A stretch of 37,510 bases of DNA, from assembly GCA_016744575.1 (NCBI GenBank), contig JADGEC010000021.1, forward strand, positions 1 to 37,510. Reading direction: 5' to 3'. This DNA comes from Sulfurimonadaceae bacterium. Lineage in GTDB: Bacteria; Campylobacterota; Campylobacteria; Campylobacterales; Sulfurimonadaceae. The notes under the pieces are model-generated. The model saw nothing but the letters and a program-made list of their open reading frames with translations. It did no database searches and was not told the origin of the DNA. Below, in pieces: positions 1 to 37,510 of this stretch. Both the position numbers and the translations under genes were made by a program. How positions within the stretch are numbered: the stretch's first letter is position 1; every line of letters begins with the position of its first letter.

Positions 1-461
1 CCTTTATTCTCTTAAGTATGGCGGCAGGCCTTCTGATGGCAGAGCCGATCGCTGTCTCCAAGGAAGACAACTGCCTAGTCAGAAACTTCAAAGTCTATGA
101 GCACCCGACGTGGATAGCAAAAGTAGAGACATCTAAAGGCAAGATCGGCTACTTCTCCAGCCCAAAATCGATGTATGAGTTCTATTTTCAACCCGATCGT
201 TGGGAGGAGCTGGGTGCAGCTACCCCAGATGATGTCACTAAGCTCATCGTCACTGCTTATGACACCCTCGATGCGATCGATGCACGATCAGCATTTTTTG
301 TCTATGGCTCGACAGAGATCAGTCCCGCTGGTGATGACCTCCCCGCTTTTGCGACCAAAGAGGATGCAGAGGCCTTCTCCGCAAAATATAAGGGTAAACG
401 TATCTTACGCTTCAGTGAGATCCATAACAGCCTTATCAGACTACTTAACGGCCGTATTTGA
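1..461 (+). CDS. NosL-family copper-binding protein, 5' truncated by window
   Basis: The frame is already open at base 3 and the visible start is the end of a hydrophobic signal segment (FILLSMAAGLLMAEP), so the true start lies before the window; the ATG at 18 is probably internal. The rest resembles the NosL family: a chain with a Phe/Ser stretch (YFSSPKSMYEFYF), then AFFVYGSTEISPAGDDLPAFATKE and a final gK-I-LRFSEI segment, matching the family's late A-yV-gS, G--l-AF and F-e blocks. NosL proteins are periplasmic copper chaperones for nitrous oxide reductase and often end nos clusters. The usual N-terminal CxxCgM is reduced to one Cys (DNCLVRNF), and the Met before the late Gly is Ala here, so copper binding may differ. 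The next gene is translationally coupled through TGATG. Family call good; role inferred. Confidence 0.65.
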   Translation, partial: FILLSMAAGLLMAEPIAVSKEDNCLVRNFKVYEHPTWIAKVETSKGKIGYFSSPKSMYEFYFQPDRWEELGAATPDDVTKLIVTAYDTLDAIDARSAFFVYGSTEISPAGDDLPAFATKEDAEAFSAKYKGKRILRFSEIHNSLIRLLNGRI

Positions 462-745
462 TGAAGACTGTTGCCTTTATCCTACTGCTTAGTCTTACTG
501 CCTTCGGTGCCACCGTTACCAAAAAGAGTGTTGCCTGTGAAGTCAAAGAGAACGTCGAAAGTGCCTACTCCTTATGGGAGAACAATGGCAGTAAGGGCTT
601 TATCAAGTTCTTGACGCGTAATCAGTGTCAACTTCTGTTTCAAGATACAAAGGTCGACGTTCTGGAAGAGGATGGGAAGTACATCAAGATAGTGCCCTCT
701 AACTTAAGAGAGCTGTGGATCAGAGCAGAGGTCGTAGACAAATAG
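461..745 (+). CDS. Small secreted protein, possible SH3-like fold
   Basis: This is a 94-residue protein. The ATG at 461 overlaps the TGA of the preceding NosL-like gene (TGATG), which decides the start; a TTG one codon earlier is less likely. Residues 1-17 form a signal peptide (KTVAFILLLSLTAFGA). The mature part has two cysteines (VACEV and NQCQL) that could form a disulphide, and its C-terminal half (LFQDTKVDVLEEDGKYIKI...ELWIRAEVVD) has the alternating strand pattern of a bacterial SH3-like domain, with a W-V/I pair near the end. Coupling to the NosL-like gene suggests a shared periplasmic role. I recognise no named family, and the SH3-like assignment is by eye. Confidence 0.6.
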   Translation: MKTVAFILLLSLTAFGATVTKKSVACEVKENVESAYSLWENNGSKGFIKFLTRNQCQLLFQDTKVDVLEEDGKYIKIVPSNLRELWIRAEVVDK

Positions 746-749
746 AAAC

Positions 750-800
750 ACATCTACTCAGCTGAGCGTTATTGCCTAGACTGAGCTCCTTAGATGTTTT
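750..800. terminator. Candidate terminator between convergent genes
   Basis: ACATCTA (750-756) pairs with TAGATGT (791-797), with inner CTCAG/CTGAG arms, and is followed by TTTTAT on the + strand. It sits between the small secreted gene and the convergent DUF59 gene. The stem is interrupted, so the call is moderate. Confidence 0.4.
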
Positions 801-1098
801 ATCCGCCTAAAGCTTTTTTGACATTATCATTAGCCATGGTGATGTTCCATTCCGGTTCCCAGACAAGGTTCACTTCACAACTGCTAATAGCCTCGACCTT
901 CTCTACGGCCTCTTTTACCCACTGGACGATCATCTGATGCAGTGGACAAGCACGTGTAGAGAGTGTCATCGTGACGATAGCGTTGCCCTCTTCATTTGAC
1001 TCTGCGTCATAGATCAAGCCCATCTCGACCAGGTTGAACCCGACCTCCGGATCGATCACTGTGGAAACTGCTTCAAATATCTCTTCTTTTGTTACCAT
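799..1098 (-). CDS. DUF59 / MIP18-family metal-sulfur cluster assembly protein
   Basis: This 99-residue protein is one complete DUF59 domain. It has the early IDPEVGFNLVEMGLIYD block, then VTMTLSTRACPLH with the conserved cysteine (residue ~51), and the closing VNLVWEPEWN motif followed by ...ALG. Relatives (SufT, PaaD, MIP18) help assemble or deliver Fe-S and other metal centres. Its ATG overlaps the TAA of the upstream membrane gene (TAATG), so it is the last gene of a three-gene leftward operon with DUF2249 and a haem-copper-oxidase-like protein. Such DUF59-DUF2249 pairings are seen in denitrification gene neighbourhoods, so maturation of a metalloenzyme in nitrogen-oxide metabolism is likely, but the exact client is unknown. 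Confidence 0.8.
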   Translation of the reverse strand: MVTKEEIFEAVSTVIDPEVGFNLVEMGLIYDAESNEEGNAIVTMTLSTRACPLHQMIVQWVKEAVEKVEAISSCEVNLVWEPEWNITMANDNVKKALGG

Positions 1099-2333
1099 TA
1101 TCTAAACCTTATCATATACATCAGACTTTGTAGAAGGAACAGTGAACCGATACTCATGAAACTGATCCCTCCTTTAAAGAGTGCGTCACTTGCACTCAGT
1201 AACCCAAGGGCACTAAGTGTCACACCGATCACCGTAAAGATGAACTGCGCATTAGCACTCTTTGTCGGTACCATATCTGCGAGCATCGGTACTTTCTCTT
1301 TACCTACAAGCGGTGAGAACCGCTCAAACCAGACTAAAAACGGGACTATCTTGTAGAGATGTCCTGTGATCAAAAAACCGACGAAACCAGTAAATATCAA
1401 CCAACCTGCACTCAGCAGCAGCTGTTCACTTCCATTGAGCAGATAGAGTGAACCCATCAACAGAGAGACCACTAAGGAGCCGAAAGAGAAATAGAGTGAT
1501 ATGGCGTAGATATCATGCTCTTTACGTGCTCTGGTCTTATATAAAGTCACTATCTGATAAAGATAGACAAAGAGCGAGACGATGCTCAGCACATAGCCCA
1601 GATAAGCGATAGAAGTAAGACCTGTGAACGATGAGAACACCACGAGTATGACACTTATACTCATCACTACCAGTGCCCTTTCGACCGGCTTCCATGAGAA
1701 ACCATGTGAAAGCCCAAACATCGGCAGTAAGATCATAGAGAGTCCCATTATAGTGATCATGATGTAACCCCCTACCACCAGATAGACATGTCCGTTTAGC
1801 AAGGCTGTGATATCGACATCGATCTGACCGGCATAACCCAAGGCAAGGATGATACCTACGATGACGCCCATAAAGAGGAAGCTGTTTGCGATGACGACTG
1901 TCGTCATCACAAAGTTGAACTTCTCTACCTTCTTAAGGGTCAAAAAGATGTCGAGCACAAAGATCATCATAGAGATCAGGACGATAGTACCCCCGTAGGG
2001 TAAAAGTGCCGGAGCCGCGATAAAACCGCCGGCCATCATCACAGTACCCACTAGCAGCAGCGGCCAGATGACGTAGAAGAACTCCACACCAAAGTGCCCT
2101 ACTTCCAACACGACAGGTACCAGTTGCGCCATCGCACCAAAGATGACCATCATCACAAAACCCAAAAGGAAGAGATGTACCCACCCAAGTACGGCGCTGT
2201 CAAGATAACTCATCGTTTCCGCATCAAGAGCAAGCCCAAAGACGACTGTGACGACATAAAAGAGAACACCTATGACAAAAAATGGGGCTATCAGTTTAAA
2301 TGGCGGAGCAAAGTCCTGTGAAATAGCAAACAT
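1098..2333 (-). CDS. Polytopic membrane protein resembling haem-copper oxidase subunit I / NnrS
   Basis: The protein has 411 residues and about eleven or twelve predicted membrane helices with few loops. Helix histidines that could bind haem or metal occur in GWVHLFLLGFVMM (~52), LNGHVYLVVGGY (~180) and ITGHLYKIVPFLVW (~323), and the spacing recalls the haem-copper oxidase subunit I fold or the NnrS family. I cannot see a full binuclear-centre His set or a Tyr-His crosslink motif, so it should not be called an oxidase. It lies 19 bases after the DUF2249 gene and overlaps the DUF59 gene by one base, so the three are co-transcribed, probably from the FNR-type promoter near 2722. A role in NO or N2O metabolism is inferred from the setting. 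Confidence 0.6.
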   Translation of the reverse strand: MFAISQDFAPPFKLIAPFFVIGVLFYVVTVVFGLALDAETMSYLDSAVLGWVHLFLLGFVMMVIFGAMAQLVPVVLEVGHFGVEFFYVIWPLLLVGTVMMAGGFIAAPALLPYGGTIVLISMMIFVLDIFLTLKKVEKFNFVMTTVVIANSFLFMGVIVGIILALGYAGQIDVDITALLNGHVYLVVGGYIMITIMGLSMILLPMFGLSHGFSWKPVERALVVMSISVILVVFSSFTGLTSIAYLGYVLSIVSLFVYLYQIVTLYKTRARKEHDIYAISLYFSFGSLVVSLLMGSLYLLNGSEQLLLSAGWLIFTGFVGFLITGHLYKIVPFLVWFERFSPLVGKEKVPMLADMVPTKSANAQFIFTVIGVTLSALGLLSASDALFKGGISFMSIGSLFLLQSLMYMIRFR

Positions 2334-2352
2334 TATCTTCTCTCAGACTCTC

Positions 2353-2700
2353 TCAACCAGCGCAGCTTGCATCTTCAAGATCGGCTTTCTCACTCTCTCC
2401 GACTTTATAACTGAAGACCACCTTGACATTGCCACCAGCGATATCTTCGACGATATAGTCATAGTTCTCACTGATCTTGTTAAATAGTCCACCTGGTGCT
2501 TTGTGGTTGATCATTATCAGCTTCTTCTCTACACTGTCGATCTGCTTTAGGCCAGCCATAGCATTGACCATAGGCTCTGGAGGACCAGTCAGAGACGTAT
2601 CGAACTGATAGATCGTCAACCCATCTTTGACATAGGTAAAGAAGTCTACCGTCGCTCCGGCGATCTCGATCTTTTTTGCTTCACTAGGTAATAGGCTCAT
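2353..2700 (-). CDS. DUF2249 domain protein
   Basis: This 115-residue soluble protein matches the DUF2249 pattern: a hydrophobic strand (TIYQFDTSL), then TGPPEPMVNAMAGL (family: l-PPEPm--i--aL), a middle KLIMINHKAPGGLFNKI (family: l-L---h-P--Ll--l), and a final amphipathic strand VKVVFSYK. The C-terminus ends in ASCAG with one cysteine. DUF2249 proteins are common in denitrifiers and often sit beside DUF59 and haem-copper-like membrane genes, but no biochemical function is established to my knowledge. The start is supported by AAGGA about 8 bases upstream. It is the first gene of the leftward operon and carries a well-formed FNR-type promoter. Confidence 0.7.
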   Translation of the reverse strand: MSLLPSEAKKIEIAGATVDFFTYVKDGLTIYQFDTSLTGPPEPMVNAMAGLKQIDSVEKKLIMINHKAPGGLFNKISENYDYIVEDIAGGNVKVVFSYKVGESEKADLEDASCAG

Positions 2701-2721
2701 CGTAAATCCTTAGATATCTAT

Positions 2722-2770
2722 TTTTGTGATTATAGTCCAGAAAAAAGAGATTTCCATTGATAAGGATCAA
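2722..2770 (-). promoter_or_regulatory. FNR/Crp-type class II promoter for the DUF2249 operon
   Basis: A perfect FNR-type box TTGAT-AAGG-ATCAA lies at 2757-2770. On the minus strand a perfect TATAAT lies at 2734-2729. Setting that hexamer at -12 to -7 gives +1 at 2722, so the box centre (2763.5) is at -41.5, the standard position for class II activation. The start codon is at 2700, giving a short leader with AAGGA. The binding protein could be the Crp/Fnr regulator at 3412-4053 or another member encoded elsewhere. Confidence 0.75.
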
Positions 2771-2878
2771 GTAAACGAAAGATAAGTAAAAGTTCTTATA
2801 ATGAAGATAAAAAGATATTTTTTACGTCATCTGATGAAAGAGCCTCAGGGGCTGTGACTTAGAGCATTAGGAAGCCTC

Positions 2879-3337
2879 TTAGGAGAGGATCTCCCGCAGC
2901 TGGATGGCAAACCATAAGATCCCAAGGTTCAAGAAGAAGATGAGCAATGAACTACCGCGGGAGATGATATGCTGCAGTTTTGTGCGCTCTATGGTATGCG
3001 TCTTCAATGCGATATACATATGGACGATCGTCAATATAGTGATAAGTCCGACATAATAGAGCTTATGGGTCATCGCATAGGCCAACTGCGTCGGTTCCCC
3101 CTCTTGCATCAGCACATCCCACAGATTAAAATGCACAAACATAGTAAGACCTGTTGCCCAAAGCAGTACCAGCCATACCGTCTCGAAATAGCCATATAGC
3201 GGACCAAGATGCTTATAGACCTGTGACTGAGCTTCTTTGTCTCGTAAAAATATGCCCAAAGCAAATAAAAGCAGAGCACCGCCGATCCATGCCGTTGCAG
3301 AAAGAATATGTATGTATAATGTGATTTTAATAAACAT
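2879..3337 (-). CDS. CopD-like four-helix membrane protein
   Basis: This 152-residue protein has four predicted membrane helices (about residues 4-28, 48-70, 88-112, 126-148). The first helix has IHILSATAWIGGALLLFALG, the His and W-GG pattern of the CopD copper-resistance and related di-haem membrane families; a further helix carries THKLYY and IVHMYIAL histidines. CopD-like proteins are linked to copper passage across the inner membrane. Its divergent neighbour is a Crp/Fnr regulator and the next gene beyond is a copper TonB receptor, which supports a copper role. No cytochrome c or periplasmic partner domain is attached. Family call is from motif and topology only. Confidence 0.55.
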   Translation of the reverse strand: MFIKITLYIHILSATAWIGGALLLFALGIFLRDKEAQSQVYKHLGPLYGYFETVWLVLLWATGLTMFVHFNLWDVLMQEGEPTQLAYAMTHKLYYVGLITILTIVHMYIALKTHTIERTKLQHIISRGSSLLIFFLNLGILWFAIQLREILS

Positions 3338-3379
3338 GAGCGTGATTGTACACTATTAGCCTTGTCGTAAGTCTGACAT

Positions 3380-3394
3380 GTATCAACATGATAC
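3380..3394. promoter_or_regulatory. Perfect inverted repeat upstream of the Crp/Fnr gene
   Basis: GTATCA (3380-3385), ACA, TGATAC (3389-3394) is a perfect 6-base inverted repeat with a 3-base spacer. It lies in the 74-base gap between the divergent CopD-like and Crp/Fnr genes, 17 bases before the latter's start and touching its purine-rich ribosome site. It is a plausible autoregulatory operator, though its spacing differs from the canonical TTGAT-N4-ATCAA. Confidence 0.4.
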
Positions 3395-3411
3395 GAGAGG
3401 AGAGGATAAAA

Positions 3412-4053
3412 ATGGATATCTTTAAAAAACTCGATTTTTTCAAGCATCTTGATGATAAACAGCTTGCACTACTTGCATCGAAAGCGACCTTTAAAAAATA
3501 TACCAAAGATAGTATGCTCTTTTTTGAAGGAGAGAGACCAAAAGCCCTCATCTTTCTTATCAAGGGACAACTTAAACTCTATAAGACTGATCCCAAGGGT
3601 AATGAGATCGTGATGCATCACTTCTATCCCTACGCTCCTATTGCTGAGATAATAGTCCTTGAAGATCTTATCTACCCTGCATCTGCGATCTTTGAGACCG
3701 ATGGGGAAGTGATATATCTCGAACTATCAAGTGTCACAGATGCCCTCTCTTCAGATCCGACACTTGCCTTTGCATTGATCCGTTCACTCTCACGGAAGAT
3801 AAGACATCTAGAGCAAGTCATCCATATGAACATCGTCCTGGACTCGACAGCAAGGACAGCAAGGTACCTCATCTCCCATGAGAATGCGTTCGCCCAGCTG
3901 AAAAAGAACCTTATCGCCCGTGAACTCAACATCACTCCGGAAACATTCTCAAGGATCTTAAAAAAGTTCAAGACACTACGTCTGATCGAAGAGAAAGACC
4001 ATCGTCTTATCATCAAAAATAGAGAAGGTCTTCAGACACTTTATGAGGTATAG
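3412..4053 (+). CDS. Crp/Fnr-family transcription regulator
   Basis: The start is the ATG at 3412, preceded by a strong GAGAGGAGAGG site; an earlier open stretch from 3346 is rejected. The protein has 213 residues. Residues ~10-120 form a cyclic-nucleotide-binding-like beta barrel (FFEGERPKALIFLIKGQLKLY... and YPYAPIAEIIVLED), then a long dimer helix (~125-150) and a C-terminal HTH_Crp domain with recognition helix region NITPETFSRILKKFKTL. The E--SR in that helix is typical of FNR/DNR proteins that read TTGAT half-sites. There is no N-terminal cysteine cluster, so it is not an oxygen-sensing [4Fe-4S] FNR; an NO-responsive DNR/NssR-like role fits the neighbouring denitrification and copper genes but is inferred. 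Confidence 0.85.
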   Translation: MDIFKKLDFFKHLDDKQLALLASKATFKKYTKDSMLFFEGERPKALIFLIKGQLKLYKTDPKGNEIVMHHFYPYAPIAEIIVLEDLIYPASAIFETDGEVIYLELSSVTDALSSDPTLAFALIRSLSRKIRHLEQVIHMNIVLDSTARTARYLISHENAFAQLKKNLIARELNITPETFSRILKKFKTLRLIEEKDHRLIIKNREGLQTLYEV

Positions 4054-4080
4054 AGTGCTCTTTCAGGGCATTGGCGCCAA

Positions 4081-4094
4081 CTGATCTTGGTCAA
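4081..4094 (+). promoter_or_regulatory. Possible Crp/Fnr site upstream of the copper receptor
   Basis: CTGAT-CTTG-GTCAA differs by one base from the DNR-type TTGAT-N4-GTCAA. It lies in the 195-base gap before the TonB copper receptor. A weak TATCAC at 4116-4121 would place it near -40.5. A separate TATAAT at 4231-4236 is too close to the start codon (4249) to leave room for the AAGGA site in a leader. Confidence 0.3.
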
Positions 4095-4248
4095 TAGCAT
4101 TTGAGAACGTTGATCTATCACTTAAGAAAAGTTACTATCCTAAACAAATCCTCTCCCTTCTTCTCTTACTCGTATCTATCCTAATAGAATTAACACTAAT
4201 GTAACAGAACTTTTTTATTATTATGTTTTATATAATCAAGGATAATAA

Positions 4249-6345
4249 ATGAATAAGATCATCGTTCTTTCTCTAGCCTGTGCTGCACTCCTTCAGGCTA
4301 CTGAAGTACAAATGGAACCTATTACCGTAGAGACTACGAAGATCAGCGACGTCAGCGGTAAAGAGATCAAGTCAGCTGACCTGGCTGAAGCACTCGCTAA
4401 AAAAGTACCAAGTATCTCTCTTGTACGCCGAAGTGGTATCGCCAATGATATCATCCTGCGTGGTCAGAAAAAGGATAATATAAATGTCCTCATCGATGGA
4501 GCAAAAGTGTGTGGAGCTTGTCCCAACCGGATGGACCCACCGACCTCTCATATCGTCACCTCCAATGTTGATTCTGTCGAGATCATCGAGGGACCTTATG
4601 ATGTCGAGAACTTCGGGACATTAAGCGGTGGTGTCTATGTGACCACCACTAAACCAGTAGAAGGCTTTCATGGAGATGTCAACGTCAATGTAGGAAGCTG
4701 GGGTTATAAGAAAGTCTCTGCAACCGCCACTGGTGGTAACGATATGGTCCGCGTACTTTTTGGTGCCTCTTATGAGAACAGTGAGCAGTATAAGGATGGT
4801 GATGGTAATACGTTCGCTGAACAAGTAGACAACTTTATCGCTAACTCGGCAAACCCTGCTGCTGTCGCAGGTACCGCCTATCTTCCTCAACACAGAGATA
4901 TGGATGCCTACACCAAGAAATCATTTATGGGTAAGGTCTTTGTCGACTTCACAGACGATCAGGAACTAAAACTCGAGTACACACGTAATGAAAGCGATGA
5001 TGTCCTCTACCCATCAAGTAAGATGGATGCTCTCTTCGATAACTCTAACATCTACAATGTCCAGTATAAGATAAAAGATCTTGGCTCTCTCTCCAAAGAG
5101 CTGAGTGCCCAGTACTACCACACCGATGTAGAGCACCCGATGTCCATACGTTACCGTAAGGCTTCTTTGGGCACGCTGCCTGATGGGTCTATCAGAGGAG
5201 ACATCACCAGTGCACTGACGACGGATATGGATGGTCTTAAGATCAAGAATGTCACCGAACTCGATAAAGATATGGAGTTGACCCTTGGTGGAGATCTCAG
5301 CAGACGTAACTGGGACGGTATCTATACCCGAAACGGCAATCCGATGAAGTATACACCGCCTTCGCCAAAAGCCGGTGATGTCAAGACCAGTATCCCTAAC
5401 GTAGATACTGATAATGCCGCCCTTTTCCTCGAATTTGCGCATAACACTGGCGCTATAGAGTACAAAGTCGGTGCCCGTTATGATGACACCACTGTCACAC
5501 CTGAAGGAAATGAGCCGGAGAATGACTACAGTGCGTTCAGTGCTAATGTCTTTGCGACCTATACGGCGACAGACACTATGAAGATCTTTGGTGGTGTCGG
5601 TAAAGCATCCCGTGTCCCTGATGCAAGAGAACTCTACTGGTACAGCTCTACAGGTACTCAGGCCGGTACGACCGATCTCGATCAGACTACCAACTATGAA
5701 GTCGACCTCGGTATGGAAAACAACTATGCGGACTTCACTATTAAGACAAAAGTCTTCTATAGTATGCTTGAAGACTACATCTACTTCAACGCAGACAATG
5801 TCAATGCCGCTGGCGCTGCTTTCCACTCATTTCAAAACATAGATGCTACTATCTACGGTCTTGATATCATCGCTTCTTACTATGCGAGTGACCTACTCTC
5901 TCTCGACTTTGGACTTGCCTATCAACGCGGTGAGAAAGATGAGCCACTAACGATCACTGAGGGACCTCAAGCGGGACAGAAGCAGACAAATACTGATCTG
6001 GCAGAGATCCCACCTCTAAAAGGCAACATCGCTCTTAACTATGAGTACATGCCTGAGAGTCTGGCTAAGATCGAAGTCGTGGCTTCAGACAGCTGGGACA
6101 ATTACGATGACGATAATGGTGAACAGCAGATCGATGCATGGACGATCCTCAATCTGAAAGTCGACCATCAATTCGATAGTGGATTTGGTCTGGCAGTCGG
6201 TGTGGACAATGTCTTAGATAGCACCTATGCCCTCTCAAACACCTACCAGGACCTCATCCTCATCAATGATGGGACAAACGACCCTATCATGAGAATGAAC
6301 GAGCCTGGACGTTATTTCTATGTCAATGCACGTTATACGTTCTAA
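4249..6345 (+). CDS. TonB-dependent copper receptor, OprC/NosA type
   Basis: This 698-residue protein has a signal peptide (1-17), a plug domain (about 20-140) and a C-terminal beta barrel ending in the aromatic NARYTF. The plug carries LIDGAKVCGACPNRMDPPTS, the hallmark of TonB-dependent copper receptors (OprC; NosA of Pseudomonas stutzeri). C91 and M95 form the CxxxM motif, and H296-P-M298 supplies an HxM motif; in OprC these together bind copper. The barrel has typical receptor blocks (GKASRVPDARELYW, and VGVDNVLDSTY near the end). The receptor would bring copper across the outer membrane, fitting the NosL-like and CopD-like neighbours and the copper demand of N2O reductase. AAGGA precedes the ATG. 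Substrate call is strong from motifs; regulation is inferred. Confidence 0.9.
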   Translation: MNKIIVLSLACAALLQATEVQMEPITVETTKISDVSGKEIKSADLAEALAKKVPSISLVRRSGIANDIILRGQKKDNINVLIDGAKVCGACPNRMDPPTSHIVTSNVDSVEIIEGPYDVENFGTLSGGVYVTTTKPVEGFHGDVNVNVGSWGYKKVSATATGGNDMVRVLFGASYENSEQYKDGDGNTFAEQVDNFIANSANPAAVAGTAYLPQHRDMDAYTKKSFMGKVFVDFTDDQELKLEYTRNESDDVLYPSSKMDALFDNSNIYNVQYKIKDLGSLSKELSAQYYHTDVEHPMSIRYRKASLGTLPDGSIRGDITSALTTDMDGLKIKNVTELDKDMELTLGGDLSRRNWDGIYTRNGNPMKYTPPSPKAGDVKTSIPNVDTDNAALFLEFAHNTGAIEYKVGARYDDTTVTPEGNEPENDYSAFSANVFATYTATDTMKIFGGVGKASRVPDARELYWYSSTGTQAGTTDLDQTTNYEVDLGMENNYADFTIKTKVFYSMLEDYIYFNADNVNAAGAAFHSFQNIDATIYGLDIIASYYASDLLSLDFGLAYQRGEKDEPLTITEGPQAGQKQTNTDLAEIPPLKGNIALNYEYMPESLAKIEVVASDSWDNYDDDNGEQQIDAWTILNLKVDHQFDSGFGLAVGVDNVLDSTYALSNTYQDLILINDGTNDPIMRMNEPGRYFYVNARYTF

Positions 6346-6352
6346 ACACTCA

Positions 6353-6378
6353 AGATAAAGGTGCTAAAGCCTTTATCT
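6353..6378. terminator. Convergent terminator hairpin
   Basis: AGATAAAGG (6353-6361) and CCTTTATCT (6370-6378) form a perfect 9-base stem with an 8-base loop, placed between the convergent copper receptor and Nudix genes. The T tract after it is poor on either strand. Confidence 0.6.
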
Positions 6379-6419
6379 CCTTCCTAGCTGAGCTTTTCGA
6401 ATAAGCTGAGCCATTCTTC

Positions 6420-6977
6420 TTAGCGCTCAAAAAACCACATAAACGCAAACATCAACCCTGGCGTCTTTGGCCTGCTCTCATCAAAAAGAAATGCCTTGGC
6501 ATCACTCTGGTCAAGATAGACCACTTCGATCGCCTCTACATCGATCCCGCCGCCCTCATGTGCCTTCATCGACTCATCGACTTCTGCATAATAGAGCGTT
6601 TGTCTCGCACCGGCAAAACCAACTGCGGTATAGAAGGATGTTATCTTCCTGATCTCCTCTACAGGGACCTCAAAACCACACTCTTCCATGATCTCTTCTC
6701 GAGCTATCTCGATAAGCGACTTACTTTTGTCGACGATCCCGGCGCAGAGCTCAAAAGTGAACCCATGTCCATCTTTGAGATAGACAGGAGGTCTGAACTG
6801 CTTGACAAGGACAAAAGAGTCCTTCTCTCTATGATAAAGCAATATAGCGACACTATCATGGACCTGAGCGATATCCCAACTTTTGGCCACCCCGTCTTGA
6901 AGATAACTCATCCGTTCGAGTCGGACAAAAGAGGAGTCGATGCAGGGCTTTAATGTGATGTTTTCGATCGTGTACAT
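6420..6977 (-). CDS. Nudix hydrolase, NUDT14-like nucleoside-diphosphate-sugar diphosphatase
   Basis: The protein has 185 residues. The Nudix box spans residues 80-102 (G80...R93-E-E...E98-E99-C-G101-F), with the catalytic REEIMEECGF intact. The first Glu of the usual GX5E is Lys, and the stretch FELCAGIVDKSKSL closely resembles human NUDT14 (ELCAGLVDQPG), which also departs from the classic box there. QFRPPVYLKDG upstream of the box is typical of ADP-ribose/UDP-sugar diphosphatases. Likely activity is hydrolysis of UDP-glucose or ADP-ribose to sugar phosphate and nucleotide; exact substrate is unknown. It lies 10 bases after mgtE and is probably co-transcribed with csd3-like and mgtE. Confidence 0.85.
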   Translation of the reverse strand: MYTIENITLKPCIDSSFVRLERMSYLQDGVAKSWDIAQVHDSVAILLYHREKDSFVLVKQFRPPVYLKDGHGFTFELCAGIVDKSKSLIEIAREEIMEECGFEVPVEEIRKITSFYTAVGFAGARQTLYYAEVDESMKAHEGGGIDVEAIEVVYLDQSDAKAFLFDESRPKTPGLMFAFMWFFER

Positions 6978-6987
6978 CAGATGCTCC

Positions 6988-8337
6988 TTAAAGCATGATC
7001 AGTTGTGCAAGTCCCAAAAAGCTGAGAAAACCAAATACGTCTGTTGCGGTAGTCAGGAGTACTGTCGAACCGACTGCCGGATCAACATCCAAACGTTTAA
7101 GCAGCAAAGGGATCGCCGCACCGAACACTCCGGCAATGATCATATTGATCAACATCGCCAAAGCGATCACCAGACCAAGCGAGGGGAGAGCAAACCAGAA
7201 ATAGGCGATAAAGCCTATCAAGATGGCAAAGAGGATGCCATTGAAGACACTGACGATGACCTCTTTATTTAGGGCCTGACGGGCATTTTCCGCATCAACA
7301 TCCCCCAGGGCCATCTGGCGCACCATGACGGTCAATGTCTGTGTCCCGGCATTACCGCCCATCGAAGCTACTATAGGCATCAAGATGGCCAGTGGGATGA
7401 AGGCAGCCAGCGTCTCATCAAACATACCGATGACGATAGAAGCTAAGATGGCCGTAAGCAGGTTTAATACCAGCCAGGAGGAGCGTTTCTTAAAGATGCC
7501 GAAGATATCATCTTCATGCTCAGTGTCATCATCTACCCCTGCCAGGTTATAGATCTGTTCTGTAGCACGTTCTTCGATGACATCATAGATGTCATCCGAG
7601 GTGATACGACCGACCAGTTTTCCCTGCCAGTCGAGGACTGGTAGGACAGCGAGGTCATACTGCTCAAACATCGTCGCGACCTCTTCAATATCTGCTACCG
7701 CCTCTACAGAACGAAACTCTTTTGTCTCGACCAGCTCTCGATAGGTCTTTGAGAAGTCATATAAGATCAGGTCTTCAAGTGCTATCGTCGCTATCAGATG
7801 ACGATGGTCATTGATGATGAAGACCTGATAGATGTTCTCCAGTTCACCCTCATCCTTAAGTCGCTTCAGTCGATCGACAGAGTTCTGTACCGTCTCATCG
7901 AGCATCGCATCAAAAAGCTCTGTCTGCATCCAAGCACCGGCCTGGTCCTCTTCATAACGACGAAGCTTGTCGATATCTTCTCTATCATCCTCATCAAGGT
8001 GTGAGATGACCTCTTCACCCTTGTCCTCATCAAAATCATCGATATCGATGACAAGGTCTGTCGCATCATCGGACTCAAGTCCTTCCAAAGCCTGAGCAAG
8101 CTCTTCGGAAGAGAGGTGAGAGATCGCCTCATCTTTTCGCTTTTCAGGAAGCTCAAGCAGGACATCACCGAGCATGTCCTGAGGGATCTTTTCCAGAGTC
8201 TCGAGAAAGGCCTCCCGGCTCTGTTTCTTATAGATCTTTCTAAGGAGGTAAGCGATCTCGGAAGCGTGAATGGAGTGTGACTCCGGGTCTTGAAGAAAGT
8301 TTTCGAAAGTGTGTTGGATCTCGCTAAAGTGTCTCAT
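6988..8337 (-). CDS. mgtE: MgtE magnesium transporter
   Basis: The 449-residue protein has all MgtE parts: an acidic N-terminal helical domain with repeated L(P/S)--(D/E)--- units (about 20-135), two CBS domains (about 140-265, including VLPVLDWQGKLVGRITSDDIYDV) and five C-terminal membrane helices (from about 285) with MPIVASMGGNAGTQTLTVMVR, the conserved pore region, and the final DPAVGSTVLLTTATDVFGF. MgtE is an inner-membrane Mg2+ channel gated by cytoplasmic Mg2+ through the acidic and CBS domains. Its first 14 bases overlap the end of the csd3-like peptidase gene, indicating co-transcription and translational coupling. Confidence 0.95.
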   Translation of the reverse strand: MRHFSEIQHTFENFLQDPESHSIHASEIAYLLRKIYKKQSREAFLETLEKIPQDMLGDVLLELPEKRKDEAISHLSSEELAQALEGLESDDATDLVIDIDDFDEDKGEEVISHLDEDDREDIDKLRRYEEDQAGAWMQTELFDAMLDETVQNSVDRLKRLKDEGELENIYQVFIINDHRHLIATIALEDLILYDFSKTYRELVETKEFRSVEAVADIEEVATMFEQYDLAVLPVLDWQGKLVGRITSDDIYDVIEERATEQIYNLAGVDDDTEHEDDIFGIFKKRSSWLVLNLLTAILASIVIGMFDETLAAFIPLAILMPIVASMGGNAGTQTLTVMVRQMALGDVDAENARQALNKEVIVSVFNGILFAILIGFIAYFWFALPSLGLVIALAMLINMIIAGVFGAAIPLLLKRLDVDPAVGSTVLLTTATDVFGFLSFLGLAQLIML

Positions 8338-9550
8338 CCATCAAATCCTCTTTGGATACTATCTGCTGACAGGTATCCGGGTCGACATAACAAGTGTTCT
8401 CAAAAAGAGTCACTTGTTCGGCTTGTTGCTCTACCTCAAGATAGAGCTCGATCTCATCATCAAGCTCTGCTTTGAGCTCTTTGAACGCCTTGAGCTTTTG
8501 AGCTTTCAGCTTGTTAGTACTCACCTGTACGACCCTAGCCGGATTGACAGCACGCCCATTTTTATAGAGGCCAAAGTGTAGATGAGGACCCGTCGAAAGG
8601 CCCGTCGTACCAACGTAACCTATCACCTGCCCTTTTTTGACATACTTCCCTCTCCCTATACCTCGTTTGAATGATTTCTGATGGGCATAAAGGGTCATGT
8701 AGCCATCTTTATGACGGATCTTCGTCAGGTTACCGTAACCTCGTGTATATCCGGCAAAGATGATCTTTCCACTACCGGCTGCCATGATAGGCGTACCTCG
8801 TCTGGCAGCATAATCGATGCCAAGATGTGCCCGGTACCGCTTAAGTATCGGATGGAAACGTCGTTTTGTGAAACCCGAACTTACTCTGGCATTTCTCACT
8901 GGCCTCGCAAGCAAAAAACCTTCTACCTCATTACCCTTCTCATTGTAGTAACGCTCATCACTGTTAAGATAGAGATAGTGACGTTTGCCCCGCATCTCGA
9001 TCATCGCCACTTCAAGTCTTGGCAATGTAAACGGTTTTCCGAGGCGATATTTTCGCGTATAGATCATGACAAGCGGATCGCCTTTACGAAGGTCACGTCG
9101 AAAGTTCAGTGAGTTCTTAAAGCCGTTGACAAAACTCTGCGCGACCCTTGAGGAGCCCGTAGCATTGGTAATATCGATATAGGGTGAGTTCTCGATCTTG
9201 ACGACAAAAGCATCACGTCGCAGCTCACTGATGATAGGAAGTGCCTCAAATGCGAATGTCCCCTCTTTTCTCATCAGATGTAGTTGTAGTTCATCATTGA
9301 CGGGGATCAGGACCTGTTCAAGTGAGTTGTTCGCATCAAATAGTACCTGATACTCTACCCCCGTAATGATCTCTTCGGTAAGTTTCTGATCCTCTTTGTC
9401 AAGATCATAGTACAAGGACTGTGGCATCTTATTAGCTTCAAGAAAGGTCAGAAACGTCTCACCGTTCTTCCATCTCATATTCTCTGCATATGCTGCAAAA
9501 AGCATTAAGGGCAAAGCTATCAAGACCACTATTCGAACCATGTTTTTCAC
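8324..9550 (-). CDS. csd3: M23 peptidoglycan peptidase, Csd3/HdpA-like
   Basis: The protein has 408 residues with an N-terminal signal or anchor helix (4-21), a middle region (~30-210) as in Helicobacter Csd3, and a LytM/M23 domain (~212-345). Zinc and catalytic residues are visible: H242 and D246 in AHLGIDY, H290 in LYAH, and H323/H325 in GPHLHFGLY. Length and layout match Csd3 (HP0506, ~403 residues), a DD-endopeptidase/DD-carboxypeptidase that trims muropeptides and sets helical cell shape. The divergent neighbours are pgbA-like and glcD, the same order I recall around HP0506-HP0509. The C-terminal ~60 residues are a Glu/Lys-rich extension with two cysteines. It leads an operon with mgtE and the Nudix gene. 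Confidence 0.85.
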   Translation of the reverse strand: MKNMVRIVVLIALPLMLFAAYAENMRWKNGETFLTFLEANKMPQSLYYDLDKEDQKLTEEIITGVEYQVLFDANNSLEQVLIPVNDELQLHLMRKEGTFAFEALPIISELRRDAFVVKIENSPYIDITNATGSSRVAQSFVNGFKNSLNFRRDLRKGDPLVMIYTRKYRLGKPFTLPRLEVAMIEMRGKRHYLYLNSDERYYNEKGNEVEGFLLARPVRNARVSSGFTKRRFHPILKRYRAHLGIDYAARRGTPIMAAGSGKIIFAGYTRGYGNLTKIRHKDGYMTLYAHQKSFKRGIGRGKYVKKGQVIGYVGTTGLSTGPHLHFGLYKNGRAVNPARVVQVSTNKLKAQKLKAFKELKAELDDEIELYLEVEQQAEQVTLFENTCYVDPDTCQQIVSKEDLMDETL

Positions 9551-9674
9551 CCTTGTGTCAGGTAAGCAGACCGAAGAGAAGCGTGCATCACACTCCCTTT
9601 TCGGTTAACTTAGACTGGCATTATTTTTGTTTTGAAGAGTATCAAAACTTCACTTACACAAAGGTTTGCTCCGG

Positions 9675-9696
9675 TATAATCGCTATAAAAAAAAGG
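9675..9696 (+). promoter_or_regulatory. Promoter -10 and ribosome site for the pgbA-like gene
   Basis: A perfect TATAAT (9675-9680) is followed after 9 bases by a run of A ending in AAAAAGG (9690-9696), six bases before the TTG at 9703. These signals place the gene start at 9703. No clear -35 is visible, as is usual for sigma-70 promoters in this phylum. Confidence 0.55.
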
Positions 9697-9702
9697 CTCT
9701 AT

Positions 9703-10548
9703 TTGCGCGTCTTCATCTTCCTTGTGCTACTGCCGTTCTCACTGCTCGCAGGCTCTCTCTCCACCCCGCTTCTAGAGGTCGATGGCAATAAAGCCACTGT
9801 AAAGATCGACCGGACAAGTACCGGGATCACCGGATTCATAGTCCGCCACTTCAATAGTGAGCGCAGTACCATCCTTGCCAATGCTACCGTCACCGATTAT
9901 GATAGTGAACGCGGAGTAGCACTGTTGGACCTATCACCGTACACGGGTCTACGACAAAGCTCTCTTCCAAGTGGAAGATGGACACCTGAAGTCGGGGATG
10001 AGGCAGTACTCGGGTTTTCCTATACTCGAGCAATGCTTATCGCACCAAGTGATGAGATCTACCACTCTGTCACATCACGTGTCCCTTCACTCGAATGGGC
10101 ACATCCTGATACCTTTGCTGCATTTCTCTCCTATCGGGGACATCCGACACCTCTGCAGAAGGACTTCAGCGATTTTTGTACTATGACCTCCTCTGGACTT
10201 CTCTATATCCACATCAAAGAGAGTCTCTTCACGATGGATTGTAAAAGTATGCAGCTGCTACAGATCGTGCCTGTGGATATAGAGCGTAAGGATGTGAAGC
10301 TTCCCTTCTATTTTCGATTTGAGAAGATCCGGGCAGCCTGGTGGGGAGAAGGAAGTGATGAACTGACCTCATACGACCCCTACTATTTTGGTCTGGTCGT
10401 CAAAAACAATCCTGATAACGAACTACTTAAGACTTATGCCAAAAAGAACGATATCCCCCCTGAACTATTAAAGTCACACTGGTATGATGGCTTTTCCGGA
10501 CTCTTTGAAAGTGTCGAAGAAGAAGAGAATCAGCTAGAAGCAAAATAA
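9703..10548 (+). CDS. pgbA: PgbA-like protein (plasminogen-binding N-terminal domain family)
   Basis: A TTG start at 9703 is chosen because it directly begins a signal peptide (RVFIFLVLLPFSLLAGSLS) and follows AAAAAGG and TATAAT; upstream ATG starts in this frame would overlap the csd3-like gene's first codons on the other strand. The protein has 281 residues. The early region (TPLLEVDGNKATVKIDR...GITGFIVRHF...TILANATVTDYD) matches the N-terminal domain of Helicobacter PgbA/PgbB. In Helicobacter these were reported to bind plasminogen, but here, in a likely environmental organism, the ancestral role is probably a periplasmic or surface one and is unknown. The Lys-rich C-terminal tail thought to bind plasminogen in Helicobacter is absent; the end is Glu-rich (EEEENQLEAK). 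Confidence 0.75.
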   Translation: MRVFIFLVLLPFSLLAGSLSTPLLEVDGNKATVKIDRTSTGITGFIVRHFNSERSTILANATVTDYDSERGVALLDLSPYTGLRQSSLPSGRWTPEVGDEAVLGFSYTRAMLIAPSDEIYHSVTSRVPSLEWAHPDTFAAFLSYRGHPTPLQKDFSDFCTMTSSGLLYIHIKESLFTMDCKSMQLLQIVPVDIERKDVKLPFYFRFEKIRAAWWGEGSDELTSYDPYYFGLVVKNNPDNELLKTYAKKNDIPPELLKSHWYDGFSGLFESVEEEENQLEAK

Positions 10549-10556
10549 GGATCAAC

Positions 10557-11939
10557 ATGGATCAAAGACATATAAAGTTTTTTAAGAAACTCGTCGGTGC
10601 AGAGAACATCTATGATGACAAAGCGCACCTGATAGCTTACTCTTATGATGCGACGCGGGCACATTTCGAACCTGATGCCGTGCTCTTTCCACGCGATGAA
10701 GCTGATGTAAGCGCTATCATGGCCTACTGTGATGAGCATCGTATCATCATAGTACCACGCGGGGCCGGCAGTGGTTTCACCGGTGGTGCACTCCCCTCTT
10801 CAGGCGGTATAGTCCTTGCTTTTGAGCGCCATATGAACAAGATCTTGGAGATCGACATGGAAAACATGGTCGCTGTCGTACAACCCGGCGTGATCAATAT
10901 GGACCTGCAGCGTGCTGTCGAAGAAGTAGGTCTTTTCTATCCGCCCGACCCGGCAAGTCAGGAGTACTCTACCATCGGCGGTAATGTCAATGAGAATGCC
11001 GGTGGTATGCGCGCTGCAAAATATGGCATCACCAAAGACTATGTGATGGCGATGCGTGCCGTACTACCTAATGGTGATATCATCAAAGCTGGGAAACGCA
11101 CTATCAAAGATGTCGCAGGGTATAACATCTCCGGTATTTTGATTGCCTCAGAAGGCACCTTAGCCATCACCACCGAAGTGACATTGAGACTTCTTGGAAA
11201 ACCAAAGATGACCAAGACCGCTATGGGGATCTTTGATACTGTCGACAAGGCGATGGAAGCGGTCTATAAGACGATGGCCAGCGGTGTCACACCCGTTGCG
11301 ATGGAGTTTCTTGACAATCTCACGATACGCGCTGTCGAGCAGGTCTACAGTAAAGGTCTTCCTGTCGATGCCGGTGCGATCTTGGTCACCGATGTCGATG
11401 GAAACCTGGAGAGCGATCTCGATTTCCAGCTGGCCCAGATAGAGAAAGTGTTCCGTGAGAACGGCTGCACAGAGTTCAAGATAGCTGCTGATGAGAAAGA
11501 GGCCGCCGACATCTGGTTTGCCCGCCGTAATGCCTCCCAGTCTCTTTCTGTCTACGGCAGCAAGAAGATCAATGAGGATGTCACCGTCCCGCGTGCTGTC
11601 CTTCCCCAACTGCTGAAAGAGTTCTATGCTATCGCCGATAAATACAAGATAAACATCCCCTGCTTCGGACACACGGGTGATGGAAATGTCCACACCAACG
11701 TCATGGTCGACGGCTCAGACCCGGAACAGGTAAAGATCGCCTATAAAGCGATTGAAGAGGTCTTTCAGGCCACGATCGACCTAGGCGGTACACTAAGCGG
11801 GGAGCACGGCATCGGTCTTGCCAAAGCCCCTTACATGGGAATGGCCTTTACTGATGAGGAGATGAACCTCTTTAAGACGATAAAGAAGGCTTTCGATCCA
11901 AACAATATTCTCAATCCTGCAAAGATGGGTCTGGATTAA
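10557..11939 (+). CDS. glcD: FAD-linked oxidase, glycolate oxidase subunit GlcD family
   Basis: This 460-residue protein has an N-terminal FAD-binding PCMH domain (FAD loop PRGAGSGFTGGALP at 67-80, PPDPAS and GGNVNENAGGMRAAKYG near 125-155) and a C-terminal FAD-linked oxidase domain with the substrate-side motifs CFGHTGDGNVHTN and GGTLSGEHGIGLAKAPYM. It belongs to the GlcD/D-lactate dehydrogenase group, oxidising 2-hydroxy acids such as glycolate or D-lactate. Partner subunits GlcE and GlcF are not in the window, so it may act alone or with a distant partner. It begins 8 bases after the pgbA-like stop and ends 3 bases before brkB, forming a rightward operon. Confidence 0.9.
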   Translation: MDQRHIKFFKKLVGAENIYDDKAHLIAYSYDATRAHFEPDAVLFPRDEADVSAIMAYCDEHRIIIVPRGAGSGFTGGALPSSGGIVLAFERHMNKILEIDMENMVAVVQPGVINMDLQRAVEEVGLFYPPDPASQEYSTIGGNVNENAGGMRAAKYGITKDYVMAMRAVLPNGDIIKAGKRTIKDVAGYNISGILIASEGTLAITTEVTLRLLGKPKMTKTAMGIFDTVDKAMEAVYKTMASGVTPVAMEFLDNLTIRAVEQVYSKGLPVDAGAILVTDVDGNLESDLDFQLAQIEKVFRENGCTEFKIAADEKEAADIWFARRNASQSLSVYGSKKINEDVTVPRAVLPQLLKEFYAIADKYKINIPCFGHTGDGNVHTNVMVDGSDPEQVKIAYKAIEEVFQATIDLGGTLSGEHGIGLAKAPYMGMAFTDEEMNLFKTIKKAFDPNNILNPAKMGLD

Positions 11940-11942
11940 GAC

Positions 11943-12770
11943 ATGCATGTCAAACACCTCTCGAAACACATTCGTTTCTTTGCACGGAGACTGTTTGATC
12001 CAGAACTGACATATTACGCATCAAGCCTCAGTTTCTATACTCTCTTCACCATCGTGCCACTGCTGGTGATCATCTTATCGTTACTGACGAATACTCCTAG
12101 TTTCACTGAATACTATGACAATGTCAAACTATTTATCATGGACAATCTGATGCCCGCACACTCTGTGACCATCACCGGATATATTGATGGTTTTTTGCAA
12201 AACTCCCTTAAACTTAGTCTATTTGGTTCTATCATGATCTTTGTAGCATCTATGCTGTTTTTTCAGAACTTTGAGTACATCGTCAGTAAGATCTTTCATA
12301 CCAAACAGCGAAGCATCTGGGAATCCATCACCACCTATTGGACCCTGTTGACACTGACTCCAATGGCATTGGTCGCCTTCTTTTATGTCTCTGCAAAAGT
12401 CTCCTCTTTCTGGCAGGAACAGGCGATCTCTGGTTGGTTTAATATCATGGCGATCTTCCCATATCTCATCATCTGGGCACTCTTTTTTCTGATATACAAG
12501 ATCTCGGCCAACGCAAAGGTGAACACCAAAGCTGCTGCGATCTCCTCTTTTGTCATCGCACTCGTCTGGAACATCACGAAGATCGCTTTTGTCTACTATA
12601 TCTTCTATAACAAAAGCTACGCAACCATTTACGGCTCCTTCTCCATACTCATCTTCTTCTTTCTATGGATCTATCTCTCATGGATGATCTTTGTCTATGG
12701 CTTGAAACTATGTTATCTGATAGACCGCACTTATAAATACCGTGAGTATCACAACAAACAGAAGCGGTAG
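11943..12770 (+). CDS. YihY/BrkB-family inner membrane protein
   Basis: The protein has 275 residues and about six membrane helices. The start has the family signature YYASSLSFYTLFTIVPLLVIILSLL (residues ~20-44), followed by a loop, further helices near 90-110, 135-155, 170-190, 200-220, and a final helix (IYLSWMIFVYGLKLCYL). The family was long labelled ribonuclease BN, which is a known misannotation; its true function is unclear (possible transport or export). It follows glcD by 3 bases, as in Campylobacter. Its last 63 bases overlap the 3' end of comEC on the opposite strand. Confidence 0.85.
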   Translation: MHVKHLSKHIRFFARRLFDPELTYYASSLSFYTLFTIVPLLVIILSLLTNTPSFTEYYDNVKLFIMDNLMPAHSVTITGYIDGFLQNSLKLSLFGSIMIFVASMLFFQNFEYIVSKIFHTKQRSIWESITTYWTLLTLTPMALVAFFYVSAKVSSFWQEQAISGWFNIMAIFPYLIIWALFFLIYKISANAKVNTKAAAISSFVIALVWNITKIAFVYYIFYNKSYATIYGSFSILIFFFLWIYLSWMIFVYGLKLCYLIDRTYKYREYHNKQKR

Positions 12771-13970
12771 TACGTTTCTATACCATACTGCTGACAAAGC
12801 TAAAGATAGTTGGAGCAGGACTAGAGGTCCATAGATCGTGACTGATCTCGGAGATGACATCTCCAGTAGCTCCAACAAGACTCCGTCTAACAGAGCCCCC
12901 AGCCCGATAAGATGGGCAATTAGAACAAATGGATAAAAGAGAATGAATGACATGCTCCATAACACTGATAAGGGATGAAGCATGCTAAAGCTCCCAAAGA
13001 GCCAGAGTCCCGAAGGTAACATCATCAGATAGACCCAGATATGGATAGTGATAAACTGTATACCTTTGTGCCAGTGTGAGAAGTAACGTAAAAAAAGTAA
13101 GATAGAGAAGACACCTCCTACGGAGAGCCAAAATCCCAGGGAGAAGAAGAGTCTTGGCCAAAGTGAGAGAAGTAGCATCACAGTCACAGACAACGACTGC
13201 ATAGATAACACCCGTATCCCTCTATCATAGAGAATAAAACCAATGAGCATCATCCCAAAGGCCCTGACGAGAGATGGGACAAAATCTAAAAACCAGAGAT
13301 ATGCAAATAAGATGAACAGCGTCATGACAAAAAGGTCTCGTCTGCTTTGGCGGTAGGGAAAATAGCGTTTCTGAAACTGCGTATATAGCGGGTTAAGTAC
13401 GACCATGATAATAAAGGTGAGTACTCCCAGGTGAAAGCCGCTGATGGCTAATAGATGACTTATACCTAGTGAAGAAAGGCTACTTCTTACCTCTCTATCC
13501 ATTGCAGAAGCAGTAAAAAGGGCACCATAGATCTGGGCTATATGGCTATTATCATGTTTTGATGCGATATGATCGGCAACATGCTGTCTCACCGATCTCT
13601 GCGAAAAGACCTTGGTTATCTTGGTATAAGCGAAGAAGCCTTTCAAATACTCCATAAAAGTCAGATTATCAGTTTTGAGCAGTAACTCCAGAGAGTGCCC
13701 TTGCAGATCACGAAGATAGTAGGGACCGGTCGTGTAGAACTGGATCCCATCTGAGGTACGGAGTCTTAGGACCTGATAATGGCTTTCACCTTTTTGCTTC
13801 TGATACTGCCGTACGACTTCAGCTTGTAGAGAGGCATCATCAAAAGTAGTCAATCTTTTATAGTCGTGATATTCAATTGTCAGCATCATGCTCAAGAGTA
13901 GTAGACATAGAGTAAAAAAACTGTAGATATCACGACCACTAAACAGTACAGTCCGCTCCAGCTTCATCAC
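12708..13970 (-). CDS. comEC: ComEC/Rec2 competence channel protein (short form)
   Basis: This 420-residue polytopic membrane protein has the ComEC competence core, including GISHLLAISGFHLGVLTFI (residues ~165-185) and the VRAFGMMLIGFILYDRG helix block. It also has an N-terminal soluble segment (TFDDASLQAEVVRQYQ...), the OB-like region of ComEC. The metallo-beta-lactamase-like C-terminal domain found in many ComEC proteins is missing, as is usual in Campylobacterota. ComEC carries single-stranded DNA across the inner membrane during natural transformation. Its 3' end overlaps brkB by 63 bases. About 300 bases separate it from dnaB upstream. Confidence 0.85.
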   Translation of the reverse strand: MMKLERTVLFSGRDIYSFFTLCLLLLSMMLTIEYHDYKRLTTFDDASLQAEVVRQYQKQKGESHYQVLRLRTSDGIQFYTTGPYYLRDLQGHSLELLLKTDNLTFMEYLKGFFAYTKITKVFSQRSVRQHVADHIASKHDNSHIAQIYGALFTASAMDREVRSSLSSLGISHLLAISGFHLGVLTFIIMVVLNPLYTQFQKRYFPYRQSRRDLFVMTLFILFAYLWFLDFVPSLVRAFGMMLIGFILYDRGIRVLSMQSLSVTVMLLLSLWPRLFFSLGFWLSVGGVFSILLFLRYFSHWHKGIQFITIHIWVYLMMLPSGLWLFGSFSMLHPLSVLWSMSFILFYPFVLIAHLIGLGALLDGVLLELLEMSSPRSVTIYGPLVLLQLSLALSAVWYRNVLPLLFVVILTVFISAVYQIT

Positions 13971-14274
13971 AGCTCCTTCTGCACATAAGAAGACTATGAT
14001 ATCACAAAAATTAGATTATTTAAAGAGTAGGTATAAAGACATCTTACTATCATCACATCTGATCTAATAGATGATAATTGGAGATAAACGATCTTAAAGG
14101 AGTTCTATTCTAGAGTATTTGGAAGTATAAAATACAAATGCTACAGGCCTAAATGAGATGACTTAGTACTCCAGGATAAGCTTTCAGTACACATCGATGT
14201 GCACTTACTATCTAAGCCTATGATCGCACAACGAGTGTGCTCAAAGTCAAATGAGTGTGGTTCTTTTGTCTTTT
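13971..14274. other. Intergenic region with no recognised gene
   Basis: About 300 bases between dnaB and comEC. It holds a nearly perfect palindrome (GTACACATCGATGTGCAC, near 14188-14207), a small GCACA-N5-TGTGC hairpin nearer dnaB, and the 14-base string AAGGAGTTCTATTC (about 14097-14110) that recurs near 27428. A rightward reading from there (KEFYSRVFGSIKYK) soon meets a stop. It may be the relic of a gene; comEC's own promoter should lie in the AT-rich part near 13990-14060. Confidence 0.4.
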
Positions 14275-15720
14275 CTAAATAGTAGGCATAGAGATATTAC
14301 CGCCGACATCCATATTTGCAGAACTGGTGTCTATGTTCTCATAGACGATCTCAGTACCGCCATAAGCAGGAGCATCGACAAAGCGAGTAAGTTTTTTCTG
14401 AAATACCAGCTTCACATGGCCAGTCGGACCATTACGCTGTTTTCCTATGATGATCTCCGAGTCCTCTTCCTCTTTCTCAATATAGGTCCCAACAAACTCT
14501 TTCCCCTCAGCCTTTGCTGCTTTCTCACGCTCTTTCTCCTCTTTGTAGAGGTAGACATCATCACGATAGACAAACAAGATGATATCTGCATCCTGCTCGA
14601 TCGATCCAGATTCACGAATATCACTCAGCATAGGACGCTTATCGTGACGTGACTCGACTCCACGGTTTAGTTGAGAAAGGGCGACGATCGGCATCTCAAG
14701 TTCACGGGCAAGCATCTTCAATCCCCGTGACATCTCACTGACTTCAAGGTGGCGGTCCTTGTTCCCCGTACCGCTCATGATCTGCAGATAGTCGATCACT
14801 GCCATCTCTATCTCAGGATGCTTACTCTTTAGCTTACGAAGACGTGAGCGTAGCTGATTGATGTTTACCGAGCCCTGATCATCAACAAACAGTTTACTCT
14901 GCTGCATCTGTTCGATCGCATTGTTAAGGCGGCTCCACTCATCATCATTAAGATCACCCACACGCAGTTTTTGAAGGTAGATAGATGTCTTGATACTAAG
15001 TAATCGCATCATCAGTTGCTCTGCCGGCATCTCCAGTGAGAAGAAAGCCACCCCTTTTCCCTGCTCAAGTAGGTTTTGCACCATGTTCAACGCTAAAGAG
15101 GTCTTTCCCATCGCAGGACGAGCAGCGAGGATGACCAGGTCACCTTTTCCAAAGCCCGTTGTCATCTTGTTTAGTTCGGCAAATCCGGTATCCACGCCGA
15201 CAAGTACAGAGTTTCCTCTTGCCTTCATCTCCGCGATGTAAGCCATCGTATCTTCTGTGATCCTCGGTGCGTCTTTAAAGTCACTAGTCTGGTTGTCCTG
15301 TGTGATCTCATAAAGCTTCTTCTCTACCAGATTGACGACTTCACCGCTTGGAAGATCCTCTTCAAGTGTCACCCGCTTTATCTCTGTCGTCAGGGTAAGA
15401 AGGTGTCGCTTTAGTGCTTTATCCCGGATCTCCTGGATGTAGGCCATAGTATTGGAGATGGGATTAGAGGAGAGAATCTCCAGCAAGGTCCCTTCATCAA
15501 ACTTCTTCTTGTTACTGAGTTCTTTTTTGATGAACTCCTCATCGATCGGACGGTCATTTTGGACCAGAGCTTTCATCGCTAAGTAGATATCCTGGTGCGC
15601 CGGAAGGTAGAAATCATCAGGTTTAAGTCTTGCCTCCAACTCATCGAACTGAGAAGGATCGAAGATGATCGAGCTTAAGATCGAACGCTCAAATGAGAGG
15701 TTATAAAGAGCTTCTTCCAT
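14275..15720 (-). CDS. dnaB: Replicative DNA helicase DnaB
   Basis: The 481-residue protein has an N-terminal DnaB domain (about 5-105), a linker, and the RecA-like helicase domain. Walker A is RPAMGKTS at 201-208, preceded by the typical TGFGKGDLVILAA. Further DnaB motifs are GVAFFSLEMPAEQLMMRL, AVIDYLQIM (Walker B) and LSDIRESGSIEQDADIILFVYRD. It unwinds DNA at the replication fork as a hexamer. The start is 2 bases after the ispG stop, so the two are co-transcribed. No intein or insertion is visible. Confidence 0.97.
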   Translation of the reverse strand: MEEALYNLSFERSILSSIIFDPSQFDELEARLKPDDFYLPAHQDIYLAMKALVQNDRPIDEEFIKKELSNKKKFDEGTLLEILSSNPISNTMAYIQEIRDKALKRHLLTLTTEIKRVTLEEDLPSGEVVNLVEKKLYEITQDNQTSDFKDAPRITEDTMAYIAEMKARGNSVLVGVDTGFAELNKMTTGFGKGDLVILAARPAMGKTSLALNMVQNLLEQGKGVAFFSLEMPAEQLMMRLLSIKTSIYLQKLRVGDLNDDEWSRLNNAIEQMQQSKLFVDDQGSVNINQLRSRLRKLKSKHPEIEMAVIDYLQIMSGTGNKDRHLEVSEMSRGLKMLARELEMPIVALSQLNRGVESRHDKRPMLSDIRESGSIEQDADIILFVYRDDVYLYKEEKEREKAAKAEGKEFVGTYIEKEEEDSEIIIGKQRNGPTGHVKLVFQKKLTRFVDAPAYGGTEIVYENIDTSSANMDVGGNISMPTI

Positions 15721-15722
15721 TG

Positions 15723-16793
15723 CTATGATTCCTTATCAAACTTATCAGCCATCATCTCGACTTCACTGATAAAACGCTCGACCAACTCATCTTCTTGAAG
15801 CCTCGCTACCACATCGCCTTTGACCATGACCAGTCCGGCCCCTTTACCATACGCGATGGCGACATCAGCATGCTGTGCTTCACCTATAGCATTGACTACA
15901 CAACCCATCACAGAGACGTTCAACGGTGCTTTGATATGTTTAGTACGCTCTTCTATCTCACCCACTGCTGTGACCAGGTCAGCCTCTATCCGCCCACAAG
16001 TCGGACAGGAGATGATGTTCAGTCCTTCACCAGCAGCCCCACTGTCTTTTAAGATAGCACGACCGACTTTGATCTCTTCTTCAAGCTCTCCAGTAATAGA
16101 GATACGCATCGTATCACCAATACCATCAAGCAGCAGTGTCCCCAGTCCGATGGCACTCTTAATAGTCGCATGAAAGATAGTCCCGGCTTCAGTGACCCCC
16201 AGGTGGAACGGATAGTCGTTCTTAGGTCGTAGCATCCTATATGCAGCCACTGTCCTCTCGACATCACTGGCCTTCAAAGAGACCTTAATATCACTAAACC
16301 CAAGGTCCTCAAGATATTTGATGTTGTACTCAGCTGAAGCCACCATACCCTCGGCACTCTGTCCATAACGGTTCTGAAACTGCTTCTCCAGACTGCCTGA
16401 GTTCACACCGATCCGGATAGGGATACCATGGTCCTGGCAGGCTTTGACTACCTCTTTGACACGACTTTTCTCTCCGATGTTTCCCGGATTTATGCGGATG
16501 CAATCAACACTCTCTGCTGCTATCAACGCCAGACGATAGTTAAAATGGATGTCAGCGATGAGAGGAAGGGAGGTCTGTTCTTTGATGGCCTTAAGAGCAA
16601 GAGCATCCTCTTTCTCAGGGACTGCGACACGAACGATATCGCAACCTGCGAAATGAAGACGATTTATCTGTTCCACTGTTGCCGCGACATCATGCGTCCT
16701 GCTATATGTCATCGACTGTACTGAGATGGGGGCATCTCCGCCAATGGGGACATCCCCGACGAATATTTGTTTGGTTGGGTATCTTGTGATCAT
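15723..16793 (-). CDS. ispG: IspG (GcpE), HMB-PP synthase of the MEP pathway
   Basis: This 356-residue protein matches bacterial two-domain IspG. The N-terminal TIM-barrel starts with the [28 protein letters not shown] block, and the C-terminal domain has the [4Fe-4S] ligands C263, C266 (SCPTCGR) and C298 ([11 protein letters not shown]), with E305 as the fourth ligand. It reductively converts MEcPP to HMB-PP, the penultimate step of isoprenoid precursor synthesis. It lies just upstream of dnaB. Confidence 0.97.
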
Positions 16794-16829
16794 AGAGGAT
16801 TGTAGCGTTTAAGTAGTTAGAGAGAACTT

Positions 16830-17828
16830 CTATTTATCCAGTATCACTCTGTTCTTAAACTCTTTGGCTTCACGCCATTTTACTTCTGCCCTGCGAACAA
16901 ACTCGTCACTCTTCTCTCCATTCTCATACTGCGAACCTCCAACACTGATAGTCACAGGAGCTTCAGCCATCAGATGTTTCTTCTCTACTGCTTTACGCAA
17001 TCGTACAGCAAGGATCTTCACCTTCTCGACCTCCGTATCCGGAGCGATCACGACAAACTGGTTCTCACTGACTCGACAAGCAATGTCACTGGAGCGTATC
17101 AAAGGTGAAAGAAATGCACCAAACGCAATAAGCAGGGGATCACGTTTATCCAAAGTGATATTTTCAAAGTCATCTATTCCAAAAGCTATGATGGAGAGTG
17201 GTTGAAGCGTCCGGCTGGCACGTGCTGAAGCATGTTTGATCTCCTCAAGAAAATAGCTGCGATTATAGAGTCCTGTCAGACTATCCATCAGTGCATGTTT
17301 ACCACTCTCATGGCTCATGTCGATCCGCATGATATAGACGATGAGTGCGATGATGAACAGTGTCACGACCAACAATGCATAGAGGATGTAAAGAGTACCT
17401 TCGCGTTCACCTTGCAGTCGGGAAGAGACTGCCATCGAAAAACGCTCATAATCCTTTAGACAAGCTCGAAACTCTTTTTTGGCGTCACTCATACCATACT
17501 TACAGACCTTCCATTTAGCATATAATTCTCTGAAAGTATCCGCAGGGTTGTGAAAACCAAAATTGGTCTGACCTGCCTCTTTTTGCATGAACTCTCGGTC
17601 AATACGTTGAAAAAGCTCTTCAATATATGCCGCGCTTGCAGGGTCGACCACACCACTGCGTTTTACAGACTCCAGTGCACCACCAAGACGTCCAACATCT
17701 TTCATGACAAGAGAGCTCTTCTCGACCGAGCCAGAAAGATGATATGCCAGATAGAAGTTAGCGGGAAAAAGAAGAATAAGGAGATAGAGAAAGATGGTGA
17801 TGTTCCAGGGAAGACTCTCAGTTTTCAT
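16830..17828 (-). CDS. Membrane GGDEF-family protein with degenerate active site (copy 1)
   Basis: The 332-residue protein has a membrane helix at ~11-31, a periplasmic helical segment (~32-145), a second helix (~146-168) and a C-terminal GGDEF fold (~175-330). DSLTGLYNR at the start of the fold is normal, but the signature motif reads SENQF at 254-258 (expected GGDEF), losing both glycines and the catalytic acidic pair. No RxxD inhibitory site is obvious. It is probably not a cyclase and may act as a c-di-GMP or protein-binding sensor. Its ATG overlaps the TGA of the upstream gene (ATGA), a paralogue with the same layout and shared blocks (GFHNP, FMQ), so they are a tandem duplication. Confidence 0.85.
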   Translation of the reverse strand: MKTESLPWNITIFLYLLILLFPANFYLAYHLSGSVEKSSLVMKDVGRLGGALESVKRSGVVDPASAAYIEELFQRIDREFMQKEAGQTNFGFHNPADTFRELYAKWKVCKYGMSDAKKEFRACLKDYERFSMAVSSRLQGEREGTLYILYALLVVTLFIIALIVYIMRIDMSHESGKHALMDSLTGLYNRSYFLEEIKHASARASRTLQPLSIIAFGIDDFENITLDKRDPLLIAFGAFLSPLIRSSDIACRVSENQFVVIAPDTEVEKVKILAVRLRKAVEKKHLMAEAPVTISVGGSQYENGEKSDEFVRRAEVKWREAKEFKNRVILDK

Positions 17829-18871
17829 GATCTCATCACCTCAGCCGTCAAGACTTTGTTACGTATCTTCCTGGCTTCATCTAACGTCTTCTCAGCTCGC
17901 TGTACAAAACCATTGACCTCTTCACCGGGTTGGTATTTAGCAACACTCAGACTGACCGTCATAGGATGCTGTATCATGAAATCATGGGCCAGGACTTTCA
18001 TGCGTATCCTTTCTGCCACCATAAGGACGTTCTGAAGGTCAGTTTGCGGTGTTATGATGGCGAAGGTATCATCATCATAACGACAGGTCGTATCACTTGT
18101 ACGTGTCAGGGAGAGAAGAAGACCCCCAAACCTCTCAAGTACTTTGTCGTTCTTTTCCGTACCAAACATCTTGAGCATATCATCAAAATCATCAATAGCG
18201 ATAAACATAATAGAGAGATCATACTCATGCCGCTCTGCAAGCGAACAAGCCGGAGCGATCTCAGCATAGAAATAATCACGATTAAAGAGCTTGGTAGCGA
18301 GATCATATATCGTATGCTTCTCAAGCTGTCTTCGCATATAGGACCGGATAAAATAGATCATCAAGACGGTTATGATCATAGTGAAGACAAGGCTCAGGTA
18401 GAGCCCGTTCAATGCCTGCTCACGTTTGACATTTGCCATCTTCTCCACGACAATACTTAGCTTAGTAGACTGTTTCCAGCACTTCTCCCCACTTTTAAGG
18501 ATCGCCTTACGCTCTGTCTCCTTAGGAAGATTGGTCTTAAAGTTTCGCCAGCATACTTTGAGTGACGAGAACTCTATCTGCGGATTATGAAACCCGATGT
18601 CGAACTGATTTGAACTTCGCTGCATAAACTGACTATCGACATGACCAAGCATCAGATCCAATGATGCTATCATCTGCTTGTCTATCTTCTCTGGAGCGTA
18701 GATCGTCAACTGTTGGATACCCCCACCGATAAGGCCGATGTTCTTAACAGTCGTCGCATCGTTTTGCGTATCATCGATGAGTTTATTTGCGAAATAGAGG
18801 TTAATAGGAAACAGGAATACTAATAGATATAGCAGTACCGTTATCCTCAGTGAAGACCAATCCCTAAGCAT
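17825..18871 (-). CDS. Membrane GGDEF-family protein with degenerate active site (copy 2)
   Basis: The protein has 348 residues with the same plan as its downstream paralogue: a membrane helix at ~10-30, a periplasmic segment (~31-155, including FMQ and GFHNPQIEF), a second helix (~156-178) and a GGDEF fold (~185-340). The entry motif is DLATKLFNR. The signature motif is DDDTF at 266-270 in place of GGDEF: one acidic residue remains but the catalytic Glu is Thr and both glycines are Asp. Diguanylate cyclase activity is unlikely. It is the first of the pair; a candidate terminator for priA lies just upstream at 18921-18952, so it likely has its own promoter in that 87-base AT-rich gap. Confidence 0.85.
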   Translation of the reverse strand: MLRDWSSLRITVLLYLLVFLFPINLYFANKLIDDTQNDATTVKNIGLIGGGIQQLTIYAPEKIDKQMIASLDLMLGHVDSQFMQRSSNQFDIGFHNPQIEFSSLKVCWRNFKTNLPKETERKAILKSGEKCWKQSTKLSIVVEKMANVKREQALNGLYLSLVFTMIITVLMIYFIRSYMRRQLEKHTIYDLATKLFNRDYFYAEIAPACSLAERHEYDLSIMFIAIDDFDDMLKMFGTEKNDKVLERFGGLLLSLTRTSDTTCRYDDDTFAIITPQTDLQNVLMVAERIRMKVLAHDFMIQHPMTVSLSVAKYQPGEEVNGFVQRAEKTLDEARKIRNKVLTAEVMRS

Positions 18872-18920
18872 GATTTATTACCTTTTAGACCATTCAGTCT
18901 GCTCTTAATTATCATTCTAC

Positions 18921-18952
18921 TGCTTATTTTGTTAATTTTTAATAAATAAGCA
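18921..18952 (-). terminator. Hairpin after priA
   Basis: TGCTTATTT (18921-18929) and AAATAAGCA (18944-18952) form a perfect 9-base stem with a 14-base AT-rich loop, starting 7 bases past the priA stop. Only AT-rich sequence follows rather than a clean T run. Confidence 0.5.
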
Positions 18953-18958
18953 CGATAT

Positions 18959-20803
18959 TTAGTTGAATTCCATTGGGTCCATATCTATTTCAGCCAGTTC
19001 TGTCTTACAACTTCTCACTGCACGGATGATGTCAGTACTTTTGTCTGCACGGAGTAGGATCTGAAAACGGAATTTACCAGCTATACGCTCTATAGGCGCA
19101 GCACCGGCACCTACAACGACTACAGTGCCAAGCTCTGCTAATCTCGCCTGCATCTGCTCCATCTCAACACGGGCTTTTTCTGCATATTTATGTGCGAACA
19201 GTATCCGGCATAGTTTTTTGTACGGGGGGTACATCCCCTCTCGGAAGAGCATCTCCTCTTCAAGAAACTGCTCATAGTACTCGATGTAAGGAGCAAAGAA
19301 GGCTTCATTGAAACTTTGGACCAGGACCAGAGCTTCCTTCTTTCTTCCACTTCGTCCAGCTATCTGGATCAATAGTGAGAGCGCTTTTTCACGCGCACGA
19401 TAATCACTCATATTTAGGATATTATCTAGGCCAAGTACTACGGCAAGGGTCACATCGTGATAGTCATGCCCTTTAGATAACATCTGAGTCCCGATAAGAA
19501 GATCCGTCTTGCCTTCATTAAAACGCCTTAAGGCACTTTTGAGTTTGTTCTGTGTAGTTATCACATCTCGGTCAAACTGCTCGACCTCTATATGTGAGTA
19601 GTGTTCTTTAAAATATGACGTCGCTTCTGCTGTCCCAAGCCTGGAACTGAGCAGATCTCCATGTGCGCATTTAGGGCATTTTTGAGGGATCGCTTCTGAA
19701 TAGTTACAGTAGTGACACTGAACGCTACGTGTATTACGATGGACACTCATCCCAACGCTACAAAATGGGCACTCATAGGTAAACCCACAGGCATCACAGA
19801 TAAGATACTTAAAGTTTGCCCTCGTCGGGATAAAGACCATGCCCTGATCACCTTTCTTGGACATCTCCATCACAGAGTGTTCTATCAAGGGTGTGATCTC
19901 CTCTGTATGTGGTTCAAACACCACTCTTCGCTTTGCCCCGAAATGCCCCCCTTTAAGACGAAAATGGGGAAATTTCGAATAAGAGGTCAGTGAAGGGGTC
20001 GCACTTCCAAGCACGATTGGGATCTTTAGCTGAGAGGCAGTATAGATGGCCATGTCTCGGGCTTGATAACGCGGTCTTGAGGATGATTTATAACTCTCAT
20101 CATGCTCTTCATCAACGATGATAAGCCCCAACTTCTCTATAGGTAAGAAGAGTGCTGAACGGGGACCGGCAATGATCTTGGCCGAACCATCATAGATGGC
20201 GTCCAGATTTTTTATTTTCTGCTTTTTAGTCAGTTTCGAATGCCACATGACGACCATCTCACCGAAAAACTTCTCCAACCGTATCTGCATCTGCGGCGTC
20301 AAGGAGATCTCCGGCATCAAAAAGAGCACACGTTTCTCATCTTGAAGTATCTCTGAGAAATACTTCATATAGATCTCTGTCTTACCAGAACCCGTATCAC
20401 CAAAAAGAAGCGAGACCTTATGCTTTCGCAAAAAATCCAAAGCCTCATCCTGTTTTTTACTCAAGACGATCGCTTGAACCTCTCCTATCTCCTCTGTCCT
20501 GTTTTCCATCTCCCCAGATAAAAAAGGTATAAAAAGTCCCAGTGCCTCGCCAAGTGAACTAAAATAGTACTCTGCGATGAACTTCGCACTCTTATACTGC
20601 TGACTTGAAAAATGCTCATCCATACTCTCTAAGATAGAAAGTGTCTTAAAATCCGGTTGTGCCACTTCTTCAGCTACACATCCGAAAAGCTCACGATTAC
20701 GCAGCTTTACCTTTACATGTTGATAAGGGAGAAGTGATGGTTCAGACTGATAAGTCAACGGCTCTAAAGGAGAGCCTAGAAGGATTATTTTATAGTAGTG
20801 CAA
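18959..20803 (-). CDS. priA: Primosomal helicase PriA
   Basis: This 614-residue protein has the N-terminal DNA-binding start (HYYKIILLGSPLEPLTYQ), Walker A GDTGSGKT at 135-142, DEEHD at 231-235, and eight zinc-binding cysteines (336, 339, 345, 348, 363, 366, 376, 379) inside the helicase. The C-terminal helicase motifs follow (GTQMLSKGHDYHDVTLAVV, QIAGRSGR). It restarts stalled replication forks. The start is a TTG placed directly after the TAA of the upstream pilin-like gene, without a gap, which matches where the family's conserved N-terminus begins. It therefore depends on translation of the pilin genes or their shared transcript. Confidence 0.95.
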   Translation of the reverse strand: MHYYKIILLGSPLEPLTYQSEPSLLPYQHVKVKLRNRELFGCVAEEVAQPDFKTLSILESMDEHFSSQQYKSAKFIAEYYFSSLGEALGLFIPFLSGEMENRTEEIGEVQAIVLSKKQDEALDFLRKHKVSLLFGDTGSGKTEIYMKYFSEILQDEKRVLFLMPEISLTPQMQIRLEKFFGEMVVMWHSKLTKKQKIKNLDAIYDGSAKIIAGPRSALFLPIEKLGLIIVDEEHDESYKSSSRPRYQARDMAIYTASQLKIPIVLGSATPSLTSYSKFPHFRLKGGHFGAKRRVVFEPHTEEITPLIEHSVMEMSKKGDQGMVFIPTRANFKYLICDACGFTYECPFCSVGMSVHRNTRSVQCHYCNYSEAIPQKCPKCAHGDLLSSRLGTAEATSYFKEHYSHIEVEQFDRDVITTQNKLKSALRRFNEGKTDLLIGTQMLSKGHDYHDVTLAVVLGLDNILNMSDYRAREKALSLLIQIAGRSGRKKEALVLVQSFNEAFFAPYIEYYEQFLEEEMLFREGMYPPYKKLCRILFAHKYAEKARVEMEQMQARLAELGTVVVVGAGAAPIERIAGKFRFQILLRADKSTDIIRAVRSCKTELAEIDMDPMEFN

Positions 20804-21226
20804 TTATTGTGTCAATGTCGCGCACAAGCCTGTTGTTGGAGTACAATCGAATGTACCATTTGTATCCTCATAGGTGAACGCCGCTGTCTTTCCAGCAATG
20901 CTGTAGGTATATGTGTTTACAGGTGCTTCAGCCCAACCTTCATCCGTCTCACCATATTTTATTACATTTGTAAAATAGGGTGACGCCAATGTCGTATTGT
21001 CATCTAAAAACTCTATCCAGCTGTTATCACCCCTAAACAACCTTTGCTGACGCTCTGTAACTATACCTGATCTGACCGCGGCTATCGTACTTCTTGTCTT
21101 TGCGATCTTTGCATCATCTCTGGTCGCTGCGAACTTTGGTACCGCGACCGCGGCCAATATACCTAATATGACTATGACGAACACAAGCTCGATCATTGTA
21201 AACGCTTTTCTTGTACGGCTCTTCAT
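20804..21226 (-). CDS. Type IV pilin-like / pseudopilin (copy 3 of 3)
   Basis: This 140-residue protein has a short basic leader (KSRTRKA) and the prepilin signature FTMIELVFVIVILGILAAVAVPKFA. The residue before the cleavage site is Ala rather than the usual Gly. The globular part has two cysteines near the C-terminus (FDCTPTTGLCATL), the likely disulphide loop of pilins. Its ATG shares a base with the upstream pilin's TGA (TGATG), and its TAA abuts the TTG start of priA. Expected role: minor pilin or pseudopilin of a type II secretion/type IV pilus or competence machine, processed by a prepilin peptidase encoded elsewhere. Confidence 0.85.
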   Translation of the reverse strand: MKSRTRKAFTMIELVFVIVILGILAAVAVPKFAATRDDAKIAKTRSTIAAVRSGIVTERQQRLFRGDNSWIEFLDDNTTLASPYFTNVIKYGETDEGWAEAPVNTYTYSIAGKTAAFTYEDTNGTFDCTPTTGLCATLTQ

Positions 21227-21675
21227 CAGAAGCTCACTCTCTGTCCTCTTAGCGGAATAGGATATTCTCTTGCATCAAATATCAACTGCAACTGACTACA
21301 TAGGGCATCTGGACCTGCACCATACTCCAATGATAAGTTAGCATCTAAAGCACCATCATAGACTTTAAATGTAAGACAATCTGTATTACTACCCATCTGA
21401 AAGTCTGCTGACTTGTTTGCTAGATCTAATGTCGCTTCACCTTTAACTACCATCCCTTGAATCCCATAGGACATGAGACTCAGATCTTCTTCGATCTCAC
21501 CTTTAGAAATAGCATAAGAAGCTATCTCAGTCGACGCAGTTGCCATCGACTGAGAGACTGTTGCAATCTTAGCATCATCACGTGTCGCAGCTAGTTTTGG
21601 AATTGCTACTGCGGCCAAAATACCTAAAATAACAATTACAAAAATAAGTTCTATCATCGTGAACGCTTTTTTCAT
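21226..21675 (-). CDS. Type IV pilin-like / pseudopilin (copy 2 of 3)
   Basis: The start is the ATG at 21675, behind AGGTGTAGAG; an earlier in-frame codon at 21696 would fall inside a palindrome and add residues before the normal short leader. The protein has 149 residues: MKKA, then FTMIELIFVIVILGILAAVAIPKLAATRDDAK, nearly identical to the other two copies, then a divergent globular part with two cysteines (TDCLTF, ALCSQL). Ala again precedes the cleavage site. It follows copy 1 by about 100 bases and is translationally coupled to copy 3. Same expected role as the other copies. Confidence 0.85.
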   Translation of the reverse strand: MKKAFTMIELIFVIVILGILAAVAIPKLAATRDDAKIATVSQSMATASTEIASYAISKGEIEEDLSLMSYGIQGMVVKGEATLDLANKSADFQMGSNTDCLTFKVYDGALDANLSLEYGAGPDALCSQLQLIFDAREYPIPLRGQRVSF

Positions 21676-21692
21676 CTCTACACCTACCTGTT

Positions 21693-21716
21693 CCAAAACA
21701 GCTTAAGCTGTTTTGG
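21693..21716. repeat. 24-base perfect palindrome between pilin copies 1 and 2
   Basis: CCAAAACAGCTT is followed at once by its exact reverse complement. It can form a hairpin just before the copy 2 ribosome site. No T tract follows on the minus strand, so it looks more like an mRNA-stabilising, processing or attenuation element than a simple terminator. Confidence 0.7.
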
Positions 21717-21774
21717 ATTAATCACTCTCCGTCAGGCCTTAAAGTAAATACTCTTTACACAAGGAGACAACTAC

Positions 21775-22215
21775 CTACCAAGTAACGCTCGAGCCACCAA
21801 ATTGATGGACAAGAGCAAGATCTTTTGTTGCGGTATTAATACCTTTACAAACAGCTGAAGTATTGCCATCACCACTGACCGTCAAATTACCATCAGTAAG
21901 AGTCATTTGAAATCCAGTACAATTTTCCGTACCGATTTTGTAGAATGCTTTGCTTGTTGCATTTGTATCATCCGCAACTCCACCCCCCGTGAGAACTAAA
22001 TTTACATTCGTCATCTCACCCCATTTACCCATTTTTCCCTGTGCCGTGTAGTAAGCACCGACATCTGAGACTATTGTGGCAATTTCAGACGCACCTTTAG
22101 CGACTTTAGCATCATCACGTGTTGCTGCAAGTTTCGGAATGGCAACTGCTGCCAAAATACCCAGGATAACGATAACAAAGATCAATTCGATCATAGTAAA
22201 ACCACTTCTTTTCAT
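21775..22215 (-). CDS. Type IV pilin-like / pseudopilin (copy 1 of 3)
   Basis: This 146-residue protein has a leader MKRSG followed by FTMIELIFVIVILGILAAVAIPKLA, with the standard Gly before the cleavage site, unlike the other two copies. The globular part has Gly/Thr-rich strands and two cysteines (ENCTGF, AVCKGI). A strong AAGGAG site precedes the ATG, and the 150-base AT-rich gap upstream probably holds the operon promoter. The palindrome downstream could favour this copy over the other two, so it may be the major subunit of the set. Function as for its paralogues: part of a secretion, pilus or DNA-uptake filament. Confidence 0.88.
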   Translation of the reverse strand: MKRSGFTMIELIFVIVILGILAAVAIPKLAATRDDAKVAKGASEIATIVSDVGAYYTAQGKMGKWGEMTNVNLVLTGGGVADDTNATSKAFYKIGTENCTGFQMTLTDGNLTVSGDGNTSAVCKGINTATKDLALVHQFGGSSVTW

Positions 22216-22366
22216 GGCTTACTCCTTCATTCAAAATTTCAGGTTACTCTTGTAGCCTTACTGAGATTATGAAGAAGATAGACTTACAAACAGATAAAAT
22301 TAGTTAATTTTTAACATCAAATAATATAAAATGCGTAAAAATAGCAGAAAAGAACAGCTGTTATGG

Positions 22367-22582
22367 TTATTTTATTCTCTCTAATAATCTTTTTATCTCG
22401 ATTTCCTGGTTGTAAAGATCGTAATTTTTACGTATATAAGCCTGTAAAAGTGTCTTAAAACTATTACTGCCTTCCATGTTCAGATCTTTTTCCAGCTGCT
22501 GTTCCAAAAAATGAGCGAACTCGACTTCGATATCTATATCGAAACGGCTCCCGTTAATATTCAGCGTGATCTTTTTGTTCAT
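22367..22582 (-). CDS. Small conserved-looking protein, unknown function
   Basis: The protein has 71 residues: a beta-like start (KKITLNINGSRFDIDIEVEFA) and a helical, Leu- and Glu-rich remainder ending in EIEIKRLLERIK. No cysteines, signal peptide or membrane segment. It starts 24 bases after the end of the coiled-coil gene at 22607-22834 and is probably co-transcribed with it. The order (short strand, then helix) recalls ZapA-type cell-division proteins in outline, but I cannot confirm this; treat as unknown. Confidence 0.5.
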   Translation of the reverse strand: MNKKITLNINGSRFDIDIEVEFAHFLEQQLEKDLNMEGSNSFKTLLQAYIRKNYDLYNQEIEIKRLLERIK

Positions 22583-22606
22583 GACTCAGCCCAGACTTTC
22601 ATGGTA

Positions 22607-22834
22607 TCAGCCAAGAATGCTCTCTATTTTACTGACGATATCTTCGATCTCCATATCTTTCATCCCGTTCTCTTCTGTCAGACGATCGATCTCGGCATCT
22701 TTTGCCTCACTTTCACTTCTCAGTGTCACCGTCTCTATACGCAAAGCCTTCATCTCTTCTCTCATACTATCATGCTGCTGCAGTATCTCAGTCACTCTTT
22801 CACTTAATCTTTGCAGAGTCGTCTGTTCTTCCAT
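22607..22834 (-). CDS. Small coiled-coil protein, unknown function
   Basis: This 75-residue protein is almost wholly coiled coil: heptad-like Leu/Ile positions run through LQRLSERVTEILQQHDSM, LRIETVTLRSES and IDRLTEENGMKDMEIEDI. No enzyme motif. It resembles short coiled-coil division or chromosome-associated proteins (ZapB-like size) by composition only. It is followed by the 71-residue gene. Its promoter shares the AT-rich segment 22835-22919 with the decayed uvrB copy on the other strand; the TATAAT at 22872-22877 lies in ATTATAAT, which reads the same on both strands. Confidence 0.5.
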   Translation of the reverse strand: MEEQTTLQRLSERVTEILQQHDSMREEMKALRIETVTLRSESEAKDAEIDRLTEENGMKDMEIEDIVSKIESILG

Positions 22835-22865
22835 CGATGCCTACCTATTGGGTCTGTATTTTCTA

Positions 22866-23211
22866 CTTCATTATAATTCTACCATAATTAAAGAACCCCT
22901 TAAAAGTAAAAGGTAAATATTGGCAAGATTTGAAGTGATCAGTGACTAGACAGTCGCTGATCATCAGCCTGTAGCTATCGATGTAGCAGTAGAAAGTATC
23001 AAGAAGGGAAACCACTACCAAACGTTTGAGAGTGTGACCGAAAGTGGCAAGACATCTATCATGGACAAGGTCATTGACGTAAACAGATACCGACTATCAT
23101 CATGACATATGACAAGACCCTCGTAGCACGACTCTATATTGAATGCAAAGCCATCTTTCCCACAACAAGTATATCTCTTACTATTATCGCTACAAACCTG
23201 TGGCCTACAGC
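22866..23211 (+). pseudogene. Degenerate copy of the uvrB promoter and first ~100 codons
   Basis: From the TTG at 22920, the reading follows intact uvrB codon by codon: LARFEVISD, a TAG stop at codon 10, then DHQPVAIDVAVESIKKGN and SVTESGKT (Walker A with G41 changed to E). About 30 of the first 53 codons match by hand count. After a frameshift it continues as PTIIMTYDKTLVARLY...CKAIFP, and after a second as YISYYYRYKPVAYS, matching uvrB's [14 protein letters not shown]. Similarity also covers the -10 region: TATAATTCTACCATAA against TATAATTCCACAATCA at uvrB, with an AAAGG ribosome site kept. Homology stops at about 23211. It is a decayed 5' fragment, not a gene. Confidence 0.9.
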
Positions 23212-23280
23212 ATAAGACAATAATTTCTTATGTCTTGGTCAAAGTGTCTGTATAAAACGAAATGCTATGGACTGATAGTT

Positions 23281-24000
23281 CTATACGATGATGCCGTTAT
23301 GCCATTGCACCAAGCTCAGGCGAAGCCCGCTTATAACAGGCAGTACTTCATGGCTGTAGAGCGGATTGCTTGGAAAGACAACCATCATCCCTGCTTTCGG
23401 ACGAATTTTAATCTGATCACCCTTGTCGTCAAACAAGTAATTAAATATCAGTTCACCACCATTAAACTGGGATGAACCCTCAGGTCGATCATTGTGTGAA
23501 GTCATAAAAAGCAGCGTGGTGATCTTACGATGTGGTGCCACTTGTATAAAACCGACCGTCTCAGCTTGTTCATCTATCAATTCATTGGAATCATCGGCAT
23601 GTTTGATATAGAACGCTCCTTCAGTATATTCAAGTGCCTGTACACTAGTCGCGGTGGTGAGCGCAATATTAAAAAAGTCTTCGATATTGCTCTGAAAATG
23701 TATAAAGTTTTTATGATAGATCTCAAGTAACCTATCTGGAAGTTCATGGATACAGGTCTTGCGGATATTCTCATCAATAGCCGGCTGGACGATTCCCTGT
23801 TGAAGCGATTTGACTCTTGCCTGTTCCGCCTCAGAATGTTGTACCGTAAAGCTGACGATCTCGTCACACGCACTCATCGATAAGAAGTCTTCAATGATCA
23901 AGTAAGGGTAATCGTTATACGGGCTTGGCATCAAGCGTGTATCAAGTCTTAGGTCGGTTATGAGATCATCGCAGTAGATGAAGTTACTGATCTGTTTCAA
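23281..24000 (-). CDS. 2-oxoglutarate/Fe(II)-dependent oxygenase, prolyl-hydroxylase type
   Basis: The protein has 239 residues. The catalytic iron set is visible: H134 and D136 in YIKHADDSN and the distal H217 in LYSHEVLPV, with R227 ten residues later (SGLRLSLVQW) to bind 2-oxoglutarate. NGGELIFNYLFDD and IKIRPKAGMMVVFPS are typical of the prolyl 4-hydroxylase/PKHD group. Substrate is unknown. The start is a TTG at 24000 with an in-frame stop two codons upstream and only a weak ribosome site. It lies between the two uvrB copies, next to decayed sequence, and could have arrived by transfer; its base composition is not obviously different by eye. Confidence 0.8.
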   Translation of the reverse strand: MKQISNFIYCDDLITDLRLDTRLMPSPYNDYPYLIIEDFLSMSACDEIVSFTVQHSEAEQARVKSLQQGIVQPAIDENIRKTCIHELPDRLLEIYHKNFIHFQSNIEDFFNIALTTATSVQALEYTEGAFYIKHADDSNELIDEQAETVGFIQVAPHRKITTLLFMTSHNDRPEGSSQFNGGELIFNYLFDDKGDQIKIRPKAGMMVVFPSNPLYSHEVLPVISGLRLSLVQWHNGIIV

Positions 24001-24010
24001 ATCTTAGACG

Positions 24011-24515
24011 TCATTCAGAGGACCAGTATATTATTGTATGCTTGAGACCTCTTGGTCTATGCGACTGTTCAGCAGCGTGTACAACCAGGTCAACATCCTT
24101 CAGCCAGAGATATGTTCTATCTTTCGTGCTCGGTGTTCGTCCCCAAATATCAATATTTTTCAATCCCTGTAGATCGAGTTCATGCATAGTAGCCCTCTTC
24201 ATCTCATCATAAAAACCAAAAAAAGGACGATCTTTTTTCGAGTTTCTTCTATCTACCGTCTCCAACTCTTTTTTATAAGGTGGAAGATTGGGCGATCAGT
24301 GGTTCAGCAAGGTGCGATCTTCTGATCGGCCATGGCACATATAAGAGTCTCTCTAGGCCAATATAGTGCACAATATTGGGGAACTCCTCGCTTGGATGAG
24401 TACTAAAAAGACATAGGCCTGTCACGGAGGGGATGATCATTGTATTCGATCGGTCATTTCGAAAGAGAGTAAATATAAGCCATAACAGACTGAATATAGT
24501 TTCAGTATAGCGCAA
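24011..24515 (-). other. Unrecognised, probably decayed coding sequence
   Basis: Two leftward open stretches lie end to end in different frames: 24515-24273 (with HYIGLERLLYVPWPIRRSHL) and 24265-24011 (with DRPFFGFYDEMKRATMHELD and TYLWLKDVDLVVHAAEQ). Their protein-like composition and the frame change between them suggest a broken gene. I recognise no family. The second could also be a real 84-residue gene starting at TTG 24265, just upstream of the oxygenase. Confidence 0.4.
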
Positions 24516-24569
24516 TTTTCAGGATCAACGGTAACCATCAATGGATGATGTGATTCTCGGCAGCATCTA

Positions 24570-24615
24570 ATACCAACCTTCGTTAAGGAGTGCTACTTTA
24601 AACGAGGGTTGGTAT
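24570..24615. repeat. Large hairpin upstream of uvrB
   Basis: ATACCAACCTTCGTT (24570-24584) pairs with AACGAGGGTTGGTAT (24601-24615): 15 pairs with one G-T wobble and a 16-base loop. No T tract follows on either strand, which argues against a simple terminator. Bases of the loop and right arm (GAGTGC-TACTTTAAACGAG) recur at about 35563-35581 with two changes. It may be an end of a small mobile or palindromic element. Confidence 0.7.
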
Positions 24616-24660
24616 AAGCAGCCATCTGCCATAAGACCCACACTATTCACAATTAAAAGC

Positions 24661-24686
24661 TATAATTCCACAATCAAGACAAGGGG
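24661..24686 (+). promoter_or_regulatory. uvrB promoter -10 and ribosome site
   Basis: A perfect TATAAT (24661-24666) and AAGGGG (24681-24686), five bases before the TTG start, define the uvrB start region. No LexA-like box is evident. Confidence 0.6.
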
Positions 24687-24691
24687 CACTA

Positions 24692-26665
24692 TTGGCAGAG
24701 TTTAAAGTACATACCGACTATTCTGCCGCGGGTGATCAGCCCAAAGCCATCGAAGTGCTTTCCGAAAGTATTTTAAAGGGTAATCGCTACCAGGCTTTAG
24801 AAGGTGTTACAGGCTCTGGTAAGACCTTTACTATGGCTAAGGTCATTGAAAAGACCAAGATGCCGACGATCATCATGACGCACAACAAGACCCTTGCCGC
24901 CCAGCTCTACAGTGAGTTTAAAGCCTTCTTTCCCAATAACCATGTCGAGTATTTCATCAGCTATTACGACTACTACCAACCCGAAGCCTACATACCTCGA
25001 CAAGACCTTTTCATCGAGAAAGACAGCTCCATCAACGAGGAGCTTGAACGACTTCGGCTTTCAGCAACCGCCAACCTGCTCAGTTATGATGATGTCATCG
25101 TCGTCGCCTCTGTCTCTGCCAACTATGGTCTGGGAGATCCTGAAGAGTATGAGAAGATGGTACAGATCATAGAGATAGGTGATGAGATCAGCCAAAAAAA
25201 GCTGCTTTTACGCCTTGTCGATATGGGTTATTCACGAAATGACAGCTATTTTGACAGTGGTCATATCCGAGTGAGCGGCGATGTCATAGATATCTATCCT
25301 CCTTATCTCGAAGATGAAGCAGTACGTGTCGAGTTTTTTGGCGATGAAGTCGAAGCCGTTTACCTGTTTGAGCCCATTGCGAACAAGCGGCTTGAGGACA
25401 AAAAGAGTGTCACCATCTATGCGACCTCACAGTTCACAGTTGGTAGAGAAAAACTTGCACGTGCTGCTAAACTAATAGAAGATGAGCTTGGTCCCAGACT
25501 TGATGACCTGCTGGCAAACGGTAAGATCGTCGAGGCGCAGCGGCTAAAACAGCGGACCGAGTTCGACCTTGAGATGCTTGAGACGACCGGGATGTGTAAG
25601 GGTGTCGAGAACTACTCCCGCCATCTCACTGACAAAGAACCTGGTGAAGCCCCTTATACATTATTAGATTACTTTGACCTGCATCATGATGAGTATATGA
25701 TCATTGTCGACGAGTCCCATGTAAGCCTACCGCAGTTTCGCGGTATGTATGCCGGTGACCGCAGTCGAAAAGAGGTCCTTGTCGAGTATGGCTTTCGTCT
25801 GCCTAGTGCATTGGATAACCGGCCACTGAAGCAAGATGAGTTCATCAACAAGGCACCTCACTACCTTTTTGTCTCTGCTACTCCTACACCCTACGAACTC
25901 GAACTCTCCAGCGTCAAAGCTGAACAGATCATTCGTCCTACAGGACTGCTTGACCCGCCCATCATCATCAAACCCTCAGAAAATCAGGTAGAGGACCTGC
26001 ATGATGAGATAAAAAGAGTCATTATCAAAGATGAACGCGTACTGGTCACTGTACTGACAAAAAAGATGGCCGAAGCACTGACAAAATATCTGGCTGACCT
26101 TGGTATCCGCATCCAGTATATGCACTCAGACATCGATGCCATCGAACGTAACCAGATCATCCGGGGACTGCGTGTCGGGGACTTTGACGTACTTGTCGGG
26201 ATCAACCTACTTCGTGAAGGGCTTGATCTTCCCGAAGTAAGCCTTGTTGCTATCTTAGATGCCGATAAAGAGGGCTTTTTACGCTCTGAGACAGCCTTGA
26301 TCCAGACGATAGGCCGTGCGGCACGTAATAGTGAAGGTCGTGTCATCCTCTACGCACAGAAGATGACAGGTTCTATGCAGCGCGCCATCGACATCACTGA
26401 TATACGGCGTGAAAAGCAAGATGCTTTTAACAAAGAACACGGCATCATCCCGACGACAGTCAAACGGGCACTCGATAGTAACCTTAAAGTCGAAGATACG
26501 GGTGAGCTTTATAACAAAAGTAAAAAAGCTGACAAGATGCCCGCAGCAGAACGAAAAAAACTATTAAAAGAGTTGACCCTCAAGATGAAAGACGCAGCCA
26601 AAAGACTTGAGTTCGAAGAGGCAGCACGACTGCGCGACGAGATCGCAAAAATAAAACAATTATGA
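24692..26665 (+). CDS. uvrB: Excinuclease ABC subunit UvrB
   Basis: This 657-residue protein is full-length UvrB. Walker A GVTGSGKT is at 38-45, followed by the beta-hairpin region [24 protein letters not shown] that grips damaged DNA. Later come [10 protein letters not shown], the helicase motifs [33 protein letters not shown] and QTIGRAARN, and a C-terminal UVR domain ([24 protein letters not shown]) that contacts UvrC. It verifies lesions in nucleotide excision repair. TTG is the start, supported by AAGGGG. A decayed partial copy lies 1.8 kb upstream. dedA follows 14 bases after its stop. Confidence 0.97.
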
Positions 26666-26679
26666 TGTAAGGCAGACAC

Positions 26680-27240
26680 TTGGAAGATATGCTCACTAAC
26701 CTGGCCACTTACGGCTATGTCCTACTTTTTCTCTATTCACTCGGCGGCGGTTTTGTCGCGTTGATGGCAGCCGGGGTCCTCTCCTATCTGGGAAAAATGG
26801 ACCTCGCTACGAGTATTGCTGTAGCATTCATCGCCAACTTCATCGGGGATGCCCTGCTCTTCTATATGGGGCGTTATCACAAGAGCGATATGATGAGCTA
26901 TCTCCATAAGCACAAAAGGAAACTGGCTCTCTCTCACCTATTGATGAAAAAACACGGCTCCTGGATCATCATCATCCAGAAGTATGTCTATGGCATCAAG
27001 ACCCTGATTCCTATCGCCATCGGGCTGACGAAATATGACTTTACCAAGTTCAATATATTGAACGCTATTGCAGCAGCTCTCTGGGCAGTCACTGTGGGTT
27101 ACGGTAGTTTTCTTGCCGGAGATGCTTTGACTTCTGCTTATGATGTCATCGCAGAACGCCCCTACATCGCACCACTCATCCTCATCTCACTCTTTGGACT
27201 GCTTTGGTTCTATATGTCGAGAGCTACGAAGAGACGCTGA
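26680..27240 (+). CDS. DedA-family membrane protein
   Basis: The protein has 186 residues and four to five membrane helices, with the DedA features: a re-entrant-like first part (LGGGFVALMAAGVLSYLGKMDL), FIANFIGDALLFYMGRYH with the conserved GD, and the YVYGIKTLIPIAIGLTKYDFTKF block where the family has R/K-G-P. DedA proteins are thought to flip or transport lipids (undecaprenyl phosphate, phosphatidylethanolamine) driven by the proton gradient. The TTG at 26680 is chosen because TAAGG lies 7 bases before it; an ATG at 26689 would be too far from that site. It is probably co-transcribed with uvrB. Confidence 0.85.
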   Translation: MEDMLTNLATYGYVLLFLYSLGGGFVALMAAGVLSYLGKMDLATSIAVAFIANFIGDALLFYMGRYHKSDMMSYLHKHKRKLALSHLLMKKHGSWIIIIQKYVYGIKTLIPIAIGLTKYDFTKFNILNAIAAALWAVTVGYGSFLAGDALTSAYDVIAERPYIAPLILISLFGLLWFYMSRATKRR

Positions 27241-27463
27241 GTCATCAGCGTCAAGATATCCAAAATTCCTATCAAGCTCAAATATTCGATCAAGGTCTAT
27301 AGACATGAAGATGTCATCCAAGAGTTGATCAAACCCCATATGCTACCGCTACATCAATGAAAATATCAATGCCTTTGTAGATCATCTACACTTCAACAGA
27401 GCAACATGAGATGATGATCCTCAGTTCAAGGAGTTCTATTCAAACGGCACCTCTATTTATTTT
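27241..27463 (+). other. Probable relic of a gene, unidentified
   Basis: Translated readings look protein-like but are broken: VISVKISKIPIKLKYSIKVY and RHEDVIQELIKP up to a stop, then in another frame YRYINENINAFVDHLHFNRA, a TGA, and DDDPQFKEFYSNGTSIYF. This suggests a decayed gene of at least 75 codons. I cannot name it. The string AAGGAGTTCTATTC here recurs at about 14097-14110. Confidence 0.4.
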
Positions 27464-27512
27464 AATAATGATTATCATTTTAATAATACTTGAAGATTTA
27501 CTTCACTATAAT
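27464..27512 (+). promoter_or_regulatory. Fur-type box and promoter for a small iron-region gene
   Basis: AATAATGATTATCATTTTA (27464-27482) matches the 19-base Fur consensus at 15 positions by hand count. A perfect TATAAT follows at 27507-27512, and a 12-base palindrome ATTGATATCAAT with a further ATTATCAT half-site lies just beyond. AAAGGA then precedes the ATG at 27543. Iron repression of the 57-residue gene is the natural reading. Confidence 0.65.
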
Positions 27513-27542
27513 ATTGATATCAATTATCATAAAGGAAATAAA

Positions 27543-27716
27543 ATGTCCGTAAACAGGCTCCGAAACGAAGTAGACACTCTGATCTTAAACGCAGGTAGAA
27601 GACCCGATATGAGGATGAGCTGTTCGATCATTCGCGCACTGAAGCTTCGTCATGGAGAGATAGACACGACTATAGCACGTACACTTATTGAAACATCTAT
27701 CAAAGAACTTTCTTAG
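27543..27716 (+). CDS. 57-residue protein, Fur-box-controlled, unknown function
   Basis: The ATG at 27543 has AAAGGA 6 bases upstream and a good promoter, so this start is preferred over an open frame beginning at 27411 that would run through the promoter. The protein is small, basic and helical (NRLRNEVDTLILNAGRRPDM, then MSCSIIRALKLRHGEIDTTI), with one cysteine and no signal peptide or membrane segment. I recognise no family. Its Fur-type box and position, convergent with the iron operon, suggest a cytoplasmic role in iron response, possibly as a small regulator or partner; this is inference. Confidence 0.6.
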   Translation: MSVNRLRNEVDTLILNAGRRPDMRMSCSIIRALKLRHGEIDTTIARTLIETSIKELS

Positions 27717-27753
27717 ATACTCTTCAGGTCTATCCTGAGATGATACCATCAAA

Positions 27754-27791
27754 AAGAGTGCCATAGGCCTTTGAGAACAAAAGGACCTCAA
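27754..27791 (-). terminator. Candidate terminator of the iron operon
   Basis: On the minus strand AGG-CCTTT type arms (27791-27768) form about 8 pairs with one bulged base, and TTTTT follows at 27758-27754, ten bases later. It lies between the 57-residue gene and the convergent end of the iron operon. Confidence 0.4.
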
Positions 27792-27824
27792 GCGTGCTAT
27801 CAACAAATACCAGTAAGTGATAGA

Positions 27825-28160
27825 TCAAGAAGAGATACGAAAAGACTCTTCATCTCTACCTTCAGGAGATTCGATCAGAAGGTACTCCCTGCGACTCTTG
27901 TCGACGACCTCTAGCCATCCCAACTCATTGAAGTACTTGACATGACGCACAACACTGGAATAGTTAGCGGTCTTTCCCTGCATCTCGTTTAATAGGCTGA
28001 CCATCTTATAGACTGAGATCGGTCGGCTCTGCATATGGAACATACTCAGTACTCTTTCACGTAGGGCAGAATGACGTAATTCCCGTCTCCTGAGATGTCG
28101 CTTCAAATGGGCATGAAAGAGAGCTATACTTTCACGTCTTTGCAGGTCGATGTGCAGCAT
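27825..28160 (-). CDS. Small winged-helix protein resembling the Fur N-terminal domain
   Basis: The protein has 111 residues. A basic N-terminal helix (LKRHLRRRELRH) leads into RERVLSMFHMQSRPISVYKMVSLL, YSSVVRHVKYFNELGWLEVVD and a wing (RREYLLIES). The order of helices and the S-V-RH-KYF-ELGWLE string recall the Fur-family DNA-binding domain (s-aTvYR-l--L-e-Gli). There is no C-terminal metal-binding or dimer domain and no cysteine or HHxH cluster, so it is not a complete Fur. Its ATG lies one base past the peroxidase stop with GAGGAC as ribosome site, so it is the last gene of the seven-gene iron operon and may regulate it. Confidence 0.65.
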   Translation of the reverse strand: MLHIDLQRRESIALFHAHLKRHLRRRELRHSALRERVLSMFHMQSRPISVYKMVSLLNEMQGKTANYSSVVRHVKYFNELGWLEVVDKSRREYLLIESPEGRDEESFRISS

Positions 28161-28161
28161 C

Positions 28162-29340
28162 TTAGTCCTCTGAGATCAGATGTTCATAACGTTCATCGGT
28201 CAGCAGCTTTAAAAAAGCGATGATAGCGTCGATCTTTGCATCACTCAATGCCTGCGTCGCTTGAAGGACTTCATAGTTCACCGTCTCGTTCACATCAGCT
28301 GGATCCCATGTCTCTCCTGTCTCTGGGTTTAAAGGGTGATCACCTTGGCCCGCCATATGATCATAAAATTCCAAGACGGTCCGTAACTCTTTAAAGACTC
28401 CATTCGTCATATAGGGTCCTGTGACCATGACATTACGAAGCGTCGGTACCTTCATCTTGCCATAGTGGGTGGTCTCATTGACATCATCTCTGCCGCCAAG
28501 GCCAAGGTCCTGGGTATCGTGTGAAAGCCCTTTGGTATCAAGTGCCGCATAGTTCTTTGGCGTGCCGATGTTCTCATACTCAAAGTTACTGAAGATCTCA
28601 TTCACACCTTCAGACTCAGAGTCGATGGAGTGGCAGGTGACACAATTGGTATTGGCCTCAGAGAAGAAAAGCGAGTAACCCAGATCCTCTTGCTCACTCA
28701 TCGTATACTCACCACTTTTGAAACGGTCATATTTCGAATCAAACGCTGCGAACAGCTCTGTCTTCTCAAACTTGGCGATCGACTCGGCGACGGCGTCGTA
28801 TGCGACATCGACATCTTCAAACACATCATCCCCATAAAGCGTCTTGAACGCTTCGACATAGTCCACATTCTCTTTGATACGGTCGATGACACTCTCCGCA
28901 TCAGGCATCATCATCTCAGCTATGTCCAAAAATGGACCCTTTGCCTGTGCCTTTAAGTCATCGGCACGTCCATCATGGAACTGCCCGCCGATGTAAGAGT
29001 CATCATCTTGCTGAGTGAATGTGGGTATGAACTGGGCATAAGTCGCTGTTGGAGCATTACGACCACCAAGAGAGAGACCGTCATCACCCAAAGAGAGTGA
29101 ACCATTGACTGGATTAGGATCAGCTTCATCTAGAAAGCGCCCATCGACAAAAGCACGCTCTTCATCATGACAGGTGGAACACGACATTGTTCGCTGTAAC
29201 GAAAGATTGGCATCAAAGAACAGCTCTTTACCCAGACTCTCTTTGGTCGAAGCCTCACTCTCTGTAGTACTGCTCCCACTACTTCCACAACCTGATAACA
29301 GCACTATAAACGATAGTGTGATTGGTATTATTCTGTTCAT
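28162..29340 (-). CDS. Di-haem cytochrome c peroxidase / MauG-family lipoprotein
   Basis: The 392-residue protein has a lipoprotein signal (LLSGC, lipid Cys18) and two haem c sites: CSTCH at 54-58 and CVTCH at 233-237. QFHDGRADDLKAQAKGPF (~120-137) is the family block usually reading FWDGRa, and KVPTLRNVMVTGPYMTNGVFKELRTVLEFYD is the C-terminal haem ligand region with a Met (TGPYM) typical of CcpA/MauG proteins. It may reduce H2O2 or oxidise a protein or metal substrate in the periplasm. It lies between the porin (9 bases upstream) and the winged-helix gene (1 base downstream) in the iron operon, so an iron-linked redox role is likely. Confidence 0.88.
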   Translation of the reverse strand: MNRIIPITLSFIVLLSGCGSSGSSTTESEASTKESLGKELFFDANLSLQRTMSCSTCHDEERAFVDGRFLDEADPNPVNGSLSLGDDGLSLGGRNAPTATYAQFIPTFTQQDDDSYIGGQFHDGRADDLKAQAKGPFLDIAEMMMPDAESVIDRIKENVDYVEAFKTLYGDDVFEDVDVAYDAVAESIAKFEKTELFAAFDSKYDRFKSGEYTMSEQEDLGYSLFFSEANTNCVTCHSIDSESEGVNEIFSNFEYENIGTPKNYAALDTKGLSHDTQDLGLGGRDDVNETTHYGKMKVPTLRNVMVTGPYMTNGVFKELRTVLEFYDHMAGQGDHPLNPETGETWDPADVNETVNYEVLQATQALSDAKIDAIIAFLKLLTDERYEHLISED

Positions 29341-29349
29341 CTCATCCTC

Positions 29350-30684
29350 CTAAAAGATAAATCCGGCTTGCATCGTGAAGACACTCTCATCAGCAAGCTT
29401 CGCATCAGCGGCATAGTCTTTGACCGCATAGTCCGCTTTGAGCACTACTTTGGGGTCTGGGAAGTAGGCGACGCCTACACTGTACTCGTAAAAGCGGTTA
29501 TTATCAGGAAACTCCGTGTCGCCAGAAGCATCCATATCAAGGCGTTCGAAGTCCAATACCCCATAGACCTTCTGCATGGTATCCATCGTATTGAGGACAT
29601 CGTATGCGATGGTGAGATACTGTCCGTTGACAGCGTCTGAGATCACTGCATCGTTCAACGCAGTGACATCTCCATCTAACGAACCATAAGCTGCCATCGC
29701 CTTGATGTCAAACCCATTCTTACGATAGGTCGCATGGACTTCTGCCATAGTGATGTCGACTTCTGCATCGCCGCTGTTGCCGGTACTGACACCCGGTCTA
29801 CTCTCCTCTAACACACTCGACTCTCCATAGAGGAACGATCCTCCCACATCAAACCCATTACCTACAGCATATTGGCCGCGTACGACTGCTGAGAGATCAT
29901 CAGTAAACTGACGTGCACCAAATCGTCCCTGCTGGATGAAACGACCTTCGGTAAATGCACCGGCATCTGGAGAGGTGATTATCCCGCCGTAATACTCGAA
30001 CCCTCCGATCTTTCCATGCATCAATGCACCGTTCGTATGCCATGTCGATGGGATGATATAGGTCTCGACCAGAGGCCGTTCAGTCGTCAGGTAAGCCACT
30101 GGTTCGTGGTTTAGATTGGTAAGACCCATCGGGACAAGGACATGCCCAATACGAAGCGCATAAGCGGGATCGAACAGGAAGTCCAGGTAACTGAACTCGA
30201 CGATGGCATATTTGTAGTTCTTGGTATCGTCTGAACGTGCACCGCCATCCTCAAACTCGATCTCCGTGTTCATCACTATCCAGTCATTGAAACGAAACCC
30301 GATGTAGGGTACGAAACGGACGATGTTGAACTCACCCTTCTCCCGAGTCTGATTAGCCGTATCACTGGCATAGTTCTTGAAATCCGTATACTTCTTGTAT
30401 TTGTATTCCCCGTAACCGCCTATCGATACCGCAGACTTGGCATGATAGACCTTGGATGCGGCCTGACCCATAGAGCTGACACTCTCATAGTCGTCTACAG
30501 GTGAGTAGATAGCATCGTTTAATGACCCTAGCTCTTCTACGATGACTTCATCGTTCTGCTGAGACTCGCTCTTCATCTCAGCGATCTCCTGTTTGAGTAC
30601 ATCGATCTGGGATTGTAATGCCTCAGTCTCGGCTCCAGATGCTAAGACAGCAATACAGCTAAGTGATAAGACGATCTTTTTCAT
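29350..30684 (-). CDS. Outer-membrane porin with N-terminal coiled coil
   Basis: The protein has 444 residues with a signal peptide (1-17), a short coiled coil (LQSQIDVLKQEIAEMKSES), and a beta barrel of alternating amphipathic strands ending in MQAGFIF with terminal Phe, the outer-membrane assembly signal. The layout (coiled coil, then barrel with GGYGEYKYKKY and FVPYIGFRFNDWIVMNTEIEFE) matches phosphate-selective or DcaP-like porins. Its first 26 bases overlap the end of the membrane di-iron gene, showing tight coupling in the iron operon. Which solute passes is unknown; an iron chelate or a substrate of the periplasmic haem enzymes is possible. Confidence 0.8.
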   Translation of the reverse strand: MKKIVLSLSCIAVLASGAETEALQSQIDVLKQEIAEMKSESQQNDEVIVEELGSLNDAIYSPVDDYESVSSMGQAASKVYHAKSAVSIGGYGEYKYKKYTDFKNYASDTANQTREKGEFNIVRFVPYIGFRFNDWIVMNTEIEFEDGGARSDDTKNYKYAIVEFSYLDFLFDPAYALRIGHVLVPMGLTNLNHEPVAYLTTERPLVETYIIPSTWHTNGALMHGKIGGFEYYGGIITSPDAGAFTEGRFIQQGRFGARQFTDDLSAVVRGQYAVGNGFDVGGSFLYGESSVLEESRPGVSTGNSGDAEVDITMAEVHATYRKNGFDIKAMAAYGSLDGDVTALNDAVISDAVNGQYLTIAYDVLNTMDTMQKVYGVLDFERLDMDASGDTEFPDNNRFYEYSVGVAYFPDPKVVLKADYAVKDYAADAKLADESVFTMQAGFIF

Positions 30685-31573
30685 ATGATATTTCCTTTTT
30701 AAGTTTTAATGGTCTGGTCAATAGATCTAGGATGGAATCATGCCCCGTACCCTTACCCAGTCCGAACTGAAGTACTGAGACCTCAGTGATATACAATGTG
30801 CCAAATAGACGGTCCCATACAGCCAGTGCGCCACCATAGTTATGCTCGGCTCCCATGCGCGTATGATGGAGCTGATGCATGAACGGAGAGATCACCCATC
30901 GCTCGATAGTGTTCCCATAACGCAGCGGTACATGTGAATGCCTGAGATTCGAGCCGAGCATCGCAAAGGCAAAGACAAAGAGATTGACCCCGATGACCTC
31001 TATCAGAGAGATCCTAGCCCCAAATAGATAGATAAACAGTCCCGTCACAAGACCGGCACTCAACGCATACCGAATACCGAAGAGAACGTTCTCTACAGGG
31101 TGAACACGGTAGAACGTCAGTGGGTTGAGTACTTCCGCACTGTGGTGAACACGGTGAAATCGCCACAAGAAAGGAAGAGCATGCATCAGGCGATGCAGCC
31201 AGTAGCGTGTGAAGTCACTGACGATGAAGAGTGTGGCTGAGAAGAGCAGCATGATCGCTTCACGACTCCACCCCATCGCAGGCATATATCCCAGCAGCTC
31301 CTGCAAGGTAAGTGCCGTAAGGAGTGCGACCTCCTTGGAACTTAAAAGCAAAGGGATGATAAACGTACTCTTTATCAGTGAGACTACGATGAAGTAACCA
31401 TAGTCGAGACGGGCGGATCGGTGCCACCATATCTTAGGATCGAGGTAAGTCTTGAACTTCTCTCTATGATAGAGGATATACACAGCCGCGATCATGGAAG
31501 ATACCAGTAGGTATAGCCAAAAGATACGCTGATGTGTATCAAAGAAGTACTCGATGCCTAGTGATCCCATCAT
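30659..31573 (-). CDS. Fatty-acid-hydroxylase/sterol-desaturase-family membrane di-iron protein
   Basis: This 304-residue protein has four or so membrane helices and the full histidine set of the family: HRLMH at 127-131, HRVHH at 140-144, HQLHH at 233-237, and H244 in GAEHNYG. These bind two irons that activate oxygen to hydroxylate or desaturate a lipid or other hydrophobic substrate. Such an enzyme is unexpected inside an imelysin/di-haem operon: ATG overlaps the TGA of the upstream imelysin-like gene (TGATG), and its end overlaps the porin start. It could modify a lipid, a lipophilic iron ligand or a siderophore-like compound; substrate is unknown. A second ATG directly follows the first. 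Confidence 0.88.
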   Translation of the reverse strand: MMGSLGIEYFFDTHQRIFWLYLLVSSMIAAVYILYHREKFKTYLDPKIWWHRSARLDYGYFIVVSLIKSTFIIPLLLSSKEVALLTALTLQELLGYMPAMGWSREAIMLLFSATLFIVSDFTRYWLHRLMHALPFLWRFHRVHHSAEVLNPLTFYRVHPVENVLFGIRYALSAGLVTGLFIYLFGARISLIEVIGVNLFVFAFAMLGSNLRHSHVPLRYGNTIERWVISPFMHQLHHTRMGAEHNYGGALAVWDRLFGTLYITEVSVLQFGLGKGTGHDSILDLLTRPLKLKKEISYEKDRLIT

Positions 31574-32631
31574 CAGTCTCCATCCGCCTCGATGATGTCT
31601 TGTGTGAAGTTAAGTGCATTGATCAAAGCCGTATAGCTTGTCTGTATCGTGTCGATAGTGTTATAGAGTCCAAGAGTCTTAGATGATGCTGGAGACTCTT
31701 CGATCGGCGTGCTAAAGGAATCGATCTGGGCAATAGCATCTTTTATCAAGATTACCAGTGCATCAGCTTCACTGGAGGCACTATTGTTCGCTGCAATACC
31801 CTGCAACCCCTGAAGCATCACGGATTCCTGAGCGCTCAATATCGCACGCATAGCTTGTAAAGAGCGTATTGAGTGATAATACTCCAGGTGCTCTGCATCT
31901 GGGTCGTCCCTATATTTCAGGGTGTATCCGGCAGGGTCACCTATTCTCCACTCTTTGAGTTTATAGGTACTATCGATCATCTGATTGATCATGATCCCCA
32001 CTGCATCTTCTCCTGCATCGACAAAAGCACTGCCCTCAGAATAGAACTCAGCAATAGTCGTTACGTGACCCTCAATATGATCGATCATGATCTTAGCAGC
32101 ATCTGCACGACGCTGGGTCATGTTCACATCCGACATCTCCTGATTTCCAAAGAGCGTATATTCAAGTGCACTCATCGAACGGGTCGCACTCTGATAGAGC
32201 TGGCCCTCAAGTGGTGAAGAGCCTGCAAAGATCTCATCAAGCCGAGTCGGGATATCGATATTACCGATGTTGAAGACATCGATCTGCGCAGGGATATCGA
32301 TCATCGCATCATCGAGTCCCTTAGCTACATAATGTGCCTCAACCCCTTTCCATGTCTCAAAGAGCGTAGTCGCCAAACTCTGTGCTGATCCGAGTTCTTC
32401 TACACTCTGCTCATCTTGTAAAGCTACGATGGCTGCTTTCGTACTTGCTGCAGTGATAGCGAGTGAACTGCTTTGAGCTACCAGTACTGCATCCTCTATC
32501 TGCTGTAGCAAGACGACTGTACTGTCACTGCTTCCACCACTTATCAGCCCATTCTCACCATCATGGGCATTATCGCCCCCGCATCCACTATATATCATCG
32601 CTACAAAGAGCCATACTAAGGTCTTTTTCAT
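31573..32631 (-). CDS. Imelysin-like lipoprotein (second copy, motif lost)
   Basis: The protein has 352 residues with a lipoprotein signal (YSGC, lipid Cys17). The helical repeat pattern and blocks such as ATTLFETWKGVEAHYV, YQSATRSMSALEYTLFG and MTQRRADAAKIMIDHIE follow the imelysin (peptidase M75 / IrpA) fold. The GxHxxE motif of the family is replaced by RSMSALE, keeping only the Glu, so a metal site like that of the first copy is doubtful. It is translationally coupled on both sides (TGATG at each end). In other bacteria two imelysin proteins flank a DUF1111 di-haem protein in iron-regulated loci, as here. Confidence 0.8.
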   Translation of the reverse strand: MKKTLVWLFVAMIYSGCGGDNAHDGENGLISGGSSDSTVVLLQQIEDAVLVAQSSSLAITAASTKAAIVALQDEQSVEELGSAQSLATTLFETWKGVEAHYVAKGLDDAMIDIPAQIDVFNIGNIDIPTRLDEIFAGSSPLEGQLYQSATRSMSALEYTLFGNQEMSDVNMTQRRADAAKIMIDHIEGHVTTIAEFYSEGSAFVDAGEDAVGIMINQMIDSTYKLKEWRIGDPAGYTLKYRDDPDAEHLEYYHSIRSLQAMRAILSAQESVMLQGLQGIAANNSASSEADALVILIKDAIAQIDSFSTPIEESPASSKTLGLYNTIDTIQTSYTALINALNFTQDIIEADGD

Positions 32632-34034
32632 CAGATCGTTCCTAAATAGTCTATTAAGAGCTCACGCTTCTTTTTGCCAAGAGCCATAAATGCTCGCTTA
32701 GCACCTTCTGCCTCACCGCCGTGCCAAAGTATGGCCTCTTCGATCGAACGTGCCCTTCCATCATGCAGATAGTTTGCCTCTGTGCTCACATCCTTATAGA
32801 GTCCAATACCCCAAAGTGGTGGAGTCCGCCACTCGGACCCACTGGCCAAAAAGTCACGATGTCCATCAGCAAGTCCTTCACCCATATCATGCAGTAAGAG
32901 ATCAGAGAAAGGGGCTATCTCCACACCCATAGCCGTTGTGTAAGTCGAGACATGACAGCTGTCACATCTAAGCGTGCTAAAGAGTGTCTCGGCTTCTTCT
33001 TTATCAGAGAAGTCGCGTGCTGAGGGTATTTTCAAGTGTGTGATGTAGAAAGTGATAGCATCCAGGCGATCACCTGGGAGGTCAAAGGTATGATGACCTT
33101 TATCTGCATCCTTACACGCCTTTTGAGCTTCTGTACAGTTCTCTTTTGGAAAAAGTGGTGAGGTCAATCCCATATCGTTGTTTGCAGCATTCGCACTCTG
33201 ATATCGTACTGTCGGGGAGGAGGCCTTCCAGGTGAAACGTCCTAACTGGCGTTCACTACTCTCAGTCGTATATACCCAGTTTGCCTTTCCTGATATGCCA
33301 TCACCATCACGGTCATCGATATCCTCATGTGCCAATATCGCTTCCTCAGGGATCTGTTCGAGCATTCCCAATCCCACCAATGCCAATGCTATCCGAGGAG
33401 AGATAGCGGTGTTTTCATGAAGTGGACCATAACCCAATCTCTCAAGTGTGTAGTGCGACATACGCAGACTGTATGAGCTGCCATCAGGGTAGCTGCCCTC
33501 TTTCTCTTCATACTCTACTTCGACATGGCCCTCATAGGAAGTACCGTGGGTACCATTGATACTAAACTGTGCGCCATAGGTCGGTTCCGGCTCACTACCC
33601 CTGCTCATCATAGACATCTCATCAAGATCGTTCTGAGAAGAGAGAGCAAGTCGCATGACCAGATCTCGTCTGAGCGTTCCTTCATCATCTATAGCCACCC
33701 CCGCTCCGTGACCAGGATGACAATTGATACAGGTGTTCGCACTAAAGAGCGGCCCAAGGCCATCACGCGCCGTAGTCGCCGAAGGCGCTTCCACCCAGGG
33801 GATGGTAAAGAAACTACGACCTGTTACAAAGACATCTAGCATCGCATCGTCCATAGCACCCATTGGGTGTGAAAAAGCCTGCTTGGAGATATCTTTAGAA
33901 AAGAGCGTACGATCATAAGAAGTTGTCTGCACGATATCATCAGTGGCAGTCACATCTTCAGAGAATGTCATCTCAGAACAGCCTGCAAGCATCAAGCCTG
34001 CAAGTACCGAGACTTGAAGCGAGAGAGCTATCAC
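32631..34034 (-). CDS. DUF1111 di-haem oxidoreductase lipoprotein
   Basis: This 467-residue protein starts at a GTG (34034) overlapping the imelysin TGA by four bases (GTGA). It has a lipoprotein signal (LMLAGC, Cys19) and two haem c motifs: CINCH at 102-106 and CDSCH at 357-361. LFSANTCINCHPGHGAG, DGDGISGKANWV and the closing YLHDGRARSIEEAILWHGGEAEGAK block are characteristic of the DUF1111 (di-haem 'thiol oxidoreductase') family, which is distant from MauG/CcpA peroxidases. It is a standard partner of imelysin proteins in iron-regulated operons and probably performs a periplasmic redox step on iron or its ligand. Confidence 0.9.
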   Translation of the reverse strand: MIALSLQVSVLAGLMLAGCSEMTFSEDVTATDDIVQTTSYDRTLFSKDISKQAFSHPMGAMDDAMLDVFVTGRSFFTIPWVEAPSATTARDGLGPLFSANTCINCHPGHGAGVAIDDEGTLRRDLVMRLALSSQNDLDEMSMMSRGSEPEPTYGAQFSINGTHGTSYEGHVEVEYEEKEGSYPDGSSYSLRMSHYTLERLGYGPLHENTAISPRIALALVGLGMLEQIPEEAILAHEDIDDRDGDGISGKANWVYTTESSERQLGRFTWKASSPTVRYQSANAANNDMGLTSPLFPKENCTEAQKACKDADKGHHTFDLPGDRLDAITFYITHLKIPSARDFSDKEEAETLFSTLRCDSCHVSTYTTAMGVEIAPFSDLLLHDMGEGLADGHRDFLASGSEWRTPPLWGIGLYKDVSTEANYLHDGRARSIEEAILWHGGEAEGAKRAFMALGKKKRELLIDYLGTI

Positions 34035-35383
34035 AGCACAGTCTCGTCCGGGTCTGTGACATCCTCCTCGTTGAGATCAATATCAAGGTCAGCTGCGACA
34101 TCGACCATCAAGTCACCAAGCTCACGCATATCGTTCTTCATGTCGATGATGGTCGAACGTGTATCAGAACCTTCTTTGATCTGATAATCAAAGTGTGTGG
34201 CCGCAGCCGCAGCATCTACTGCCGCCACTTTGAGATCGATCGATGCGATCAATGCATCAAGCTCAGTACGTGTCTCTGTATCGACCAGGTCATAAAGGCT
34301 TTTATCCCCGGTCTTTAGTACATCGACAAAACCCTGATAGTTAAGTAGGATGTCTCTGTGCGTATTATCGCTAAAGCAAGAGTGCTCATCTTCCTCACTT
34401 GGTGTAAGCACTGCGACTGCGATACGCTCATTCGCCAGTTCTGATTTTATGAAGACTCCTATCGCCCCGATTATCGTCTTCAGTGCAGCATCGGGCTTGA
34501 TGTTCTTGGTCGCATCATCACCGGTAAGACTATCAAGCAGTGCGGCGCGATAACAACCAGATGCATCTGTACTACAATCTACTGAAGCTGTTTTCGCCCA
34601 TGCTGAAGCTACCGCTTCAAGATCATCGACGATGAGTTCGGCTGAAGCATCAAGATACGCTTTACGGCGATCCGCATTTGGATTAGACGTGTAGTCTTCC
34701 AGAGGACGTTCACCTGCTTTTGTCGCTCCATTGGTCACGGTGTCATCTATAAAACTGTTGTAGTCTTGGTCTTGTCCCCATAACAGGAACTCGATGGCAT
34801 GGTATCCAGTCGCGACGTTTGCGTCACCACCATTTTCGTTCAATGCTGCCAGGACCTCTTTGGAGATGACCGTCGCATCGACTTCATCCCCACCATTTGG
34901 TGTGAACGCACCAGCTGTATCGATGATGTTTCCTGAAGTAGTAGCTCCACTACTGTCCGTCGTATAGTCGATCATGTTCTCATCGAGTGGCCAAGCATTG
35001 AGCTGTCCCTCCGGCGCTCCATATGCATCAGCGACCCATCCCTCTTCTGCATCTATCGGCCCATTTGAGAGACGATAGATCTCCGTCACACCGTAAGACT
35101 CACGTGCTTGCAACCAAGCTGCTTTTGCAGCGTCTGATGTGGCTTCAGTAGAATCGTCTGTGAATGCATTGACCGCAGTCTCCAAGGCTTTCGCATCCGT
35201 GATCGCGGCTGCCATCGTATCGAAGACGCTGTCTGCATAACTAGTAAGCACTATTTGCTTCTCTTGATCGGTGACCCCTGTTGCTGCATCGCCATCACTA
35301 CTACTGCTTCCACAACCTGTCATACCTATAGAAAGTGCTGTAGCCAGCGAGAGTGTACTGATGATATTTTTAGAAATATACAT
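34031..35383 (-). CDS. Imelysin (IrpA-like) lipoprotein, first gene of the iron operon
   Basis: The start is the ATG at 35383, which begins a lipoprotein signal (SLATALSIGMTGC, lipid Cys24); a longer frame from 35467 would include the Fur box and is rejected. The protein has 450 residues, helical, with the imelysin signature GYHAIEFLLWGQD (H195 and E198 of GxHxxE) and RLSNGPID and LNAWPLDENMIDY blocks. Imelysins (IrpA, ICMP) are needed for growth on limited iron in several bacteria and probably bind iron or an iron-carrier; they are not proven peptidases. A Fur-type box lies 64-82 bases upstream, so iron repression of the whole seven-gene operon is expected. Confidence 0.92.
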   Translation of the reverse strand: MYISKNIISTLSLATALSIGMTGCGSSSSDGDAATGVTDQEKQIVLTSYADSVFDTMAAAITDAKALETAVNAFTDDSTEATSDAAKAAWLQARESYGVTEIYRLSNGPIDAEEGWVADAYGAPEGQLNAWPLDENMIDYTTDSSGATTSGNIIDTAGAFTPNGGDEVDATVISKEVLAALNENGGDANVATGYHAIEFLLWGQDQDYNSFIDDTVTNGATKAGERPLEDYTSNPNADRRKAYLDASAELIVDDLEAVASAWAKTASVDCSTDASGCYRAALLDSLTGDDATKNIKPDAALKTIIGAIGVFIKSELANERIAVAVLTPSEEDEHSCFSDNTHRDILLNYQGFVDVLKTGDKSLYDLVDTETRTELDALIASIDLKVAAVDAAAAATHFDYQIKEGSDTRSTIIDMKNDMRELGDLMVDVAADLDIDLNEEDVTDPDETVL

Positions 35384-35446
35384 ACTTTGATAACCTTTAT
35401 GATAATTGTTATTGGAATCATAACCATCGTACTCTTTCGTAAATAT

Positions 35447-35465
35447 AAATATGATAGTCATTATC
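35447..35465 (-). promoter_or_regulatory. Fur-type box ahead of the iron operon
   Basis: On the minus strand GATAATGACTATCATATTT matches the 19-base Fur consensus at about 14 positions; its core ATGATA-N5-TATCAT is an inverted repeat. A weaker half-box (TGATAATTGTTATT) lies nearer the gene at about 35399-35412. Both precede the imelysin ATG at 35383. Confidence 0.65.
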
Positions 35466-35719
35466 ATATAAGTGGGAGTATGTTAGATACCTGGTGTCTG
35501 TATCTTCCTTACAAGAGAATGTCTACAACGGTATTAAGGATCTTATGCCAATTCCGGTCAAAGAGTGCAGCTTTAAACGAGCAAAGTGTTTCTGGAATGC
35601 AAAGAGCTGCTTTCTAGCTAATGGGTCCTCTCTTATTTAAAGTCGTATCCTGCTATTACCAGTGAATAGACTCATTGTGACTATCAGGATAATATGAACA
35701 AGTATTGAGGGGAGGAGAC

Positions 35720-35741
35720 GATGACTTTTAATCAAGTCATC
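35720..35741. repeat. Perfect 8-base hairpin
   Basis: GATGACTT (35720-35727), TTAATC, AAGTCATC (35734-35741). It lies just past the HAD remnant and could end leftward transcripts from the TonB receptor, but there is no T tract. The rest of 35468-35719 shows no gene I can support. Confidence 0.5.
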
Positions 35742-35744
35742 AGT

Positions 35745-36006
35745 TCAGCTGATAAGCTTCTTGTAGCTATTCGGGACGACTTTTGAGCTGTCGACACATG
35801 AACGTTGAAAACCTTTTGGCAGGGTAAGTGGACAACCAAATGCTGCATCATCGACATAGATACTTGCATATGCTTTTGGACTGCTGCTCCAGCTGATCTG
35901 CCTTGGATCATGATTGACAGACCTGATCGGACTCCAGGCACTCTATGACCTGATTAAAGAGAGCAGCCTCTTTTTGTCCATCAGAGCGCATGGAAGACAA
36001 AATCGA
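35745..36006 (-). pseudogene. Frameshifted remnant of a HAD-like hydrolase
   Basis: Two frames join into one recognisable C-terminal half. From 36006 leftward: SSMRSDGQKEAALFNQVIEC. After a shift near 35915: NHDPRQISWSSSPKAYASI, then YVDDAAFGCPLTLPKGF and CVDSSKVVPNSY, ending at a TGA (35747-35745). SSPKAYA-(I/V)Y(I/V)DDAA-GCPL followed by R-VDW-KV-P is the end of small HAD-type hydrolases of the BT4131-like group, in which the MRSDG loop precedes it. The N-terminal DxD motif is absent or ruined (IDFVFHAL in another frame just upstream). It is a dead gene left between the TonB receptor and the iron operon. Confidence 0.7.
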
Positions 36007-36048
36007 TCTACACTCATCTTATGCCACACTATTTTTCCTTCCTAAGCA

Positions 36049-37510
36049 TTAAAAATGGGCACGTATACCTGCGAAGTAATACGTCCCGACATTAGAACCG
36101 AGGACATCATCGACTTTTTTATCAAAAATATTGTTGACACCACCATAAATATTGAACGAGTCGGTGATGTCATAAGCAAGTGTCAGGTCGACCAGCGTAA
36201 AGTCATCGGTCTTTGATCCCACTGATGTCTCCGTCAGCGAACCTCTGTCTAAGATCTCAGTATAGTACTGCTTACCTATATATGTGCCGATCAGTGAAAG
36301 GTTGAGTGCCGAGACAAGCTGATAGTCTATGTTTGCCGTGACCGTTCTATCTGGATGGAACTCAAGATCCTTGTTCGTCTCCTCATCTTCCGTACGAAGT
36401 TCTGTCCAGAAGATTCCCGTATAGAGGTTCTCTAAGATATTGTAGCCGACACTTATCTCTACGCCTTTCGTATTGGCATTGGCGACATTCTCAAATGTAT
36501 AAGCTTGAGGATTCGTCCCAAACGGCCTTACGACCTGCTGGATCATCTCTTCGATCTCATTATAAAAAGCGACTACATCATAATGAAAGTCACTGTTCCT
36601 ACCACCCAGACCGATCTCAAAAGCATTGGTCGATTCCGGCTTAAGGTCATAGCCCATCACATCAGCACCGATCTGCAGACCATTTGGTGTCTGTTTGAAG
36701 ATATAGAGTTCTCTGATATCCGGGGTACGATATCCCTGGGCAAGATTAGCACGAAGCTTTGCCAAAGTATCAAACTCGTAGATACCGCCCACACGAAATG
36801 TCGCTTTGTTCTCAGCATTACTAATAGCATCATAACGTGCACCCAAGATAGCATTTAACGCATCGCTCACTTCCCATTCGTCTTGTAGATAGATTGACTG
36901 GTAATCCACATCTTTCTTGCTCATCTCTGATGCCTGTGTGAAGACACTCGACTTACGCTCTTCATCACGATACTCTGCGCCACCACTAAGCAGATGCTGT
37001 TCATGCGCCATCCATGTAGCCATCACCTCCCCCACGATAATATCAACGTCAGCATCCATACCACTTGCTTCAGAATCTGCCTCACTGATGTAACCCATAT
37101 CTTGGTACTCTTTTGCCGATGTAGTGTTACGTTTCTCATAACTACTGCTATAGACTCGAGCTTTGAGCTCAAGATCATCTGTCGGAGCGTAACGTACGTC
37201 AGCACTTAGGTCAAGTCTATAGTTCTTGTCCTCAGAGTTGACAGGTACATTATAAGCCGGAATCGACTTATCTTGTTGTGCAAGCGGAAGGGCCGACCCG
37301 ACCCCCGGTGTCTTGTATCCGGTCGGGTGAAAGTAGCCTATATATGCACCATTGCGTTCCTCATAAAAATAGTTGACATCAACACCCGCGACAAGATCAT
37401 GAGTGAACGCATAATCCAAACGTCCGCCTACGGTGTAGACCTCACTCTCTTCACGATATGTGACATCGGTCGGATAATAGTCTTTGAGCGTCATAGGATC
37501 GATAAAAGGG
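36049..37510 (-). CDS. TonB-dependent receptor, C-terminal part, cut by window edge
   Basis: The frame stays open through the window edge (residues PFIDP precede the ATG at 37494), so the signal peptide, plug and first strands are missing; at least 486 residues are present. The visible part is a receptor beta barrel: LAQGYRTPDIRELYIF, LKPESTNAFEIGLGGRN, YNEIEEMIQQVV, VSALNLSLIGTYIGKQYY and NIYGGVNNIFDKKVDDVLG, ending in FAGIRAHF with terminal Phe. The R-PDIRELY and NIFDK blocks are common to receptors for siderophores, haem and corrinoids, so the substrate cannot be fixed. Lying upstream of a Fur-boxed iron operon in the same direction, an iron or haem carrier is most likely. Confidence 0.85.
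   Translation of the reverse strand, partial: PFIDPMTLKDYYPTDVTYREESEVYTVGGRLDYAFTHDLVAGVDVNYFYEERNGAYIGYFHPTGYKTPGVGSALPLAQQDKSIPAYNVPVNSEDKNYRLDLSADVRYAPTDDLELKARVYSSSYEKRNTTSAKEYQDMGYISEADSEASGMDADVDIIVGEVMATWMAHEQHLLSGGAEYRDEERKSSVFTQASEMSKKDVDYQSIYLQDEWEVSDALNAILGARYDAISNAENKATFRVGGIYEFDTLAKLRANLAQGYRTPDIRELYIFKQTPNGLQIGADVMGYDLKPESTNAFEIGLGGRNSDFHYDVVAFYNEIEEMIQQVVRPFGTNPQAYTFENVANANTKGVEISVGYNILENLYTGIFWTELRTEDEETNKDLEFHPDRTVTANIDYQLVSALNLSLIGTYIGKQYYTEILDRGSLTETSVGSKTDDFTLVDLTLAYDITDSFNIYGGVNNIFDKKVDDVLGSNVGTYYFAGIRAHF

Follow-up and report, generated by a model that had tools for sequence, protein, structure and literature searches.

Imelysins have long been associated with iron but lack a mechanism. 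The closest described relatives of the locus reported here are the Fur-regulated operons PA4370-4373 of Pseudomonas and VC1264-1266 of Vibrio (PMC3143127), which likewise encode an ICMP-type imelysin, a di-haem oxidoreductase (DHOR, DUF1111) and an IPPA-type imelysin; the word hydroxylase is absent from the paper that describes them. Similarly, the EfeUOB and EfeUOB-M systems comprise a periplasmic M75 iron-binding protein and a haem enzyme; EfeM binds both Fe(II) and Fe(III), and EfeUOB has been proposed to couple uptake to the oxidation of Fe(II) (PMC9174327).

We analysed a 37,510-nucleotide stretch of DNA from a Sulfurimonadaceae bacterium, hereafter the window. As compared with the Pseudomonas and Vibrio operons, its imelysin cassette has a membrane hydroxylase and a MauG-type di-haem enzyme as regular additions, whereas a porin, a winged-helix protein and a ferric ABC transporter are optional. 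As compared with EfeUOB, none of the 16 cassette genomes searched (G000 and 15 others) has FTR1/EfeU, the operon has the di-haem DHOR and MauG-type proteins but no DyP-type EfeB, and some cassette loci carry a linked ferric ABC importer instead of FTR1/EfeU. As far as could be found, the combination of the imelysin set with the hydroxylase and the MauG-type enzyme is apparently undescribed; the open-access literature yielded no paper on imelysin with a sterol desaturase, a fatty acid hydroxylase or the Campylobacterota.

Layout and predicted iron control of the operon

The sequence-only reading had described one operon of seven genes joined by overlaps or by gaps of at most 9 bases. All these open reading frames are indeed present, as one tight cluster of abutting or overlapping genes on the minus strand (35386 to 27825), behind a Fur-like box. 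The junctions, in 5' to 3' order, are overlaps of 4, 1, 1 and 26 bases followed by gaps of 9 and 1. The genes, in the same order, and the neighbouring features are as follows:

34031 to 35386, minus strand: imelysin 1 (ICMP type), predicted lipoprotein (PF09375, E 9.3e-55; lipobox; GxHxxE motif GYHAIE)
32631 to 34034, minus strand: DHOR/DUF1111 di-haem oxidoreductase with two CxxCH motifs (PF06537, E 5.6e-77)
31573 to 32631, minus strand: imelysin 2 (IPPA type), GxHxxE motif without its His (PF09375, E 2.8e-18)
30659 to 31573, minus strand: imelysin-associated membrane di-iron hydroxylase, FA_hydroxylase/sterol desaturase superfamily (PF04116, E 2.3e-26)
29350 to 30684, minus strand: porin of the OprO/P type (homology to an L041 protein)
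28162 to 29340, minus strand: MauG-type di-haem enzyme, predicted lipoprotein (CCP_MauG, PF03150, E 1.4e-38)
27825 to 28160, minus strand: Fur-type winged helix of 111 aa without dimerisation/metal domain (orthologues match PF01475; AlphaFold fold)
27543 to 27716, plus strand: small conserved protein of 57 aa, its gene convergent with the operon (several loci have homologues close to imelysin operons)
35447 to 35465, minus strand: Fur-like box of the operon, GATAATGACTATCATATTT, 15/19 to GATAATGATTATCATTATC
27464 to 27482, plus strand: Fur-like box preceding the 57-aa gene, 16/19

Translation of imelysin 1 very probably starts at 35386, which is preceded by AAAGG and opens a lipoprotein signal, and not at about 35465 (35467 in the uncorrected frame). 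The longer frame would take in the Fur-like box, located about 60 nt upstream of the corrected start. The earlier proposal of Fur-type control and of a role in iron gains support from this candidate box and from those of the related cassettes, 45 of 63 upstream regions having a Fur-like box with a score of at least 14 (shuffled mean, 12.0). No Fur box could be recognised upstream of the sister copy on C129 or of the SUP05-type symbiont copies, and scans for promoters and terminators returned no more sites than shuffled sequence. The operon is a real bacterial gene cluster and is probably repressed by iron.

Three features of the ICMP/IPPA and DUF1111 set are found in the window: a GxHxxE motif of the ICMP type, the histidine of which is kept in 63/66 cases, a second imelysin devoid of this histidine, and an adjacent DUF1111 gene. 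The own Pfam match of the porin is weak (PF13505, below cut-off), and the protein is homologous (E 1.6e-26) to one that passes Porin_O_P (PF07396). The winged-helix protein has no credible Pfam match of its own; its orthologues in L039 and L042 pass FUR (PF01475), and its AlphaFold model (pLDDT 84, with low-confidence last residues) best matches Zur/Fur structures in the PDB. It possesses the N-terminal winged helix of the Fur family and lacks the C-terminal half that serves dimerisation and metal sensing; the self-regulation suggested earlier would have this truncated protein as its putative agent. The 57-aa gene is likewise convergent with the operon in L039 and L043.

Conservation of the cassette across genomes

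The association of the hydroxylase and a di-haem enzyme with imelysin genes, which the sequence-only reading had put forward, proved to be genuine in related genomes. First, DHOR occurs in 13 of 249 Campylobacterota genomes, and the hydroxylase is clustered with it in 12 of these 13. Second, all seven close hydroxylase relatives in a gammaproteobacterial sample (7/7) have an imelysin gene no more than 3.5 kb away. Third, the order imelysin-DHOR-imelysin-hydroxylase(-MauG) is conserved, mostly with overlaps or tiny gaps at the junctions. A second architecture, which comprises DUF4856, imelysin, TonB receptor and hydroxylase genes, retains the imelysin partner. That one hydroxylase subfamily nearly always stands beside imelysins, in two operon designs and in both Campylobacterota and Gammaproteobacteria, opens a new approach to the question of what imelysins act on.

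Dozens of related loci retain the hydroxylase/MauG extension of the imelysin iron set, and both genes are core parts of the cassette. The porin (17/93 loci) and the winged helix (6/93), presented earlier as parts of the system in general, are lineage extras. The MauG-type gene is itself not obligatory, since it is entirely missing from the L080 and L084 loci.

A diverged sister copy of the operon (about 51% identity), without porin and winged helix, is also present in the host genome and leads directly into genes of the FutABC/cFbpABC type of ferric-iron transporter. The binding protein of this transporter is of the FutA1 type (341 bits to 2pt1) and is closest to FutA1 and Campylobacter-type FbpA. 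Such FutA/FbpABC genes adjoin the cassette in eight further loci (only 9/93 in total), and we are not aware of any description of FutABC genes together with imelysins or hydroxylases. A recent duplication of the operon was considered and rejected: the hydroxylase and MauG pairs are only 51% identical, and the two hydroxylases fall in separate parts of the tree, each grouping with its own relatives. In G196, an FTR1 gene lies inside an imelysin-DHOR operon without the hydroxylase.

The MauG-type enzyme and the membrane hydroxylase

The earlier identification of the imelysins, di-haem proteins, hydroxylase, porin and winged helix holds, apart from the CcpA label given to the putative peroxidase. 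Enzymes of the CcpA type have Met or His as the axial ligand at the position of MauG Tyr294 (PMC7567364). The cassette enzyme has Tyr there in 61 of 61 cases (Y326 in the window), together with two CxxCH motifs, and its identity as a bacterial cytochrome c peroxidase was therefore rejected in favour of the MauG type. The MauG axial and distal-pocket residues examined (H35, H205, Y294, Q103, P107 and E113) are all invariant (61/61), and the closest solved relative is Paracoccus MauG (303 bits). Two c haems, the axial Tyr294, Gln103, Pro107 and Glu113 are shared with both Paracoccus MauG and Burkholderia BthA (PMC6405878) and, as in BthA, another residue frequently stands in place of the inter-haem Trp (His in the window protein). 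Unlike Paracoccus MauG, the cassette enzyme has no methylamine dehydrogenase context and, in the alignment, no counterpart of the hopping residue Trp199. It scores 86.9 bits against TTQ_mauG (cut-off 443.85), and its top NCBIfam match, also below cut-off, is the MbnH family model.

These characteristics bear on two other explanations. The di-haem enzymes could clear H2O2 in iron-starved cells as an oxidative-stress module linked to iron through co-regulation only, in line with an imelysin-cytochrome-imelysin operon of Leptospira that is induced by lethal H2O2 and by low iron (PMC7567364). Against this, the axial Tyr is that of MauG, as opposed to the Met or His of cytochrome c peroxidases, and the sister operon carries ferric transporter genes; we regard such a module as highly improbable. 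Alternatively, the MauG-type enzyme could install an oxidised aromatic residue (e.g. kynurenine from Trp) in an imelysin or DHOR, giving a metal site. The invariance of the axial and distal-pocket residues and the MbnH match would fit this explanation, for which MopE and its kynurenine are a precedent (PMC3621798), such a modification having been proposed for MbnH/SACCP-type enzymes with MbnP/MopE. However, the conserved Trp, Tyr, Cys and His residues of the imelysins are retained where the MauG-type enzyme is absent (L080, L084) or replaced (L076, L078), with only Y-to-F changes at two positions, and Trp199 has no counterpart. Furthermore, in two clam-symbiont genomes, which have no PF03150 gene anywhere, the MauG slot is occupied by a CueO-like multicopper oxidase, followed by FbpCAB, and a multicopper oxidase would be a poor substitute for a protein-modifying enzyme. 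We consider this explanation unlikely. CueO-like oxidases also oxidise Cu(I), and the swap is in itself no proof of ferroxidase activity.

The histidine boxes of the hydroxylase (HX3H, HX2HH and HX2HH, plus further His) are complete, as had been stated from the window, and of 11 His positions compared, 10 are invariant across 93/93 relatives and one is kept in 90/93. Because the boxes lie in positively charged loops, positive-inside analysis predicts an active site on the cytoplasmic side; the AlphaFold model is poor (pLDDT 61), and the topology was deduced from sequence alone. A PDB sequence search with the hydroxylase profile returned no match. Members of the FA_hydroxylase superfamily act on membrane lipids, sterols and carotenoids.

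According to the earlier reading, the hydroxylase and the peroxidase would jointly oxidise an iron ligand and free its iron in the envelope. An oxygenase, di-haem enzymes and iron-binding proteins do share one operon, and the TonB receptor of the second architecture scores best, below cut-off, against the siderophore-receptor model TIGR01783. But the superfamily substrates are of another kind, and 24 loci have the hydroxylase and an imelysin with no DHOR or MauG gene nearby, so that the two oxidations need not share one pathway. From the single envelope pathway the linkage of hydroxylase, di-haem enzymes and imelysins survives, whereas action of the hydroxylase on an outside ligand is weakened by its predicted cytoplasmic site; we judge the joint oxidation to be quite unlikely. 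We give similarly little credence to an OlsE-like hydroxylation of ornithine lipids, by which membranes would be remodelled within the iron regulon. OlsE (PMC3972451), of the same superfamily and similar over nearly the full length, is the only family that the hydroxylase matches in NCBIfam, with 67.7 bits across residues 6-264, far under the family cut-off of 475. PF13444 proteins occur, in large frames of 569-614 aa, in 10 of 12 Campylobacterota cassette genomes searched, but this ornithine-lipid acyltransferase family is missing from 6/16 cassette genomes, namely G008, G187 and those of four symbionts, and ornithine lipid was therefore rejected as the general substrate.

A candidate route for iron uptake

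As the most likely explanation, though with our confidence evenly divided, we propose that the cassette is a probably Fur-repressed, EfeUOB-like iron-uptake system devoid of the FTR1 permease, which would oxidise periplasmic Fe(II) and feed a ferric ABC importer. The two imelysins would hold periplasmic iron, DHOR and the MauG-type protein would oxidise Fe(II) as putative ferroxidases, and the resulting Fe(III) would be handed over to an importer of the FutA/FbpABC type. The hydroxylase, a fixed part of the cassette with a presumably cytoplasm-facing site, would modify a lipid of the membrane, or a lipid-like compound, required when iron is scarce. The porin, apparently gained in one lineage, may offer an outer-membrane entry route, the winged helix may be a lineage-specific DNA-binding accessory, and Fur repression would underlie the iron response of the cassette. 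In favour of this proposal are the conserved gene order, the Fur-like boxes, the ferric importer genes behind the sister copy, the multicopper-oxidase swap and the lack of FTR1; against it speak the loci that have no MauG-type gene, the small share of loci with adjacent FbpABC and the copies devoid of a Fur box. A bolder and rather doubtful version is that of a distinct imelysin-dependent iron acquisition, in which the hydroxylase would make or modify a lipid-like ligand for the imelysins, the MauG-type or multicopper enzyme would replace EfeB, and the ABC importer would replace FTR1.

With a multicopper oxidase naturally standing in for the MauG-type enzyme, the putative ferroxidase role of the di-haem partner becomes directly testable, and the proposed uptake system offers a possible function for MauG-like proteins beyond methylamine metabolism. 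Further signs in favour of the proposed uptake route are that FeoB is also found in L086 and that L042 and L044 have a ferritin gene behind the operon.

The window operon and its putative control

The seven genes that the sequence-only reading had joined into one operon were confirmed as real, on the minus strand from 35386 to 27825.

Genes of the window operon
First gene, start most likely 35386, minus strand: imelysin of the ICMP type, with a GxHxxE motif (PF09375, E 9e-55)
Second gene, minus strand: DHOR/DUF1111 di-haem protein (PF06537, E 6e-77)
Third gene, minus strand: second imelysin (E 3e-18)
Fourth gene, minus strand: FA_hydroxylase membrane protein (PF04116, E 2e-26)
Fifth gene, minus strand: outer-membrane porin, connected to the OprO/P type by way of its homologue in locus L041
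Sixth gene, minus strand: CCP_MauG di-haem protein (PF03150, E 1e-38)
Seventh gene, to 27825, minus strand: Fur-type winged helix (111 amino acids)

The junctions, read 5' to 3', are overlaps of 4, 1, 1 and 26 bases, then gaps of 9 and 1. The start at 35386 is the most likely one for the first imelysin, because the lipoprotein signal begins there and a longer start would enclose the Fur-like box (35447-35465, 15/19) that lies upstream. Using simple consensus scoring against mononucleotide shuffles, Fur-like boxes of at least 14/19 were found ahead of 45 of the 63 operons (mean best score 14.3 versus 12.0 in shuffled sequence), and the same scan found none at the diverged sister copy on contig C129 or at the SUP05-type symbiont copies. 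The winged helix, devoid of dimerisation and metal domains, is of the Fur type: two orthologues pass the FUR cut-off, and the best structural matches of its model (pLDDT 84) are Zur and Fur. The window comes from a draft assembly in 228 contigs, with contamination estimated at 3.6%; an assembly artefact is ruled out for the core operon, because single-contig genomes (e.g. G127, G237 and G122) have orthologous core operons.

A TonB-dependent receptor on the same strand (36049-37494, minus strand), cut by the contig end, lies some 580 bases ahead of the operon; it may belong to the same regulon. A strong Fur-like box also precedes a small protein gene (27543-27716, plus strand), whose family (55-60 amino acids, core C-S/P-x-x-K-V-L-x-M-R-H-x-x-L-D) has no Pfam match. 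Relatives lie in L042 (10446-10619), L046 (1163-1333), L039 (10506-10673) and L035 (10389-10553). The family occurs in nine of 249 Campylobacterota genomes, in four of them beside an imelysin operon, including that of genome G196, which has no hydroxylase.

Linkage of the hydroxylase to imelysins

DHOR was present in 13 of the 249 Campylobacterota genomes that made up a fixed sample, and 12 of these 13 carry a hydroxylase of about 300 amino acids within about 2 kb of it, the window's own genome counting two such loci. All 13 long-type hydroxylases sit near DHOR, the other nine PF04116 matches being short (about 200 amino acids) and away from it, and strong ICMP-type imelysins (at least 187 bits) are confined to the same 12 genomes. 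A second survey covered the class to which Pseudoalteromonas belongs (274 genomes). First, the closest seven hydroxylases (at least 259 bits) all lie within 3.5 kb of an imelysin. Second, none of the six remoter ones (141-218 bits) does. Third, the ten genomes with members of 75-89 bits have no imelysin anywhere. The proposed tie between hydroxylase and imelysins was thus borne out, and this split between close and distant relatives shows that it is a property of one hydroxylase subfamily.

A species-level scan of 84,980 genomes gave 80 loci, a similarity-ranked sample with a few duplicates of earlier loci, which tells of conservation, not frequency. In the total set, 67 of 93 loci show the DHOR-type design with an imelysin neighbour, and a further 24, out of 25 Gammaproteobacterial loci, show a second design (DUF4856 protein, imelysin, TonB receptor, hydroxylase). 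The hydroxylase thus keeps its imelysin partner where DHOR, MauG and porin are absent. One Campylobacterota-type cassette (L067) is on a contig labelled Cellvibrionales, through horizontal transfer or mis-binning.

The C129 copy (L005, 3744-13108) reads imelysin-DHOR-imelysin-hydroxylase-MauG, directly followed by genes for a periplasmic ferric-binding protein of the FutA1/cFbpA type (341 bits against 2pt1, 332 against 1y4t), a permease and an ATPase. Its hydroxylase and MauG are each 51% identical to those of the window, each hydroxylase copy has its own relatives in a tree from a short search, and one contig of isolate BB8 holds both operon types (L054 and L082). The porin and the winged helix are thus features of one branch, outside the core.

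Ten of the 11 checked hydroxylase His positions are identical in 93/93 sequences, and the eleventh in 90/93. Since the His-box loops are rich in Lys/Arg (family averages of about 6 and 16, versus about 1 in the intervening loop), the positive-inside rule predicts an active site facing the cytoplasm. The nearest named family is OlsE, yet the score is far under the OlsE cut-off, and six of 16 cassette genomes have no ornithine-lipid acyltransferase gene. By analogy with its superfamily, the substrate would be a lipid or lipid-like molecule. We are confident that the hydroxylase has a functional role and is not a passenger.

The MauG-type enzyme and its replacement

The sixth gene had been called a MauG/CcpA-type peroxidase; its product is MauG-type, not a classical di-haem cytochrome c peroxidase. 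Among solved structures, Paracoccus MauG is its closest relative (303 bits, versus at most 75 bits for the peroxidases), and haem His35, His205, Gln103, Pro107, Glu113 and the axial Tyr294 (MauG numbering), the feature that divides MauGs from peroxidases (PMC7567364), are invariant in all 61 operon MauGs. The inter-haem Trp93 position holds Trp in 33 members, His in 17 (the window included), Leu in seven and Tyr in four. The window protein thereby resembles Burkholderia BthA, in which a stable bis-Fe(IV) state arises even though this Trp is likewise missing (PMC6405878). The window protein differs from Paracoccus MauG in having no counterpart of Trp199.

In L076 and L078 (Candidatus Vesicomyosocius and Ruthturnera), whose genomes hold no PF03150 gene, a CueO-like multicopper oxidase follows the hydroxylase and precedes FbpCAB, in the slot where related Thioglobus loci retain MauG. 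Two Arcobacteraceae loci (L080 and L084) have neither enzyme. An FMN_bind (RnfG-like) protein follows MauG in L046, L054, L057, L071 and L088 and is divergent from the operon in L052 and L058, with a small membrane protein or two alongside in L052, L054, L057 and L088. These neighbours occur in Sulfurovum- and Sulfurimonas-type genomes, Pfam having been run on the L054 protein only; an electron supply is a possible role.

Proposed ferric transport and other genes

FTR1/EfeU was found in none of the 16 cassette genomes searched, and it is present in the imelysin-DHOR operon of G196, the one genome with such an operon but without a hydroxylase, where it adjoins a porin homologous to that of the window. 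This distribution would most simply mean that a ferric ABC transporter, adjacent in nine loci only, fills the EfeU role. In the G196 operon (L041, contig C85; imelysin-DHOR-porin-FTR1) the DHOR is canonical (600 bits), and the imelysin is in two pieces, with internal stop codons reported.

The cassette as a whole likely serves iron uptake; we only tentatively regard the di-haem enzymes as Fe(II) oxidases that feed the ferric importer. Imelysin-DUF1111-imelysin sets were known by 2011 at the latest (PMC3143127). The literature searched held no report of such sets being regularly extended by a hydroxylase and a MauG-type protein, of the hydroxylase-imelysin pairing in two designs, or of the swap between MauG and multicopper oxidase.

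Elsewhere in the window, three tandem pilin-like proteins (20804-22215, minus strand) have near-identical N-termini (FTMIELVFVIVILGILAAVAVPK) and differing tails. A TonB-dependent receptor (4249-6345, plus strand) bears a CGACPNRMDPP motif near the plug, which we take to be reminiscent of the OprC/NosA copper receptors.
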